A stretch of DNA of 64,000 nucleotides, from the NCBI GenBank assembly GCA_036399055.1, contig DASWNX010000021.1, positions 1 through 64,000 of the forward strand, given 5' to 3'. The notes under the pieces were generated by a model, which saw only the letters and a program-made list of their open reading frames with translations, ran no database searches and had not been told where the DNA came from. The DNA comes from Jatrophihabitans sp. Lineage in GTDB: Bacteria > Actinomycetota > Actinomycetes > Mycobacteriales > Jatrophihabitantaceae. The position numbers and the translations under genes were made by a program. Of the stretch, positions 1 to 64,000 are shown one piece after another; the first letter of the stretch is position 1, and every line of letters starts with the position of its first letter.

Positions 1-113
1 GTCAGGGCTGTCAGGGCTGTCAGGGCTGTCAGGGCTGTCAGGGCTGTCAGGGCTGTCAGGGCTGTCAGGGCTGTCAGGGCTGTCAGGGCTGTCAGGGCTG
101 TCAGGGCTGTCAG
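1..113. repeat. 9-bp tandem repeat, about 12.5 units
   Basis: The unit GTCAGGGCT is repeated without interruption from the window edge, so the true left end lies outside. The period is a multiple of three, but no reading frame can be assigned to it. It ends a dozen bases before the stop codon of the tadG-like 3' remnant. It is probably a slippage-prone intergenic array; a structural or binding role cannot be judged. Confidence 0.95.
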
Positions 114-124
114 TGGACGAACGG

Positions 125-275
125 GTTCATTGGACGAAGCCCTGGGCTTGGGACCGGGCGTGCTGGTCGATGCCGTCCGGGCGGCCGATGAGGCCTGAGA
201 AGGCCAACTCGGTGTGGCCGCGGCAGTGGGCCAGCACGGTGGCGCCGTCGGCGGATAGCGCGGCCTGCACCTCAA
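125..275 (-). pseudogene. 3' remnant of a tadG-like pilus gene (copy 3)
   Basis: Read on the minus strand, this stretch encodes the last ~50 residues of the tadG-like protein found intact at 7335-7781 and again at 2389-2916 (ALSADGATVL, then HTELAF, GLIGRPDGIDQHARSQAQ and a TGA stop). Nucleotide identity to those copies is high by eye. Homology stops abruptly near 275, where AT-richer sequence begins. There is no start codon or signal segment, so it is a dead fragment. It marks the outer edge of a third, mostly lost tad copy. Confidence 0.85.
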
Positions 276-546
276 CCCTTCACTCAACTAAGTGCGACGC
301 CAGTCTTTGACTCTGCGCACAACGCCGCGACGGCCCATAGCGCCTATAGAACCGCGCCCGCTCGTTACCAATGCCCGTCGTGCGCCATGTATTGGACATA
401 GGCGCTGCGGCTAATCCCACCTCCGTCGGCCACGTAGCTAACAATATGTTGACACCCTCAATGCTAACAGGGCACGCTACTCGGCAGGGCTGCCTGGTGG
501 CCTGTAGCTCTACGGGGGTGGGGAAATTATAGGTACGCGTTCGCAT

Positions 547-1014
547 ATGCGGGTACTTGCCGTCGCCGCGTCACTCTCAGCGGTCAGTCTTGCCGCCTGC
601 GACAAGGACACCGGCTCCGCTTCGTCTGGATCGGTCGCCCGCAGCGGCAGCGCGGTCATTTCAACCGCCCCTGCTAGCACAACCACCAGCTCACAAGCGA
701 GCCCATCGTTCTGCAACCAGCTCAACGCCAGCTCTGCCCTTCACGGCTTACCCTCAGCGATCAAAGCAATTGCTGCCTCTGCGGACTCAGCCTCAGGGGT
801 AACAACGCTGCAAACCGCAGCCAGGGATTTACGCGCCGCCGCAAAGATAGCTCCAAAAATCATCGCCGGCAATATGAGGGCAACAGCCCAGGCCATCGAC
901 GTGTACGCGAATGATGGCCTCACCGACCAAGGCGTGTCTGACGCATTGGTTAATCAGTTAAGTTTACTCGGAACGGTGGTGCAGGCGGAATGTCACTACG
1001 CCTTAGGGAACTGA
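547..1014 (+). CDS. putative secreted lipoprotein, unknown function
   Basis: This 155-residue protein starts with a short signal sequence ending in a lipobox (SLAAC, lipidated Cys at about residue 18). A Ser/Thr/Ala-rich linker (about 20-55) follows, then an alpha-helical domain with two cysteines (one near residue 57, one near 150) that could form a disulfide. It is therefore probably an envelope-anchored helical protein. Its last 25 bases overlap the start of the next gene in another frame, so the two are probably co-translated. It lies in AT-richer DNA between two tadG-like 3' ends. I do not recognise a family. Confidence 0.7.
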   Translation: MRVLAVAASLSAVSLAACDKDTGSASSGSVARSGSAVISTAPASTTTSSQASPSFCNQLNASSALHGLPSAIKAIAASADSASGVTTLQTAARDLRAAAKIAPKIIAGNMRATAQAIDVYANDGLTDQGVSDALVNQLSLLGTVVQAECHYALGN

Positions 1015-2399
1015 TTGCGGCGTCGCTCAGTTCTCTACTCGTCGTCTCAATCAGCATGATTGCGTTCTCTGTCCCCGCTTCTGCTGGGCCGGCTCCGGGG
1101 CTTTGTGCCATGAACACCTCTCGCGGCGAAGTTCCGGCGAAGTTTCCTTTGCAAGCCTGCCTCACCTCCGACATTATTTGGCTCCATAACAATCTTGAAG
1201 TGCCCGTCACAATGGCTGGCTCAGGTATGGGAACTCCGATTATTGTTCCCTCCGATATCGGTATTGCCGCGTCTCTTACGCGTGCTTATTACAACGATCC
1301 TTGGATAGTTTTTCCAGGCGATACGGTTCGCATCCCCATCGGGCCTGGATCGGTGAAGCTAATTGCTGATAATACTAAGGCAGGCGGCTTCTACGTGCTT
1401 GCTGCAACATTGCTCACCTTTATTCCCGGAGGAGTGAGGAAGGCGCTGTATGATGCGCTAGCGGGCCTTATTCGCGATCTGATTGACGCTACCCTGAAGT
1501 ACGCTAACTGCATCACCCGCGCAAACTGGATACAGATGATCGCTTGCTCAGCTCAAAACAATTGGGACGTTAAATTTGCCATCGGAAAGGCAGGCGTGCT
1601 TGCCCTTTCCAAAGGGGCTTGGTCCTTATTGTTTGACACTGGCTACCTTCTCAAATTGGTGGGGGATCAGGTCCCCGGGGTAGCGGCTGTGGTCTATGGA
1701 GCTCCCATCTCCCTCAGCGCGAAGCAGGTCGCTCCTGAAGGCGGTAGCGGTAAATCGACCGACCAGGGTGGCACTGGTTCTGGTAACACTACTAATCCTG
1801 GAAGTAGCGAAGGCACTCCTGGATCGGAGAAACCCCCAGGAAGCTCACAAACAGGTAGCATCAAGATCGACTGGAGTGGCGCTCACCCCAAGTGGATTAG
1901 GATGACACTCGGAGGATTCAGCGCAGGGAGCTGGCGGTACACCTGCCATTTCGGGAGCGGCGGCGATCAATCCTTTACATTGTTCTCCTCTGGGGGTACG
2001 CAGACCATCGATAACGGCCGCACTTGTTACACCGGGATCCCAGGGGACACGGTTTGGGTGACCATTGCATCAGCTCGATCGAACACGATCTCGGTTGCTC
2101 CACCACCGCAGCCGCCACCTCCTCCACCACCACCACCACCGAGTCGAGTTGTCTCCCTCGCCCAGGGACCCGCAGCACCTGCGGGTTACCGCTACGCCGT
2201 GGCCATCTCCGGATTCAGCGCCAACAGCAACGTCACCGTGACCTGCCATGACTCAGCCGACCCGCAAGGCTTCTACACCTTCGTGATGACCACCAACGGT
2301 TCAGGCGCAGCCTCCACCTCAAACCAGTGCTACTCCGGCGACGGACCCGACCATTGGGTGCGAGCCGCCGGCATCGAATCCAATCACGTCACCTGGTAG
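990..2399 (+). CDS. secreted protein with Pro-rich linker and two Cys-containing repeats
   Basis: This 469-residue protein has a clear signal peptide (hydrophobic segment about 10-32, cleavage near SAG). An unassigned domain with an amphipathic region follows (about 35-235), then a Gly/Ser/Thr linker (about 250-290), a first small domain (GFSAGSWRYTCHF ... CYTGIPGD), a run of about ten prolines, and a second related domain (GFSANSNVTVTCH ... CYSGDG). The two C-terminal domains share a G-F-S-A, T-C-H, C-Y-x-G pattern and so look like a duplicated disulfide-bonded beta module on an extracellular stalk. Base composition is visibly AT-richer than in the flanking tad genes. It overlaps the lipoprotein gene by 25 bases. 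Its stop overlaps the 3' end of the opposing tadG-like gene. Function is unknown; surface binding or a polymorphic exported protein is possible. Confidence 0.75.
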   Translation: MSLRLRELIAASLSSLLVVSISMIAFSVPASAGPAPGLCAMNTSRGEVPAKFPLQACLTSDIIWLHNNLEVPVTMAGSGMGTPIIVPSDIGIAASLTRAYYNDPWIVFPGDTVRIPIGPGSVKLIADNTKAGGFYVLAATLLTFIPGGVRKALYDALAGLIRDLIDATLKYANCITRANWIQMIACSAQNNWDVKFAIGKAGVLALSKGAWSLLFDTGYLLKLVGDQVPGVAAVVYGAPISLSAKQVAPEGGSGKSTDQGGTGSGNTTNPGSSEGTPGSEKPPGSSQTGSIKIDWSGAHPKWIRMTLGGFSAGSWRYTCHFGSGGDQSFTLFSSGGTQTIDNGRTCYTGIPGDTVWVTIASARSNTISVAPPPQPPPPPPPPPPSRVVSLAQGPAAPAGYRYAVAISGFSANSNVTVTCHDSADPQGFYTFVMTTNGSGAASTSNQCYSGDGPDHWVRAAGIESNHVTW

Positions 2400-2916
2400 C
2401 TGCCCCATAAGTTGTCACTGAACTGTCACGGCCAAGCTGCCTAGTCATCGAATTCATTGGATGAAGCCTTTGGGCTTGGGATCGGGCGTGCTGGTCGATG
2501 CCGTCGGGGCGGCCGATGAGGCCTGCGAAGGCCAACTCGGTGTGGGCGTGGCAGTCGGCCAGCACGGTGGCGCCGTCGGTGGACAGCCCGGCCTGCACGA
2601 TCACCTCGGTGCGTCCGGCGTCCGCGGCGAGGTAGTCCTGCACCGCTGCCAGCGGCAGGGTGCCGGTCAGCTCCCGGGTCCTGGCGGCCGGGCCGTCGAT
2701 GGCGTTGGCCCCGGCCACCGCCGCCCCGTCGCAGACGCTCTGCAGGTCACGATGCTGGGTGAAGGCGTCACTGGCCATCACCGCCGCAGCCACCACCAAC
2801 AACCCGATCAGGGAGAATCCGAGGATCAACGGGATGGTCGAACCCCGGTCGTCGTCGATCATCCGTCGAGTCATCCGGCCAGTCGAGGCGCGATCACGCC
2901 GGCGCGGCCGGCTCAT
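2389..2916 (-). CDS. tadG-like pilus assembly protein, copy 2
   Basis: A paralogue of the protein at 7335-7781. It has the Tad-type N-terminus DDRGSTIPLILGF followed by a hydrophobic helix, then ASDAFTQHRDLQSVCDGAAVAGANAID. The start is taken at 2916 because it keeps the ATGA overlap with tadE2 copy 2 that the intact locus also shows. The C-terminus differs: after QHARSQAQ the native copy stops four codons later, while this one reads on for about 25 unrelated residues into the neighbouring island. Without tadA, tadB and tadC in this copy it may be non-functional or may supply an alternative minor subunit. Confidence 0.7.
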   Translation of the reverse strand: MSRPRRRDRASTGRMTRRMIDDDRGSTIPLILGFSLIGLLVVAAAVMASDAFTQHRDLQSVCDGAAVAGANAIDGPAARTRELTGTLPLAAVQDYLAADAGRTEVIVQAGLSTDGATVLADCHAHTELAFAGLIGRPDGIDQHARSQAQRLHPMNSMTRQLGRDSSVTTYGAATR

Positions 2917-3362
2917 CGGGCGATGATCCGGAAGTCGTCGACGTGCACCAGATACCGACCGATGATTGTCACTCCGCGCCCGGACAGCAGGGTGGGAACC
3001 GCCGGCAGCGGCTGATGCCTGACCACGCAGACCGCGAACACCGACGCCGGAGCCAGCGACGGCACCGAGGCCGGGCCCCGGCAATCCGCGCCAGCCTCGA
3101 CGTAGCGCACCTGCACCTCGGCCGGCGTCAGGCCCTGACCGCGCAAGGCAGCCCGCAAGGCAGCCTGCGCCCGGACCTCGGCCTGCGCGGCAGTGTCCGA
3201 CGTGGCGATCGCCCGGCCGACGTCGCGGGCGGCGTTGGTGGTCGCCAGCCGGCCGCGCTGCACCACCGCGACCGCCACGATCAGGTAGATCAACGGCACC
3301 AGCACCAGCACCGCCACGAAGACGATCGCGCTCCACGACGGACGCGCTCCCTTTGCTGCCAC
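2913..3362 (-). CDS. tadE2-like pilus protein, copy 2, altered N-terminus
   Basis: Almost identical to residues ~30-161 of the tadE-like protein at 7778-8263 (shared stretches include LIYLIVAVAVVQR, TNAARDVGRAIATSD and VQVRYVEAGADCRGPA). The junction lies near 3340: upstream of FVAVLVL the native SAIIEF context is replaced by a short unrelated stretch, and the only start in frame is a GTG at 3362 with no good ribosome site. The membrane helix is kept. It is probably the truncated left part of a gutted tad copy and may no longer be expressed. Confidence 0.65.
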   Translation of the reverse strand: MAAKGARPSWSAIVFVAVLVLVPLIYLIVAVAVVQRGRLATTNAARDVGRAIATSDTAAQAEVRAQAALRAALRGQGLTPAEVQVRYVEAGADCRGPASVPSLAPASVFAVCVVRHQPLPAVPTLLSGRGVTIIGRYLVHVDDFRIIAR

Positions 3363-3438
3363 GGCGTAGTGGACCTAGTGTTCCTGTCCTGTCCGTCGGC
3401 ATTGGCACCCTTACCGACGGACACCGAAGGAGGACGCA

Positions 3439-3642
3439 GTGATCTCGATGCTCTTGGCCCTGCTGCACCGCAGAAAGACCGGACACCGGATCTGGCGCGA
3501 GGAGATGATCTGGTCAGGCGAGCGGGCGATGGTCTGGTTCTGCGAGTGCCAGAAGCAGTGGCACCCGCTCTCGCAGCCCGGTCCCTATCCGGACGGCAGG
3601 GACCCGATCCACAGGGAGCCGCCCTGGGAGCGGGAGAAGTGA
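3439..3642 (+). CDS. small hypothetical protein (67 aa)
   Basis: The GTG start is preceded at ideal spacing by AAGGAGG, one of the best ribosome sites in the left part of the window, which supports a real gene. The product begins MISMLLALLHRRKTGHRIW and contains a C-x-C pair (FCECQ) and a Trp/Pro-rich acidic tail. The next gene starts inside its stop codon (GTGA overlap). The pair points toward the convergent four-gene operon and sits at the breakpoint of tad copy 2, so it probably belongs to the inserted DNA. No family recognised. Confidence 0.6.
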   Translation: MISMLLALLHRRKTGHRIWREEMIWSGERAMVWFCECQKQWHPLSQPGPYPDGRDPIHREPPWEREK

Positions 3643-3809
3643 CCACGTCCCTCCGGGTGCTCGGCTACGTGCGCGAGCGCGGATGCCCATGGAAGGGCAA
3701 CCCCGCCCGCTGCCCGTGGCGCAGCACCGAGGCAACCCGCGACGACGACCACGCCTGGGACGCTCCGCGAGGGTACGCCCGGCATCGCGGGGACCGCCGC
3801 AGGTACTGA
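3639..3809 (+). CDS. small basic hypothetical protein (56 aa)
   Basis: It starts with GTG overlapping the stop of the previous gene by four bases, the tight coupling typical of co-translated actinobacterial genes. The product (MTTSLRVLGYVRERGCPWKG...) has two Cys-Pro-Trp motifs (CPWKGNPARCPW) spaced as a possible metal-binding or DNA-binding knuckle, and ends in an Arg/His/Asp-rich tail. No family recognised. With its partner it could be a small accessory or regulatory unit of the inserted element. Confidence 0.5.
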   Translation: MTTSLRVLGYVRERGCPWKGNPARCPWRSTEATRDDDHAWDAPRGYARHRGDRRRY

Positions 3810-3846
3810 GAAAACGGGGTCGCGTGGACACTTCCGCTGGCCCGAG

Positions 3847-5115
3847 TTAGGGGGAACGCAGCACCGATGCCCATCGGCCCAGGTACTCCAGTGCGGGGAG
3901 CGAATCCAGAACCAGGTTTCCCGAACTGGCGGCCACGGCACGGTCCCGGGCGTCTTCCAACTGGTCCGCGATGTCAGCTAGCGGAGTTGCAGCCGTCAGG
4001 TCGAGTTCCCACTTCCGCGCCAGAGCGAAGTGCCGCTTGAGGTCGTGGTAGGGCAGGGAGGCAATCGACTGACCCGTCGCTCGCCAGTCAGCGCACGCAT
4101 CACATGGACACGCGAATGACAGGTCCACCGATTCAAGGACAGCCGCAACCGCCGGGGACATGAAGAGGTGAAGGTCTCGCACGTAGTACCGCGGAGGTGC
4201 AGCGCCGGTCGACGCCAGCGCGGGCCAATCGCGAGACTCGCTATACGTAAGTCCGTTTCCGAAGCCGCGAAGACCTGCGTGGCGCATACAGATGCTAAAG
4301 AAGCCCCCGTACAAGTTGACGAGCCGTCGACCGTCAGGTCGGTTGGCGATCACATTCCACAACGCGCGCAGTTGCGACTCGTTGACCTTTCGCTCATCGA
4401 AGTTCGTGATCCAGAAGAAGGCGATCTTCGAGAGCGCAGGCGGCAGCAGCGGCAGGATCTCGGCGAGCGTGGCCACGCCGTCCGCGTTCTCTTTAGGGCG
4501 TCCATCAAGACACAGAACGGGCATGATCTTGTCCGGTTGCGGAAGCGAAGAAGCAGCCGCCCACACTTCCTGCATGACAGTCCACCAGGGGTCCGACGTG
4601 CCGGAGACCGCGAAGTACGGTGCGAGGATGGCGTACGGCGGCATGGCATTCGTGGTCGGAGCGGGGGCCCCCTGCTGCTGCATCGCTTCCGCCAACAAGG
4701 CGGCATAGCGATCCAGCTTCTTCTTCACGACGGGCGCGTGACCCGCGTAGGTCCGCTGCCTGTCGACGATCTCGCCAACGAGTTCACCGACCACTGCGGG
4801 GGTGTAGAAGGTTGGGTCGAGGGAGGCGGTCCCACTTGCGACGGCCGAGTGAACGGTTGGGCCGTGCCACTCAGCGAGGGTGATGTGAGATGCGCGAGGG
4901 TCATCGATGTCCCCTTGAAACAGGGGCGTGCGCGGGTCGATCAAATATTGCAGCTGGCTCGACAGGACGAACGCAGCGGTCGCCTCCTGGTAGTAGGACG
5001 CGATCGTGCCCGGCACGGTCATCACGTGAAAGGTGCCCTGGACAGCGATGTTTCGGAAACTAGCCTGATCGCTGTTTCCGTAGGCCATTAAGTGACGGAA
5101 AGGCATCTGGTTCAC
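3847..5115 (-). CDS. TGT-like (tRNA-guanine transglycosylase-fold) protein, fourth gene of candidate defence operon
   Basis: This 422-residue protein starts at GTG 5115, overlapping the upstream stop as GTGA. The middle shows an alternating strand/helix pattern typical of a TIM barrel (KIAFFWITNFDE 230-241, LVNLYGGFFSICM 265-277, GFGNGLTYSESRDWPAL 284-300, RYYVRDLHLF 309-318). It is followed by C336-P-C338-D-A-C341 and later histidines (H357, H362). The CxCxxC-xn-H arrangement after the barrel is how tRNA-guanine transglycosylases and the DNA-modifying DpdA family bind structural zinc. This is inferred from pattern only. No queuosine or 7-deazaguanine synthesis gene is visible nearby. Its operon partners include a nuclease-like protein, so a role in base modification or modified-base sensing is plausible but unproven. 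Confidence 0.6.
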   Translation of the reverse strand: MNQMPFRHLMAYGNSDQASFRNIAVQGTFHVMTVPGTIASYYQEATAAFVLSSQLQYLIDPRTPLFQGDIDDPRASHITLAEWHGPTVHSAVASGTASLDPTFYTPAVVGELVGEIVDRQRTYAGHAPVVKKKLDRYAALLAEAMQQQGAPAPTTNAMPPYAILAPYFAVSGTSDPWWTVMQEVWAAASSLPQPDKIMPVLCLDGRPKENADGVATLAEILPLLPPALSKIAFFWITNFDERKVNESQLRALWNVIANRPDGRRLVNLYGGFFSICMRHAGLRGFGNGLTYSESRDWPALASTGAAPPRYYVRDLHLFMSPAVAAVLESVDLSFACPCDACADWRATGQSIASLPYHDLKRHFALARKWELDLTAATPLADIADQLEDARDRAVAASSGNLVLDSLPALEYLGRWASVLRSP

Positions 5116-5633
5116 ACCCCCCGCATCAGCGCGGCTACGGATTCCGTGCCTCGCGCTCTCATCGACGTGAGCTGGTCAAGAGTCTTCTGGCGTAGCGCCG
5201 AGTCGGGATTCGCGGGAGTAGCAGCAATGACTACATGCAGCCACTTCTGGTCGACAGCGAGGACACCCACGCCCTGACCCCAGCAAGCGTCTATCACTGC
5301 GTCGGTGACCTTATAGGCCGGGAGAGCGATCATCGACAGGTCGACGCTGAAGCGGTTCAGAACTGCCTGACGCAGCGCCCGTTGCCAACTTGCGAGTTTC
5401 GCTTCAATCCCTACCACGACGTCGGGTGAAGAATCATGGAGGTCGCGAACGGCGACACAGACATCAGTTCGAGCCCGCCCATGCGACTTAACCTCGAACC
5501 CCACGGCTCGAAGTGGCCATTGAGCTCTCATCCTCCGTGCGAGCTGATCGACCAGCGCCGCCTCTGAGATGTGGCGAGCGGGACGCGGCGCCGGTGGAAC
5601 GAAAGCGCGGGCGGGGTATGCCACGAGCGTCAT
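5112..5633 (-). CDS. PD-(D/E)XK nuclease-like protein, third gene of candidate defence operon
   Basis: Start chosen at ATG 5633 because it overlaps the upstream stop as ATGA; longer starts would run into the membrane-protein gene. The 173-residue product has the layout of a small PD-(D/E)XK domain: helix with a conserved Glu (E47 in GFEVKS), D57 in RTDV, then VVVGIEAKL (E77, K79) on the next strand, and Q89 in a following helix (WQRALRQA). D-x19-E-x-K fits a metal-dependent nuclease core and resembles Holliday-resolvase/restriction-type domains. The rest (VLAVDQKWLHVVIAATP) continues the sheet. Function is inferred from these residues and from the gene neighbours; I could not assign a named family. 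Confidence 0.65.
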   Translation of the reverse strand: MTLVAYPARAFVPPAPRPARHISEAALVDQLARRMRAQWPLRAVGFEVKSHGRARTDVCVAVRDLHDSSPDVVVGIEAKLASWQRALRQAVLNRFSVDLSMIALPAYKVTDAVIDACWGQGVGVLAVDQKWLHVVIAATPANPDSALRQKTLDQLTSMRARGTESVAALMRGV

Positions 5634-6277
5634 CGCGTCGAACCTCCCGAGTTCCGTGCCATGCGAGCCAGGCCAGAAAGATAGTTGCTTTCGCGTACCG
5701 AGCCGAGCGCTTCGGCGCCGATCCACCCCAGCGACCCGGCGAGCACGAACAGAGCCACCAGCGACAGGGGAATCGGGAAGTCAACCGATGGCATGCACAG
5801 CGAGAACCCGAAGTACACCCATGCCAGCAAGAAGACGAACGCTGCGCACCCGATCCTCTTCGCATGACCGACGCGACGGTCATGGACCGACTGCGCGCGG
5901 TGGATCACCGCGTAGTGCGACTCAAGTTCAGCGTACGAGTCGAAGAACTTCGGGTTGGCACCGAGAACGCGCCGCGTGTCGATCTCCGGGTCACCCGGCT
6001 CCCCCGGGAGGAAGCGCTTCTTGGTGAAATCCACGTAAGGCTGTATGCGAACAATCACCGATGCCAGGATCGGACGAACGTTGTCCGTCAGGACCCCATC
6101 CCGAACTTCAGCCACATCGTCGCCGCAGTCCTTCAGGATCCGCGACTCCGCAGTGAACGCGCGCACGATGGCCGTGATGGCGGTGATCGATACCGGGATG
6201 ATGAGGCCCATCCAGCCGAGTTGTAGTTCCGGACCGCTACCGCCCTTGGCAGCAGCCGCCACGACCAACGCGTTCAC
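5630..6277 (-). CDS. three-helix membrane protein, second gene of candidate defence operon
   Basis: A GTG start overlaps the stop of the Panacea-like gene (GTGA), and its own stop overlaps the nuclease-like start (ATGA). The 215-residue product has one hydrophobic helix at about 22-40, a large polar domain (about 45-138, probably cytoplasmic and rich in charged residues), and a hairpin of two helices at about 142-161 and 169-187. This arrangement is common for small effector or sensor membrane proteins in defence operons. No sequence family is recognised. Confidence 0.7.
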   Translation of the reverse strand: MNALVVAAAAKGGSGPELQLGWMGLIIPVSITAITAIVRAFTAESRILKDCGDDVAEVRDGVLTDNVRPILASVIVRIQPYVDFTKKRFLPGEPGDPEIDTRRVLGANPKFFDSYAELESHYAVIHRAQSVHDRRVGHAKRIGCAAFVFLLAWVYFGFSLCMPSVDFPIPLSLVALFVLAGSLGWIGAEALGSVRESNYLSGLARMARNSGGSTR

Positions 6278-6813
6278 GCGTACCGGTGGGCGATCACCGA
6301 ATTCTTTGCCGAGTCCGGGTAGGTCTTGTACACGTACCTGATCAGACCAGATAAGGAGCGGGCCGCATATCGATCCTTGATCGCGGACAACTGCTCGGCA
6401 ACCGCCGGGTGATGGTGCGCCAAGAGGTCGGCGACGAGGTGCCCATGCTCTGTCAGCACGAACCGCCGCTCCACGTACTCGTCTGCCTCGACTGCGCCGG
6501 TGACGTTGACGTCTTCCATGCTGTCGATCGTTTGCCCATCGACGACACGTTCTTCCGTGAGCAGCCCGGACTCCTCCAGCAGTTCGACAGCCTCGTAGAC
6601 GTCTTTCGAGAAAGGACCATAGTTGTAAGCCTTAAACTCGAGTTGCTCGCCCGCGACGCTGTCCGCGACGGACGTTTCCTTCTCAACCAGGTACAGCAAC
6701 TTCTCAAGACGCGTGATGCCGTTGACCCGATTCTTGGCACTGGCAACGTTCGTCGGCGCGGCCAAGAGCATCAGCACGAGGTCGCTACCTTCGAGCGAGT
6801 CTGCGAGCGCCAT
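6274..6813 (-). CDS. Panacea-domain (DUF4065/SocA-like) protein, first gene of candidate defence operon
   Basis: This 179-residue protein carries the hallmarks of the Panacea/DUF4065 group: ITRLEKLLYLVEKE at 33-46, then FKAYNYGPFSKDVYEA at 60-75 and LLEESGLL at 78-85, with a basic C-terminal helix. Members are antitoxins or adaptor-like proteins in phage- and toxin-related loci. Start ATG 6813. It is the promoter-proximal gene of four genes joined by successive 4-base overlaps, so the products are probably made together. It could neutralise or regulate the downstream membrane and nuclease-like proteins. Confidence 0.7.
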   Translation of the reverse strand: MALADSLEGSDLVLMLLAAPTNVASAKNRVNGITRLEKLLYLVEKETSVADSVAGEQLEFKAYNYGPFSKDVYEAVELLEESGLLTEERVVDGQTIDSMEDVNVTGAVEADEYVERRFVLTEHGHLVADLLAHHHPAVAEQLSAIKDRYAARSLSGLIRYVYKTYPDSAKNSVIAHRYA

Positions 6814-6964
6814 GCGCGTCCCCTTCCGTGGCTATGTTCCGTCAGCCGACTCTAGTCCGCTTCGGGCAAGTGGGATGCTTCAGCATCCCACCGACAACCG
6901 GACGCAAGGGTCAGGCGCGCGAGGTGCTCGTCCTGGGAGTATGTTACGTCTTGCGAATTAGAGG

Positions 6965-7233
6965 CGGGCTCGTTGATCCAGATCTCCTCGACCGCCCGGT
7001 CGTCGAAGTACTGCTGCAACGGCCCGAAGCCGGCCACCTGATCGAACACGGCGCGGCCGCGGCCTCGGCGTCACCCAGCGGCGGCAACGCCGACATAGCG
7101 GCCCGGTCCAGGTAGTCGATGAGCACCTCATCGACCAGCCGACGGGTCGCCTCGGGCTCCAGCACCGGGTCCACTGCCTGCGGCGCACCAGCTCGCGGAC
7201 CTCGCCCTCCACGATCGACTGCGCGCCCGGCAC
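6965..7233 (-). pseudogene. truncated, frameshifted tadA 5' fragment (copy 2)
   Basis: On the minus strand the fragment reads AQSIVEGEVRELVRRRQ, then after a frame change DPVLEPEATRRLVDEVLIDYLDRAAMSALPPLGDA, then after a second change FDQVAGFGPLQQYFDD and EEIWINEP. These match residues ~6-92 of the TadA ATPase encoded at 10818-12107. Homology ends at EEIWINEP, long before the Walker A site, and unrelated sequence leading to the four-gene operon follows. Upstream bases (about 7234-7310) also resemble the tadA upstream region at 12108-12175, so the duplication included the promoter side. Confidence 0.85.
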
Positions 7234-7334
7234 TGCTTACCCCCGGTAGGCGTCAAGAGCAACGCGAGAAAGCTTAACGGCCCAATGCGCGTTCTGCCGC
7301 TTAAGGCTCGAATTCTGGAACCATCACGCTGCTT

Positions 7335-7781
7335 TCATCGGACGATGCCCTGGGCTTGGGATCGGGCGTGCTGGTCGATGCCGTCCGGGTGGCCGATGAG
7401 GCCCGCGAAGGCCAACTCGGTGTGGGCGCGGCAGTCGGCCAGCACGGTGGCGCCGTCGGCGGACAGCGCGGCCAGCACGCTCACCTCAGCACGTCCGGCG
7501 TCCGCGGCGAGATAGCTCTGCACCGCTGCCTGCACCGCTGCCAGCGGTAGCGTGCCGGTCAGCTCTCGGGTCCTGGCGGCCGGGCCGTCGATCGCGTTGG
7601 CCCCGGCCACCGCCGCCCCGTCGCAGACGCTCTGCAGGTCTCGCTGCTGGGTGAAGGCGTCACTGGCCATCACCGCCGCCGCCACCACCATCAACCCGAT
7701 CAGGAAGAACCCGAGGATCAACGGGATGGTCGAACCCCGGTCGTCGGCGAACTTCGGGCGAGGCCGTGGGTCGCGGCTCAT
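7335..7781 (-). CDS. tadG-like pilus assembly protein (Rv3654c-like)
   Basis: The last gene of the intact tad locus encodes 148 residues. After a short basic leader comes DDRGSTIPLILGF, the entry to a single N-terminal membrane helix (about 16-35), then a pseudopilin-like domain with VCDGAAVAGANAI. Such proteins are minor components or tethers of the Flp pilus secretion machine, anchored with the bulk outside the membrane. Its ATG overlaps the tadE2 stop as ATGA. Two partial copies of this gene lie at 2389-2916 and 125-275. Confidence 0.85.
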   Translation of the reverse strand: MSRDPRPRPKFADDRGSTIPLILGFFLIGLMVVAAAVMASDAFTQQRDLQSVCDGAAVAGANAIDGPAARTRELTGTLPLAAVQAAVQSYLAADAGRAEVSVLAALSADGATVLADCRAHTELAFAGLIGHPDGIDQHARSQAQGIVR

Positions 7782-8263
7782 CGGGCGATGACCCGGAAGT
7801 CGTCGACGTGCACCAGATAGCGGCCGATGACGGTCACCCCGCGCCCGGACAACAGGGTAGGCACCGCCGGCAGCGGCTGATGTCTGACCACGCAGATCGC
7901 GAACACCGACGCCGGCGCCAGCGACGGCGTCGTCGCCGGGCCTCGGCAGTCCGCGCCGGCTTCGACGTAGCGCACCTGCACCTCGGCCGGAGTCAGACCC
8001 TGACCGCGCAAGGCGGCCCGCAACGCGGCCTGCGCCCGAACCTCGGCCTGCGCGGCAGTGTCCGACGTGGCGATCGCCCGCCCGACATCGCGGGCGGCGT
8101 TAGTGGTCGCCAACCGGCTGCGCTGCACCACCGCGACCGCCACGATCAGGTAGATCAACGGCGCCAGCACCAGCACCGCCACAAAGACGAACTCGATGAT
8201 CGCGCTGGCCTGCTCACCCGTGCGCCGCAGCTCGTCGAACCGTCGCTGTAGGAGTGATCTCAC
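7778..8263 (-). CDS. TadE-family minor pilin
   Basis: Start taken at GTG 8263, which overlaps the previous stop as GTGA; 161 residues. A TadE signature is present near the N-terminus (GEQASAIIEF before a long hydrophobic helix, FVAVLVLAPLIYLIVAVAVV), followed by a periplasmic/extracellular domain with two cysteines (ADCRGP and AICVV). TadE proteins are processed pseudopilins needed for Flp pilus assembly. The locus order (ATPase, two TadB/TadC proteins, Flp-like, TadE, TadE, TadG-like) is that of actinobacterial type IVb pili. Confidence 0.85.
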   Translation of the reverse strand: MRSLLQRRFDELRRTGEQASAIIEFVFVAVLVLAPLIYLIVAVAVVQRSRLATTNAARDVGRAIATSDTAAQAEVRAQAALRAALRGQGLTPAEVQVRYVEAGADCRGPATTPSLAPASVFAICVVRHQPLPAVPTLLSGRGVTVIGRYLVHVDDFRVIAR

Positions 8264-8676
8264 GGGTCGTCCTTGAGTGACTGCCCGCTGACATCGACTC
8301 TCACCAGCGCGCCGATCGGCAGGAAGACCGATCTGATCGTCCCCCGGCATCGCACCTCGGCGGTCACCAGACCGCTGCCAACCTCAGCGACCAGGCCTCC
8401 TGCGCAGGGCAACCGCCGAGCCATTCCCGGGCTCAGCGCCTGGCTCAGCAACGCCGCGGCGCGCTCACCGCCGGCCTGCGCCGGCACACCGGCGTTCGCG
8501 GCATAGCGGGCCCCGTCAGCAGCCGCCGCCGAGGCCACCGACCGGACGTAGAACACCGCCGCGACCTGCACCACCGCGAACAGAAGCATCACCAGCAGCA
8601 CCGACATCAAACAGAATTCGGCCACAGCGGAGCCGCGATCATCGGTCAGGCTCCGCGCCCTACGGCGATCGGCCAC
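8260..8676 (-). CDS. TadE-family pilus protein
   Basis: A GTG start at 8676, only five bases after the Flp-like gene. The 138-residue product begins with a basic stretch and DDRGSAVAEF, the typical TadE processing region, then a hydrophobic helix (CLMSVLLVMLLFAVVQVAAVFYV) and a compact extracellular domain with two cysteines (LPCAGG, EVRCRG) likely paired. It probably acts as a minor pilin priming or stabilising the Flp fibre. Confidence 0.85.
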   Translation of the reverse strand: MADRRRARSLTDDRGSAVAEFCLMSVLLVMLLFAVVQVAAVFYVRSVASAAAADGARYAANAGVPAQAGGERAAALLSQALSPGMARRLPCAGGLVAEVGSGLVTAEVRCRGTIRSVFLPIGALVRVDVSGQSLKDDP

Positions 8677-8681
8677 TGCCT

Positions 8682-8906
8682 TCAGTTGCCGGTCTCGCCG
8701 GTCACCGAGTCGATCGCGTTGCTGACCGCATCGGTGATCTTGGCCTTGAAGACGCCGAAGATCACCACCACCAAGCCCGCCGACATCACCGTGACCATCA
8801 CCCAGCCCGGCACGTCGCCGCGGTCGGAGTCCGAGCCCCGCAGCCGGCGCTGCGCGCGCAGGTAACCGTTGCCGAACCAGGCGGCCAGCAACTGCGCCTG
8901 AACCAT
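8682..8906 (-). CDS. Flp-like pilin subunit (DUF4244-type)
   Basis: This 74-residue protein sits where actinobacterial tad loci encode the Flp/DUF4244 subunit. It has a charged leader (about 1-34, RRLRGSDSDRGDVPG) and a single hydrophobic helix (WVMVTVMSAGLVVVIFGVF, about 35-53), then a short polar tail. The leader-plus-helix layout is that of a type IVb prepilin, though a classical G/E-F processing site is not evident. It is the likely major structural subunit of the pilus. Confidence 0.8.
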   Translation of the reverse strand: MVQAQLLAAWFGNGYLRAQRRLRGSDSDRGDVPGWVMVTVMSAGLVVVIFGVFKAKITDAVSNAIDSVTGETGN

Positions 8907-8970
8907 GTCTGTGTTCCCCTTTCCTCAGCCCGCGAGCGCGTGCCGTTCCTTGTGGTCGCCTATTCAGCGG

Positions 8971-9915
8971 TTATTTGGTGAGCGAGACCAGCGTCAGCAG
9001 TCCCGGGTAGAGCGCGAACAGCACCGTCACCGGCAGGATCAAAAACACCACCGGCACCATCATCTGCAGCTCCTTGCGGCCGCCGGCTTCCAGCAGCGCC
9101 CGCTTGGAGAACTCCCGGACGTCGGCCGCCTGGGCGCGCAGCACCTCCGCCAGCGGCGTGCCGCGCTCGATGGCGACCAGCAATCCCTGGATGAACCTGC
9201 TGAACGGTTCCAAGGTGGTCCGCTCGGCCAGCTCGCCCAGCGCCCTGGTGATCGGCTTGCCGGCCTTGGCCTCGTCCAGCACGCCCTGCAGGTCTCGGGT
9301 CAGCTCGCCGCGGGTCAACCGGCACACCCGCTGCATCGCGTCGATCGGCGCCTCGCCGGCCAGCACGGCCAGGGCGAGCAGGTCCGCGATCACCGGGAAC
9401 TCCGCGAGCATCGCCCGCTCGCGACGGTGGACCTGCTGGGTGAGCCACCAGTCCCGGGCCAGCACTCCGCCGGCCGCGCCGATCAGCGCCGCGCCGGCGA
9501 TCAGAACCGGGTCGAGGCCACCGCGCAGGTAGGTCAGGCCCGTCAAGCCGACAGCGCCGCCGACCATGCCGAGGCCACCCCAGACCACCTGCTCCATCCG
9601 GAAGTCCTCGACGTCGGCGACCAGCCCCAGGCCTGCGAGCCGGCGACGCACCGATGCCGCACCACCGACCACCCGGTCCAGCCAGCGAACCAGGCCGACA
9701 GCCGCCGGGCCGAGCAACCGCCGCGCCACGTCCAGCGGCGCCGGAGGACCGGCCGAGCGGGCCAACAGCCGCGACGGAGCGGGGGTGTCGGCGAGATAGG
9801 GCGCGATCCGGTCGCTGAGCCGGATCACCCTCATCGGCGGAGCGGATCGAATGGCCAGCAGGGCGCCGAGCGCTGCCATCAGGCCGAGGCCGGCGCCCAG
9901 CCACCAGCTGGTCAT
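8971..9915 (-). CDS. tadC: TadC-type pilus assembly membrane protein (GspF domain)
   Basis: Start set at ATG 9915 (MTSWWLGAGLGLMAALGALL), downstream of the tadB stop; 314 residues. It has an N-terminal helix, paired helices in the middle (about 120-160) and a C-terminal pair (MMVPVVFLILPVTVLFALYPGLLTL). The GspF/T2SSF core contains the ALGELAERT and FIQGLLVAIERGTPLAEVLRAQA region. It forms the inner-membrane platform with TadB on which the TadA ATPase acts. Confidence 0.9.
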   Translation of the reverse strand: MTSWWLGAGLGLMAALGALLAIRSAPPMRVIRLSDRIAPYLADTPAPSRLLARSAGPPAPLDVARRLLGPAAVGLVRWLDRVVGGAASVRRRLAGLGLVADVEDFRMEQVVWGGLGMVGGAVGLTGLTYLRGGLDPVLIAGAALIGAAGGVLARDWWLTQQVHRRERAMLAEFPVIADLLALAVLAGEAPIDAMQRVCRLTRGELTRDLQGVLDEAKAGKPITRALGELAERTTLEPFSRFIQGLLVAIERGTPLAEVLRAQAADVREFSKRALLEAGGRKELQMMVPVVFLILPVTVLFALYPGLLTLVSLTK

Positions 9916-9958
9916 CGCGACACCCGTGTCACCGCAGCACTGCTCATCGCAGCTCGGG

Positions 9959-10816
9959 TCATCGCAACACCCTGGGCTCTTCGGGCAGCCGGCCGATCCG
10001 CACCATGATCCGGTATGCCAGCAGGCACACCGCCGCGCCGATGCCCAGCAGCAGCACGCCGCCGGAGGAGTCGAAGGTCTGCAGCGTCGAGGACTGGGTT
10101 CCCAGCAACAGCAACACGATCCACGGCGCGGCGACCGCGAGCCGGGCCGCGCTGACCGTCCAGCCCTGACGGGTCTCCAACTCGGCGCGGGTCCGCGCGT
10201 CGGCTCGCAGCAGCTCCGACAGCGTGCGCAACACGGTGCCGAGATCACTGCCACCCACCTCGCGAGCCACCCGCAGCGTCTCGCACACCCGGTCCCCCAC
10301 CGGGTCGGCCAGGTCGTGCTTCAACGCGTTCAGGCATTCGGCGAACCGGCCGCTTGCGCGGTAGGAGACGCCGAACCGCGCGAACGCCGGGCGCAACGGC
10401 TCCGGCCCGCGGACACCGAGGCCGGACACCCCTTCAGGCAGGGACATTCCGGCCCGGACGGCTGAGGCGAGGTTGTCGATGGCCTCAGGCCACAGCTCGC
10501 GCAGCGCGACCTGGCGGCGCTGGCGCATCCGCCGCACGACAGCCAGCGGCCCGAGAAAGGCGAACACGGTGAAGCAGGCGGCGACGGCCAGGGTTCCGGT
10601 GATCAGCTGCACGAGCAACCCGGCCAGCGCCGCCGAGATCACCTGCAGGCTGAGCAGCTGCGCCGAGCTGACCGACTCGACGCCGGCCTGCCGGATCAGC
10701 TCGTCCCGGCGCGTCGACCAGCCCAGACGAGCCGGGTCGCGCCGCGGCGCTCGAGGACCGCTGCGCCAGATCAGCAGCAAGCCGACGCCCGCGAGCAGGC
10801 CGATGAATGCGCCCAT
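9959..10816 (-). CDS. tadB: TadB-type pilus assembly membrane protein (GspF domain)
   Basis: Start at ATG 10816, one base after the tadA stop; an upstream in-frame start would overlap tadA. The 285-residue product has an N-terminal helix (GAFIGLLAGVGLLLIW), two central helices (about 75-110), a cytoplasmic T2SSF domain (LPEGVSGLGVRGPEPLRPAF; REVGGSDLGTVLRTLSELLR), and a C-terminal pair of helices (WIVLLLLG ... GVLLLGIGAAVCLLAYRIM). It is the platform partner of TadC. Confidence 0.9.
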   Translation of the reverse strand: MGAFIGLLAGVGLLLIWRSGPRAPRRDPARLGWSTRRDELIRQAGVESVSSAQLLSLQVISAALAGLLVQLITGTLAVAACFTVFAFLGPLAVVRRMRQRRQVALRELWPEAIDNLASAVRAGMSLPEGVSGLGVRGPEPLRPAFARFGVSYRASGRFAECLNALKHDLADPVGDRVCETLRVAREVGGSDLGTVLRTLSELLRADARTRAELETRQGWTVSAARLAVAAPWIVLLLLGTQSSTLQTFDSSGGVLLLGIGAAVCLLAYRIMVRIGRLPEEPRVLR

Positions 10817-10817
10817 C

Positions 10818-12107
10818 TCAGGCTCTCGCCCGTGCGGCGCCGGCGGCCATGGCCGGAGCGCCACGGTCTGAGCGCTCGTCCTGCCCGAGCAGCTCGGCCA
10901 GGTCGTGACCGGCCTGCTCGTAGCGCTCTTGATGCGGCGGGTAGCCGTCGCCGCGACGCAGTCGGCCCTGCCGGTGACCGAAGATCTCCGACGTCTCGAT
11001 CACCTCGCCCTCGGCCCGTCCGGTGACCGCGACGATCTCGCGGACCCGGCGCTGACCCCGGTGGTCTGCGCCCAGGTGCACCACCAGGTCGACCGAGGCG
11101 GCAACCGTCGGAACGACGAACGCGGCGCTGACGTTCTCACCGGCCAGCAGCGGCAGGGTGCACATCTTCACCAGCGCCTCCCGGGCGGAGTTGGCGTGCA
11201 GCGTGCACATGCCTGGCAGTCCGGAGTTCAGCGCGATCAACAGGTCCAGGCACTCCTCCTGCCGGACCTCGCCGACGATGATCCGGTTGGGACGCATCCG
11301 CAGCGCCTCTTTGACCAGCCGGCGCAGGGTGATCTCACCGGTTCCCTCCAGGTTGGGCTGCCGGGTCTGCATCGACACCACGTCGGGCAGCGGCACCTGC
11401 AACTCGAACACTTCCTCGGCAGTGATCACCCGCTCGGTGGCCGGGATCGCCGCGCACAGCGCGTTGAGCATGGTGGTCTTGCCGGCCTGGGTGCTGCCCG
11501 ACACCAGCACGTTCAGCCCGGCGGCGACCGAGGCCTCCAGGAAGCGGGCCGCCTGCTCGGGCAGCGACCCCAGCCGGACCAGCTCGTCCAGGCCGGCGAC
11601 GCCGATCACGAACTTGCGGATGTTGACCGCCATATGCAGACGGGTGATGGACGGGATGACGACGTGCAACCGGGAGCCGTCGGGCAGTTGCGCGTCGACG
11701 AAGGGCGCGCTGAGATCGAGGCGGCGACCGGACAGGCGCAGCATCCGCTCGACCAGGTCGGCGACCTCGTCGCTGGTGAGGATGACCGTGGTCAGCTGGG
11801 AGCGGCCGTGCCGGGCGATGAACACCCGGCCGGGCTCGTTGATCCAGATCTCCTCGACCGCCGGGTCGTCGAAGTACTGCTGCAACGGCCCGAAGCCGGC
11901 CACCTGGTCGAACACGGTGCGGGCAGCGGTCTCGGCATCACCGAGCGGCGGCAGCGCTGACATCGCGGCCCGGTCGAGGTAATCAGTGAGCACCTCGTCC
12001 ACCAGCCGCCGGGTCGCCTCCGGCTCCAGCACCGGATCGAGCTGCCGGCGGCGCACCAGCTCGCGAACTTCACCCTCGACGATCGACTGCGCGGTCGCCA
12101 CCCTCAC
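10818..12107 (-). CDS. tadA: TadA/CpaF secretion ATPase
   Basis: This 429-residue type II/IV secretion ATPase has an N-terminal helical domain, a Walker A at about 203-212 (SGSTQAGKTT), an Asp-box/Walker B region (RIIVGEVR about 275-282) and the His box TLHANS (about 302-307). It powers assembly of the Flp pilus by TadB/TadC. GTG 12107 is used; a GTG two codons later is possible. It heads the seven-gene minus-strand operon. No CpaE/Ssd-like gene is visible upstream, where the family's M. tuberculosis locus has one. A frameshifted 5' copy is at 6965-7233. Confidence 0.92.
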   Translation of the reverse strand: MRVATAQSIVEGEVRELVRRRQLDPVLEPEATRRLVDEVLTDYLDRAAMSALPPLGDAETAARTVFDQVAGFGPLQQYFDDPAVEEIWINEPGRVFIARHGRSQLTTVILTSDEVADLVERMLRLSGRRLDLSAPFVDAQLPDGSRLHVVIPSITRLHMAVNIRKFVIGVAGLDELVRLGSLPEQAARFLEASVAAGLNVLVSGSTQAGKTTMLNALCAAIPATERVITAEEVFELQVPLPDVVSMQTRQPNLEGTGEITLRRLVKEALRMRPNRIIVGEVRQEECLDLLIALNSGLPGMCTLHANSAREALVKMCTLPLLAGENVSAAFVVPTVAASVDLVVHLGADHRGQRRVREIVAVTGRAEGEVIETSEIFGHRQGRLRRGDGYPPHQERYEQAGHDLAELLGQDERSDRGAPAMAAGAARARA

Positions 12108-12202
12108 CCCCGGTCGGTTCCAAGATCAACCGGGGCAGCTTAAACGACCGATTGCGCAGCCTTGCGCTTAGAGACGGATTTGTGGATAACCATCCAAGAG
12201 AG

Positions 12203-12217
12203 TAGACGGTCCGTCTA
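12203..12217. promoter_or_regulatory. 15-bp perfect palindrome, operator-like
   Basis: TAGACGG-T-CCGTCTA is a perfect 7-base inverted repeat around one base. The one-base centre makes a hairpin unlikely and fits a dimeric repressor site; the AGACGG/CCGTCT half-sites resemble those of TetR-family regulators. It lies between the tadA start and the hydrolase stop. No TetR gene is in the window. Confidence 0.45.
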
Positions 12218-12222
12218 AGGGA

Positions 12223-13029
12223 TCACGCGCTCAAGGGCTGGGGTCTCAGCTGAGACACGATCAAATCGGGTGCCATATCGATGGCGTCGTGACCGCACCC
12301 GGGAAGTGCTAGGACCTCGGCCGATGGCGCGGCATCGGTAATGGCCGCGGTGACAGCGCCGGCCCAGGCTGGGCTGTGGTCCCCGAGCAACAGGGTTATG
12401 GGGCAATCCAGGTCCCGGGCCAGGGCGGCGGGGTCAACGCGGCTAAGGGCATGGGCCTCGCGCGGCAGGGTGGCTGACACGACCGCTAGGACGTCGTATC
12501 CCATCGGGGCCCGACGCAGCGCGTCGATCTCCTCTGGTCTCAGACCGATCACCTCGCTCAGGAAGCTCACCATTGCGGGGCCGGGCTGTCCGTTGTTGAT
12601 CAGCGCCGTTGCCCGCCTCACCCACTCCTCGGGGACCGTCGGAGGACCGGGCGGCTCGTAAAGCAGCATCCGGCCGATCAACGCGCCGAGACCTCGAACG
12701 CCGAGCGCGCAGGTAGCACCGTAGCTGTGGGCGAACACATGGACGGGCGTCGACGCCGCGGCTGCCACGGCGACGATGACCGCGGCGATGTCGGCGTACT
12801 CCTGCTCGATCCGGTACTCGTGGTGGTCGCCGCTCGTGCCTCGACCGCGCCGGTCCATCGCGGTCACCTGGAAGGAGTCGGTCAACGCTTCCCACAGCGG
12901 CGCCCACCGCTCGATCTGCCCGAAGCCGCCATGCACGAGCACCAGCGGTGGTCCCGATCCTGAGGTGAGCGTGCCGATCGGCACCCCACCCTCGCCGGCC
13001 ACCGAGCCTCTGATGCCGTCCACAGCCAC
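12223..13029 (-). CDS. alpha/beta hydrolase
   Basis: This 268-residue alpha/beta-hydrolase has an oxyanion/HGG region (LVLVHGGFGQ), the nucleophile elbow AHSYGA (Ser about 102), an acid residue in LLLGDHSP and the catalytic His in GCGHDAID. RRGRGTSGD is the usual loop after strand 4. The cytoplasmic protein likely cleaves an ester or C-C bond of a small molecule; the substrate cannot be deduced. GTG start at 13029. It is a single gene between the tad locus and a secreted-protein remnant. Confidence 0.88.
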   Translation of the reverse strand: MAVDGIRGSVAGEGGVPIGTLTSGSGPPLVLVHGGFGQIERWAPLWEALTDSFQVTAMDRRGRGTSGDHHEYRIEQEYADIAAVIVAVAAAASTPVHVFAHSYGATCALGVRGLGALIGRMLLYEPPGPPTVPEEWVRRATALINNGQPGPAMVSFLSEVIGLRPEEIDALRRAPMGYDVLAVVSATLPREAHALSRVDPAALARDLDCPITLLLGDHSPAWAGAVTAAITDAAPSAEVLALPGCGHDAIDMAPDLIVSQLRPQPLSA

Positions 13030-13169
13030 ACCACCTGCGATAAGTTACGCCTGCCTGCGCGGCGCACAGCCTGTTGAGTGTAAGCCCTCGCCGGTGGGAG
13101 AAGCCTCAGCCCAGCGCGGGGTGAACGGGGTCATGTGCAGCCGCTACCTGAGCAGGACGACGGGGACGG

Positions 13170-13473
13170 CGATGATGTGCCGGCCATCCAGGTGACCGGC
13201 CGGTTGACCGGCTGCACGCCGGGTACCGACAACTACGGCGAGAGCACCACGGTGGAGCAGGACGGCCACATCCTGAGCGAGTCGGGCGACCATGCCGGAT
13301 CGGGCCTGGTCTCGTGCTCGAACCCGCGGGATCCACGGTCGGAACCGACCCGATCTATGCCCGCAGCGGCACCCCCGGTACACCCGGGACGGGTCCGGAT
13401 CACCATGACCGTGCAGAGTTACTCCACCTCCGTCAAATTCTCCGTGACCCGCTGGGCCACCGTTCCCGGCTGA
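13170..13473 (+). pseudogene. 5'-truncated, frameshifted copy of the secreted protein at 16337-16801
   Basis: From VPAIQVTG through GCTPGTDNYGESTTVEQDGHIL and, after a short out-of-frame stretch (GSTVGTDPIYA in another frame), to GRVRITMTV ... SVTRWATVPG and a stop, this matches residues ~57-154 of the intact paralogue 3 kb downstream. The signal peptide and N-terminal third are absent. Two compensating frame changes lie near 13317-13385. The upstream 35 codons in frame are unrelated. Confidence 0.8.
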
Positions 13474-13764
13474 CCCGGTTCACGTCAACTGCCTAGCGGG
13501 CGGGACCCCGCTGTCGAAGCGGTCGCAGGTGCGCGACCGTCTCACACCTTGTCAGCACTACCCAACCAGGCCAATGAACGCCCCGACCAGTGCAATCTTT
13601 GTGGTCGTGGGCATGGCGTTCCACTGCTGCCGCAGGTTCAGCATTTGAGTCGACCAGCCCCAGCCCGGCACCGATTGAACTGAAGTTCCACTACGGCTCG
13701 CCCTGTCCGTACCGGGCGATGGCCGCAGTGTTGCGGGCCAGCCGGACCCGCGTGCTCGAACGGT

Positions 13765-14028
13765 CTAATCAGTCGATTCAGGTAGGACAACTCTGCCGAC
13801 AAGCCGGCTGCCGCTGCACCACACGGTATGACCTTCCGACACCTGGTATGGATTGCTCTGAGTGGGGGTGCCAACGTAAGCGCCGTCCTTATACAGGTGG
13901 CCGCCACTACACGATAATGAGGCTGCCATCGCTTCGCCCGGCAAGACCGCCATGGTCGCCGCGCACAACGCTCCGACCAGACCGCTCAGCGCGGCAATCC
14001 GACGGCTGCCAGTGCTAACTTTTGTCAT
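13765..14028 (-). CDS. small secreted protein
   Basis: Start at ATG 14028 with AAGGGG upstream at good spacing. The 87-residue product has a signal peptide (basic MTKVSTGSRR, hydrophobic ALSGLVGALCAATMAVL, likely cleavage at AMA-A), leaving a mature chain of about 55 residues. The chain holds two cysteines (SLSCSGGHLYKDGAYVG ... HTVWCSGSRLVG) that may form one disulfide. It lies between the truncated and intact copies of the 16337-16801 family. Function is unknown. Confidence 0.65.
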   Translation of the reverse strand: MTKVSTGSRRIAALSGLVGALCAATMAVLPGEAMAASLSCSGGHLYKDGAYVGTPTQSNPYQVSEGHTVWCSGSRLVGRVVLPESTD

Positions 14029-14340
14029 CGACCAAGCCCCTTTTGTTATGTATTGATACGCCCGAATTAGGACGATACAGTCCGCGGGCCGCAGCGGCGC
14101 AAGCAGGTCAGATGCTTTACCTGCCCATACGAGGCGATGGTCCGACACTGACGCAGCCATCAACCCGAGCAAGCGGTGGTCGGAGTCTTCGCCCACTTCG
14201 AGGCCTACCGACCACGACATGCAGAGCGAGTATCTCGGCATGACCGTCACTTAGACAGTTCGCCTAGTCAAGGCTGAACACATCGAGTCCTGCCCGATCG
14301 CGGCATGAGCGGGCGCTCGTCCTGGCTGGCTCATTGTGGC
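14029..14340. other. 312-base intergenic region without a recognised gene
   Basis: It lies between the start of the small secreted protein gene and the end of the DinB gene, both minus strand, so it should carry the promoter of the former. Reading frames here are short and lack ribosome sites or recognisable similarity. No repeat or RNA structure was noticed. Confidence 0.5.
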
Positions 14341-15072
14341 TCAACGCATACGAGCGAGATCCCGTCGGATGTAGCGCAGGTGCGCCCATTCCTCCTCCAG
14401 GATCACGCGAATGCAGTCACCGACGCTGGGACGCCAGTCGCCGCCGCCCCACGGGTTCTCGCGTTCCTCGGCGAGCAATTCCGCCGTGGCCGTGGCGAGG
14501 AAGTCGGTCACCAACTGCTGTCGCTCGGCCCGCACCGCGAGGACCTCCTCGTAGGCCGGCGGGTCGGCGCGGAAGATCGACATGTCAAAGCCCATCTCGT
14601 CAGCGCCGGTGAAGATCTGACCGATCTCGGAGAACGGCTGCCGCATCCGCAGGATCCCGCCGCGGAGCCAGGCGTCGGTCGCCAGGATGAGGTGCCGCAG
14701 GGTCTGGGCCAAGGACCACTCGTCCTCGACGTGGGCGTCCACCAGGTCCGGCGGCGTGCCCGCCACCGTCGTCTGCCACGCCGACTGCACCGCGACCCAA
14801 CCCTCGCGCAGGCCCGCGGGCGTCTGCGCCTTCTGCAGCTCGCGGCCCGGAAACTGCCGGTTGAGCTCGGCATCCACCAGCGGCGCCACGTCGACCCCAT
14901 TGACGAAGAGGCTGCCGAAGAACAGGTCATGGCTGTCGATGTCGAGTCCGTCCACATCGACGCCGCGCATCGTCACACCGCTGACATCAGAGAATCTCAG
15001 GGTGGCGCCCTTGAAGCTCGCCTTGACGAAACTCGCGCCTTCGAACTCCTTGGTGCCGGAATAGGTCGTCAT
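14341..15072 (-). CDS. DinB-family protein with pentapeptide-like N-terminus
   Basis: This 243-residue protein begins with FEGASFVKASFKGATLRF and ITMRGVDVDGLDI-type pentapeptide-like turns (about 8-45). A four-helix DinB_2 domain follows: WSLAQTLRHLILATDAWLR (His ~136), and near the C-terminus EEEWAHLRYIRRDL (His ~232) supplies another metal ligand. Actinobacterial relatives are cytoplasmic metal-dependent thiol transferases or of unknown role. It stands alone on the minus strand, so its substrate is unknown. Confidence 0.85.
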   Translation of the reverse strand: MTTYSGTKEFEGASFVKASFKGATLRFSDVSGVTMRGVDVDGLDIDSHDLFFGSLFVNGVDVAPLVDAELNRQFPGRELQKAQTPAGLREGWVAVQSAWQTTVAGTPPDLVDAHVEDEWSLAQTLRHLILATDAWLRGGILRMRQPFSEIGQIFTGADEMGFDMSIFRADPPAYEEVLAVRAERQQLVTDFLATATAELLAEERENPWGGGDWRPSVGDCIRVILEEEWAHLRYIRRDLARMR

Positions 15073-15249
15073 CGCCTAATCATCACCGCTGTCGAGGACA
15101 GCCGCGGGACATCGACGCCAACGGCGGCCCTAGACAGGTTCCACGGACTTGCGCCCGATACGGCCTAACCGACGTGAGGAGCGTCGGGATAGGCGAGCGC
15201 ACCTCGGCATGAAAGTGCGCACATCCGCATCAACCTCGCGAACCCATGA

Positions 15250-15543
15250 TCAGCAGGGGCAGACGCAGACCTGATTGATGTAGTCGTAGCAACAGTGCGT
15301 CCCGTCGGGTAAGTCGAAGATCTCGATGTCGACGTCCACCGGCGGGCCGGGAGGAAGGTGCGCCTGCGCGGCCTGCCGCGGCGCGAACTTCAGAGCCACC
15401 TCAGGGCCCAACGTGAGGTCGACGGTCCGTGCGAAGATCAGGGCCATCTCATGAACCCGCACGCTGATCTCCTCCGAAAGCCGACGCATTCTCACGCCAT
15501 CCTCAGGCGTCAGCGGTACGCGCTTCTGTGTCCCATCCGCCAT
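15250..15543 (-). CDS. small protein with Cys-rich C-terminal tail
   Basis: Start at ATG 15543, nine bases after AAGGG; an ATG three codons earlier abuts the ribosome site. The 97-residue product has a charged helical front part (about 10-60) and ends in FDLPDGTHCC ... QVCVCPC, with five cysteines in the last 14 residues. A leader-like helix plus a Cys-rich C-terminus is reminiscent of ribosomal-peptide precursors, but no maturation enzyme is nearby; a metal-binding tail is an equal possibility. It faces the zinc-ribbon gene across a 98-base divergent promoter region. Confidence 0.55.
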   Translation of the reverse strand: MADGTQKRVPLTPEDGVRMRRLSEEISVRVHEMALIFARTVDLTLGPEVALKFAPRQAAQAHLPPGPPVDVDIEIFDLPDGTHCCYDYINQVCVCPC

Positions 15544-15641
15544 GGCTGCCATCCCTTGTGAGTCACCTTATGGTGATGCCACCATTTGCTTTCAAGTATC
15601 GACGTGACGGTCTCATTCGTTTGTACGCGAGGGGGATGGAG

Positions 15642-16127
15642 ATGGCAATAAGCGTTGACCTGAGCGCGCCGCAATTGCGACCCGAAGCCGTCCTTCAGTT
15701 AATAGATCAGCACGCGGCCCAGCGGCCGGCGCAGAACATCCTCTTCAAGGTGAGCGAGCCCGCCTTTCGGCTTCACAGAGGCCGGCTTTCTAACATCGTC
15801 GCTGTGTCGCCGACGGAAGCGGCGCGGATGAACGCCGAGCTGGACGTGTCGGGCTCACCGACGGACTACCTGGTCTCCGGCGCAGAGTGGCGCTGCACGC
15901 AATGCCGGAGATATCTGAACTTCTTCGACATATACGAATCAGGCAAGAATCATCATGACAATGAATTCTTCAAGATCTTCCTTGGCGGCGGGGACTACCA
16001 CATCCAGGTCGCTCGCGAGGCCTCTCTTTTAGAGGTGGCCTGCACCGAATGCGGGACGGTCAACGAGTTGAAAGCGCCTGTCCACTACTCCGGAACTGTC
16101 GGCGGGTCTGCTTACACCTACTTGTGA
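15642..16127 (+). CDS. double-CxxC (zinc-ribbon-like) hypothetical protein
   Basis: The start at ATG 15642 is six bases after GAGGGGG. The 161-residue product has a front domain (VDLSAPQLRPEAVLQLID ...) and two CxxC knuckles, WRCTQCRRY at about 85-93 and ACTECGTVNEL at about 138-148, that together would bind one zinc. YLNFFDIYESGKNHHDNEFF lies between them. It is divergent from the Cys-tailed small protein. No family assigned. Confidence 0.65.
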   Translation: MAISVDLSAPQLRPEAVLQLIDQHAAQRPAQNILFKVSEPAFRLHRGRLSNIVAVSPTEAARMNAELDVSGSPTDYLVSGAEWRCTQCRRYLNFFDIYESGKNHHDNEFFKIFLGGGDYHIQVAREASLLEVACTECGTVNELKAPVHYSGTVGGSAYTYL

Positions 16128-16336
16128 AAGTCGTCCTTGTAGGAGTCGGCGGAATCGCGGGCGCTACTCAACCATCGCCGCGAGCGTCCACCTCGTGCAG
16201 GGCGGGGCGGGTGGTGCAGAGCCGACCCGATGCTGCGTCTCGACCTCCGAATGCCCACGGCCGAGGACAGCGGGTGCGGTCGCTGGTTTAGGCCATTCGA
16301 GGTACAAGCGGAGGGCGAGATGGCAGCATCGCAAGC

Positions 16337-16801
16337 ATGCGCAGATTCCTCGCCCTTGGAGCAGCAGCCGCCCTGGCTGCGACATCGGTAGTCGTCGCGG
16401 CCCCTGCGGGAGCCGCACCTCGAGCAGAACGCCTGAAGCTCAAGATCAACCCGGTGACCAGTCCGATCTTCATCTTCGACGCCGGAATCGCGCAAGAGAA
16501 CCTGGTGCCCGCCATCCAGGTGACCGGGCTGCTGTCCGGTTGCACGCCGGGCACCGACACCTACGGTGAGAGCACCACCGTGGAGCAGGACGGCCACATC
16601 CTCTATGAGTGGGGTGGCCATCCTGGATCGGGCTTGACCTCGTGCGCGGACCCTTCAGGCTCCACGGTGGGAACCGACCCGATCTTCGCCTTCGCAGGCG
16701 CTGCCGTGCACCCAGGACGGGTCCGGATCACCATGACGGTCCGCAGCTACTCGAACTCCGCGACGGTGACTGTGACCCGCTGGGCCACCATCCCCGGCTG
16801 A
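16337..16801 (+). CDS. secreted protein of unknown function
   Basis: This 154-residue protein has a standard signal peptide (MRRFLALGAAAALAATSVVVAAPAGA). The mature domain appears all-beta, with two cysteines (SGCTPGTD, TSCADPSG) and the conserved-looking VEQDGHIL and GRVRITMTV strands, ending VTRWATIPG. A 5'-truncated and frameshifted relative lies at 13170-13473, so the family was duplicated here. Location is outside the membrane; no enzymatic motif is visible. Confidence 0.75.
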   Translation: MRRFLALGAAAALAATSVVVAAPAGAAPRAERLKLKINPVTSPIFIFDAGIAQENLVPAIQVTGLLSGCTPGTDTYGESTTVEQDGHILYEWGGHPGSGLTSCADPSGSTVGTDPIFAFAGAAVHPGRVRITMTVRSYSNSATVTVTRWATIPG

Positions 16802-16971
16802 CCAGGCGCCTGCTGACCCCGCTCTCCACCGCGACAGCATCCCGCGGGCCACTCAGCCGAGACAGTCGATCGCTCACCCGGCCTCCCACGCGGCCAGCCG
16901 AGCGGCAACCGCGAGGTATCGCCAACCCGGTTCGGCCCTCCTTGTCGGTAAGCGCGACCCGGAGGGTTGTC

Positions 16972-17760
16972 ATGCCACTCGACCACGGCTACGGCGTTGC
17001 CGTCGGCACATTCGCCTCATTCACCCGCGAGGACCCGAGCTCGTTCGGACACTGGTATCACGGCAAGCTGCGCATCAACACCCCCGCCGGCCAGTATGAG
17101 GCGGCCCTCGATGTCGACACCCCCGCCGGCATCGGCGTCAGCTACCGCTTGGTCACCGACCTGACCACGGCGAGCATTCCTATCCTGGCGGCGCTGGGCG
17201 AGGGTTTCACCGCCCTGGCGGCGAACCCGACCTCCGGCGCCCTGGACTACGTCCGCAGCCCGATCCTGCAGGACGGTTGGCTGGTCATCTGGCTGCGCCG
17301 GTGGCTGGTCGCGCGCCGGAAGCCTCCGCTCAACCCCGAACCGTGGGCGCCTACCGCGGTGGACAAGCTGCTGGCGCTCGTTCGCCGCTGGCCACCGCGG
17401 TTCGGGCAGCGTTCGCGGGTCGGGCTGCGTTGGCGGTGGGGGCGACGGTGGCGGCTTCCGCTGCGGTGGCGGTCCTTTGCGTGGGTGTCCAGTGACGGCG
17501 ACAACGCCCTCGATGTGCTCGAACAGCGGCTTGCGCAGGCCGCCCGCATCTACATCTTGGGCGAACCCTTCACGACCGGCTTGGGTGTGCACAACGTGCA
17601 CATGAACCAGGGCGACCCGGTCGGCCCACATCAGGCCGAGAACGGCGTCTGGCAGGACGGCGCGGTGATCATCCAGCTCGCCGACGGCGGGGTGACGATC
17701 TGGCAGGTGAAGTTCAACACCCAGTCGCTGATCACCAACGACCAGGGCCTTCCGGCGTAG
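16972..17760 (+). CDS. DUF2278 family protein
   Basis: Start at ATG 16972 after GGAGGG. The 262-residue product matches the DUF2278 layout: GYGVAVGTFASFTRED and the HGKLRINTPAGQYEAALDVDTP opening, then VHNVHMNQGDP and WQDGAVIIQLADGGVTIWQVKFNTQSL-type closing segments. A middle stretch (about 130-170) is unusually rich in Arg and Trp (GLRWRWGRRWRLPLRWR), apparently from repetitive DNA. The function of the family is not established. It is a single gene. Confidence 0.8.
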   Translation: MPLDHGYGVAVGTFASFTREDPSSFGHWYHGKLRINTPAGQYEAALDVDTPAGIGVSYRLVTDLTTASIPILAALGEGFTALAANPTSGALDYVRSPILQDGWLVIWLRRWLVARRKPPLNPEPWAPTAVDKLLALVRRWPPRFGQRSRVGLRWRWGRRWRLPLRWRSFAWVSSDGDNALDVLEQRLAQAARIYILGEPFTTGLGVHNVHMNQGDPVGPHQAENGVWQDGAVIIQLADGGVTIWQVKFNTQSLITNDQGLPA

Positions 17761-17862
17761 CGCTGACAAGACGTCCGGCTGACGCAGTGACTGACCATCT
17801 CCCGGCGACCAAGTACTGCCGCAGATCGCGGTAGGAGCGGACGGACGCAGCGTCGCGGCCGG

Positions 17863-18297
17863 TCAGTCGAGGCAGAACTCGTTGCCCTCGACGTCCTGCA
17901 TCACCAGGCACGACTCGTTGTGACCGTCGGCAAGCAGCAGTCGCACGCGCACCGCGCCGAGCGGGACCAGTCGCGCGCACTCGGCCTCAAGCGCGGCCAC
18001 GCGCTCTTCACCGACTAGCCCGGTGCCGACCCGCACGTCCAGATGCAGCCGATTCTTGACGACCTTGCCTTCGGGAACCCGCTGGAAGAACAGTCGCGGG
18101 CCCGAACCTGAGGGATCGACGCAGGCGAACGCCGAACCCTGATGCTCAGGCGGCAGCGCGCGATTGAAATCGTCCCACGTGGCAAACCCCGGCGGTGGCG
18201 GCGGCACGACGTAGCCCAACACCTCACACCAGAAACGAGCGACGCGCTCCGGTTCTGCGCAATCGAAGGTGACCTGGACCTGCTTGACCGACGCCAT
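17863..18297 (-). CDS. VOC-superfamily (glyoxalase-like) protein
   Basis: Start at ATG 18297 (MASVKQVQVTFDCAEPE); 144 residues. It contains the VOC repeat pattern ARFWCEVLGY, GPRLFFQRVPEGKVVKNRLHLDV and VMQDVEGNEFCLD, the last being the usual C-terminal metal-ligand strand. This actinobacterial subgroup (Glyoxalase_6-like) has no fixed substrate. A two-domain relative is at 63021-63740. It is monocistronic and divergent from the peroxidase gene. Confidence 0.85.
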   Translation of the reverse strand: MASVKQVQVTFDCAEPERVARFWCEVLGYVVPPPPPGFATWDDFNRALPPEHQGSAFACVDPSGSGPRLFFQRVPEGKVVKNRLHLDVRVGTGLVGEERVAALEAECARLVPLGAVRVRLLLADGHNESCLVMQDVEGNEFCLD

Positions 18298-18682
18298 CGC
18301 TCCACCATAGAGGCACGACCCAGCCATCGCCGACTGCATTGACACCACGTGAGCAGCGGCGCCCGAAGCAAGTAGGCCACCCCCATTGAATACGTCGCCC
18401 AACTTGATCACTCGTTGCCCGCCGACGCGTTGAATAGACAATCGATCGTCAGTCTCCGGCATTGAATCTCCGGGGTCAGCCCACGTGAAGTTGACCGGGT
18501 TGTCCCGGCGCGTGAGGGAGCGGTCAAACTGAAGTGGCACCCCGACTTGCGCGCAGTAGCAGCATTCCCAGCAACCGCGTTCGCTGCTAGATTCGTTGGA
18601 TCGCGTACGACGAATGGACCCTGCGATGACAACCGTCGTTCTTCACTCCGGCGACACTAAGCAGACGTGATAGCCGCGAACC
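18298..18682. other. 385-base divergent intergenic region
   Basis: It separates the VOC gene (minus) and the haem peroxidase gene (plus) and must hold both promoters. Short frames run through it but show no ribosome site or similarity. No inverted repeat stood out. Confidence 0.5.
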
Positions 18683-20296
18683 ATGACCACCGATTTGGTC
18701 GCCGACGCCGAGCGTTTTCTGATGGGATCGGACGGCTGGCGCAACGGCAGCCAGCTGTACGCCATAACGCATTTCCCTGAGCTGTGGCGGTTCGTCCGCC
18801 AGACGCCCGGGCTGAACGCACTGATGAACTCGCTGATCATCGACCAGATGGTCTACAAGATGAAGACCCGGCCTGAGGCGTTGAGCACGATGGCGCCCTA
18901 CACCAGCTGGGACTCACTGACCGACCGGACCTACAGCGAACGGCATCTGCCGCCGGACCCCGCACTGCAGACCCGGTTGCCGGCGACCGCCGACGTCGTC
19001 GAGCTGTTCCGTGCTCGCCCGAGCGGGCACACACTGTCACCGAAGTCCACACTGCTGTTTCCGCACTTCGCGCAGTGGTTCGTCGACGGATTCCTGCGCA
19101 CCGACCCGCAGAACCCGCTGAGGAACACGAGCACCCACGACATCGACCTATCGCAGCTGTACGGGCAGCACCAGGATGTCACCGACCTGCTCCGCACCCG
19201 CCGCGGCGGCGAACTCAAGAGCCAGCTGATCCGCGAGCAGGAGTTCCCCCCTTACTACATGGGCCAAGACGGCCGCCCGAAGCCGGAATTCGCCGGACTA
19301 CCGATCACGTTTCCCGGCAGCGACCGCAAGGCCGTGTCCACCAGCGATCTCGACCCGGTCCAACGGCAGTCGTTATTCGCACTCGGTATAGCCCGCGGGA
19401 ACATCCACTACGGATTCGTGATGATGAGCACCGTCTGGCTGCGTGAGCACAACCGGCTCGCCCGGCAGCTCGCCGCCACCCATCCCGCCTGGGACGACGA
19501 GCGCATCTTCCAGACCGTCCGCAACGTGCTCATCGTGCTGCTGTTGAAGATCGTCGTGCAGGACTACATCAACCACATCACCCCTTTCTGGTTCAAGCTG
19601 TTCGTCCGGCCCGGCATCGGCGTGCGGGAGAAGTGGTACCGGCAGAACTGGATGAGCATCGAGTTCGACCTCCTCTACCGCTGGCACTCACTCGTGCCGC
19701 CGGAGATCACCGTCGGCGGCGTCCGCCGCCCTACAGCCGACGTCCGCTGGCACTCTGAGATCGTTCCCGACCATGGCGTGGCAGCCCTGTTCGACGAGGC
19801 ATCCCGGCAGCCCGCCGGCGAGATCGGCTTGCTGAACACCGCGGACTTCCTCCTCCCCGTCGAGGAGAAGACAATCAACATCGGCAGGTCCGCGCAGCTC
19901 GCCGCCTTCAACGACTACCGGGCCGCCTGCGGGTACCCTCGCTACACCACGTTCGGCGAGTTCAGCACCCGACCCGACATCGTCGGCGCGCTCGCCGGCG
20001 CCTATCACACCGCCGACGACGTCGAGCTCTACACCGGCCTGTTCGCCGAGGACGTCCGCAGCAACGCCGCACTCCCCACCCTGATGGGCACCATGGTCGC
20101 GGTAGACGCGTTCTCCCAGGCGCTGACCAACCCGTTACTCGCGCCCGGCGTGTACACCGAGGACACGTTCTCGCCAGAGGGAATGCGCGCCATCGCCGGC
20201 ACAAACACGCTCGCCGACCTCGTCGCCCGCAACGTCACCGGCGAGCCGACCGCCCCGCGCGTCTCGTTCACTCAGCTGAACTGGGCGCCTCAATGA
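18683..20296 (+). CDS. cyclooxygenase-like animal-type haem peroxidase/dioxygenase
   Basis: The 537 residues can be followed along animal prostaglandin synthase: HFAQWFVDGFL (129-138), HDIDLSQLYG (152-161), VWLREHNRLA (251-260), the LYRWHSLVP strip (331-339) with the radical-type Tyr332 and proximal haem ligand His335, and a C-terminal TNTLADLVARNVTGEP segment. By this alignment the catalytic Gln is kept (Q131), but the distal His is Asp (D135), and the aspirin-site Ser is Thr. There is no signal peptide or EGF module. It likely oxygenates a fatty acid; true peroxidase activity is doubtful without the distal His. Confidence 0.88.
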   Translation: MTTDLVADAERFLMGSDGWRNGSQLYAITHFPELWRFVRQTPGLNALMNSLIIDQMVYKMKTRPEALSTMAPYTSWDSLTDRTYSERHLPPDPALQTRLPATADVVELFRARPSGHTLSPKSTLLFPHFAQWFVDGFLRTDPQNPLRNTSTHDIDLSQLYGQHQDVTDLLRTRRGGELKSQLIREQEFPPYYMGQDGRPKPEFAGLPITFPGSDRKAVSTSDLDPVQRQSLFALGIARGNIHYGFVMMSTVWLREHNRLARQLAATHPAWDDERIFQTVRNVLIVLLLKIVVQDYINHITPFWFKLFVRPGIGVREKWYRQNWMSIEFDLLYRWHSLVPPEITVGGVRRPTADVRWHSEIVPDHGVAALFDEASRQPAGEIGLLNTADFLLPVEEKTINIGRSAQLAAFNDYRAACGYPRYTTFGEFSTRPDIVGALAGAYHTADDVELYTGLFAEDVRSNAALPTLMGTMVAVDAFSQALTNPLLAPGVYTEDTFSPEGMRAIAGTNTLADLVARNVTGEPTAPRVSFTQLNWAPQ

Positions 20297-20375
20297 GCCT
20301 TCCCGTCTTTGGCGTCCCCACCCCAGCCGACCTGACTGACCAGCTCACGAGAAAGAACGCAGGCCACGTGGGTCG

Positions 20376-21473
20376 CTAACTGTTCTTGCCGCGAGCCGCC
20401 ACGGCCCACCGGTCGACGAGCTGTCCCCCGCTGACGACGGCGACGTCGTCGACGAGGTTCATCGTCACGCACACATGGTTGGGGACCACCCGAAGCCGCT
20501 CTCCGAGCGCCGGCAGCGGGCTCCCCTCAGGCCAGACAACGGTGGCGTGGTGCTCCGACAGCGCGGTGATCCGGGCGTCAGGGTGGTCGATCAGGCGGCC
20601 GTGGCCGGTCGCCCAGGCCGATCGATCAGTGCCGAGCACCTTGCTCCCGGAGTCGAGGACCAGGCGCCGGGGAGATCCGCGGCCGGTGTCGGTGCGGCTG
20701 ACGACCGTGGCGGCGACCGTCAGGGCGATGTCATCCCACGTGCATCGCCCCAGCTCCAGTTGTTGCGCGTCGCAGAACACGTAGACGCCCGGGCGAACCT
20801 CGGTCGCCACCGAAGAGCCGGTCAGTGTCGCTGTCGGGGTCGAGCCGCCGCTGCGCCGGCTCACGTTGTGGCCAGCGGCCGTCAAAAGCTCGGCAGCCTC
20901 AGCGAGCGCTGCCTGCTCTTGCTCGACCGCCTGCTGAGGCATCCCCGGCGCGTAACTGTGACCCGGGAAGGTGAAGACCCCTTCAACCAGCAGCCCCGCC
21001 CGGTGCGCGGCCTGGGCCACCTCCACTGCCAAACCTGGGGAAACACCGCTGCGGTGGTGTCCGCTGTCAACCTCCACGAGCACGGCGATCTCACCGGCGG
21101 CGCCGTTCAAGGCAGCGCCCATGGTCTGCGCGCCTTCCACCGAGTCGAGTCCCACGGAAACTCGCGCCTTGGCGCTGAGCCGGCGCAGCCGCTCTGCCTG
21201 CGGCCGCGTGAGCCACAGCGGGTAGGCGATGAACAGGTCGTCCACCCCGTGGTCGGCGAACACCTCTGCCTCACCGATCGTGGCCACCGTGAGACCGGCA
21301 GCGCCGGCTGCCAGTTGCCGGTCGGCGATCTGGAGCACCTTGTGCGTCTTGGCATGCGGGCGCAACCGCAGGCTCGTCTCTCGCACGTGGGCCGCCATAC
21401 GGGTGATGTTGCGCTCGAGCACGTCCTGATCGATGACGACCTGAGGAGTGGGGATGTCTTCGACAGCGCTCAT
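20376..21473 (-). CDS. D-threonine aldolase / D-serine dehydratase-like PLP enzyme
   Basis: This 365-residue fold-type III PLP protein has RPHAKTHK at 38-45 (the first Lys carries PLP), GHHRSGV after a substrate strand, and a C-terminal metal site in PNHVCVTMNL (H-x-C, as in DSD1/D-threonine aldolase). The reaction is either retro-aldol cleavage of D-3-hydroxy amino acids or D-serine dehydration; sequence alone cannot separate the two. Cytoplasmic. It is a single minus-strand gene, at the left border of the restriction island. Confidence 0.87.
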   Translation of the reverse strand: MSAVEDIPTPQVVIDQDVLERNITRMAAHVRETSLRLRPHAKTHKVLQIADRQLAAGAAGLTVATIGEAEVFADHGVDDLFIAYPLWLTRPQAERLRRLSAKARVSVGLDSVEGAQTMGAALNGAAGEIAVLVEVDSGHHRSGVSPGLAVEVAQAAHRAGLLVEGVFTFPGHSYAPGMPQQAVEQEQAALAEAAELLTAAGHNVSRRSGGSTPTATLTGSSVATEVRPGVYVFCDAQQLELGRCTWDDIALTVAATVVSRTDTGRGSPRRLVLDSGSKVLGTDRSAWATGHGRLIDHPDARITALSEHHATVVWPEGSPLPALGERLRVVPNHVCVTMNLVDDVAVVSGGQLVDRWAVAARGKNS

Positions 21474-21600
21474 CTGGCTCCCCTACGTGGCCCCCTCTGC
21501 GGGCGCATATGCCCGAGAACCCTATCGGTCGGACGCCGGATGTGGCTGGGTCTGACCCGAGCGTGCATTCAGCGGCAGGACACTGCGCGCTATGCCTAGA

Positions 21601-21714
21601 TCACTGGTCCTTAAGCGTGAAGGACAGCGCCGCCAGCTCCCAAATCAATGTCACCCACGCGGCTCAGGCGAGGTTGCTCCGCGTCAGCGGCACCCGCTCA
21701 GGAACGGGAAGGCG
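21601..21714 (-). pseudogene. diverged 3' fragment of the ABC permease gene at 25340-26191
   Basis: The stretch starting TCACTGGTCCTTAAGCGTGA aligns along its length, with scattered substitutions and one 3-base gap, to the 3' end of the permease gene (bases 25340-25455), beginning exactly at the stop codon equivalent. No open frame continues upstream. Together with the intact gene it brackets the protease/restriction island. Confidence 0.75.
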
Positions 21715-21865
21715 TCACGGGCCGCGCCCCGTCGGACTTCTTAATACAACTCAGATTTCGTGGATCGGAATCGTGAAAACCTCACTTAAAAGCAGCCGTT
21801 GACCCCTAAGCCGGCTATCAAATACCCTCTTTCATATGCGGTAAACCGGCCGGAATCGGGGACAC

Positions 21866-22658
21866 ATGAAAAAGCGCATTTTGCTAGGCATAGGAATCTC
21901 AGTGGGCCTGTTGCTCATTACCGAGGCTAGCGCTGCCGGGCCAGTGCGCGGTCCGGGTCAGCCGGCGCCGACCCACGACGCTGACAAGAAGGCAACCGTG
22001 GACGACAACGCCGCCGTACCGGGCGCGGACATCGACTGGGCTCTCCAAGAGGTGATCGGGCGGGTAGCCACCGCGGCAGACAAAGTCGGGGCAACCGATC
22101 CGGCGTACACCGTCAGCGTCGTAGACGTGCGCAACGCCCGCTTACAGATCTACCGCAAGTCAGTGACGACTGATGCCTTCGACCTTTCCAAATACCGAGT
22201 TCTCGCCCCTGCTGGGGTGTCGATCGAGTTCGAGGCCGCCGCCTTGAGCGCGACCGAGATCAAGCACCTGAGTGATTTAATTTGGGCGCTGTCGCCCGAG
22301 TTCAAGGCTGCCGGTGTCAAACTCCAGAGCTGGGGGCCGGACTACGCCAACGGTATGCATGTCCTCTACACATCAAACACCCCGGAGCTACCCCGGCACC
22401 TGGTCGAGAGCCTGGAGATCTACGGGCTCGGCACGGTGACCTTTCAAGTGGGGGCGGTACAGAGCCTGGCAAATCGACAAGCAGACACCTCCCCTTTTGC
22501 GGGTGGTGCTCGGATCCACGGGACCTAACCGAGACGGCGGAACGAGCCCCGCTCAGTGCACGTCCAACTTTGCCGCCAAGAGCACCGGGAACGGTCAATA
22601 TTACGAGATGACGGCTTGGCATTGTTATAAGCCGACCGACAAGAGGTTCTGGGGCTGA
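21866..22658 (+). pseudogene. frameshifted secreted S1 (trypsin/alpha-lytic-like) protease
   Basis: The first 220 codons encode a signal peptide (KKRILLGIGISVGLLLITEASA) and a propeptide-like domain ending in SPFAGGARIHG. The frame then stops, but one base on it continues as NRDGGTSPAQCTSNFA ... QYYEMTAWHCY, the GG-x-RI ... CTSGFA ... TAGHC entry of secreted S1 proteases (Gly before His is Trp here). Another stop follows, and a further frame holds YNGMDAMSV, which resembles the catalytic-Asp region. Several frame breaks and no Ser motif mean the gene is dead. It lies beside the restriction-modification genes. Confidence 0.7.
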
Positions 22659-22926
22659 ACTCGAACGATCAATACGCCACTGCCGTGGGACTGATTTCAG
22701 CGACCGATATAACGGAATGGACGCCATGTCCGTCCTGGGTCAAGAGCGACTCGCAATGCGCCAGGATTGTACTTTTCACTGATATCGTGCCCGGGCACAT
22801 TCCCTCGTGTTGTCAACTTTTCATGATTGTTGGTTTAGAGCAACGGCAAGAGCTACGGCTGGGAGCAGGCTGCCGCTTAGCCTGGTTGGGCGGGTAGCCC
22901 GCAGTCACAGGTCCACACTCTGGCTG

Positions 22927-23832
22927 TCAGGGGCGCGTGGCTGTCACGAACTCGCCCAACGGCGAGAGATCGTGTTCCCAGAAGATCGAGACACCTCGGT
23001 CCTGCGCCGTTCGCAGGCATGCAAGATCAAACACCCCTGCAAGGACGACGCCGGTCAAGGTGTCCTGGCCAAAATGACTTCGCCAGCCCTCGGCCTTGCC
23101 GCCAACTTCACGGTTGACACGCTTCCAGCCGTTCTTCGGCCCGTTGGACACCTTGCATTCGACTGCGAACAGCCGCTTGTCGTGGAGGCGGGAGGGGACG
23201 TCGCACTTCGCTGCAGCCACCCGCCGCTCCCGCGTGTAGGTACCGGGTGCTAGATCGTCAATGAAACGGATCGGACCGCGCGTTCCGTCGAATGACATGC
23301 CCGCGTCAGCGAGCGTCTGAGCAGTCAACGCCTCTTGACGAAGTGATGCCTCACCGCGTCGCTGCGTGCCCAACTGCTGGGCCGCCCATAGCACCGAAGT
23401 CGCGAGGACGGCAGCTTCGCGCTCGGATGGCGCGGGGTCGCGATTCTCAGTCAACCACGGGAAGCGGACAGGGTCGATGACAATGCGGATAGCCTCCGCC
23501 GTCTCTTCCGCCAAGTCCGGCGGTACGCGCTTGAACTTCGGACCTCCCACTAGTGTCCACAGGTCCTCTTGGCTGATAGGCGGCCCGCAAATATACCTCG
23601 CGGCCTGCCACGCGTCGGGATCTTGGGTGAAGACTGCGCCCGTCAGGTTGCGCATGTTGTCCGAGGCGTCGAAGACGTATTCCACACGCGGACGAAGAGC
23701 GGTATAGACGCGCTGGAATGCGAGTGGACCTTCCTCGCGGCGCTGAGTCGTGAACAACTGCTCCCCGACGTCCCGAGCTTTCTTAAGTTCCTGGTCACTC
23801 CAGAAGGGAGGTGCTGCCGATGCTCGTGCCAT
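22927..23832 (-). CDS. type II restriction endonuclease, XamI-like
   Basis: This 301-residue protein has a PD-(D/E)XK site: KCDVPSRL (D211) and LFAVECKVSNGPKNGWKRV (E225, K227). The segment around it, a Lys/Asn-rich loop after ECK, matches my recollection of the XamI family, whose founding member cuts GTCGAC; the specificity here is unknown. It follows the cytosine methylase by 30 bases on the same strand, the usual order when methylation must come first. It cleaves unmethylated incoming DNA in the cytoplasm. Confidence 0.8.
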   Translation of the reverse strand: MARASAAPPFWSDQELKKARDVGEQLFTTQRREEGPLAFQRVYTALRPRVEYVFDASDNMRNLTGAVFTQDPDAWQAARYICGPPISQEDLWTLVGGPKFKRVPPDLAEETAEAIRIVIDPVRFPWLTENRDPAPSEREAAVLATSVLWAAQQLGTQRRGEASLRQEALTAQTLADAGMSFDGTRGPIRFIDDLAPGTYTRERRVAAAKCDVPSRLHDKRLFAVECKVSNGPKNGWKRVNREVGGKAEGWRSHFGQDTLTGVVLAGVFDLACLRTAQDRGVSIFWEHDLSPLGEFVTATRP

Positions 23833-23862
23833 GCGGTGAGTGTCGCACCACCCGGCCGGCGA

Positions 23863-25092
23863 TCAGGCGGTCGCAGATCCCCGCGTGTCGGTCGTCTTTG
23901 GTATAAGGCGGACTCTAAGCGACCCGTTGACACGGTGTTCGGCCTCCGTATACCGCACCCGCTTCAATAACTCGGGTGGCCACGGTGGTGTAGTGGGCCG
24001 CTCCAAAGCAGGGCCGCGCCGTAGCGCCGACAACACCATTCCGCCCACTACTTCGGCTACATCGACCTGAACGGCGTTACCGATCTGCTTGAACAGCGAG
24101 GCGGCAGTGCCCTGGAAGGACCACTCACTCGGAAATCCCTGAATTGCGGCGCATTCGCGCCACCCCAGGCGACGCATCTCCTCCCCCGGCAACCGGACCC
24201 AGTCAGGGGTGCTTGCTGCCCGGATCGTCCGCGCCGGAAGTGACAAGTCCGCAAGGAAGCTGTCCTGCCGGTAACCCCAATGCCCGCTGGGACGGTTGTT
24301 CATGACCTTGCCGGCAGTCTTGATCCCAGTGCCCGGCGTCAATGCTCGGAGTTGATCTGCTCGCGCACCTGAGGGATAGACGACCTCGGAAGGATCTGCG
24401 GGCGGCAAGGACGAGAGCGCCTCACCCAGTGTCACCCACGGCTTGCGTCCGTCGCGCGCGGCCTTGTCGTGCGTAGGCTGCGGGAACAGTGGCAGTTCGT
24501 AGTCACTCGTCGCGACGATAAACAGACGGACTCGACGCTGCGCCGCGCCGTAGTCTGCTGCATTAAGGGTGGCAACGCGGCTCGCGTAGCCGATGTCGGC
24601 CAGATCCTGCTGGATGCTGCGCAGGACCTCGCCCGGAGCACCGCTGGGACCGACAGCCGTGACAAGCCCTCGGACGTTCTCTAAGAGGACGAAGCGGGGG
24701 CGCACTTCGTCTACCAACCGCAACATGTGCGCAATAAGTTGCCCACGCGGGTCGTTCAGGCCCTTTTGATGCCCCGCCGATGACCATGGCTGACACGGCG
24801 GGCCTCCAGCTAGAAGGTCGGGGCGCCACTTCCCGCCGCTCCGCGCGGGACGTAGGTCAGAGGCCGAGAGTGTCGAGACATCCGCATTGATCAAGTGCGT
24901 GTTCTGGAGGTGATTCGCCGTACGCCCAAGGACAGGGATCTCACGAGCACGACTCTCACGTAGGGTCTCCATGCTGTCCGGCGCCAGGTCCGTGGCGATG
25001 ACGACGTCCCATCCAGCCCGCTCTAGGCCAATGTCGAGGCCACCCGCCCCGCTAAATAGAGAGATCGCTTTAGGCCCGGCAACGGACGTCAT
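23863..25092 (-). CDS. DNA (cytosine-5) methyltransferase
   Basis: Start chosen at ATG 25092, preceded by GTGAGGAC; the longer GTG start lacks a ribosome site. In 409 residues the C5-methylase motifs appear in order: motif I SLFSGAGGLDIG (11-22), motif IV GGPPCQPWS (catalytic C100), ENV (about 138-140), QRRVRLF (motif VIII) and GNAVQVDVAE (motif X). The target-recognition region lies between VIII and X. It pairs with the downstream XamI-like nuclease to form a type II restriction-modification system. Confidence 0.93.
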   Translation of the reverse strand: MTSVAGPKAISLFSGAGGLDIGLERAGWDVVIATDLAPDSMETLRESRAREIPVLGRTANHLQNTHLINADVSTLSASDLRPARSGGKWRPDLLAGGPPCQPWSSAGHQKGLNDPRGQLIAHMLRLVDEVRPRFVLLENVRGLVTAVGPSGAPGEVLRSIQQDLADIGYASRVATLNAADYGAAQRRVRLFIVATSDYELPLFPQPTHDKAARDGRKPWVTLGEALSSLPPADPSEVVYPSGARADQLRALTPGTGIKTAGKVMNNRPSGHWGYRQDSFLADLSLPARTIRAASTPDWVRLPGEEMRRLGWRECAAIQGFPSEWSFQGTAASLFKQIGNAVQVDVAEVVGGMVLSALRRGPALERPTTPPWPPELLKRVRYTEAEHRVNGSLRVRLIPKTTDTRGSATA

Positions 25093-25339
25093 CTTGTCCT
25101 CACCACGCGGTCTCACTGGTCGTTGAGACGTTCCGTCCACTCACAAGATGGAGTCTTGCGCACGGGTCTGACGTTTCGGCGCGGCGACACGGCTGATCCA
25201 CCCGATCAGCCATCGATGGCTATCTGCATCCTTGCACCTCGCCTAGGTGGGGGCTCGCGGGCGAGCATCGCCGCCACATTGGGAGTCATTATGGGCACCC
25301 TGAGCCCAGTTTTGGAGGCTCGCCGTGATCGATGGGCAG

Positions 25340-26191
25340 TCACAGGTCCTTGCGCGTGAAGGACGTCGCCGCCAAACCCCACACCATCGCCACCCACACC
25401 GCGGCCCACGCAAGGTAGCCGAGCGTCAACGGCGCCGCGCTCAGAAATGGAAAGGCTTGGCCGTCCGAGCCGCCGAACACGGCCAGCGCGGACGGGTCCT
25501 GAAAGGCGTTCATCGCCCCGCGCCACAGGCCGTCGGTGGGCAGCAGCATCCGCGACACGGTGCCGACGCGGGCGACGGCCTCGTTGCCCAGCGACGCGCC
25601 CACGCCGCCCACCACCCCGGCCACCCAGGTCGTGCAGAACAGCCCGACCGCGACCACCCCCGAGGCCATCGGCGAGATGGCTGTTGAGAGCAGCACGGCC
25701 AGGGTGAGCAGCACGGTGGTCTGCGCGGCCAGCAGCGCCAGAGCGGCCACCGGCTGCGGCGGCCAGTAGTCCACCGTCGCCCGGACCACCAGGCACTGGG
25801 CCAGGCCCGCGAGCACGACGAAGCCGCTGCCGAAGGCCACCAGGCCCAGCCACTTGCCCAGCAGGAACGTCGACCGTCGGATCGGGCGGGCCAGCACGGC
25901 CAGCGCGATGCCCGACTCCGTCTCACCCGACAGCGTCGGCCCCGCGAGGAAGGCGGTGCCCAGCGCCGCGATGAGGCTGTAGCCGAACATCACCAGGTTG
26001 AGCACGATGGAGGCCGTCAGCCGGGCCTCACCGCTGGTGAGCGCGCTGCCGCCGGACTCCGCCGCCAGGCGCGAGAACCCCCAGCCGCTCAGCGCCAGCA
26101 GCACGACGGTGAGCGCCGCCAGGGCGAACAACACCCGCCGGCGGGCCGCCTCGCGCAGGGTGAGCGCGGCGATGGTCAGCACGGTCGTCAT
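25340..26191 (-). CDS. ABC-2-type transporter permease
   Basis: This 283-residue integral membrane protein has about six hydrophobic helices (first at about 22-38, last at about 253-273), with the ABC-2 feature GPTLSGETESGIALAVLARPIRRSTFLLGKWLG in the first cytoplasmic loop. Its ATG overlaps the ATPase stop (ATGA). It would form the channel of an exporter with the ATPase at 26188-27249. A decayed copy of its 3' end is at 21601-21714. Confidence 0.88.
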   Translation of the reverse strand: MTTVLTIAALTLREAARRRVLFALAALTVVLLALSGWGFSRLAAESGGSALTSGEARLTASIVLNLVMFGYSLIAALGTAFLAGPTLSGETESGIALAVLARPIRRSTFLLGKWLGLVAFGSGFVVLAGLAQCLVVRATVDYWPPQPVAALALLAAQTTVLLTLAVLLSTAISPMASGVVAVGLFCTTWVAGVVGGVGASLGNEAVARVGTVSRMLLPTDGLWRGAMNAFQDPSALAVFGGSDGQAFPFLSAAPLTLGYLAWAAVWVAMVWGLAATSFTRKDL

Positions 26192-27249
26192 CGCTTCCCC
26201 TCCGATCGGGCGTCCACTTCTGACCGCGCGTCGGCGCCGGCCCGCAGGATGCCGAGCAGGCGCTCCTCCAAGGTGATCCGCGCCGGCTCGACCGCGTGCA
26301 CCCGCGCTCCCAGGACGGCCAGGTCCCGCACCAGGTCAGGCACGGCCGCCGTGTCATCGTCGGCCGGCAGCGCCACGGTGAACCAGTCGCCGGCCCGCTC
26401 GAGTTTTCCGGCCGCGGCCAGCCGCTCCCGCGCCGCGGCGGAGACGCCGGTCAGGTGCAGCCGGAGCTCGCGCTGGCCCAGCAGCTCGGCGAGGGTGCCC
26501 GACGCCGCGACCCGTCCCCGGTCGAGGATGACCACCCGGTCACACACCCGCTCGACCTCGCCGATCAGGTGCGAGTTCAGCAGCACCGCCACGCCCCGGG
26601 ACTTCAGCTCCAGCACGATGTCACGCACGTCGACGCGGCCCAGCGGGTCCAGGGCGCTGGTCGGCTCGTCCAGCACGACCAGCTCAGGCCCGGCCACCAG
26701 GGCGACCGCCAGCCCGAGGCGCTGCTGCATCCCCTTGGAGAAGCCGCCCACCCGGTCGCCGGCGCGCTCGGCCAGGCCCACCAGCGCCAGGCACTCGCGC
26801 TGCTCGCGCGCGCTCACCTCGATCCCGGACAGCCGGACGTGCAGGGCCATCACCTCGGCCGCGCTCAGCCACGGCTGGTACCGGAAGAGCTCGGGCAGGT
26901 AACCGACACGGGCGCGGGCGGCCGGGTCGGCGGCGGGCCGCCCGAGCAGCATCACCTCTCCGGCGTCGGGGCGGACCAGGCCCAGCAGCATCTTGATCAC
27001 CGAGGTCTTGCCCGCCCCGTTCGGGCCGAGCAGCCCGACCACATCGCCGCGGCCGACCTCCAGCGACACGTCCTCGACGGCCTGGCGCTTGCCGTAGCGC
27101 TTGCGCAGGCCCGAGCACCAGACGGCCGGCGCCTGCGGCAGGTCGGCGACCAGCCGCGCCGCCTCGCGCTGCGCGGCGTCAGTGCCGACCGCGGGGTCAG
27201 TGCCGACCGCGGTGCCAGTGCCGACCGCGGCGCCAGAGGCGGCCGTCAC
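26188..27249 (-). CDS. ABC transporter ATP-binding protein
   Basis: The start is set at GTG 27249, overlapping the anti-sigma stop as GTGA. In 353 residues: a low-complexity N-terminus made of VGTxxA repeats (encoded by an 18-bp tandem repeat), then Walker A GPNGAGKTS, the signature FSKGMQQRLGLA, and Walker [14 protein letters not shown] with a following SH switch (LNSHLIGEVERV). The roughly 100-residue C-terminal extension is typical of export ABC-2 ATPases. It energises the adjacent permease. The operon sigma / anti-sigma / ATPase / permease suggests envelope-stress-linked export. Confidence 0.9.
   Translation of the reverse strand: MTAASGAAVGTGTAVGTDPAVGTDAAQREAARLVADLPQAPAVWCSGLRKRYGKRQAVEDVSLEVGRGDVVGLLGPNGAGKTSVIKMLLGLVRPDAGEVMLLGRPAADPAARARVGYLPELFRYQPWLSAAEVMALHVRLSGIEVSAREQRECLALVGLAERAGDRVGGFSKGMQQRLGLAVALVAGPELVVLDEPTSALDPLGRVDVRDIVLELKSRGVAVLLNSHLIGEVERVCDRVVILDRGRVAASGTLAELLGQRELRLHLTGVSAAARERLAAAGKLERAGDWFTVALPADDDTAAVPDLVRDLAVLGARVHAVEPARITLEERLLGILRAGADARSEVDARSEGKR
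27181..27234. repeat. 18-bp tandem repeat, three units, inside the ATPase gene
   Basis: Units AGTGCCGACCGCGG followed by GGTC, TGCC or CGCC. The length is in frame, giving the VGT-x-x-A repeats at the ATPase N-terminus. Confidence 0.85.
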
Positions 27250-28349
27250 TTCAGGCCCCGGGCGATCGACAGGACCTCGTCGGTGTCCAGCGAGCCGGCC
27301 ACCGCGGTCACCGCGCCGTCGGCCACCCACACCACGGCCGCGAGCGCCCGGTTGCGGGTCTGCAGCACGGTGGCCGGCACGCCGTTCACCTGGGACGGCT
27401 TGGTGGTGACCTCGTCAGCGGGCACCGGCAGCGGGAGGGTGGAGCCGTCGGCGGTGAACGCGCGTAGCTGCTCGGCGACCCGGTCGGGCAGCCCGGGCAG
27501 CGACAGCAGGTAGTCGCGCACCACCTCGAAGGCGACGCCGGACGAGGTCGCCGTGGGCGCGACGGCGCGGCCCACGATGAGGGCGGGAGCGCCCGCCGAG
27601 GACTTCCAGGTCTGGGCCACCCCCGGGCCGGCTGTCAGCCGCACCGAGCTGCCGTCCAGGCCGGGCGGCACAGGCGGCAAGGCCGTCCCCGCCTCGTCAG
27701 CGGCACGGGCGGCGCGCTCGGCCGAGAAGGTGAAGGTGGCATTCATCTTGCGGCCCACCTGGTAGACCGGCTCACCCCTGACGCCGCGGGGCAGGTCGGT
27801 CACCTCCGGCACGTCCAGGCCGCTTTCGGCTGCCGCGGCCGCCGCGTCGGCGACCTCGTGCACGTCCGGCTCGCTCGTCATCGCGAGCGTGCCGTACGCG
27901 CTCAGGTCGGGCAGCGCGATGAGGTCGGCGGCGCTGAGGTTGAGCGGGGCGATCTGCTCGGTGCGGAAGATCTGCAGCCAGTCGTTGGCCGCGGCCGTGC
28001 CGGCGCCTGCGAAGACCACGGCCACGGCCAGGGCCGCGACGACCGGGCGGCGCAGGAGTTCCCGCCACCGTCCGGCACGGGCCTGCGCAGGGGGCCGGGC
28101 CGGCGCGGGAGCCCGCTCGGGCGCGGCGGCGGGCAGGGCAGTCGACAGCCGCCGCCAGGCCGCGGCCATGTCGAGGTCCCCGGCGCTCTCGCCGGCCAGC
28201 GCCGCGCCGACCAGGGTGGCGTCGGAGCGGGTGGCGGCCAGCGCGTCGAGGCACTGCGGGCAGCCGGCGACGTGCCGGCGGTCGGCGTCACTCACCCCGG
28301 CCGGCTCGTCGAGCAGCCGGCGCAGCGCGCCTTCAGTCAGATGACCCAT
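27246..28349 (-). CDS. anti-sigma factor-like membrane protein with zinc-finger (HxxxCxxC)
   Basis: In this 367-residue protein the N-terminal RRHVAGCPQC (H26, C30, C33) is the zinc-associated anti-sigma motif. A single helix at about 105-122 (VVAALAVAVVFAGAGTAAA) crosses the membrane, and a large extracytoplasmic domain follows. The gene overlaps the sigma gene by 17 bases and the ATPase gene by four, so it is the expected partner of the ECF sigma factor. The external domain probably senses an envelope or substrate signal. Confidence 0.85.
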   Translation of the reverse strand: MGHLTEGALRRLLDEPAGVSDADRRHVAGCPQCLDALAATRSDATLVGAALAGESAGDLDMAAAWRRLSTALPAAAPERAPAPARPPAQARAGRWRELLRRPVVAALAVAVVFAGAGTAAANDWLQIFRTEQIAPLNLSAADLIALPDLSAYGTLAMTSEPDVHEVADAAAAAAESGLDVPEVTDLPRGVRGEPVYQVGRKMNATFTFSAERAARAADEAGTALPPVPPGLDGSSVRLTAGPGVAQTWKSSAGAPALIVGRAVAPTATSSGVAFEVVRDYLLSLPGLPDRVAEQLRAFTADGSTLPLPVPADEVTTKPSQVNGVPATVLQTRNRALAAVVWVADGAVTAVAGSLDTDEVLSIARGLK

Positions 28350-28971
28350 GACGGTTCAACTCCTTGCGCAAAGCGGATTCGGCGCGCCGCACGGTGGTGC
28401 CGACGCTGCCGGGGGACATGTCGAGCGCCGCGGCGAGGTCGGCGTAGCTCAGGCCGCTGTGCCGCAGCACCAGGGCCATGGCCTGCTTGCGGGGCAGCCG
28501 GCCCAGCGCCGCACGCACCCGGCCGCGCTCCTCCAGCGTCACCACCGCCTCGGCCACGTCGGACACGACGGCGTGCTCCGCCGCGGCGGCGATCTCCTCC
28601 CGCGACGTCCGACGACGCCCCGAGCGGAGCAGGTTCAGCGCGGTGTGGGCGGCGGCGACGACGAGCCAGCCGGAGGCTTGGTCGGCCGCCACCGAGGAGC
28701 GGTTGAAGGACAGGAAGACCTCCTGCGCGACGTCTTCGGCCTGGTCACGCGAGCCCAGCACCCGGGCGGCCACGCCGACGACCTGCTGGTAGTCGCGGCG
28801 AAAGACCTCGTCCAGGTCGGCGCGCACGGCGCCGCGGGCCGAACCCGACACCGCCACCCGCTCCGTCCTCTCGTCCCGCCCCTTCGCCGCTACGGCGATC
28901 GCTTCGGGGGCCGCACCGCGGGCCGCCATGACGGCCGCGCCTGCCGCTCCCCCACGCCGAATCAGGTCCAT
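28333..28971 (-). CDS. ECF-type RNA polymerase sigma factor
   Basis: This 212-residue sigma factor has region 2 (EVFRRDYQQVVGVAARVLGSRDQAEDVAQEVFLSF, about 54-90) and region 4 (ALGRLPRKQAMALVLRHSGLSYADLAAALDMSPGSVGTTVRRAESALRK). About 50 N-terminal residues precede region 2, so the true start could be later than ATG 28971. It heads the anti-sigma/ABC operon and likely autoregulates it; the promoter sequence was not identified. Confidence 0.9.
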   Translation of the reverse strand: MDLIRRGGAAGAAVMAARGAAPEAIAVAAKGRDERTERVAVSGSARGAVRADLDEVFRRDYQQVVGVAARVLGSRDQAEDVAQEVFLSFNRSSVAADQASGWLVVAAAHTALNLLRSGRRRTSREEIAAAAEHAVVSDVAEAVVTLEERGRVRAALGRLPRKQAMALVLRHSGLSYADLAAALDMSPGSVGTTVRRAESALRKELNRHGSSD

Positions 28972-29110
28972 GTCTCTACAGCACCGCCGGGCTCAAGAAT
29001 GTGACATCCAGCGGACACAGTGTCCCCCGAACGAGGCCAACGCAGAGCTCGGACGCGTCCGGCCGGACGTCCTGTCTTGTCCCATCCCATAAAGAGCAGC
29101 GCCCACTGGG

Positions 29111-29374
29111 GTGTATGTGCCCCAGCAACTCGTATTAGGGCACTCGGCGAAGCTACTGGCGCTGCTGCCATCGCGTCCGATCTTCTCCTCCGAAGACGCT
29201 GTCGCAGCCCTCCCCGCTCCGCGAAGCAGCGTCTTCGCCGCCATCAACCGCCTGCGCGACGCCGGCGTGCTGCGTGCGCTCACTGATCGAAAACGCGACC
29301 AGGTGTGGGGGGCAAGCCTGATCCTCGCTGAGTTGGACGACTTGGGCGTCCGGATCGCGCAAGCAAGCACCTGA
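29111..29374 (+). pseudogene. C-terminal remnant of a Fic-family protein
   Basis: The 87 codons encode a winged-helix-like tail (RSSVFAAINRLRDAGVLRALTDRKRDQVWGA, then LDDLGVRIAQAS) of the sort that closes Fic AMP-transferase proteins. The Fic domain with its HPFxxGNGR motif is absent, and no upstream reading frame carries it. It could alternatively be a free-standing small DNA-binding protein. It lies between the sigma operon and the permease gene. Confidence 0.5.
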
Positions 29375-29424
29375 CACGACCTTGCGCGCGATCGCGGCGC
29401 CGACTGGAGGTCAGCCGCGCGGGC

Positions 29425-30921
29425 TCACTCGTGGGTTCGGCCGGCTGCCAGGCCCGCCTGCTCCGGATCGGCAGAGCGCGTGTTCGGCGACAGCCGGGCA
29501 TGGCGATAGCCGTAACCCAGGTAGATGACCAGGCCGAGCGCGAGCCACACCGCGAACCTGAGCCAGGTGGCGATGGTCAGATTCAGCATCAGGTAGAGGC
29601 AGGCCAGCACGGACAGAATGGGGATGAACGGCGACCACGGCACCCGGAAGGGCCGATTGATCCCGGCTTCGCTCCGGCGCAGGATCGGGATCGCCGCTGA
29701 CACGATGAGGAACGCGAACAGGGTCCCGATGCTGACCAGGTTGGCGAGGGCTTCCAGCGGGACGAAGCCGCTGAGGGCGGCCACCAGGACCGTCACCACC
29801 GCAGTGATGCGCACCGGGGTTCCGAATCTGGGGTGGATGGCGGCCACCGACTTGGGCAGCAAACCGTCGCGGGCCATCGCGAAGCCGATCCGGCCCATGG
29901 TGATGATGCAGACCAGGATGACCGAGGTCAGGCCGCAGACGGCGGCGATCGAGATGAGGGTGCCGGCCCAGCTGGCCCCTACGGCGTCGAACGCCGAGGC
30001 CAGGGGCGAGCCCTCGCTGAGCTCGCCGTAGCTCACCATCCCGGTGACCACCGCCGAGACGCCGATGTAGAGGGCGGTGGCGATGGCGAGTGTCCCGAAC
30101 AGCCCCAGCGGCAGGTCCCGGGACGGCTTGCGGGTCTCCTCGCTCATGTTGGCGACTGCCTCGAAACCGCTGTAGGCGAAGAACACCACAGCCGCCGCGG
30201 TGAGGATCCCCCCGATGCCGAACGCCTCCGGGGGCAGCCCGAACACCGCCTGCGCCACCGTCCGCTCCGCCCCTTTGGGGGAGGTTGCCGGGCCGGCGGA
30301 CCCCGGCACGAACGGGCTCCAGTTACTCAGCTTCACGAAGAACGCGCCGGCCACGATGATGAACAGGCAGACCGCCACCTTGACCACCACCAGCGCGTTG
30401 GTCACCCTGGCCGACTCCCTGATGCCCAGTGCGGCGATGACGCCGAGCACGACGGTGATCGCCATCGCGCCGACATTGACCGTCGCGTCCTCACCGAAGA
30501 TCGAAGTCGGCAGCGAGAAGAGGTTCTGCAGGTACCCCGACCACCCCCGGGCGACCACCGCGGCGCCGAGGGCGAATTCCAGCACGATGTCCCAGCCGAT
30601 GATCCACGCGACCAGTTCGCCGATGCTGACGTAGGCGTAGCTGTAGGCGCTGCCGGCGGTGGGGACTCCGGAAGCGAGCTCGGCGTAGCAGAGCGCGGCC
30701 AGCAGGCTCACGACGCCCGCGATCAGGAACGAGATGACCACCGCCGGGCCGGCGTGGTTCTTCGCCTCGACACCGGTGAGCGTGAAGATGCCGGTGCCGA
30801 TCACCACGCCGACTCCCAAGCCGGTCAGGTCCACCGCCCCCAGCCGTTTTCGCAGGCCCGTGCCCTCGTCGGCGCCCTGGGACAGCAGATCCTCAACCCG
30901 CTTCTTGCGCAACAAGTCCAT
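29425..30921 (-). CDS. APC-superfamily amino acid permease
   Basis: This 498-residue protein has about twelve hydrophobic helices and the APC N-terminal signature GVGVVIGTGIFTLTG (unwound helix 1). YAELASGVPTAGSAYSYAYVSIGE and FFAYSGFEAVANMSEETRKPSRDLP are the typical cationic-amino-acid-transporter (CAT/YfnA-like) segments. It imports or exchanges amino acids across the plasma membrane. Monocistronic on the minus strand. Confidence 0.92.
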   Translation of the reverse strand: MDLLRKKRVEDLLSQGADEGTGLRKRLGAVDLTGLGVGVVIGTGIFTLTGVEAKNHAGPAVVISFLIAGVVSLLAALCYAELASGVPTAGSAYSYAYVSIGELVAWIIGWDIVLEFALGAAVVARGWSGYLQNLFSLPTSIFGEDATVNVGAMAITVVLGVIAALGIRESARVTNALVVVKVAVCLFIIVAGAFFVKLSNWSPFVPGSAGPATSPKGAERTVAQAVFGLPPEAFGIGGILTAAAVVFFAYSGFEAVANMSEETRKPSRDLPLGLFGTLAIATALYIGVSAVVTGMVSYGELSEGSPLASAFDAVGASWAGTLISIAAVCGLTSVILVCIITMGRIGFAMARDGLLPKSVAAIHPRFGTPVRITAVVTVLVAALSGFVPLEALANLVSIGTLFAFLIVSAAIPILRRSEAGINRPFRVPWSPFIPILSVLACLYLMLNLTIATWLRFAVWLALGLVIYLGYGYRHARLSPNTRSADPEQAGLAAGRTHE

Positions 30922-31007
30922 GACTCACGCTAACTCGCGTCGCGCGATCTCCGAAAACAGGCGCGCCCGCCCTGACCCGTGTCGCCACGACGCCGCGGCC
31001 CTGCCGC

Positions 31008-31901
31008 TCAGCCCAGTGCGCGGTCGATCAGCTCGCAGGCGTCCTGCAGCCGGGTGCCCAGGTAGACGCCGGGCAGGTTGCGGCGGCTGCGCGGGGACGT
31101 GAACGCGTTGCCGGCGTAGAACACCTTGACGCCCAGGACATTGGCGGCGTGCAGGGACTGGATGGCGCGAGCGCGGCCGGAGCTGAGGTGCGAGACGATG
31201 ACCGCCGCCCCGGCGTGGGTCGCGTGGATCGCGGTCTCAAGGGCGGGCACAGCGGTTTTCGCCCCGAGCAGGCGAACGGTCCACTGCTGGTAGCGAAGCA
31301 ACGTCGCCAGCGCCTCCAAGCCGATGGTGTGCAGATCGGTCGGCCCGCACGCCAGGACGATCGTCGTCGGCCGGGCAGGCGCGGGGGCATAGGCGGTCAG
31401 GGCCTCCAGCCAGGCCCGCGCCGCCTCGGTCGCGAGGTGCTCCTGTTCGACGTCGCAGCGTCCGGTCTGCCACCACAGCCCGATCTGCTGCATCGCCGGC
31501 AACAGCACGTCGTCTAGGCAGGGCCCCAGGCCAAGGGCGCCTTGAGCCCGGGTGAGGTGCTGGCGCACCGCGAGGGGATCAGAGCGCTCAGACGCGGCGA
31601 GCACGTCGGCGACGAACTCGCTGGCAGTGCCGGTGAGCTGGAGCAACTCGCGCACCGACTGGGCGGCCAGGCTTGCCCGTTTGCCCCGGGCGATCTCATC
31701 GCGCATCAGCCTGAGTCCGTGCAACTCCGCCGCGGAGTACCGGCGGTGCTTGCCCACACCTCGGACTACCTCCGGCATGTTGTACCGCAGTTCCCAGGAG
31801 CGCAGGGTCGGCATGGGGACGCCGAGCTGGCGTGCCGCCTCGGCGATCGGCACGCCGGGAAACTCGTTGCGCGGCTGCTCGCGACCGCTGGCAGCCACCA
31901 T
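31008..31901 (-). CDS. MerR-type regulator with B12-binding domain (CarH-like photoreceptor)
   Basis: It has a MerR helix-turn-helix (PIAEAARQLGVPMPTLRSWELRY, about 18-40), then a four-helix bundle with the CarH photoreceptor motif W-x9-EH (W144 to E154-H155), and a Rossmann B12 domain with D189-L-H191-T-I-G, the usual lower-axial His motif. CarH binds adenosylcobalamin, represses carotenoid genes in the dark and releases DNA in light. Start is uncertain: ATG 31901 is given, but a GTG at 32030 is in frame and would lie ten bases after the paralogue. No carotenoid genes are in the window. Confidence 0.88.
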   Translation of the reverse strand: MVAASGREQPRNEFPGVPIAEAARQLGVPMPTLRSWELRYNMPEVVRGVGKHRRYSAAELHGLRLMRDEIARGKRASLAAQSVRELLQLTGTASEFVADVLAASERSDPLAVRQHLTRAQGALGLGPCLDDVLLPAMQQIGLWWQTGRCDVEQEHLATEAARAWLEALTAYAPAPARPTTIVLACGPTDLHTIGLEALATLLRYQQWTVRLLGAKTAVPALETAIHATHAGAAVIVSHLSSGRARAIQSLHAANVLGVKVFYAGNAFTSPRSRRNLPGVYLGTRLQDACELIDRALG

Positions 31902-32039
31902 CAGTCGAAACCTGGCATGGCTGCCGGACCGTGCTGCGGGTGGCCGCTGGGTGTGCTGCTCATCGGTGTTTCCGTCGAGAGGGGAACCGGCGCATGAGGT
32001 GGAAGCCCGCCGGCCCCCAAAGCTTCGCACGCGGATCTG

Positions 32040-32786
32040 TCAGCGTCTATCAGCGTGCTCGGGCGGCGTGCCGGGGTCGGGCAGGGCAGCGACCCCCTTG
32101 AGCTTTGCCGTGTCCGTCCTGAGCCGAGATCTGAGGATGAGCGACGAGGCGTCTTGCAGCCGGGTTCCCAGATAGGTCCCGGGGAGGTCGCGTCGCAGTC
32201 TGGCGGTGGCGAACGCCTCCCCGGCGTAGAACAGCTCCGGCACCCAGGCCTCAGCCGAGCGAAGTGACTCAGCAGCGCGGTCATGGTTGACCCGCAGGTG
32301 CGACACGATCACCACAGCCGCGGGACGGCTGGCTCGGACCGCGGTCATGAGCGTGCGAGTGGACACCCGAGCCCCGAGCAGGCGACAGCCCTGCCCCTGG
32401 TAGCGGAGCAGGATCGCCAGGGCTTCCAAGCCCAGGCTGTGCCGGTCAGTCGGCCCGCACGCCAGGACGACAGGTGGGCCTGGATCGGGCGCGGGCGCCA
32501 GGACCTCATGACTCTGCAGCCAGGCCCGCGCGCATTCAGTGGCCAGCCGCTCCTTCTCGATCCCGCACTGGCCCCTCTGCCACAAGATTCCGATAGCGCG
32601 CATCCCAGGCAGCAGAACGTCATCGAGGCACGTGCCCAGCCCGCACGCTTGGGTGGCCTGCTCGAGTTCACAGCGCATCGCCGCCGGATCGTCGCGCTCG
32701 AACGCGGACAGGAACCGGAGAGCGAACTCGGCGGCAGGAGCGGCCGGGTCGGCGCTGTGCATGCGCTCGGGCTGCGAGAGACCCAT
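32040..32786 (-). CDS. B12-binding protein, HTH-less paralogue of the CarH-like regulator
   Basis: This 248-residue protein shares the helical bundle and B12 domain with its downstream neighbour (LDDVLLPGM, LATECARAWL, ACGPTDRHSLGLEALAILLRYQ) but lacks a DNA-binding domain. The B12 His motif D114-R-H116-S-L-G is kept. The photoreceptor motif reads W69-x9-E79-R80, so the second residue is Arg instead of His. It could bind cobalamin differently, or act as a co-regulator by forming mixed oligomers. It is upstream of and in the same orientation as the CarH-like gene. Confidence 0.82.
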   Translation of the reverse strand: MGLSQPERMHSADPAAPAAEFALRFLSAFERDDPAAMRCELEQATQACGLGTCLDDVLLPGMRAIGILWQRGQCGIEKERLATECARAWLQSHEVLAPAPDPGPPVVLACGPTDRHSLGLEALAILLRYQGQGCRLLGARVSTRTLMTAVRASRPAAVVIVSHLRVNHDRAAESLRSAEAWVPELFYAGEAFATARLRRDLPGTYLGTRLQDASSLILRSRLRTDTAKLKGVAALPDPGTPPEHADRR

Positions 32787-32999
32787 CTAACGCGCCTGGC
32801 CGCGGCGGCCGACGGAGGGCAGCACGGCGGGCAGACAGAACATGAGTTTCCTCTCAGCTGACTCGGTCTGCTCATCCTCACGAGCCTGTGACGGCCGCGG
32901 CAAGGAGCCGACCGCGCAAGAACCACATTGCATAGTCTCCAACCGGCTCCGGGCGGTCGTTTCGAGAGAGCATTCAAGGAACCACACCCGGAGGCCCGC

Positions 33000-33779
33000 A
33001 TGAGCGTTCAATCCGCCCCCTTTCTGACGCACCGCCCGTCCGCCCACTCAGAGCAGGGCCTGGGGCCGATCCTGCAGGCCCTCGACGGCCTCGTCGCTTC
33101 TGCCGAGCCCGCGGTTGTGTTCACCAGCGTCACCCGGCTGTGCGTGCCGTCGCTGTGCGATGCCGCCACGGTCGCCGTCATGACTGCCGAGCACGCGTAC
33201 AAGACCGCCTGGCCGTGGAACGGCGCCCACCACGAGGATCCCGCTCTCCTCAGGCAGGCGATGGCGGGCAAGCAGGTGGTCAGCCACAACGCGGTGCTCA
33301 CGCCGATACTCGGCAGGAGCATCGAAGGCGTCCCCGACTACCGGGGTGTTCTGACGATGGCCTTTCACACCTTGAGCCCCAGCGCCCACCACGGTGTGCT
33401 CGCCCAACTCGTCGTCGAGCGTGCGATGGCCGTGATCGAGCGTGAGCGCCTGGCCGAGATCCTGGCAGCCCGACAGGCCCAGGCCGACAATCTTCGCATC
33501 GCGTTGACGACCAACCGGTGCATCGGCACCGCTATCGGAATCCTGATGGCCAATCACAAGCTGACCAGCGAGGCCGCCTTCGACCTGCTGCGTCGAGTCA
33601 GCCAGCACAGCAACCGCAAGATGCACGATCTCGCCATCGACGTCATCGACACCGGCGCGCTCACGTTGCCCGCCGGCGTCACAGCGACACCGTCTCTGCC
33701 CAGCTCCCCCGACGAGTCGCCGTCAGCGCTCACCCGGCCCAGGCCACGCCCGTTTCCGCTTTGCACGCCGAGGCCGTGA
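33000..33779 (+). CDS. GAF-ANTAR-type transcription antitermination regulator
   Basis: Start ATG 33000, preceded by GGAGG. The 259-residue product has a degenerate GAF-like sensor (about 20-150) and an ANTAR RNA-binding three-helix domain (LTTNRCIGTAIGILMANHKLTS ... AFDLLRRVSQHSNRKMHDLAIDVI, about 165-215), then a Ser/Pro-rich tail. ANTAR proteins bind paired hexaloop hairpins in nascent transcripts to prevent termination. It is divergent from the B12 pair. Confidence 0.85.
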   Translation: MSVQSAPFLTHRPSAHSEQGLGPILQALDGLVASAEPAVVFTSVTRLCVPSLCDAATVAVMTAEHAYKTAWPWNGAHHEDPALLRQAMAGKQVVSHNAVLTPILGRSIEGVPDYRGVLTMAFHTLSPSAHHGVLAQLVVERAMAVIERERLAEILAARQAQADNLRIALTTNRCIGTAIGILMANHKLTSEAAFDLLRRVSQHSNRKMHDLAIDVIDTGALTLPAGVTATPSLPSSPDESPSALTRPRPRPFPLCTPRP

Positions 33780-33784
33780 CACCC

Positions 33785-34069
33785 ATGCCTGTCACAGCGC
33801 GGCGACGCTGGCACGCCGACATCGCCACCCGGCTGCAGGCCGGTGACCTGGCCGCCCTGATGGAGCTCTACGACGCGACCTCGGCCACCGTCTACGCCTA
33901 CGCCTTGCGGGCGCTCAGCTCGTGCGACGACGCCTGCCAGGCCACCCGAAACGCCTATCTCACCGTGTGGCAGGCCCCGCAGATCCTCAGCGACGTCCGG
34001 GTGCCGGTCGAGGTCAGGTTGGCCTCCCTCATCCGGGCGACCCCGGCTCTGACCTACGCCACCGCGTAG
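33785..34069 (+). CDS. short sigma-factor region 2-like protein
   Basis: This 94-residue product starts five bases after the ANTAR stop. TRLQAGDLAALMELYDATSATVYAYALRALSSCDDACQATRNAYLTVWQ follows ECF region 2 (helices 2.1-2.2) but is degenerate in the -10-binding part, and there is no region 4. Either a decayed sigma gene or a small sigma-like partner of the ANTAR protein. Both products end in a short unrelated tail. Confidence 0.55.
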   Translation: MPVTARRRWHADIATRLQAGDLAALMELYDATSATVYAYALRALSSCDDACQATRNAYLTVWQAPQILSDVRVPVEVRLASLIRATPALTYATA

Positions 34070-34164
34070 GCCTGTACCTCAATCTCTTTTCCTCAACAGT
34101 GAAAACCCTGATCACCGAATCTAACGGCAGGATTCCTGCCTGGATCGGGGAGCAAGCTGAGCTG

Positions 34165-34812
34165 CTACGCCAGTGTGTACGCGCCGGCGAGGTCATCGGC
34201 CAGCGAACAGGCCGCCTGCTTGGCTGATTCGATCGCGGCGGCGCACACGGTGGGTGATTGGTCCATCGGCTGCGCGTTCACGCAGTGAAAGTCGACGATG
34301 CCCACGAATCCGAATATCTGTCGCAGATATGACTCCTCGGCGTCAAAGGAATGCATCGGACTGCCCAGCGAGTAATCTCCGCCTCGGCTCGTGACGCACA
34401 CCATCCGCTTGCCGTGCACCAGGCCGACCGGCACGCCGTGCTCGTTATAGCCGAACAGGTAGCGGGGCTGCACGATGGCGTCGATGTAGTACTTGAGCGC
34501 GTACGGAATGCTGAAGTTCCACATCGGCGCGGTGATCAGGTACACGTCGGCGGCCAGGAACTCCTCGATCAGCGTCTCGATGTGCGCCCAGGACTCGGCA
34601 TGGTCGGGATCGATGGGCCGGCCCACCATCAACCGGTACTTCGAGTCCATGTTCTGACCGTCGACCGGAGGCAGGTCCTCGGCGAACAGGTCCCGGGTGC
34701 GCACCTCGGACTCCGGGCGCTTGCTGTGCAGGCGCTCCAGAAACGCGTTGGAGATCTGCAGCGTGCGCGACCGGGCGGCTCGTGGCGTGGCGATGATGTG
34801 CAGGAGCTTCAT
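34165..34812 (-). CDS. azoR: FMN-dependent NADH-azoreductase / flavodoxin-fold quinone reductase
   Basis: Start ATG 34812 with GGAAGGGTGAG upstream. The 215-residue flavodoxin-like fold has the FMN phosphate loop PRAARSRTLQIS, the APMWNFSIPYALKYYIDAIVQP core typical of AzoR (PMYNF-type motif) and SRGGDYS. It uses NADH to reduce quinones or azo bonds in the cytoplasm. Single gene. Confidence 0.88.
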   Translation of the reverse strand: MKLLHIIATPRAARSRTLQISNAFLERLHSKRPESEVRTRDLFAEDLPPVDGQNMDSKYRLMVGRPIDPDHAESWAHIETLIEEFLAADVYLITAPMWNFSIPYALKYYIDAIVQPRYLFGYNEHGVPVGLVHGKRMVCVTSRGGDYSLGSPMHSFDAEESYLRQIFGFVGIVDFHCVNAQPMDQSPTVCAAAIESAKQAACSLADDLAGAYTLA

Positions 34813-35059
34813 GTGCGACTCACCCTTCCAGCGAATCTCCACATCCGGTCACGTGCGGGTCGCGACGCGTGCCGGGTGCACGACCCCCGTGGCCGTGTCG
34901 AGACAGCGAAACGTTATAGGTTACAAGCGTTTCCTGTCCCCCGGGCTGTACACACCAAGAGCTGATGGAGCTCCCCAAGATACCTGGGACAAATGCGCCC
35001 AATGGTTGGGAAACATGGCAGAAATCGGTGCTCACCGCCGGTGGAGTCAGAGGATCTGA

Positions 35060-35689
35060 TCAGTTAGACAGCGATGGGACTCCGGGACCGTTCAGAGAGT
35101 CGACAACGGTCGAGGCCCGCCCGGTGAGAAGGAGCAGAAGGGACAAGGCGGAGCCGGCCACCTCGGGTCCGGCTCCGACGGTCCAGTCAGTGTCGGTCGC
35201 CGTCAACCTCAGCCCGGCAAGGCGGCGCCTGGCGTTGAACGGCCACCCCATGGCCCAGACCCGCTCCAGACCCTCACGGCTGAACGCGGCCGGAACGGCG
35301 AACTCGCGCCCCAGCGGTATGGCGATGTCCTGACTGTGCACGATGGCGTCAAAGAGGCAGTTCCGCGCGTCTAGGACTCTGGCGACGTGCCGCTCGCTCG
35401 CGTGCTCGCGGATGGCGCCGACAATCTGGTCCGCGGGCCGGCTACCGTGACGCAGTGCCACGACGGTGTTGATGCGGTTCGGGTTGAACCCGGCGCGCGG
35501 CCCGACGCGCATCATCGACCACGTCGTGATCGTCGGGACCGACGACAAGTGGCCCGCCACGTCGCGCACGCGCCACCCTCGGCATAGGGACGGGGCATCC
35601 CACTCCGCCACAGTCAGGGAGTCCAGCAGATCGGCGACGCCTAGGCGCACCGTGCGAACCGCGGCCCAGTAAGCCTGCTCATCCGTCAT
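35060..35689 (-). CDS. maleylpyruvate isomerase / mycothiol-dependent DinB family protein
   Basis: This 209-residue protein opens with a DinB/mycothiol-maleylpyruvate isomerase N-domain: LLDSLTVAEWDAPSLCRGWRVRDVAGHLS (metal-ligand His in AGHLS), then DAIVHSQDIAIPLG (second His). Such enzymes use mycothiol to transform small electrophiles. It is divergent from a MarR gene, with a perfect operator between them, so it is probably the regulated target. Confidence 0.85.
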   Translation of the reverse strand: MTDEQAYWAAVRTVRLGVADLLDSLTVAEWDAPSLCRGWRVRDVAGHLSSVPTITTWSMMRVGPRAGFNPNRINTVVALRHGSRPADQIVGAIREHASERHVARVLDARNCLFDAIVHSQDIAIPLGREFAVPAAFSREGLERVWAMGWPFNARRRLAGLRLTATDTDWTVGAGPEVAGSALSLLLLLTGRASTVVDSLNGPGVPSLSN

Positions 35690-35741
35690 CGCAAAACCTT
35701 CAATCGCACGAACTCCAGCGCTGCGTGGACACCGTGATATT

Positions 35742-35758
35742 AGTCCGAATTTCGGACT
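35742..35758. promoter_or_regulatory. MarR-type operator between divergent genes
   Basis: AGTCCGAA-T-TTCGGACT is a perfect 8-base inverted repeat with a one-base centre. It lies 18 bases before the marR start codon and about 50 bases before the DinB-enzyme start. This placement fits autorepression plus control of the neighbour. Confidence 0.75.
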
Positions 35759-35775
35759 GATGCAATGATGTCACG

Positions 35776-36219
35776 GTGGCCGACAATGATGCTGCCGAGC
35801 TGAATCTCGGACTCTTGATGTTCATCCCGTACCGCTACCTGGAGTCGGCCGTGATGGCTGCCCTCAAGTCGCACGGCCATGACATCCCCCTAAACCAGGC
35901 CCGGGTGTTCCAGCGAATCGGCCCGGGGGGCACCCGGCTGGCTGACCTCGCCGAGGCCGCCCAAATCAGCAAGCAGACACTGGGCTCCATCGTCGACCAG
36001 CTCGAACGAGCCGGCTACGTCGAGCGGATCGCCGACCCCACCGACGCCCGCGCCCGGCTGGTGACCATGACGACCAGGGGGCGGGAGCTCGTCGAGCTGA
36101 GCGCCCCCGTGGTGCGTGCTGTGGAGGCCAGCTGGGAGGCCCACTTGGGTAAGACCCGGAGCAGGCAGCTTAGGCAAGCCCTGATCGCGCTGCGTGAGAT
36201 AACCGACCCCTACAGTTAG
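35776..36219 (+). CDS. MarR-family transcriptional regulator
   Basis: The GTG-started, 147-residue product is a winged helix-turn-helix protein: NQARVFQRIGPGGTRLADLAEAAQISKQTLGSIVDQLERAGYVERIADPTDARARLV is the canonical MarR recognition helix and wing (DxRxR). Dimerisation helices lie at both ends. It probably binds the palindrome at 35742-35758 and controls itself and the mycothiol-type enzyme in response to an electrophile. Confidence 0.9.
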   Translation: MADNDAAELNLGLLMFIPYRYLESAVMAALKSHGHDIPLNQARVFQRIGPGGTRLADLAEAAQISKQTLGSIVDQLERAGYVERIADPTDARARLVTMTTRGRELVELSAPVVRAVEASWEAHLGKTRSRQLRQALIALREITDPYS

Positions 36220-36340
36220 GCCAGCCTCGCAGAGTTCTCGACTGCGCGAGGACAAGTGCGCAGACATCTGGCAGGCCTGCTAACAGAAAGCGCCTCTTGA
36301 TGCGAGGATGGCCCTTTCCTACGCACCCTGGGAGCATTTC

Positions 36341-37159
36341 ATGCACCGTACGTTCATGGCGCGCGCGGCCACCGCCGCCTGCGCGCTCGTCCTGCTCGCC
36401 GGCTGCGGAGGCGGCGACGACGAGGCCACCGACGCCGGAAAGTCCAGCGGCGCCAGCAGCAGCATCAAGTTGATCAAGGCAGGCGAGCTGACGACCTGCA
36501 CGCACCTGCCCTACCCGCCGTTCCAGTCCGCAGAAGGCGGCAAGGTGGTCGGCTTCGACGTCGACCTCATCGACCTGGTCGCCAAGGACATCGGCGCCAA
36601 GCAGGCCATCTTCGACACCCCGTTCGAGAACATCAAGACCGGCGCCGCCCTCAACGCCGGTCAATGCGACGTCGCGGCGGCCGGCATGACGATCACCGAA
36701 GAGCGCAAGAAGAACCTCGACTTCTCCGAGCCGTACTTCGACGCCACCCAGGCGTTGCTGGCCAAGAAGGGGTCGGGCATCACCTCGCTCGATTCGGCCA
36801 AGGGCAAGAAGGTCGGCTCGCAGGCCTCCACCACCGGCGAGGACTACGTCAAGGAGCACGGCGCTGACCCGGTCTCCTTCGAGACCTCCGACGCCGAGCT
36901 CAACGGCCTTCGCAGCGGCCAGGTGGACGTGATCGTGCAGGACCTGCCGGTGGTCAACGGCTGGCTCAAGGATCCAGCCAACGCCGACTTCGAGATCGTG
37001 GCCAACCTCGACACCGGCGAGCAGTACGGCTTCGCCGTGAAGAAGGACGGCAACGACGAGCTGCTCGCCAAGATCAACGCCGCTCTTGCTAAGGCCAAGA
37101 GCGACGGCACCTATGACACCCTCTACACCAAGTGGATCGGCGCCAAGCCGGCTAGCTGA
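36341..37159 (+). CDS. polar amino acid ABC transporter substrate-binding lipoprotein
   Basis: Start ATG 36341 with GGGAG upstream. The 272-residue product has signal peptide and lipobox LLAGC, then the SBP_bac_3 fold: LTTCTHLPYPPFQS, GFDVDLIDLVAKDIG, DVAAAGMTITEERKKNLDFSEPYFDATQALL and YDTLYTKWIG. It captures a polar amino acid outside the membrane for the permease and ATPase encoded next. Confidence 0.93.
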   Translation: MHRTFMARAATAACALVLLAGCGGGDDEATDAGKSSGASSSIKLIKAGELTTCTHLPYPPFQSAEGGKVVGFDVDLIDLVAKDIGAKQAIFDTPFENIKTGAALNAGQCDVAAAGMTITEERKKNLDFSEPYFDATQALLAKKGSGITSLDSAKGKKVGSQASTTGEDYVKEHGADPVSFETSDAELNGLRSGQVDVIVQDLPVVNGWLKDPANADFEIVANLDTGEQYGFAVKKDGNDELLAKINAALAKAKSDGTYDTLYTKWIGAKPAS

Positions 37160-37223
37160 GAAGACCTCGTCCTGGCGGGCCCGGCGGGCGCGCACCAGCC
37201 TGGAAGAGCCCAGCCACGAACGG

Positions 37224-38087
37224 ATGCCCATGGCCACCAGCACCTCAAGCGCCGAGACCACGCCTGCCAGCACCGCAGGCGTGCGCCGATCACGGCTGAC
37301 CCGCCGGCAGCGCCGGCGGGTCAGCCTGGGCGTCCAGTACGCGTTGTTCGTGGCGGTCCTGGTCATCGTGGCCTTGGTGGCCGACTGGGAGACGCTGCGG
37401 CAGAACTTCGCCCGCGGCGAGATCGCCCGGGAGATGTTCCCCGGAGTGCTCACGGTGGCGTTGAAGAACACCGTGATCTACACCCTGACCGGCTTCGCCG
37501 GCGGGTTGCTGCTCGGCGTGCTGCTCGCCCTGATGCGGCTGTCGTCGGTGCCGCCCTACCGCTGGCTCGCGGCGGCCTACATCGAGGTCTTCCGCGGGCT
37601 GCCGGCGCTGCTCATCTTCATCTTCGTGGGCGTCGGAGTGCCGCTGGCGTTCCCCGGGACCAAGATCCCGGGCGGCACCGTCGGCAAGGTCGCGCTGGCG
37701 CTGGCGCTGGTGTCAGCGGCCTACATGGCCGAGACCGTGCGCGCCGGAATCCAAGCCGTGCCCCGCGGCCAGCGAGAGGCAGCCCGGTCACTGGGCATGT
37801 CCAGCGGCCGGGCGATGGTCAGCATCGTCATCCCGCAGGCCTTTCGCATCATCGTGCCACCGCTGACCAACGAGCTGGTGCTGCTGTTCAAGGACAGCAG
37901 CCTGGTGCTCTTTCTCGGCGTGCAGCTCGGTGACCGCGAGCTCACCAAGTTCGGCCGGGACCTGGCCAGCACCAAGGCCAACATCACCCCGATCCTGATC
38001 GCGGGCCTGTGCTATCTGATCATCACCATTCCCCTGAGCTACCTCGCACGACGGCTCGAGGCCCGCAACGCGAAGGCGAACGCATGA
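37224..38087 (+). CDS. polar amino acid ABC transporter permease
   Basis: Start ATG 37224 (a second ATG two codons later). The 287-residue product has a basic N-terminus, then about five helices with the HisM-type entry [29 protein letters not shown] and the EAA-type loop [39 protein letters not shown]. It forms the importer channel. The ATPase gene overlaps its end as ATGA. Confidence 0.92.
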
Positions 38088-38896
38088 GTCTCGACCCGAT
38101 CACCGACGGCGCCGAAGCCGGCCGTAGCCGTCAGGACGCAGCGATCGACGTCCGCGCCCTGCACAAATCCTTCGGCGCCAACCACGTCCTGCGCGGCATC
38201 GACTTTCACGTCGCGCGCGGCGAGGTGGTGTGCGTCATCGGGCCCTCCGGCTCGGGCAAGTCCACGCTGCTGCGCTGCATCAACCTGCTCGAAGAGCCGC
38301 AGTCCGGCGAGGTCTACGTCGGCGGTGTGGAGATCACCGACCCCGATGTCGACATCGACGCGGTCCGGCGCCGGATCGGCATGGTCTTCCAGTCGTTCAA
38401 CCTGTTTCCGCACCTGACCGTGCTTGAGAACCTCACCATCGCCCAGCGCCGGGTGCTGCGCCGGCCCAAGGCCCAAGCCGAGCAACTGGCCCACGCCAAC
38501 CTCGCGAAAGTCGGGCTGTCGGACAAGGCGAACGCCTACCCGGCGCAGCTGTCGGGCGGCCAGCAACAGCGTGCGGCGATCGCGCGCTCGCTGTCGATGG
38601 GCCCGGACGTGATGCTGTTCGACGAGCCGACCTCGGCCCTGGACCCCGAGCTGGTCGGTGACGTGCTGGCGGTGATGCGCGACCTCGCGGCCGAGGGCAT
38701 GACCATGATGGTGGTGACGCACGAGATGAGCTTCGCCCGCGAAGTCGCGCACCGGGTGGTGTTCATGGACGGCGGGGTCGTGGTCGAGGAAGGCAGCCCG
38801 GAGCAGGTGATCGCCGCCCCGCAGCACGAGCGCACCCGATCGTTTTTGGCCCGCGTGCTCGATCCGGCCGCGGCCAAGGGGCCCATCGAGAGCTAA
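38084..38896 (+). CDS. polar amino acid ABC transporter ATP-binding protein
   Basis: Start ATG 38084, overlapping the permease stop. In 270 residues: Walker [11 protein letters not shown]-loop [16 protein letters not shown], signature [15 protein letters not shown], Walker [15 protein letters not shown] and switch His [12 protein letters not shown]. It is of the GlnQ/HisP type and energises the importer with its two upstream genes. Confidence 0.95.
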
Positions 38897-38951
38897 CCGT
38901 GCCTGGCTGGGCTGCCGGTTACTGCATTGGGGCAATGCTTATCCCACGAAA

Positions 38952-39014
38952 CTTGCGTCCAACGAGGCTTGCGTCCAGCGACGCTTGCGTCAGCGAGGCT
39001 TGCGTCTAGCGACG
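38952..39014. repeat. imperfect ~16-bp tandem repeat, four units
   Basis: Units CTTGCGTCCAACGAGG, CTTGCGTCCAGCGACG, CTTGCGTCAGCGAGG and CTTGCGTCTAGCGACG follow one another in the convergent gap between the ABC importer and the DUF1353 gene. Role unknown; it may be a relic of slippage. Confidence 0.85.
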
Positions 39015-39050
39015 CTGGCGCCAGTGACCCTTATGCCCATAGCGACGCCG

Positions 39051-40091
39051 TCACTTCGGCGCTCCGAGCAACGGGCCGACGACAGGCTCGTCGTCCTGGA
39101 ACCCGCGCACGGCCCAGCTGATCAGATCCGGCAGCGCCAGCGTCAGCTGAACCAGCGTGGTGAGCAGCACCACCGGCAGGATCAGCGGAGCGAGCAGCAC
39201 CGCGATCAACGCGACCCGCACGTCGGTGAGCGACCCGAGCGCGAGCGCGGCGAGTAGCAGGCCGCCTGCCGCCACCGCATGCCAGGACAGCGAACGCAGC
39301 GCCGATGGCGCGTCAGGCCCGGCGCCGGCCAGGCAGGCCACCGTCGTGACCAGGCTCAGCGGTATGGCGGCTATGAAGACCCAACGCCGCAACACCGCCA
39401 TCAGCACCGCGACGCCGAGCATCACCGACCAGAACGCCCGGTCCGACAGCCAGCCCTCGACTCGCGGCGGCCCACCACCGAGGGCCACGGTGAGCGCGTG
39501 CAGGCCGAGGACCGCGGCGGCGAACGCCAGCGCCGCCAGCGCGATGGCAAGCACCCTGCGGTAGATGAAGAACCGCCCGTAGGACACGCCGGTCCAGAAG
39601 ATCCAGCGCCGCGCCGGGCCGACGCCTTCAGAACGCAGCGTCTCGCGAAAGAGGTCATCAGCCTCGGTGCGGATCTGCGTCGGGGTCCGGCCCGGCGGGA
39701 TGGGCCGACCGGCGGCGTCACGGTCGTCCGGGTGGGCGGCGATCACGCCATCGGCGACGTCACAGAGGTGGTCGTGCAGCAGCGCCGATCGCAGGTGCTG
39801 GCCATAGGGCCCGAGAATCCCCCACAGAAACCCTGGCACGGACGTGAGGTCGGTGCCTTGGCCTGGTTCCCCGATGCCCCCGGTGTGCGCCGGCGCCACG
39901 AAGTACCGGCCGTCCTCGGCGACGTAGCCGTAGGCCTCACCGAGCTGCCAGCGTGGCGAGCGCGCCCGCGCGGCGCTGCCCTGCGGCAAGCGCTCCCTGA
40001 CCTCTCGCACCGAGAAGAACGTCAGCGCCAAGGGATCGGGCGGGGCGTCAGCCGGGCTGTCGGGATCGAGGCGACGGGCGACGAATGGCAT
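39051..40091 (-). CDS. DUF1353 family membrane protein
   Basis: This 346-residue product starts at ATG 40091 (two earlier ATGs are possible). The N-terminal domain carries the DUF1353 core TDLTSVPGFLWGILGPYGQHLRSALLHDHLCDV. The C-terminal half has about five helices (about 170-330). DUF1353 is often phage-derived, where it is soluble; this membrane fusion is the actinobacterial form. Function is unknown. Confidence 0.8.
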   Translation of the reverse strand: MPFVARRLDPDSPADAPPDPLALTFFSVREVRERLPQGSAARARSPRWQLGEAYGYVAEDGRYFVAPAHTGGIGEPGQGTDLTSVPGFLWGILGPYGQHLRSALLHDHLCDVADGVIAAHPDDRDAAGRPIPPGRTPTQIRTEADDLFRETLRSEGVGPARRWIFWTGVSYGRFFIYRRVLAIALAALAFAAAVLGLHALTVALGGGPPRVEGWLSDRAFWSVMLGVAVLMAVLRRWVFIAAIPLSLVTTVACLAGAGPDAPSALRSLSWHAVAAGGLLLAALALGSLTDVRVALIAVLLAPLILPVVLLTTLVQLTLALPDLISWAVRGFQDDEPVVGPLLGAPK

Positions 40092-40307
40092 GCGCGCGAG
40101 CATGCCGGGGCGCATCGCCGTTGTCCACAACGCCGTTCGCGGCTGTCGGAGCTGGGCGCCAGGCTGCGCAGCCGCCCCTGTTGGTGGGCAGAAAACGCCA
40201 CTCCGCCGCCGCGGCCACGGCGCAGGGTGAGTCGGCTCAGCGACGCACCCTGACGGATCGGCTCGGCAAACGCGGTCTGAGCGGCAACCTCTGCGACTAT
40301 CTGGGGC

Positions 40308-41942
40308 ATGGGGAGCGACTCGGAACCGGGCAGCGCCGGCGTCGAGACAACCCTGGCTGAGGCCAGCCAGCTGACCCTCGGCCACCCAGGTCTCAGTGAG
40401 CCCGAACTCATGCGCGTGGCGCTGGAGGATGCTCTGGCCGCGGCCCAACACAAGCAGGCCGCTGCCCGGGCCCGGTTGACCGAGGCTCACGAAGAAGCCC
40501 AGTCGCTGATCGGCGACGCCACCCACCAGGCGATGCTGGTCGCCGCCGCCGCCGAACAGGCCGCCGAGCACATCCTGGCCCACGCCCAGGCCGAGGCGGA
40601 TCAGGAGCGGTCGCAGGCCAAGCTGACCGCCACCGCCTTCCGCGCCCAGGCCGAGCAGGTCCTGCTCGGCGCCCAGCGCGAAGCCGATCAGCGGCACGCC
40701 CACCTGGCAGCCGATCTGACCCGGTCCTGGAACGAGCACGAGCGCGAGCTTCGCGAGCTTCTCGCCGGCGCGCAGGCCGAAGCCGGCGCCGTGCGGACCG
40801 CGGCAGACCAGCAGGCGGCCACCGTGCTCGATCAGGCGCGGCGCCAGGCGGCTGGGATGCTGAGCGCCGCCGAGGACTTCCTGGAGGACGCCGAGCGGGA
40901 CGCGGCAGCCCGCCGGCTTGCGGTCACCCGGGAGTCGAGGGCCGTGCTCGATCAGGCCCGGGACCAGGCGGCTCGCGAACTGGCCGCCGCCGCCGAGCAG
41001 ACCGCCTGGGCGCAGCAGGTCGTGACCGGCCTGATCGACACCGCGACTGCCGAGGCCAGCCGCATCCGCGACCAGTCGCATGCCGAGGCCGCCGCGGTGC
41101 TGCGCCAGGCGCGGCTGCGGCTAGGCGGTGTGCTGGCTTCGGCGTCTGAAAAACTCCGCCGGCGGCGCAGCGAGCTTGAGGACGACCTGCACGCCGCCGC
41201 CGACAGCGACCGGCAGCGGCTGGCGGAGGTGGCGGCCGAGTCGGCAGCCGTGCTGGCGCGGGCCCGCCAGCAGGCCGAAGCGACGATCGCCCACGCCGAT
41301 GAGTCCGCCGCCGGGCGCCATGATCGCGCCGAGCGCCGGCTGGCCGAGGCCGAGGCAGGCGCCCGCGCGGTCCGTGAGCAGGTGGCCGAGCAGGTCGGCC
41401 AGTCGCAGCGGGAGATGTATGAGGCGCGGCGCGCGGCCAAGGCCCAAGCGAGCCTGACGATCAGCGACGCTCGCGCCGAGGCCGAGGAGGTGCGGGCCCT
41501 GGCGCACCGACTACTGGCCGAGGCCCAGGCGGAGGTGGCGTTGCTCACCGAGCGCCGCGATGCCATGGTCGCCGAGCTCGGCCAGCTGTCCGCGGTGTTC
41601 GAGGCGCTGGCCGCCCCGGACGAGCAGGGCCGCTCGCAGGAGACAGCGGCGCCCGCTGGAGCCGTTGCCGCTGAGGCGGTGCTCGACAGCACACCGGCCC
41701 AGACCGGGCAGATCGAGACCGGGCAGATCGAGACCGCGCAGATCCCGGCCCGGCCGAGCTGGGATTGGGCCGATCCGGAATCGGCCGTCCAGGACCGGCT
41801 GGCCGAAGGCGCCGAGGAGCTGGACAGCCACTTCTTACTCGAGCAGATGATGAGAGCCGCGAATGATCCAGAACGGCAGCGAGGCCATTGGCGTAGCTCT
41901 GCGCGGCTCCGAGCCCGCGGTGGTCGATCGGCGGCTAGCTGA
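40308..41942 (+). CDS. long coiled-coil (DivIVA/Scy/FilP-like) scaffold protein
   Basis: The 544 residues are almost wholly Ala/Glu/Arg/Gln-rich heptads from about 30 to 425 ([30 protein letters not shown] and so on), with periodic AEA.A.L.QA segments. No catalytic motif is visible. A Pro/Gln tail contains a short TGQIE repeat (41702-41746) and the end [11 protein letters not shown]. Such proteins form cytoskeletal or polar scaffolds in actinobacteria; the DivIVA N-terminal motif is not seen, so the family is uncertain. Confidence 0.75.
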
Positions 41943-42253
41943 GCTGACCGCCGCGGCACTGGCCGCCGCGAGCGGCATTCGGCCCTGCGCCGAGGATCTC
42001 GGCACGACGTGGGACGATCTCGAAGGTGACCGGCAGACCCGCCCGGCGCACCCGGCGCAGGACGCGCTGCGCGGCGGTCAGGCTGGCGATGTCCAGCCTT
42101 CTCATGCGTCCTCTGCCCGGGCGATCCTGAGCAGGCCCACGACGGCAGAAGTGACTATGACGGTTGTTCAGCACCGATGAGCGCCGGGCGCCGCCGAAGC
42201 CACAGGGCGAGGGCGGCCCCGTCCACAGAGGAAGCCTCACAGAGGGAGACAGG
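41943..42253. other. 311-base gap upstream of the UvrA-like gene
   Basis: A possible 105-codon plus-strand frame (41863-42180) begins inside the preceding gene and has no ribosome site or recognisable similarity, so I do not annotate it. AGAGGGAGACAGG before 42254 is the ribosome site of the next gene. Confidence 0.4.
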
Positions 42254-44659
<2,406 letters not shown>

Positions 44660-44683
44660 GGTTGGGGCCAGGCGCGGCAGCCC

Positions 44684-45217
44684 TCAGGCCTGGGGCAGCC
44701 GCGGGTACTCCCGCCGGCTGGTGTCGGCCTCGATGAGCCGGTTCAGGGTCTGCTGGACGTCGTTGGCCCCGGGGATGTCGACCAGCGTCTCCTGCCCGTG
44801 CTCGCCGGCGGACTCGATGTGCAGGGTGCCCGAGCGAAAGACCCGGTCCCACAGGCTCTGCTCGTAGGCCACATCGCTGATCCGGCCGAGCGTGATGTCG
44901 CGCCCGGTGTGCTTGAACACCCCGCGCCGGATCAACACCCGGCGGTCGGTGATCACGTAGTGGGTGGATCGCCAGCGGATGACCGGCGCCAAGGTCAACC
45001 AGGTCGCCAGCACCAGCGCCAGAGCCAGCAGCGCCAGCAGCAAGACCTGCCGGGTGCCCTCGTTGTCCTGACCCTCAGGCAGGAAGGCCAGGCCGGCGCC
45101 GGTCAGCCCGCAGATGACCAGGAAGGCCGACACCGCCGGAACGAGCGTCAACCAGTGCGGATGCAGGTGCTCGACGATCTCCTCGTCCTCGTTGATCAAC
45201 TTCTCTGGATAAGGCAC
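44684..45217 (-). CDS. membrane PH-domain (bPH_2) protein, Rv3278c-like
   Basis: This 177-residue protein has two adjacent helices (about 23-46 and 60-80) and a bacterial PH domain (YVITDRRVLIRRGVFKHTGRDITLGRISDVAYEQSLWDRVFRSGTLHI). The gene order with birA and accD5/accE5 matches M. tuberculosis Rv3278c-Rv3281, supporting orthology. Role unknown; anchored at the membrane. Confidence 0.85.
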   Translation of the reverse strand: MPYPEKLINEDEEIVEHLHPHWLTLVPAVSAFLVICGLTGAGLAFLPEGQDNEGTRQVLLLALLALALVLATWLTLAPVIRWRSTHYVITDRRVLIRRGVFKHTGRDITLGRISDVAYEQSLWDRVFRSGTLHIESAGEHGQETLVDIPGANDVQQTLNRLIEADTSRREYPRLPQA

Positions 45218-45261
45218 GTGCCTACCCCCCCGTCAAGCGCGGCAATCGTGTTCAGTTCACG

Positions 45262-46065
45262 TTAGCGAATAACTCCACGTACGTGGGTGACGTCTCCGGC
45301 GGCCACCGGCACCAGCGCGCCCCCGCCGGTAGGCCGCACCAGCAGCCGGCCGCCCTCGTCGAGGTCCAGCGCCCGGCCGAGCAGGACGTGACTGCCGAGC
45401 TCTACCGACACCTCACTGCCCAGCGTCGCGCACACGGCGCGGTACCCGCTGGCCAGCCCGCTCGATCCGGCATCGCCGCCGTGCGCCTGCCAGGCGGTGT
45501 AGAGCCCGTCGAACCGACCCAGAAAATCCACCAGCAACTCGGCGCGGTCAAGCTCGCGATGGCCTTCGAGCAGCAGCGAGGTCGCCGTCTCGACCGGCAG
45601 CTCGGCCTGGCTGGTCACGACGTTCAGGCCAACCCCGACGACCACCGCCCCCGCGCCGGACTGCACCAGGATCCCGGCCGCCTTGGCGCCTCGCGGCCCG
45701 AGCAGCAGGTCGTTGGGCCACTTCAGCCGGGCAGCCGGGCCGAGTGTGCGAGCCAGTGCCAGCCCGGTCAGCAACGGCAGCCAGCCCCACGTCGGCGCCG
45801 GCGGCGCAGGGCGCAGCAGCACTGAGAACGTCAGGCCCTTTCCTGCCGGTGACACCCAGCTGCGGCCGAGCCGTCCCCGGCCCCCTGACTGCAGCTCGGC
45901 GACCAGCACAGTGCCGGCCGCCGCGCCGGCCGCCGCGGCGGCGAGCAGGTCGGCGTTGGTGGAGCCGGTCTCGGGCACCGCCTCGACCAGCCACCGTCCG
46001 GCCAGCCGGGCGGTGACCGCGTCGGCGTCCAGCGGTTGAGCGGGCTCGTGCCTCGGGTGGGTCAT
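45262..46065 (-). CDS. birA: biotin-[acetyl-CoA-carboxylase] ligase
   Basis: This 267-residue protein has biotin-ligase motifs GSTNADL, GGRGRLGRSW (biotinyl-AMP loop), LKWPNDLLL and KAAGILVQS, with a C-terminal SH3-like domain. No N-terminal HTH is present, so it is a class I ligase without repressor function. It attaches biotin to the lysine of the carrier domain encoded at 54594-56363. It is divergent from the accD5-like gene. Confidence 0.93.
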   Translation of the reverse strand: MTHPRHEPAQPLDADAVTARLAGRWLVEAVPETGSTNADLLAAAAAGAAAGTVLVAELQSGGRGRLGRSWVSPAGKGLTFSVLLRPAPPAPTWGWLPLLTGLALARTLGPAARLKWPNDLLLGPRGAKAAGILVQSGAGAVVVGVGLNVVTSQAELPVETATSLLLEGHRELDRAELLVDFLGRFDGLYTAWQAHGGDAGSSGLASGYRAVCATLGSEVSVELGSHVLLGRALDLDEGGRLLVRPTGGGALVPVAAGDVTHVRGVIR

Positions 46066-46177
46066 GACTCATTGTCGCCACCACACTCCGGCGCCGGACG
46101 CGCAACAGGCCGACCCGGTCGCGAGGTCGGTCACTACGTAAGCCTGCGCGGCGCCTGTCGGTCTAGGCTCAGCGCTC

Positions 46178-47914
46178 ATGAGTGCTGACGTGGAGCCAAT
46201 CGCGGCAGAACGATGGGCCCAGCCCGATCCCGCCCCGGACTCAAACCCGGTGTCGGATTTGGACTTGGACCCTGGGTCGGACCCGGACGTGGACCCGAGG
46301 TCAGGCCCGGCACCCGGCCCAGACACGACGCCCGGCTTGAACCCACACAGCACGGCCGGCAAGCTCGCCGCGCTGGAGACCCGCTATGACGAGGCCGTCC
46401 ACGCCGGCTCGGCCCGAGCGGTGGCCAAGCAGCACGCCAAGGGCAAGAAGACCGCTCGCGAGCGGGTCGCGATGCTGCTGGACGAGGGATCGTTCGTGGA
46501 ATTCGACGAGCTGGCCCGGCACCGCTCGACCATGTTCGGCCTGGAGGACAACCGCCCCTACGGCGACGGGGTGGTCACCGGCTACGGAACCGTGGACGGC
46601 CGGCCGGTGTGCGTCTTCAGCCAGGACGTCACCGTGTTCGGCGGCGCGCTCGGCGAGGTCTACGGCGAGAAGATCGTCAAGGTCCAAGAGTTCGCTCTCA
46701 AGACCGGCTGCCCGCTGGTCGGCATCAACGAGGGCGGCGGCGCGCGCATCCAGGAGGGCGTGGTCTCGCTCGGGCTCTACGGGGACATCTTCTACCGCAA
46801 CGTGCAGGCTTCGGGCGTCATCCCGCAGATCTCACTGATCATGGGCGCCGCGGCGGGCGGCCACGTCTACTCCCCCGCGCTGACCGACTTCGTGGTGATG
46901 GTCGACAACACCTCGCAGATGTTCATCACCGGTCCGGACGTCATCAAGACCGTCACCGGCGAGGACGTCAGCATGGAGGAGCTCGGCGGCGCCCGGGTGC
47001 ACAACACCACCTCAGGTAACGCGCACTACCTGGGCGCCGACGAGCAGGACGCCATCGACTACGTCAAGGCGTTGCTGTCCTACCTGCCGAGCAACAACCT
47101 GGACCTGCCGCCGGCTGGGGACCCGTCGCCGGAGCCGCACCCAGACGATCTCGACCTGTTCCTGGACACCTTCATCCCTGACTCGGTCAACCAGCCCTAT
47201 GACATGCACACGGTCATCGAGCACCTGGTCGACGATGAGGAATTCCTCGAAGTGCACGCCCTGTTCGCGCCGAACATCATCTGCGGTTTCGCCCGGATCG
47301 ACGGTCAGCCGGTCGGCGTGGTGGGCAACCAGCCGATGAACCTGGCCGGTTGCCTGGACATCGCCGCCTCGGAGAAGGCCGCTCGCTTCGTCCGGACCTG
47401 CGACGCCTTCAACGTGCCGGTGCTGACCCTGGTCGACGTCCCCGGTTTCCTGCCCGGCACCGACCAGGAATGGCAGGGCATCATCCGGCGCGGCGCGAAG
47501 CTGATCTACGCCTACGGCGAGGCGACGGTCCCCAAGATCACGGTGATCACCCGCAAGGCCTTCGGCGGCGCCTATGACGTGATGGGGTCCAAGCACCTCG
47601 GCGCCGACGTCAACCTGGCCTGGCCGACCGCGCAGATCGCGGTGATGGGCGCCCAGGGCGCGACCAACATCCTGTACCGCAAAGAGCTGGCCGAGCTCGC
47701 CGATGACCTGCCCCGGCAGGAGGCTCGGCGCGCGGAGCTCGTCGCCGAGTACGAGGACACCCTGGTCAACCCCTACGTCGCGGCCGAGCGCGGGTACCTG
47801 GACTCGGTGATCCCGCCGTCTGCGACCCGGGCGCTGATCGTGAAGTCGCTGCGGATCCTCAAGACCAAGCGCCAGTCGCTGCCGCCCAAGAAGCACGGCA
47901 ACATCCCGCTATGA
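46178..47914 (+). CDS. accD5: propionyl-CoA/acyl-CoA carboxylase beta subunit (carboxyltransferase)
   Basis: The 578-residue carboxyltransferase has [15 protein letters not shown], the acyl-CoA oxyanion loop region [15 protein letters not shown] and [21 protein letters not shown], and the biotin loop region [17 protein letters not shown] / [13 protein letters not shown]. An N-terminal extension (about 15-50) is an Asp/Pro repeat. It transfers carboxyl from biotin to acyl-CoA. It is followed by accE with an ATGA overlap. The nearby alpha subunit (54594-56363) is the likely partner. Confidence 0.93.
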
Positions 47915-48126
47915 GCGCCGCCGAGCCGCTGTTTCAGATCACCTCCGGACGGCCGACGGCCGACGAGCTGACGGCAGTGACCATGCTGCTGCTCACGATC
48001 GCCCGGTCGCCGGCGCCCGACCCGCGACCGGCGCAGCAGGTGGGCGGTTGGGCCGACCCGGCGCTGCGGTTGCGCAGGCCGCTGTCGCCCGGTCCTGGCG
48101 CCTGGCGCGCTTCAACCTGGGCCTGA
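47911..48126 (+). CDS. accE5: acyl-CoA carboxylase epsilon subunit
   Basis: The 71-residue product overlaps the accD stop by four bases (ATGA). The conserved opening [23 protein letters not shown] is that of actinobacterial AccE/epsilon subunits, which bind the beta hexamer and promote holoenzyme formation. A Pro/Arg-rich C-terminus ([22 protein letters not shown]) is typical. Confidence 0.88.
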
Positions 48127-48144
48127 CTGCCCTGCCCCTTCCGC

Positions 48145-48205
48145 CATTGTGCGGCCCGAATCCGCGGCTGCAGGCGATGTAGGCGCGGATTCAGGCCGCA
48201 CAATG
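48145..48205. terminator. bidirectional hairpin terminator candidate
   Basis: Arms CATTGTGCGGCCCGAATCCGCG (48145-48166) and its near-exact reverse complement at 48184-48205 (one mismatch) flank a 17-base loop. The element lies between the convergent accE and mtnP genes. There is no T-run, which is common in actinobacterial terminators. Confidence 0.7.
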
Positions 48206-48210
48206 CCGAC

Positions 48211-48250
48211 AGCTCAGGACAGCTCAGGACAGCTCAGGACAGCTCAGGGC
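48211..48250. repeat. 10-bp tandem repeat, four units, at the mtnP 3' end
   Basis: AGCTCAGGAC is repeated four times (last unit AGCTCAGGGC). The mtnP stop lies in the last unit, so expansion does not change the protein. Confidence 0.9.
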
Positions 48251-49068
48251 AGTGGGTAGGGCGGCGTGGTGTCGCCGAAGACGTCGGCGCAGCCGCAGTC
48301 ACCCTGCGCGGCGGGCAGTTCGGCCAAGGTGGCGACCAGCAGCTCCCGCAGCTTCGGAAGGTTCGCCGCGAAGGTCTGCAACACCTCGGCGTGGGTGACG
48401 CCGTGGCCCACGTCGACGCCCGCGTCGTGGTCGGTCACCAGGCACAGCGAGGTGAAGCAGAGCGCGAGCTCGCGGGCCAGCGCGGCCTCGGGCATCGCGG
48501 TCATCCCGATGATGGCGGCGCCGCTGCGGCGGTAGTCCAGTGATTCGGCGCGGGTGGAGAACCGCGGGCCGTTGATCACCGCCAGGGTGGCCGAGGCGGT
48601 CAGCGGCACTCCGGCGGCCTGGGCCGCTCGTTGGGCGCCGGCCCGGCCGACCGGGCAGTAAGGGTCGGCGAAGGACAGGTGAGCCACGCCGCTGTCACCG
48701 TCGCTGTAGGTGTGAGCCCGGCCCCAGGTCCGGTCCAGGATCTGGTCGGGCAGCACCAGCGCGCCCGGCCCGAGCTCGGGCAGCAGCGAGCCGACCGCCG
48801 AGCCGGTCACGACCTGGCGGACCCCCACCGACCGCAGCGCCCACAGGTTGGCCCGGTAGGGCACCCGGTGCGGCGGAAACCGGTGATCCGAGCCGTGCCG
48901 GGGCAGGAAGGCCACCTGCCGGCCGGCCAGCGTCCCGATCGTGAGCTCACCGCTCGGCTCGCCGTACGGGGTGCTCACCCGCAGGCTCTGGGCCTGTTCG
49001 AGCAGCGAATAGAAGCCAGAACCGCCGATGACGCCGACATCGGCCTGCGAGATAGCCACACCGCACAC
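48244..49068 (-). CDS. mtnP: S-methyl-5'-thioadenosine phosphorylase (purine phosphorylase family)
   Basis: This 274-residue protein has VGVIGGSGFYSLL (phosphate loop), PRHGSDHRFPPHRVPYRANLWAL, GPRFSTRAESLDYRRSGAAIIGMT and TDHDAG (substrate Asp). It phosphorolyses methylthioadenosine (or another 6-oxo/amino purine nucleoside) to adenine, feeding methionine salvage. The first codon is uncertain: GTG 49068 or the GTG three codons later. Single minus-strand gene. Confidence 0.9.
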   Translation of the reverse strand: MCGVAISQADVGVIGGSGFYSLLEQAQSLRVSTPYGEPSGELTIGTLAGRQVAFLPRHGSDHRFPPHRVPYRANLWALRSVGVRQVVTGSAVGSLLPELGPGALVLPDQILDRTWGRAHTYSDGDSGVAHLSFADPYCPVGRAGAQRAAQAAGVPLTASATLAVINGPRFSTRAESLDYRRSGAAIIGMTAMPEAALARELALCFTSLCLVTDHDAGVDVGHGVTHAEVLQTFAANLPKLRELLVATLAELPAAQGDCGCADVFGDTTPPYPLP

Positions 49069-49184
49069 CGTAGCGACCCCGGGCGAGGGTGAGATGTGCC
49101 CCGCCCGGCTTGGCGTTGCGCCTGACCTCGGGAGATAGTAGGACGTCAGAACATCGGGGTCTGGTCACACCGGGGAGCCACGAG

Positions 49185-50345
49185 ATGCAGCGCAAGCACT
49201 ATGACGAGGACCATCTGGCCTTCGGCGAGGCGGTTCGCACCTTCATCGCCAAGGAGATGCTGCCGGACTACCTGGCGTGGGAGGCGGCGGGGCTGATGCC
49301 CCGGGAGGTGTTCCAGACCGCTGGCGCCAACGGGTTCCTCGGCCTGCAGGTGCCCGAGCAGTACGGCGGCGGCGGGACCGATGACTTCCGGTTCAACCAG
49401 GTCCTCGGCGAGGAGCTGATGCTGGCCGGCATCGGCGGCGCAGGCCTCGGGCTCACCCTGCACAACGACATCTGCCTGCCGTACTTCCTGCACTACTGCA
49501 CCGAGGAGCAGCGGCAGCGCTGGCTGCCCGGCATCGTCTCGGGCGAGCTGATCACGGCGGTGGCGATGACCGAGCCTGGCGCCGGCTCTGACCTGGCCGG
49601 CATCCGCACCTCAGCGACGCCGGCCGGCCCAGGGGCTGACAGCGACCTGATCGTCAACGGCGCCAAGACCTTCATCACCAACGGCATCAACGCCGACCTC
49701 GTGATCACCGCGGTGCGCACCGGGCCGGACCGGCACAAGGGGCTGAGCCTGGTCGTTCTGGAACGGGGCATGCCCGGCTTCGAGCGCGGCCGCAACCTCG
49801 AGAAGCTGGGCCTGCATTCCCAGGACACCGCCGAGCTGTCCTTCACCGACGTCCGGGTGCCGGCGGCCAACATCCTGGGCGAGCTCGGCAAGGGCTTCCT
49901 CGGCATGGTGTCCAACCTGCCGCAAGAGCGGATGTCGATCGCGATCGCCGGCGTGGCCGGCGCCCGAGCGGCCCTGAACTGGACGATCAGCTACGTCCGC
50001 GAGCGCAAGGCCTTCGGCCAGTCGATCGGCTCGCTGCAGAACACCCGGTTTGTGCTGGCCGAGGTCGCCACCGAGATCGACGTCGCCCAGGCCTACCTCG
50101 ACCAGTGCGTCAACGCCCTGCTGATCGGCGACCTGACCCCCGAGGACGCCGCCAAGGCCAAGTGGTGGGCCACCGAGCTGCATGGCCGGGTGGTCGACCG
50201 GTGCCTTCAGCTGCACGGCGGCTACGGCTACATGCAGGAGTACCCGATCGCCCGCGCCTACGCCGACGCCCGGGTGACCCGGATCTACGGCGGCGCCACC
50301 GAGATCATGAAAGAGATCATCGGCAAGTCGCTCAAGCTCGGGTGA
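49185..50345 (+). CDS. acyl-CoA dehydrogenase
   Basis: Start ATG 49185 after GGGGAG. The 386-residue FAD flavoprotein has VAMTEPGAGSDLAGIRTSA (FAD/substrate loop), KTFITNG, RERKAFGQSIGSLQNTRF, LHGGYGYMQEYPIARAYADARVTRIYGGATEIMK, with the canonical base Glu in ATEI. It introduces the alpha-beta double bond in acyl-CoA chains. It is next to the maf gene (126 bases apart) in the same direction. Confidence 0.92.
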   Translation: MQRKHYDEDHLAFGEAVRTFIAKEMLPDYLAWEAAGLMPREVFQTAGANGFLGLQVPEQYGGGGTDDFRFNQVLGEELMLAGIGGAGLGLTLHNDICLPYFLHYCTEEQRQRWLPGIVSGELITAVAMTEPGAGSDLAGIRTSATPAGPGADSDLIVNGAKTFITNGINADLVITAVRTGPDRHKGLSLVVLERGMPGFERGRNLEKLGLHSQDTAELSFTDVRVPAANILGELGKGFLGMVSNLPQERMSIAIAGVAGARAALNWTISYVRERKAFGQSIGSLQNTRFVLAEVATEIDVAQAYLDQCVNALLIGDLTPEDAAKAKWWATELHGRVVDRCLQLHGGYGYMQEYPIARAYADARVTRIYGGATEIMKEIIGKSLKLG

Positions 50346-50471
50346 GCTAGCCTCTGCTGGGCGCGGCGTCATGCTCTGGAGTGGTCATGACCCCTTGAGG
50401 GCATGACGCACCGGGGCCAGAGCTGGGCCAGCGCGCCCACGAGGTGCCAGCGAGAGAAGCGGAGCGACACC

Positions 50472-51077
50472 ATGCGGTTCCTGCTCGCTTCGGCCTCCTC
50501 CGGACGGCTGCGGACGCTGCGCCATGCCGGCGTCGAGCCCGAGGTCGAAGTCTCCGGCGTGGACGAGGAGGCGATCACCGCGCCGACTCCGACCGACCTG
50601 GTGCGCGAACTCGCGCACGCCAAGGCGGTCGCGGTGGCCGGCAGGCAGCGCGGTGAGTTGCTGGTGCTGGGTTGCGACTCGATGCTCGAACTCGACGGCG
50701 CCGCACTGGGCAAGCCGTCCTCGGCCGAGGAGGCGATCGCGCGCTGGAAGTCCATGCGCGGACGGACGGCGGTGCTGCGCACCGGTCACACCCTGATCGA
50801 GGTCGCCGGCTCGGCGGCAGTGCGGATGTCGGACCGGGTGGCCAGCACCGAGGTGCGCTTCGCCGAACCCTCCGACGCCGAGATCGAGGCCTACGTCGGC
50901 ACCGGCGAGCCATTGCGGGTGGCCGGCGCCTTCACCGTCGACGGCTTGGGCGGCTGGTTCGTCGAGGCGGTGGCAGGTGATCACCACAACGTGGTGGGGT
51001 TGTCGCTACCGCTGCTGCGCCGGATGCTGCTGGACTTCGGCTACGCCGTCTCAGACCTGCCCACCGCCGCCCGCTGA
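50472..51077 (+). CDS. maf: Maf-family nucleoside triphosphate pyrophosphatase
   Basis: Start ATG 50472 after GGAGCG. The 201-residue product begins FLLASASSGRLRTLRHAG, the Maf substrate loop (S-x-S-x-R), and continues VLGCDSMLELDG (catalytic Asp) and LGKPSSAEEA (Lys). VAGAFTVDGLGGWFVEAVAGDHHNVVGLSLPLLRRML closes the fold. It removes pyrophosphate from non-canonical NTPs. Confidence 0.92.
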   Translation: MRFLLASASSGRLRTLRHAGVEPEVEVSGVDEEAITAPTPTDLVRELAHAKAVAVAGRQRGELLVLGCDSMLELDGAALGKPSSAEEAIARWKSMRGRTAVLRTGHTLIEVAGSAAVRMSDRVASTEVRFAEPSDAEIEAYVGTGEPLRVAGAFTVDGLGGWFVEAVAGDHHNVVGLSLPLLRRMLLDFGYAVSDLPTAAR

Positions 51078-51111
51078 CGCAGCCTGCTGCGGCGAAACCG
51101 CGGCGGCCGGC

Positions 51112-52635
51112 TCAGACTGGGGGCACCCCGTGTCGCTTGTCGGCCAACGGCCGGGCCTTGCCGGCGAGGGCTGCGAACCGCTGAGCGATCTCGGCCCGCA
51201 GCTCGGACGGGTCGATGATCACGTCGATCACCAGGTCGGCGGCCAGCCGCAGCAGGTCGACGTCCTCTTCGTACTCGGCCCGCTTTGCCTTGACGAAGGC
51301 GGCCTGCTCCTCCGGATCGGTGATCTCAGCGATCTTGTTGGCGTAGACGGCGTTCACCGCCGCCTCAGGCCCCATCACCGCTACCCGGGCGGTCGGTAAC
51401 GCGATGCAGGCGTCGGGCATGAAACCCGGCCCGTCCATCGCGTACAGGCCGGCGCCGTAGGCCTTTCGCACCAGCACCGATATCTGGGCCACGTTCGCCT
51501 CGGACACGGCGGTGATCATCTTGGCGCCGTGCCGGATGATGCCCTGACGCTCCACCTCGGAGCCGATCATGAACCCGGGCACGTCGGCCAGGTAGAGCAG
51601 GCTGACGTTGAAGGCGTCGCAGAGCCAGATGAACCGGGCGGCCTTGTCGGCGGAGTCGCCGAACAGCACCCCGCCGCGGACCGCGGAGTTGTTGGCGACC
51701 ACGCCCACCGGGCGGCCGTCGATCCGGGCCAGGCCGGTGATCAGCTCGGCGGCGAACTCCGGTTTGACCTCGAAGAACGAGTCGGCGTCGATCAGGCCCT
51801 CGATCACCTCGTGCATGTCGAAGGGCATCGACTCGGCGACCGGCACCACGTCGTCGGCCAGCTCCACGGCCGGGGCCTCGGCGGCGTAGGACGGCGCCGG
51901 CAGCCGCCAGTTCAACGGCAGGTAGGAGAAGAACAGCTTGGCCTGCTCGATGGCGTCGGCGTCGTCGCTGGCCAGGTTGTCACCGCAGCCTGAGACGGTG
52001 GCGTGCATCCGGGCGCCGCCCATCTCTTGCAGGCTGACCTTCTCGCCCACCACCATCTCGGCCATCCGGGGCGATCCCAGGTACATCGAGGCGTTGGCCT
52101 CGACCATGATCACGATGTCGCAGAACGCCGGGATGTAGGCGCCGCCGGCTGCCGATGGGCCGAACAGGCAGCAGATCTGGGGCACCTTGCCCGACAGCGC
52201 CACCTGGTTGTGAAAGATCCGCCCCGCGCCGCGGCGGCCCGGGAACAGCGCCACCTGATCGGTGATCCGGGCGCCGGCCGAGTCGATCAGCCAGAAGATC
52301 GGCAGCTCCTCGACGAGGGCGCGCTCGGTGATCCGGATGATCTTCTCCACGGTCCGGGCGCCCCACGAGCCGGCCTTGACGGTCGGGTCGTTGGCCACCA
52401 CCAGCGCCGGCCGGCCCTCGACCAGCCCCTGACCGGTCACCACGCCGTCAGCCGGGAGTCCCTCGGCGGTGGCGTTGGCCAACTGGGCGTCCTCGACGAA
52501 GGTCCCGTCGTCGAACAGCAGCGCGATCCGGTCCCTGACGTAAAGCTTGTGGGCGTCGGCGAGCTTGGCGGCGGCCTTGGCCGGCGGCGCGAGCGTGGCC
52601 TGGCGGGCGGCGCGCACCTTGTCGGCGTCACTCAT
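51112..52635 (-). CDS. acyl-CoA carboxyltransferase subunit (methylcrotonyl/propionyl-CoA carboxylase type)
   Basis: This 507-residue protein is a second carboxyltransferase distinct from the AccD5-like one: YVRDRIALLFDDGTFVED, IDSAGARITDQ, FGPSAAGGAYIPAFCDIVIMVEANASMYLG, LADVPGFMIG and VRKAYGAGLYAM. The layout with a downstream acyl-CoA dehydrogenase on the same strand resembles LiuB of leucine catabolism. The biotin carrier is probably the alpha subunit at 54594. GTG/ATG start 52635. Confidence 0.9.
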   Translation of the reverse strand: MSDADKVRAARQATLAPPAKAAAKLADAHKLYVRDRIALLFDDGTFVEDAQLANATAEGLPADGVVTGQGLVEGRPALVVANDPTVKAGSWGARTVEKIIRITERALVEELPIFWLIDSAGARITDQVALFPGRRGAGRIFHNQVALSGKVPQICCLFGPSAAGGAYIPAFCDIVIMVEANASMYLGSPRMAEMVVGEKVSLQEMGGARMHATVSGCGDNLASDDADAIEQAKLFFSYLPLNWRLPAPSYAAEAPAVELADDVVPVAESMPFDMHEVIEGLIDADSFFEVKPEFAAELITGLARIDGRPVGVVANNSAVRGGVLFGDSADKAARFIWLCDAFNVSLLYLADVPGFMIGSEVERQGIIRHGAKMITAVSEANVAQISVLVRKAYGAGLYAMDGPGFMPDACIALPTARVAVMGPEAAVNAVYANKIAEITDPEEQAAFVKAKRAEYEEDVDLLRLAADLVIDVIIDPSELRAEIAQRFAALAGKARPLADKRHGVPPV

Positions 52636-52759
52636 GTCGGTATCCCCTGCTCTTGGCTTGAGCGCTCACCGCTCAAGCGCTTCTCAGTCGTCATGGGCAC
52701 AGGTTGCCAGGGCGACCGCAGAGCATGACGCTCCGGCAACGGATCGAACCGCGGCGGCG

Positions 52760-53923
52760 CTACTCGACGGGTAGGCCGAGAGCCCGGGCGATGACCATGC
52801 GCTGCACCTCGGAGGTGCCTTCGCCGATCTCGAGGATCTTGGCGTCGCGGTAGAACCTGGCAACCGGGTACTCCTCCATGAAGCCGTACCCGCCGAAGAC
52901 CTGGGTCGCCACCCGGGTGGCCGAGACCGCGGCCTCGCTGGAGAACAGCTTGGCGATCGCGGCAGCGTGCTTGACCTCCTTGGCCGAGCGTCCGGCGTCC
53001 TTGAGCCAGGCGGCCTTGTAGGTCAGCGTCCGCGCCGCTTCGACGGCGACCGCCAGGTCGCTGATCGCGAAGGCGATCGCCTGCCGGGCGCCGATCGGCT
53101 TGCCGAAGGTGTGCCGTTCCTTGGCGTAGCGCAGCGACTCGTCCAGGCAGGCCTGGGCAAGCCCGACAGCCAGCGCCGAGATGGCGATCCGGCCGTCGTC
53201 GAGGATGGCCAGGAACTGCTTGAAGCCGGTTCCACGCTGCCCGACCAGGTTGGCCTCAGGCACCCGGCAGTCGTCGAAGACCAGCCCGTGGGTGTCGGAG
53301 ATGCGCCAGCCGAGCTTGTCGTAGGGCGGCTGGACCTCGAAGCCGGGGGTGCCGCTGGGAATCAGGATCGCCGAGATCTCGGGCTTGCCGTCGACCGTGC
53401 CGGTGCGAGCGGTCACGGTCACCACCGAGGTGATCGAGGAGCCGGAGTTGGTGATGAAGGCCTTGGAGCCGTTGACCACCCACTGGCCGTCGACCAGCTC
53501 GGCCTTGGTGCGGGTGGCGCCGGCGTCCGAGCCGGCCTCGGGCTCGGTCAGGCCGAAACCGGCCAGGGCGCGCCCGGCGACCAGGTCGGGCAGCCAGCAC
53601 TGCTTCTGCTCGTCGCTGCCGAAGCTCAGGATCGGGTTGATGCCCAGGCCCACGCCGGCCGAGAGCGTGATGCCGATGGACTGGTCGACCCGGCCGAGCT
53701 CTTCGATGGCCACGCACAGCGAGGTGAAATCGGCGCCGGCGCCGCCGTACTCCTCGGGCACGACCAGGCCGAACAGGCCGAGCTCGCCCATCTTGGGGAT
53801 CAGCTCGACCGGAAAGTAGTGCTCGCGGTCCCAGGCCGCCACGTGCGGGGCGACCTCGGACTCGGCGAAGTCGCGCACGACCTTGCGGAAGACCTCGTGG
53901 TCGGCTGACAGCTCGAAGGACAT
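52760..53923 (-). CDS. acyl-CoA dehydrogenase (isovaleryl/short-chain type)
   Basis: This 387-residue flavoprotein has GLTEPEAGSDAGATRTKAELVDG, KAFITNSGSSI, YAKERHTFGKPIGARQAIAF and GYGFMEEYPVARFYRDAKILEIGEGTSEVQR, with base Glu in TSEV. It lies upstream of the carboxyltransferase gene (125 bases) and divergent from a LiuR-like regulator, suggesting oxidation of isovaleryl- or short-chain acyl-CoA. ATG 53923. Confidence 0.92.
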   Translation of the reverse strand: MSFELSADHEVFRKVVRDFAESEVAPHVAAWDREHYFPVELIPKMGELGLFGLVVPEEYGGAGADFTSLCVAIEELGRVDQSIGITLSAGVGLGINPILSFGSDEQKQCWLPDLVAGRALAGFGLTEPEAGSDAGATRTKAELVDGQWVVNGSKAFITNSGSSITSVVTVTARTGTVDGKPEISAILIPSGTPGFEVQPPYDKLGWRISDTHGLVFDDCRVPEANLVGQRGTGFKQFLAILDDGRIAISALAVGLAQACLDESLRYAKERHTFGKPIGARQAIAFAISDLAVAVEAARTLTYKAAWLKDAGRSAKEVKHAAAIAKLFSSEAAVSATRVATQVFGGYGFMEEYPVARFYRDAKILEIGEGTSEVQRMVIARALGLPVE

Positions 53924-54039
53924 GGCGACTCCCGGCGCTGGACGAGCCGCCGCGGTGGCGCGGAGCGCCGGCCGAGCAGCTCGGGACGGATGGGCGGTGA
54001 AGCTGGTTGACGGTGAAGAGAGGTTGATGGTGGAGCAGG

Positions 54040-54055
54040 TTGACGTTTACGTCAA
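54040..54055. promoter_or_regulatory. LiuR-like MerR operator
   Basis: TTGACGT-TT-ACGTCAA is a perfect inverted repeat. TTGACG serves as a -35 and TATAAC at 54066-54071 as a -10, 20 bases apart, the long spacer of MerR-controlled promoters. The LiuR consensus known from proteobacteria is close to this sequence. It lies 20 bases before the merR start and about 120 before the divergent dehydrogenase start. Confidence 0.75.
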
Positions 54056-54074
54056 CGTTAAGCACTATAACGCT

Positions 54075-54482
54075 ATGACCTCGGCCACGGAAGCCAGCAG
54101 GGCCGACCAGACCTGGACCGTCGGCGAGCTCGCCGACGAGCTCGGCGTCACCACCCGGACCCTGCGCTTCTACGAGGCCGAGGGGCTGATCACGCCGTCC
54201 CGAGCCGGGTCGGCGCGCGTCTATGACCACCGGGACCGGGCTCGGCTCCGCCTCATCCTGCGTGGCAAGCGCTTTGGGATGTCGTTGTCAGAGATCCGCG
54301 AGATCGTCGACATGTACGACGGGGCGGCCTCCTCCGAGCGGCGCCAGCTCGAGACGCTGCTGAGCCGCCTGGACGAGATCACCGTGGACCTGACGGCCCG
54401 CCAGCGCGATCTCAAGCGGACGATGTCCGAGGTCGGCGAGGTCGCCCAGCAGTGCCGGGACCGGCTCGCTCAACTCTCCTGA
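54075..54482 (+). CDS. MerR-family regulator (LiuR-like)
   Basis: This 135-residue protein has the MerR HTH TVGELADELGVTTRTLRFYEAEGLITPSR (about 13-40), then a dimerisation coiled coil (RRQLETLLSRLDEITVDLTARQRDLKRTM), without a C-terminal cysteine metal site. The start at ATG 54075 sits three bases after the -10, so the message may be leaderless. It likely controls the adjacent branched-chain acyl-CoA genes through the site at 54040-54055. Confidence 0.9.
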   Translation: MTSATEASRADQTWTVGELADELGVTTRTLRFYEAEGLITPSRAGSARVYDHRDRARLRLILRGKRFGMSLSEIREIVDMYDGAASSERRQLETLLSRLDEITVDLTARQRDLKRTMSEVGEVAQQCRDRLAQLS

Positions 54483-54593
54483 CCACCCGGTCAGAGAGGT
54501 CGTTTTGTCGGACAAGCGTGCCGATTGGGTAGCCTTTGCAACACACCCACGAATCGCGGCGCCTGCGAGTCCGGCCGCAGTCAGGAGGCACGC

Positions 54594-56363
54594 ATGCGCA
54601 AGGTGCTCATCGCCAACCGTGGCGAGATCGCCGTCCGGGTCATCCGGGCGGCCAAGGACGCCGGCCTGAGCTCGGTGGCGGTCTACGCCGACCCCGATCG
54701 CGACGCCCTGCACGTCCGGATGGCTGACGAGGCCTTCGCGCTCGGTGGCAACACCCCGGCGGAGTCCTACCTGGTGATCGAGAAGGTGCTCGACGCGGCG
54801 CGGGCCTCCGGCGCGGACGCGGTGCACCCGGGTTACGGGTTTCTCAGCGAGAACGCTGAGTTCGCCCAGGCGGTGCTCGACGCCGGCCTGATCTGGATCG
54901 GCCCGTCGCCCCAGGCCATCCGCGACCTCGGCGACAAGGTCACGGCCCGGCACATCGCGCTGCGCGCCGGCGCGCCCCTGGTGCCCGGCACCAAGGACCC
55001 GGTGTCCGGCCCCGACGAGGTGGTGGCCTTCGCCACCGAGCACGGGCTGCCGGTGGCCATCAAGGCCGCCTTCGGCGGCGGCGGCCGGGGGCTCAAGATC
55101 GCCCGCACCCTGGAGGAGATTCCCGAGCTGTACGCCAGCGCGGTGCGCGAGGCGGTCGCCGCCTTCGGCCGCGGCGAATGCTTCGTGGAGCGGTACCTGG
55201 ACCGGTCCCGGCACGTCGAGGCGCAGGTGCTGGCCGACACCCACGGCAACGTGATCGTGGTCGGCACCCGGGACTGCTCGCTGCAGCGGCGCAACCAGAA
55301 GCTGGTCGAGGAGGCCCCGGCCCCGTTCCTGTCCGACGAGCAGCGCGAGCGCATCCACGCCTCGGCCAAGGCGATCTGCCGAGAGGCTGACTACACCGGC
55401 GCCGGAACCGTGGAGTACCTGGTCGGCGCCGACGGCGTGATCAGCTTCCTCGAGGTCAACACCCGGCTGCAGGTCGAGCACCCGGTCTCTGAGGAGACCA
55501 CCGGCCTGGACCTGGTCCGCGAGCAGTTCCGGATCGCCGACGGCGAGCCGCTGCGCTGGACCGAGGACCCGACGCCGCACGGGCACGCGATCGAGTTCCG
55601 CATCAACGGCGAAGACCCGGGCCGGGGCTTCCTGCCGGCCCCCGGCATGGTGACCACCTACCGCGAGCCGGCCGGCCCCGGTGTCCGGGTCGACTCCGGC
55701 ATCGAGGGCGACTCGGTGATCGGCGGCGCCTTCGACTCGCTGCTGGCCAAGCTGATCGTCTGGGGCGAGACCCGCGACGAGGCACTGGCCAGGTCACGCC
55801 GCGCGCTGGATGAGTTCGTGGTGGACGGCATGGCGACCGCGCTGCCGTTCCACCGCGCGGTGGTCCGCGACCCGGCCTTCGCCCCCGCTGACGGCGCGCC
55901 GTTCACCGTGTTCACCAGGTGGATCGAGACCGAGTTCGACAACCAGCTGCCGGCCTTCAGTGGCGGCGCCGACGCCGAGACCGAGGCCGGTGAGCGGGAT
56001 CGGGTGGTCGTGGAGGTGAACGGCAAGCGGCTGGAGGTCACGCTGCCGGCCGGCTTCGGCGCGGCCGGTGCGGCGGGCGCCGGCGGCGGCGGCGTGAAGA
56101 AGGCGCCCAAGCGTTCGGGCAAGAAGCGAGCCGGCGCGGCAGTGTCCGGTGACGCCCTCACCGCGCCCATGCAGGGCACCATCGTCAAGGTCGCGGTCAG
56201 CGACGGGGACACGGTGGAGGCCGGTGACCTGGTGGTGGTGCTGGAGGCCATGAAGATGGAGCAGCCCATCAACGCCCACAAGGCCGGCACGGTCACCGGG
56301 CTGTCGGCCGAGGCCGGAGCGGTGGTCACGTCCGGCTCGGTCATCTGCGAGGTCAAGGACTAG
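54594..56363 (+). CDS. accA3: acyl-CoA carboxylase alpha subunit (biotin carboxylase plus carrier)
   Basis: Start ATG 54594 after AGGAGG. In 589 residues: biotin carboxylase core ([65 protein letters not shown]), a linker with a Gly/Ala/Lys-rich segment, and the biotinyl domain with [11 protein letters not shown] (biotin on K554). BirA modifies it; the carboxyltransferases at 46178 and 51112 use it. It carboxylates biotin with ATP and bicarbonate. Confidence 0.95.
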
Positions 56364-56425
56364 AGGGACTGCAGCCGCCCGGGTGACGTGCGCCAGGGCT
56401 GATCCCGGTGAGTTTTCGGCCGGGG

Positions 56426-57280
56426 CTAGTCCCGGCGACTGCGGATGAGCAAGGTCTGCATGCCCGCGCCGATCAGGCCGGCGCGGTCGGACAGGGTGGA
56501 GCGCGCCAGTCCCAGCCCGGCCCCGAGCTCGGTGACGGCCTGCATCAGCACCCAGTCGTCCTGGCTCTGCCGCATCAGGTGCACGTCCAGGTCGACGTTG
56601 GCGAAGGACCAGTCATCCCAGTCCACCAGTGATGAGATGCCACTGGCCGAGTCGGCGACCAGCGCCAGCCGTTGCAGGGTGGAGGGCCGCTCACCGGCCA
56701 CCAGCGGCACTCGGGACCGGGTCCAGGTGGCCGCCGGCCCGGGCTTGCGGGCCGCTCCGGAGACCGCTCGCCACTCCAGGTGCTGGGCGTAGGGAAAGCC
56801 GTACATGTCCAGGACCGGCAGGACAGACGGGTCGTCCGGGGCTTCTGGCGTGTCCGCGACGGCTGCCGGCGCACGCCGGCCGTGCGTGCCGGCCGCGTCG
56901 GCCGCGGAACCGTTCTCGGCCATCAGCCAGACCCGCGCCTGCAGGCAGGCACGCCCGTCAGCGGCCAGCTCGGCCGAGATCAGGACGGCGCTGCGCGCCA
57001 GCCGAAGCACCCTGGCCGACACCGTGAGCGGGGCGACCGGGACCGGCGCCAGGAACTCGGCCGCGATCCGGGCCGCCATCAGGTCGGCTCGCCCGGAGGC
57101 GGCGACGCCGAGCCGCTCGGCCAGCAGGACCAGCAGCGCGTTAGGCGGCCCGCCGTGCTGCAGCTCGTCTGACCACGGTCCGCCGCAGGCCGCCGCGCTG
57201 TTCACCGAGCCGTCCAGCTCGGTGCGCGCTCCCGCGCCGCTGAGCTCGGTGTTCAGCTCTGTGAAGAAGGCGGTGTCCAC
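56426..57280 (-). CDS. acyl-CoA thioesterase-like (double hotdog) protein
   Basis: Start GTG 57280; an upstream ATG would overlap the divergent DUF5313 gene. The 284-residue product has the TesB/4HBT_3 layout: NSAAACGGPWSDELQHGGPPNALLVLLAE at the N-terminal hotdog and SLVDWDDWSFANVDLDVHLMRQSQDDWVLMQAVTELGAG in the second. It likely hydrolyses acyl-CoA thioesters, consistent with the acyl-CoA neighbourhood. Confidence 0.85.
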   Translation of the reverse strand: MDTAFFTELNTELSGAGARTELDGSVNSAAACGGPWSDELQHGGPPNALLVLLAERLGVAASGRADLMAARIAAEFLAPVPVAPLTVSARVLRLARSAVLISAELAADGRACLQARVWLMAENGSAADAAGTHGRRAPAAVADTPEAPDDPSVLPVLDMYGFPYAQHLEWRAVSGAARKPGPAATWTRSRVPLVAGERPSTLQRLALVADSASGISSLVDWDDWSFANVDLDVHLMRQSQDDWVLMQAVTELGAGLGLARSTLSDRAGLIGAGMQTLLIRSRRD

Positions 57281-57309
57281 CTCGGGAACGATAGCGGCAG
57301 ACTGGAACG

Positions 57310-57639
57310 GTGATGACGCCCGCTGAGCACCCCAGCGTGTTGAGGTGGCTGGGATACGCATTCGGCGGCCGGCTGCCCGAGCGCTATCACGACTGGGTCT
57401 TCGCCGACCTGATGGGCCCGGATTGGCGGCTGCGCGAGGCCGGCCGGATCATGCTGTTCGCCGTCGTCCCGATCACCGTGCTGCTGTTGCTGCCGGGCCG
57501 GCTGGAGATCCGGATCTACGCCGCGCTGTTCGTCCTGGTCGGGCCGCTGTTCATCGGTCTGGCCTACGGCGACGAGCTGCGCGACCGGCGGCTGCGTCAG
57601 CACGGCATGCTGCCTCCGTCCGGGCCTGATCCGGACTGA
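57310..57639 (+). CDS. DUF5313 membrane protein
   Basis: This 109-residue protein has the DUF5313 features (LRWLGYAFGGRLPERYHDWVFADLM, WRLREAGR) and two adjacent hydrophobic helices (about 47-62 and 68-84), ending GLAYGDELRDRRLRQHG. Small actinobacterial membrane protein of unknown function. It is divergent from the thioesterase gene, 29 bases away. Confidence 0.85.
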   Translation: MMTPAEHPSVLRWLGYAFGGRLPERYHDWVFADLMGPDWRLREAGRIMLFAVVPITVLLLLPGRLEIRIYAALFVLVGPLFIGLAYGDELRDRRLRQHGMLPPSGPDPD

Positions 57640-57675
57640 CGGGCCGGGCCTGATCCGACTGACCGGTTGGGGGTC

Positions 57676-58023
57676 TCAGGCCTGCCGGCGGGCGGCGATC
57701 CGCGAGATCATCTCGATGCGCTTCTCGGCCAGCGAGATCATCTCCGTGGTGCGCGAGCCGACGTGGGCGGTGTCGGCGCCCTCGGAGAACACCATCGCCC
57801 AGCCGCGGTCGCCCTCCAGCGCCGGCACCCGCTCGACCAGCTCGGTGCGCGCGACATGGTGCACGCCGTCGAACAGGTAGTCCTCGGTCACCACGGCGAC
57901 CACCACGTGGTCGGCAGGTAGCAGGGCCACGTGCGCCACGATCCGCTCGGAGTTCTCGGCGAACACCGCGGCCGCTCGTATCGTCCGGCGAGATTTCTCG
58001 ATCTGTTCAGGTGAGATGTCCAT
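57676..58023 (-). CDS. hypothetical protein (115 aa)
   Basis: MDISPEQIEKSRRTIRAAAVFAENSERIVAHV is followed by VVAVVTEDYLFDGVHHVARTELVERVPALEGDRGWAMVF, a compact alpha/beta domain, and a C-terminal helix. No signal peptide or catalytic motif. It lies downstream of lpdA's start side but in the same direction as lpdA, after the 3'-end direct repeat. No family recognised. Confidence 0.65.
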   Translation of the reverse strand: MDISPEQIEKSRRTIRAAAVFAENSERIVAHVALLPADHVVVAVVTEDYLFDGVHHVARTELVERVPALEGDRGWAMVFSEGADTAHVGSRTTEMISLAEKRIEMISRIAARRQA

Positions 58024-58062
58024 CTGCTGCCTTCCGGTTCCTCACTTCTCCGGTCGCTGAGC

Positions 58063-58181
58063 CGTGTCAGTCCAGGTCGCCATGGCGCATCAGCTGCCGA
58101 GCCGTGTCAGTCGTGTCGCCCAGTCCTCAGTCACTCAGTCGTGTCAGTCCAGGTCGCCATGGTGCATCAGCTGCCGAGCCG
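58063..58181. repeat. 42-bp direct repeat of the lpdA 3' end
   Basis: CGTGTCAGTCCAGGTCGCCA... at 58063-58104 recurs at 58140-58181 with one difference in 42 bases. The right copy is the end of lpdA; the left copy is an orphan tail placed 77 bases downstream in the direction of lpdA transcription. Confidence 0.9.
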
Positions 58182-59559
58182 CTTCGGTGACCGAGCCTGA
58201 GATCGACGGGTAGATGGTGAAGGTGGCCGCGAGCTCGTTGACGGTGAGCCCCAGCTGGACCGCCACGGCGATCGAGTGGATCAGCTCCGAAGCCTGCGCC
58301 GCCACCACCGATCCCCCGATCACGACGCCGGAGGCCGGCCGGCAGTAGATCTTGACGAACCCCTCGGTGACGCCCTGCATCTTGGCACGGGCGTTGCCGC
58401 TCAACGGCAGCGTGATGGTGCGAGCCGGCACCTGTCCGGAGATCACCGCGGCGTGGCCGATGCCGACCGTGGCGATCTCTGGATGGGTGAAGACGTTGGC
58501 GGCGACGGTCTTGAGCCGCAGCGGCTGCACCGCCTCGCCGAGGGCGTGCCACATCGCCACCCGGCCCTGCATGGCAGCGACCGAAGCCAGCAGCATCACA
58601 CCCGTGCAGTCCCCAGCCGCGTAGATTCCCGGGACCTCGGTGCGCGAGACCCGGTCCACCTCGATGAAGCCGGCCTCGGTGGGGGCCAGGCCCACGTGCT
58701 CCAGGCCCAGCCCGGCCGTGTTCGGCACCGAGCCGACGCACATCAGCACGTGCGAGCCGGCGACGGTGCGCCCGTCCACCAGTTGCACCTCGACGCCGTC
58801 GCCCACCCGGGACACCGAGGCGGCCCGAGCCTGCTTGATCAGGTTCCCGCCGCGCTGGGTGAACACCTTCTCGATGACGTCGGCGGCCTCCGGGTCCTCT
58901 CCGGGCAGCACCTTCTCGCGGCTGGACACCAGGGTCACCGGCACGCCCATCTCGCTGTAGCCGGAGGCGAACTCAGCGCCGGTGACGCCGGAGCCGACCA
59001 CGATCAGGTGCGTCGGCAGCTCGGTGAGGTCATAGAGCTGGCGCCAGGACAGGATTCGCTCGCCGTCGGGCTCGGCGCCGGGCAGCACCCGCGGCGTGCC
59101 GCCGGTGGCGAGCAGCACCACATCGGCCTCGATCCGCTGGGTCGATTCGAGCTCGCCGGCGGCGGTGACGTCGATGGCGAAGGTCCGGCCCTGCTGATCG
59201 GGGGCGAAGCAGGCCCGACCGGGCAGCACGGTGACGCCGTGCTTGCTGAGCCGGTCGGCGATGTCGGCGGACTGGTTGGCGGCCAGCTGGCGCACCCGCT
59301 CGTTGACCACCGCCAGCTGCACGCTCACCTCACCGGCGCCAGTGGAGACGCCGACCGCGGGGGCGTCCCGGAAGGCGGTCACCTTCTCGGAGGTGGCGAT
59401 CAGGGTCTTCGACGGCACGCAGTCATAAAGCACGCACGCCCCGCCGACGCCGTCAGACTCGACCAGGGTGACCTCGGCGCCCAGTTCGGCCGCCACCTGA
59501 GCTGCCTCGTAACCGGCCGGGCCGCCGCCGATGATCGCGATACGTCTCACGGAAGCCAT
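58144..59559 (-). CDS. lpdA: NAD(P)H-quinone / dihydrolipoamide dehydrogenase-family flavoprotein (LpdA type)
   Basis: Start ATG 59559 (MASVRRIAIIGGGPAGYEAAQ, FAD dinucleotide fold). In 471 residues: GGACVLYDCVPSKTL (redox Cys pair), VVGSGVTGAEFASGY (NAD fold), GIYAAGDCTG and THPEIATVG. The usual catalytic HPTxxE near the end is replaced by IYPSISGSVTE, as in mycobacterial LpdA and transhydrogenase-like proteins that are not lipoamide dehydrogenases. It is divergent from the gamma-glutamylcyclotransferase gene, the gene kind found beside Rv3303c. Confidence 0.92.
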   Translation of the reverse strand: MASVRRIAIIGGGPAGYEAAQVAAELGAEVTLVESDGVGGACVLYDCVPSKTLIATSEKVTAFRDAPAVGVSTGAGEVSVQLAVVNERVRQLAANQSADIADRLSKHGVTVLPGRACFAPDQQGRTFAIDVTAAGELESTQRIEADVVLLATGGTPRVLPGAEPDGERILSWRQLYDLTELPTHLIVVGSGVTGAEFASGYSEMGVPVTLVSSREKVLPGEDPEAADVIEKVFTQRGGNLIKQARAASVSRVGDGVEVQLVDGRTVAGSHVLMCVGSVPNTAGLGLEHVGLAPTEAGFIEVDRVSRTEVPGIYAAGDCTGVMLLASVAAMQGRVAMWHALGEAVQPLRLKTVAANVFTHPEIATVGIGHAAVISGQVPARTITLPLSGNARAKMQGVTEGFVKIYCRPASGVVIGGSVVAAQASELIHSIAVAVQLGLTVNELAATFTIYPSISGSVTEAARQLMHHGDLD

Positions 59560-59634
59560 TGTCGCCGATCTTGCCCCGGCGCACCCGCGCGGGGCTGGCG
59601 ATGACCTGGCGAGATGTCGGTAGGCTGCCTGATC

Positions 59635-60087
59635 GTGCCCCTTTACGCCGCCTATGGATCCAACATGGACCCGGCCCAGATGCGTACCAGGTGTCCGCAC
59701 TCCCCGTTCGCCGGCACCGGCTGGCTGGCCGACTGGCGGCTGACCTTCGGCGGTGAGGACCTGGGGTGGGAAGGCGCGCTGGCCACCCTGGTCGAAGAGC
59801 CCGGCGCGACGGTCTTCGTCGCGCTCTATGACATCACCCCCCAGGACCGGGTCGCCCTGGACAAGTGGGAGAGCGCTGACTCGGGCCTTTACCGCACCTC
59901 CCGGCTGCGGGTCTCCACGCTGGACGGCGACGTGCTCGCCTGGACCTACGTGCTCAACGGCTACGAGGGCGGCCTGCCCTCGGCCCGCTATCTCGGCCTG
60001 ATCGCCGAAGCCGCCGACGCCGCCGGAGCGCCCGGCGACTACGTCGACGAGCTGCGCAAACGGCCCTGCCGCTCCATCGGCGGCTGA
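59635..60087 (+). CDS. gamma-glutamylcyclotransferase-like protein (Rv3304-like)
   Basis: GTG 59635 gives 150 residues starting PLYAAYGSNMDPAQMRTRCP; an ATG seven codons earlier is possible. YGSNM is the cyclotransferase substrate loop, and FVALYDITPQDRVALDKWESADSGLYRTSRLRVSTLDG supplies the catalytic Glu region (DKWE). Cytoplasmic; the natural substrate is not known. It is divergent from lpdA. Confidence 0.85.
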   Translation: MPLYAAYGSNMDPAQMRTRCPHSPFAGTGWLADWRLTFGGEDLGWEGALATLVEEPGATVFVALYDITPQDRVALDKWESADSGLYRTSRLRVSTLDGDVLAWTYVLNGYEGGLPSARYLGLIAEAADAAGAPGDYVDELRKRPCRSIGG

Positions 60088-60245
60088 CGCTCCGACTGGG
60101 ATAACTAGTACGCCCCCGGTGGTGGATAAGCTGGCGCTATGCGGGCTGACAAACCCTAGGTCCCAAATCGGCGCCGGCAAAGGCGGACATTTCTTGGAAA
60201 CTGCCGGCTGCGTGTCGCAATATGGACGGCCGCCTATCCCCTCCC

Positions 60246-60650
60246 TCAGTCCTGATAAGGGCGTGCCTGATAAGGGCGTGGAACGCTGTCGATGCCTACG
60301 AGGTCGTTTGGGGCTCGCATCCGCCAGGCGTCGGTCACCAGCTCTTCCAGGCGCTCGACGTCCACCTTGTCCAGTCGCAGCATCACCAGGGGTGATCCGT
60401 CGTAGGAGGGCGTGGTGAAGAAAACCTCGGGCTCGCCGAGCAAGAGCGCCTGCTTCTCGGCCTCGTCACCGACGAACAGCACTGCGATATCGGTTCGGAT
60501 CAGTCGCGCCTGGCCCGGCCGGCGCTCGGGATAGGACCAGACAAATCCCTTGTTCGCCACTCGAAAGTCGAACCCCTCGCTGTCGATCTCCATCACCTGA
60601 GGCAGGGCGAGCGCCATCCGGCGCACGTCCTCGGCATTAACCATCGACAT
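60246..60650 (-). CDS. MmcQ/YjbR-family protein
   Basis: This 134-residue protein has the MmcQ/YjbR fold: NAEDVRRMALALPQVMEIDSEGFDFRVANKGFVW, then KQALLLGEPEVFFTTPSYDGSPLVMLRLDKVDVERLEELVTDAWRM. A DNA-binding-like fold of unknown function, cytoplasmic. Monocistronic. Confidence 0.88.
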   Translation of the reverse strand: MSMVNAEDVRRMALALPQVMEIDSEGFDFRVANKGFVWSYPERRPGQARLIRTDIAVLFVGDEAEKQALLLGEPEVFFTTPSYDGSPLVMLRLDKVDVERLEELVTDAWRMRAPNDLVGIDSVPRPYQARPYQD

Positions 60651-60833
60651 GTCCTTCGGATCGCTTCACCCACACCCGCACAGGTTAAGCGGCGGCCCTG
60701 GCCTGTCACCGACGAAGTCGCCAGAACCCGACTGTCAACGGTGCGGGGGCCGGTCAGGTCGGATCCGTTCAGGCTGCGGATTGGTCGCAGAGGGCCTTGG
60801 CGGTGGCGTAGTCGAGGCCGTAGAAGTCGTGAC

Positions 60834-61145
60834 TCAACTTCCCGGCGGCGGGTGCGGTGCGCCGGGGGGTAACCCTGGGAACCCGTTGAACCACGCCTGC
60901 ACCTGGCATGGCCCTAGCACGTCAACCGAGCAAAAAGCTCCGGTCCATCCGACGAAGACATCTACATAACCCTGATGCGAATTACCTTCCAGATAGAATG
61001 GAATTGCGGCACCAAAAGTACGCCACCGGAAGTCACATCCATTTCCGCGAAGTACCAAGTGCGCGGTGGGCGGTGCGGTGCTAAACACGAAGACGTTTGT
61101 CCAAGTTGCGGTGGGTGGGGCGGGCGGCGGGTTTGGGCTAGGCAT
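60834..61145 (-). CDS. hypothetical protein in AT-richer insert
   Basis: This 103-residue product starts six bases after the stop of the next-upstream gene. It is Pro-rich at both ends (PSPNPPPAPPTATWTNVFVF; PGLPPGAPHPPPGS), with two cysteines (NGCDFRWR, FCSVDV) and a third in GPCQVQAW. No signal peptide is obvious. In another frame just downstream (about 60770-60836) the minus strand reads SHDFYGLDYATAKALCDQS and stops, possibly a displaced original C-terminus. Function unknown. Confidence 0.5.
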   Translation of the reverse strand: MPSPNPPPAPPTATWTNVFVFSTAPPTAHLVLRGNGCDFRWRTFGAAIPFYLEGNSHQGYVDVFVGWTGAFCSVDVLGPCQVQAWFNGFPGLPPGAPHPPPGS

Positions 61146-61151
61146 ACGAGC

Positions 61152-61493
61152 TCAGCTCCTCGACTCGGCAACTGCACGCTTATGTTGAGTTACCCGCTGC
61201 TCGGCATGGTGAAATTCTCGCCCGGCGCAGAATGCGGCATAGAGCTTTGTCAGTAGATCATCTTCATCCACTATGGGTAAAAAGACCTGAGGAAAATGAT
61301 CAAGAGCATTTTCTGCACTGATCGTGATCCCATCAAGTTGAGCGTGCGACTTGCCCTCGTCGACGGTGGCAGCGATAAGCTGCTCCAGCGTCTCGAGAGG
61401 AAAGGTCGAGGAGTCCACGCGCGCAGCGACCTGAACCGTATACCAGAGTTCTGGGTTCAGCCGAAGCGCCTTCTGGCAAAGCTCGACGTTCAT
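61152..61493 (-). CDS. hypothetical protein in AT-richer insert
   Basis: Start at ATG 61493 after GGGGGC; a longer start at 61523 is possible. The 113-residue helical protein (MNVELCQKALRLNPELWYTVQVAARVDSSTFPLETLEQLIAATVDEGK ... TKLYAAFCAGREFHHAEQRVTQHKRAVAESRS) shows no family. Charged, soluble, probably cytoplasmic, and co-transcribed with the Pro-rich protein. It could be an immunity or adaptor type protein; this is only a guess from size and context. Confidence 0.5.
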   Translation of the reverse strand: MNVELCQKALRLNPELWYTVQVAARVDSSTFPLETLEQLIAATVDEGKSHAQLDGITISAENALDHFPQVFLPIVDEDDLLTKLYAAFCAGREFHHAEQRVTQHKRAVAESRS

Positions 61494-61820
61494 GATCTTG
61501 CCCCCGTTCTCATCGGCGCCCAAAGGGAACCGCTGATCCTGTTCGGACAGCTACCAGCTTTCCACTACTTGATGCAGCGATCAATGCTTGCGGGTGAAGA
61601 AAGCAGACTGCTGCCCGGTCTGAGCGAGCACGAGGACCAGGCGCTCAATATCCCGACAAATTAGGTTTCGTTCTGCACCAATCTTTGGGAGTAGATCAAA
61701 ATGCGATTCACGGGTCAACGCGACCAAGGCACCTATCTCAGAGCGCTACGCAAGACCAATTCATACGATCACATTATTCGGGACGTACGTGTAAGTGGGT
61801 TCGCAGAAGTCCGCAAGCGA
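61494..61820. other. 327-base AT-richer gap
   Basis: It lies between the upstream end of the two-gene insert and the end of the M20 gene. Plus-strand frames run through it, but none has a ribosome site or similarity. No repeat was noticed; the base composition suggests foreign DNA. Confidence 0.5.
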
Positions 61821-63011
61821 TCAGGCCGACTTGACGGCCTCGGCCCAGAACTCGTCCAGCAGCGCGGCGGTGAACCGGACGCCGATCGCCAGGGCGTCCT
61901 CGTCGATGTCGAAGTTCGACTGGTGCAGGTCATAGATCGGCGCGCCCGGCGCCCGTACCCCGAGCCGGGCCAGCGCCCCGGGAACGGTCTGCAGGTACCA
62001 GGCGAAGTCCTCCCCGCCCATCGACTGCGGGGTGTCTGAGACCGCCTGCGGACCGAACGCCGCCAGCGCCGCCTGGGTCTGCAGACCGACCAGCGTGCCG
62101 TCGTTGGTGACCGCCGGCACGCCCGGGTCGTAGTTGATCTCGATCTCGACGTTCGTCGGCGCCACGATCTGGCGGGCCAGCTCGGTGACCACCGACTCCA
62201 GGCGGTTCCACAGCTGACCGTCGAGCATCCGCACGGTGCCACGCAACGTGCCGGTGGTGGGGATGGCGTTGGCGGCCGAGCCGGCGGCCACCGCGCCCCA
62301 GACCAGCGAGACGGCGGCGCGGGGGTCGACCCGGCGCGACAGCAGCCCGGGCAGCTCGGTGATCAGCTTGCCCATCGCGTAGACCAGGTCGACGGTCAGT
62401 TGCGGGCGAGCGGTGTGCCCGCCGGGGCCGGACAGCTTGATGTCGAGCTGGTTGCACGAGGCCGTGATCGGCCCGACCCGCAGCCCGATCTGGCCGACGG
62501 TGAGCTTGGGGTCGCAGTGCAGCGCGAAGATCTGGTTGACACCGTCCAGCGCGCCCTCTTTCACCGCCGCTTCAGCGCCGCCGGGCAAGCGTTCCTCAGC
62601 GGGCTGGAAGATCAGCCGGATAGAGCCGCCGAGCTCCTCGGCCCCGGCCAGGCAGCCGGCGACGGCCAGCAGGATCGCGGTGTGCACGTCATGCCCGCAG
62701 GCATGGCAGACCCCGGCGTTCTGCGAGGCGTAGCTGACCGTCTTGGTGTCGGGCAGCGGCAACGCGTCGATGTCGGCCCGCAGGGCGAGGTAGTCCGGGC
62801 CGGCGCCGACATCGCAGATCACCCCGGTGCCGAAGGACAACCGCCTGGGGTCCAATCCGAAGCCGGTGAGCACCCGGACGATCAACTCGGTGGTGCGGTG
62901 TTCGGAGTAACCCACCTCGGGATGGCTGTGCAGCTCACGCCGCCATCCCACCAGCTCAGCCTGGTGACCGCCCAGCCAGTCCAGGGCATGGGTGTGAAGG
63001 CTGCTCGGCAC
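61821..63011 (-). CDS. M20-family amidohydrolase (AmiA1-like)
   Basis: GTG start; 396 residues. M20D hydrolase features: RRELHSHPEVGYSEHRT, CHACGHDVHTAILL (metal-binding Cys/His), LIFQPAEER (catalytic Glu), SGPGGHTARP (dimer lid) and PQSMGGEDFAWYL. It cleaves N-acyl amino acids or related amides. The neighbourhood with lpdA and the Rv3304-like gene matches mycobacterial amiA1. Confidence 0.9.
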   Translation of the reverse strand: MPSSLHTHALDWLGGHQAELVGWRRELHSHPEVGYSEHRTTELIVRVLTGFGLDPRRLSFGTGVICDVGAGPDYLALRADIDALPLPDTKTVSYASQNAGVCHACGHDVHTAILLAVAGCLAGAEELGGSIRLIFQPAEERLPGGAEAAVKEGALDGVNQIFALHCDPKLTVGQIGLRVGPITASCNQLDIKLSGPGGHTARPQLTVDLVYAMGKLITELPGLLSRRVDPRAAVSLVWGAVAAGSAANAIPTTGTLRGTVRMLDGQLWNRLESVVTELARQIVAPTNVEIEINYDPGVPAVTNDGTLVGLQTQAALAAFGPQAVSDTPQSMGGEDFAWYLQTVPGALARLGVRAPGAPIYDLHQSNFDIDEDALAIGVRFTAALLDEFWAEAVKSA

Positions 63012-63020
63012 AGGGGCACC

Positions 63021-63740
63021 TTATCCGGCGCTGGGGCCGTCCTGGTGGGCAGTCGGCTGGAATACGCAGAACTCGTTGCCGGCCGGATCGGCCAGCACGT
63101 GCCAGCCGATGTCACCGCCGCGCGGTCGCAGCAGGGTGGCGCCGGCGTCGACCAGCAGCTGCGGGTCCGACGCCTCGACATCCCAGTGCACCCGGTTCTT
63201 GACGGTCTTCGCCTCGGGCACCGGCACGAACACCAGGTACTCGAACGGGACGCCGGGCGCCTTGGACAGCCACCAGCCACCGTGGCCGGACTGCAGCTCA
63301 CCGCCCAGCACCGAAGCCCACCAGCGGGCCAACGGCTCAGGCTCAGCGCAGTCGATCACCAGCTCATACAACCGGTACTCCGGCGCCTCGTCGCCGATGA
63401 AGGCGCAGAACTCCTGGCCGTCCGGGTCGCTCATCACCGTCCAGGCCCGGCCGGCGCCTTCCGGCTCGACCACCAGCGCGCCCGCGGCGGTGAGTTCGTC
63501 CAGCGACCGGGTGTGGACGTCGAGATGCACGCGGTTCTTGACCGTCTTGGGCTCGGGCACCGTGTTGACCCACACGGTGTGGGCCTCGGACGGGCCGACC
63601 AGCCGGACGCCCCACTCGCCGCGGTGGACGCGCAGGCCGAGCGCCGTGGACCAGAAGCGGGCCGCGTCCTCAGCGTCGACGGCGTCGAGGCACAGGTCCT
63701 TGAACCGAGCCGGCGCGGTCGAGCTGTCGTGGGCGGTCAT
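63021..63740 (-). CDS. two-domain VOC (glyoxalase-like) protein
   Basis: The 239 residues form two tandem VOC halves: FKDLCLDAVDAEDAARFWSTALGL ... EPKTVKNRVHLDV ... PDGQEFCAFI, and ELVIDCAEPEPLARWWASVLGG ... EAKTVKNRVHWDV ... PAGNEFCVF. It is the same subgroup as the one-domain protein at 17863-18297. Its ATG overlaps the upstream stop (63737-63740). Substrate unknown. Confidence 0.87.
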   Translation of the reverse strand: MTAHDSSTAPARFKDLCLDAVDAEDAARFWSTALGLRVHRGEWGVRLVGPSEAHTVWVNTVPEPKTVKNRVHLDVHTRSLDELTAAGALVVEPEGAGRAWTVMSDPDGQEFCAFIGDEAPEYRLYELVIDCAEPEPLARWWASVLGGELQSGHGGWWLSKAPGVPFEYLVFVPVPEAKTVKNRVHWDVEASDPQLLVDAGATLLRPRGGDIGWHVLADPAGNEFCVFQPTAHQDGPSAG

Positions 63741-64000
63741 GGGCGCTGACCTGTCCTGGGCGGCGCCGTCGGCTCGCCGGCGGAAGCGCTGCCCGGGGCT
63801 GATGGCAGGCCTGCCAGGATCTGCTGCGCCGCCTGGTCCGCGGTCAGCTCACCGGCCAGCACCGCCCGCTCAGCGGCGGCGCTCAGCTCGCGCGCGGCGG
63901 GAGTCTGCAACTGCTCCAGCAGCCGGTCGCGCACCATCGACCTGGTCCACTCCACCAGCTGGCGGCGGCGCTTGGCCTCGAACTCACCGTCAGCCATCAG
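63737..64000 (-). CDS. C-terminal part of a MeaB/ArgK-type GTPase (cut by window end)
   Basis: The frame is open through the window edge. The last ~87 residues (FEAKRRRQLVEWTRSMVRDRLLEQL, ELSAAAERAVLAGELTADQAAQQILAGL) fit the C-terminal dimerisation helices of MeaB, the GTPase chaperone of methylmalonyl-CoA mutase. The GTPase core would lie outside. This suits the nearby propionyl-CoA carboxylase genes. Its stop overlaps the next start (ATGA). Confidence 0.7.
   Translation of the reverse strand: MMADGEFEAKRRRQLVEWTRSMVRDRLLEQLQTPAARELSAAAERAVLAGELTADQAAQQILAGLPSAPGSASAGEPTAPPRTGQRP

Follow-up and report, generated by a model that had tools for sequence, protein, structure and literature searches.

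Four overlapping genes carried by a Jatrophihabitans sp. contig belong to what is apparently an undescribed gene system of defense-type character that is found in other bacteria and in archaea too. Three of the genes form a core that is kept together in bacteria and archaea: g1, encoding a Panacea-like protein; g3, encoding a PD-(D/E)XK nuclease-fold protein; and g4, encoding a protein with the fold of tRNA-guanine transglycosylases (TGTs). The fourth, the membrane protein gene g2, occupies a slot whose content is exchangeable. Dozens of toxins are paired with antitoxins that carry the Panacea domain (PMC10440598), and a Panacea-type family with constant nuclease-fold and TGT-fold partners offers a concrete candidate for a sensing or targeting part. 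The features below are given in coordinates of the window, i.e., the whole 64,000-nucleotide stretch analyzed.

6274..6813, minus strand: g1, Panacea/SocA-like protein (ATG start, 179 aa)
5630..6277, minus strand: g2, membrane protein with three hydrophobic segments (GTG start, 215 aa)
5112..5633, minus strand: g3, PD-(D/E)XK nuclease-fold protein (ATG start, 173 aa)
3847..5115, minus strand: g4, TGT-fold protein (GTG start, 422 aa)
4030..4110, minus strand: zinc-type site of g4, codons C336, C338, and C341 to H362
3326..6964, no strand: operon-bearing segment flanked by the two parts of an incomplete tad-locus copy (window self-BLAST)

A sequence-only reading had described four minus-strand open reading frames (ORFs) joined by 4-base overlaps; their coordinates were re-found, and the junctions read GTGA, ATGA, and GTGA. 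Its view of the genes as one unit was borne out by Arthrobacter sp. AK-1 plasmid pSI-1, where the same order recurs with overlaps of 4, 1, and 1 bases, so that the window ORFs are not a product of chance. The proposed location inside a tad-locus copy (gene names assigned by eye) likewise agreed with self-BLAST, which placed repeat pairs on both flanks: 6965-7303 repeats 11831-12170 (85%), 2453-3325 repeats 7334-8190 (88%), and the insert between these tad-type pieces measures 3.6 kb. GC content was 62.3% in the operon versus 68.7% in 7300-64000, and GC3 was 0.66-0.78 in its genes versus 0.90 in two tad-type genes; together with the repeat-flanked site and the failure to find g4 in the 8 other genomes of the host genus, this fits acquisition of the operon from elsewhere. 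The tad-type stretch is present in three copies or fragments at or near the contig start (126-274, 92-93%; 2453-3325; 7334-8190), a duplicated region at which the assembly may break, and a direct repeat at the contig edge (1-59 identical to 55-113) may be an assembly end artifact. Two plus-strand ORFs also lie nearby: one of 469 aa (990-2399), whose start looks signal-like and which contains a run of prolines, and a small one of 67 aa (3439-3642) in the gap that separates the operon from the tad-type copy, possibly within the inserted segment.

Window g4 was found alone, as the window's own copy, in 1 of 397 genomes of the order sample and, with a 4-row profile, in 1 of 394 genomes of the class sample. 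Phage records held no g4 relatives, viral contigs scanned for g4 and also for Panacea gave none, and neither did a first g4 scan of genome contigs. That window g4 might be an orphan was nonetheless overturned by plasmid records, a Panacea-led scan of genome contigs, and a 10-row g4 profile applied to the phylum. Among plasmid records, tblastn with g4 matched a single one, pSI-1 (29%, E 1e-30), whose locus (L003) holds four hypothetical genes in window order; BLASTP between window and plasmid gave 7.9e-31 for g1, 3.4e-8 for g3, 2.0e-39 for g4, and only 0.029 for g2, whose counterpart, at 200 aa, resembles it in length and in hydrophobic layout. Searches with Panacea and g4 yielded three Haloarcula plasmids (L004, L006, and L011) with the order g1-g3-g4 and no slot-2 gene. 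The Panacea-led scan gave 17 loci, in 10 of which g3 and g4 adjoin the Panacea-like gene (in 7 they do not): Solirubrobacterales (L013), two metagenome-assembled genomes titled only bacterium (L014 and L016), Chloroflexi (L015), Opitutaceae (L017), Heimdallarchaeota (L018), Halovenus (L019), Omnitrophota (L020), Phycisphaerales (L022), and Halorubrum (L024, with g4 broken), where host names are only as reliable as binning because most of these loci come from metagenome bins. In Halorubrum (L024, 7915-9412), g4 stops after 108 codons and is followed by an ORF that, by eye, resembles a transposase. Across 396 genomes of the phylum, the 10-row profile made three matches: the window's own, a partial and weak one of 19.6 bits (G059), and a long one with an E value of 4.6e-54 (G968), at which Panacea (2e-39) and PD-(D/E)XK (7.6e-18) genes lie directly upstream of g4 (L054).

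The order g1-(x)-g3-g4 thus stands in 15 other loci, counting the one with the broken g4; L003 and L054 were first found by g4 alone. Two outcomes had been named beforehand as refuting: predicted structures lacking a nuclease or TGT core, and homologues that never co-occur. The structure models show a nuclease-type fold for g3 and a TGT fold for g4, and g1, g3, and g4 were found together in these 15. Pairwise distances were correlated between g1 and g3 (r 0.83, n=11, reached by 1 of 20000 permutations), g1 and g4 (r 0.88, n=10, reached by 2 of 20000), and g3 and g4 (r 0.82, n=10, reached by 0 of 20000), correlations that may partly reflect species relatedness. For g2 against the other genes (n=8), r was 0.83, 0.88, and 0.71, values reached by 2, 10, and 42 permutations.

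The assignment of g1 as Panacea/DUF4065-like held in part: a Pfam match to SocA_Panacea (PF13274) exists (E 0.0024, 19.2 bits), but it falls under the curated cut-off of 25.7, and the best score among four g1 relatives scanned was 25.4 bits (P0009). PADLOC model PDC-M19A matched 11 of 11 aligned g1 rows, Specificity_I also matching 10 and DarG also 7. Kurata et al. name the plasmid-borne Haloarcula g1 homologue WP_049938427.1 (L004) among DUF4065 proteins and describe Panacea antitoxins as counteracting membrane-depolarizing toxins (PMC8832971); a sensor role has been proposed for Panacea, and PIN toxins are reported in its network (PMC10440598). We presume that g1 is an antitoxin or a sensor. 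In g2, hydrophobic windows (Kyte-Doolittle) lie at 20-38, 144-162, and 169-187, and no family was matched in Pfam, PADLOC, or NCBIfam. The proposed three-helix membrane protein keeps its three hydrophobic segments, but it stands outside the invariant core: slot 2 holds a membrane protein of g2-like hydrophobic layout in eight relatives (L003, L013-L017, L020, and L022), a PIN protein in one (L018, Heimdallarchaeota; PF13470, 1.7e-12), and nothing in six (L004, L006, L011, L019, L024, and L054). Such contents are as expected of an exchangeable effector, which g2 is presumed to be, and, with slot 2 empty in 6 of 15 relatives, g1 is not solely a neutralizer of whatever that slot encodes.

The residues named beforehand in g3 (D57 and E77-x-K79) and in g4 (C336/C338/C341) are all at their claimed positions. 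The predicted PD-(D/E)XK-like character of g3 was corroborated by a structure model with a restriction-endonuclease-like fold and by a D...E-x-K motif: all 11 aligned rows share D57, E77, and K79, along with Q89. When a 4-row alignment took in two archaeal g3 proteins, E77, K79, and Q89 stayed invariant and D57 did not. The best fold matches include the named enzymes PaqCI and NucS/EndoMS, which act on DNA. A g3 profile run against PDB sequences gave no nuclease among its matches, and g3 is small, with no evident separate DNA-binding domain. The sce7726 family (NF033832) resembles g3 relatives in sequence, with matches in 5 of 11 rows at E values up to 0.1, yet these lie under the cut-off (P0007: 2.5e-07 and 30.8 bits, where the cut-off is 70 bits), and window g3 had no match to NF033832. 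The pair sce7725/sce7726, considered as a candidate parent of the operon, was set aside: no g4-, g3-, or g1-profile match occurred within about 1.5 kb of 4 sce7726 loci of the class.

The structure model of g4 has a TGT fold, and all 50 fold matches among those listed are TGTs, the nearest being the archaeosine TGT 1iq8. Foldseek against the PDB gave no E value below 0.001 (the best, 1.3e-3, was a TGT), its top 20 also holding barrels of other kinds, HypD and malate synthase among them, and against viral models it again gave none below 0.001. No Pfam family, PF01702 included, matched g4 at E values up to 5, and hhalign against 3 TGTs returned a probability of 0.2%, which leaves the fold and the alignment of the zinc-type site as the basis of the TGT link; the joint MAFFT alignment of g4 with TGTs is unreliable in the barrel. 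The C-x-C-x2-C...H site aligns with the Cys and His residues of 1iq8 (sequence profile, E 0.02). Of the 15 full-length g4 proteins, 13 have all three Cys, the exceptions being P0008 and L014. Of the earlier description of g4 as TIM-barrel/TGT-like with a CxCxxC site, the fold and the site in the window are therefore upheld, but the site is not universal. TGTs use a catalytic Asp nucleophile, in an FDC motif after strand 8. Not a single column of the 10 aligned g4 rows has an invariant Asp: D175 and E241 are each retained in 9, and D60, which we presumptively place at the D102 strand of Zymomonas mobilis TGT, is Asp in 8 and Glu in 2. The g4 stretch after strand 8, which would map to the TGT nucleophile region, reads G281-L-x-G-x-x-x, with position 286 being G, S, S, C, N, N, S, V, V, and V in the 10 rows, and the conserved acid nearest to it, E293, is Leu in 2 of 10. 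Given the missing invariant Asp and this motif mapping, g4 is TGT-like in fold and probably not in base-exchange chemistry; another chemistry is possible, in view of D175 and E241.

These features bear on three other explanations. In a Dpd-kind restriction-modification system, g4 would label host DNA as self by incorporating a deazaguanine, and DNA without that label would be cut by g3. A TGT fold does adjoin a PD-(D/E)XK protein here, and DpdA, a TGT homologue, belongs to the Dpd system, which guides restriction; TGTs are also described in proposed BREX-related systems, in a source whose available portion makes no mention of Panacea (PMC12839542). However, the operon differs from Dpd in its Panacea-like and membrane proteins and in the lack of a conserved catalytic Asp, D175 being kept in most rows although never invariant; g1 to g3 gave no DpdB/DpdC-like match in Pfam, PADLOC, or NCBIfam (operon only); and an exchangeable slot is unsuited to a plain self mark. 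The preQ0 supply is doubtful as well, since tgt (PF01702) was found in 0 of 13 host-family genomes, some of them incomplete (all 14 controls were positive), and QueC in the family amounted to a 55-position match of 22 bits, just above cut-off. With marking by g4 set back by the lack of an invariant Asp and by the host-family sample in which no tgt was found, we regard this explanation as quite improbable. The TGT fold could instead serve a tRNA-targeting toxin complex, recognizing an anticodon loop while g3 cleaves the tRNA; antiviral action, if there is any, would then be secondary. TGTs act on tRNA anticodon loops, and the listed fold matches, all of them TGTs, and the slot-2 PIN protein in L018 speak for this, while the DNA substrates of PaqCI and NucS/EndoMS speak against it; it strikes us as rather unlikely.

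A plain Panacea toxin-antitoxin pair of g1 and g2, with g3 and g4 as unrelated hitchhikers, would account for the adjacency of g1 and g2, and Panacea is already known to partner with toxins of the membrane type (PMC8832971). Retention of g1, g3, and g4 in the six relatives without a slot-2 gene and replacement of g2 by a PIN protein in L018 argue otherwise, and we consider such a pair unlikely. PanAT systems resemble the operon in having a Panacea-like first gene, overlapping genes, and a partner that varies and may be either a membrane protein or a nuclease; in contrast, what stays constant beside g1 in the operon is a PD-(D/E)XK protein together with a TGT-fold one, and the operon comprises four genes, or three where a separate slot-2 gene is lacking. 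The toxin-antitoxin prediction of Kurata et al. was kept to loci not suggesting operons of more than three genes (PMC8832971), a restriction to two-gene or at most three-gene arrangements that would leave out the four-gene form in the window and its eight membrane-gene relatives. TGT proper (PF01702, 1iq8) shares with g4 the barrel fold and the zinc-type site; it differs in that g4 lacks a PF01702 match, an invariant Asp and hence a conserved nucleophile, and, in 2 of 15 proteins, the zinc-type Cys. The main text of PMC8832971 contains none of the terms queuine, transglycosylase, and sce7726, and the available portion of PMC10440598 does not mention the first two. The earlier statement that no described defense system with this combination was known was matched by the open-license PMC literature (articles without their supplements), in which no description of Panacea, membrane, nuclease, and TGT-fold proteins together was found.

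The neighborhoods of the relatives point toward conflict. Of the 15 loci, 12 were covered by PADLOC scans of 19 flanking proteins that were hand-picked as large, near, or annotated; convincing defense genes lay within 1.5 kb in 8 of these 12, a raw count. They comprise a type IIG enzyme 18 bases after g4 (L014), a DrmMI/type IIG-like methylase 66 bases before g1 (L011), a SIR2 protein 99 bases after g4 (L006), a type II enzyme 112 bases before g1 together with a cytosine methylase (L019), Ppl (L016), a PifA-like KAP NTPase (L017), Cas6 (L018), and, furthest of the eight, a DrmC-like PLD protein (L020). Defense neighbors were weak or dismissed in L013, where a subtilase (IetS, 9.7e-07) was left out of the count, and in L022, where the PADLOC call of mad2 at 10795-11922 was left out because Pfam gives MraW; the scanned flanking proteins of L003 and L024 included none. 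In L054, 17 bases after g4, the product of 7120-8316 carries what we take, by eye, to be a SIR2-like motif; it compares with the L006 SIR2 protein at a BLASTP E value of 0.021, and phmmer against the PDB returned nothing. An MT-A70-like methylase was noted by eye before g1 of the same locus.

Supported by these neighboring genes, a predicted role in defense or conflict is very probable. The fuller reading, that this is a mobile conflict operon and most likely an antiviral defense that damages or stops the infected cell, we regard as evenly poised. For the specific guided-nuclease mechanism our confidence falls somewhat short of even. Under that mechanism g4 would bind nucleic acid through its TGT fold and zinc-type module and not swap bases, its target being an RNA loop, as for TGTs, or altered DNA, and it would position the g3 nuclease. 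Until infection altered what g1 or g4 senses, g1 would keep both this complex and the additional effector silent, the latter being g2 in the membrane here and PIN in a Heimdallarchaeon; upon release, g3 would cleave nucleic acid and g2 would disrupt the membrane, with a presumably abortive outcome. More tentatively, and leaning against it ourselves, we raise the idea of a guided immune nuclease of a new class, one that is either ancient or has spread widely across bacteria and archaea: a non-exchanging TGT fold would do the recognizing for a PD-(D/E)XK nuclease, with Panacea as the switch and a plug-in killing slot filled by a membrane protein, PIN RNase, or SIR2-type enzyme, where the trigger could be a phage-altered tRNA anticodon or a modified phage-DNA base. 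If true, bacteria and archaea, a Heimdallarchaeon among them, would have converted the TGT fold into an immune subunit that exchanges no bases.

Several minor observations accompany these results. The host family may lack queuosine, given that tgt was not found in the 13 of its genomes examined, some incomplete. Two ORFs are related to the middle of g4: a partial one on the host's own contig C26 (L053, 1057-2406; 33 bits), with no g1 or g3 profile match in its 3.5 kb, and another in a different genome of the host order (L052, 1063-2463; 18 bits), with none nearby; they are perhaps a separate chromosomal family. A distant Panacea-like gene (L029, 2879-4219) is followed 3 bases on by an ORF resembling Ntn-hydrolase by eye, a possible different Panacea partner.
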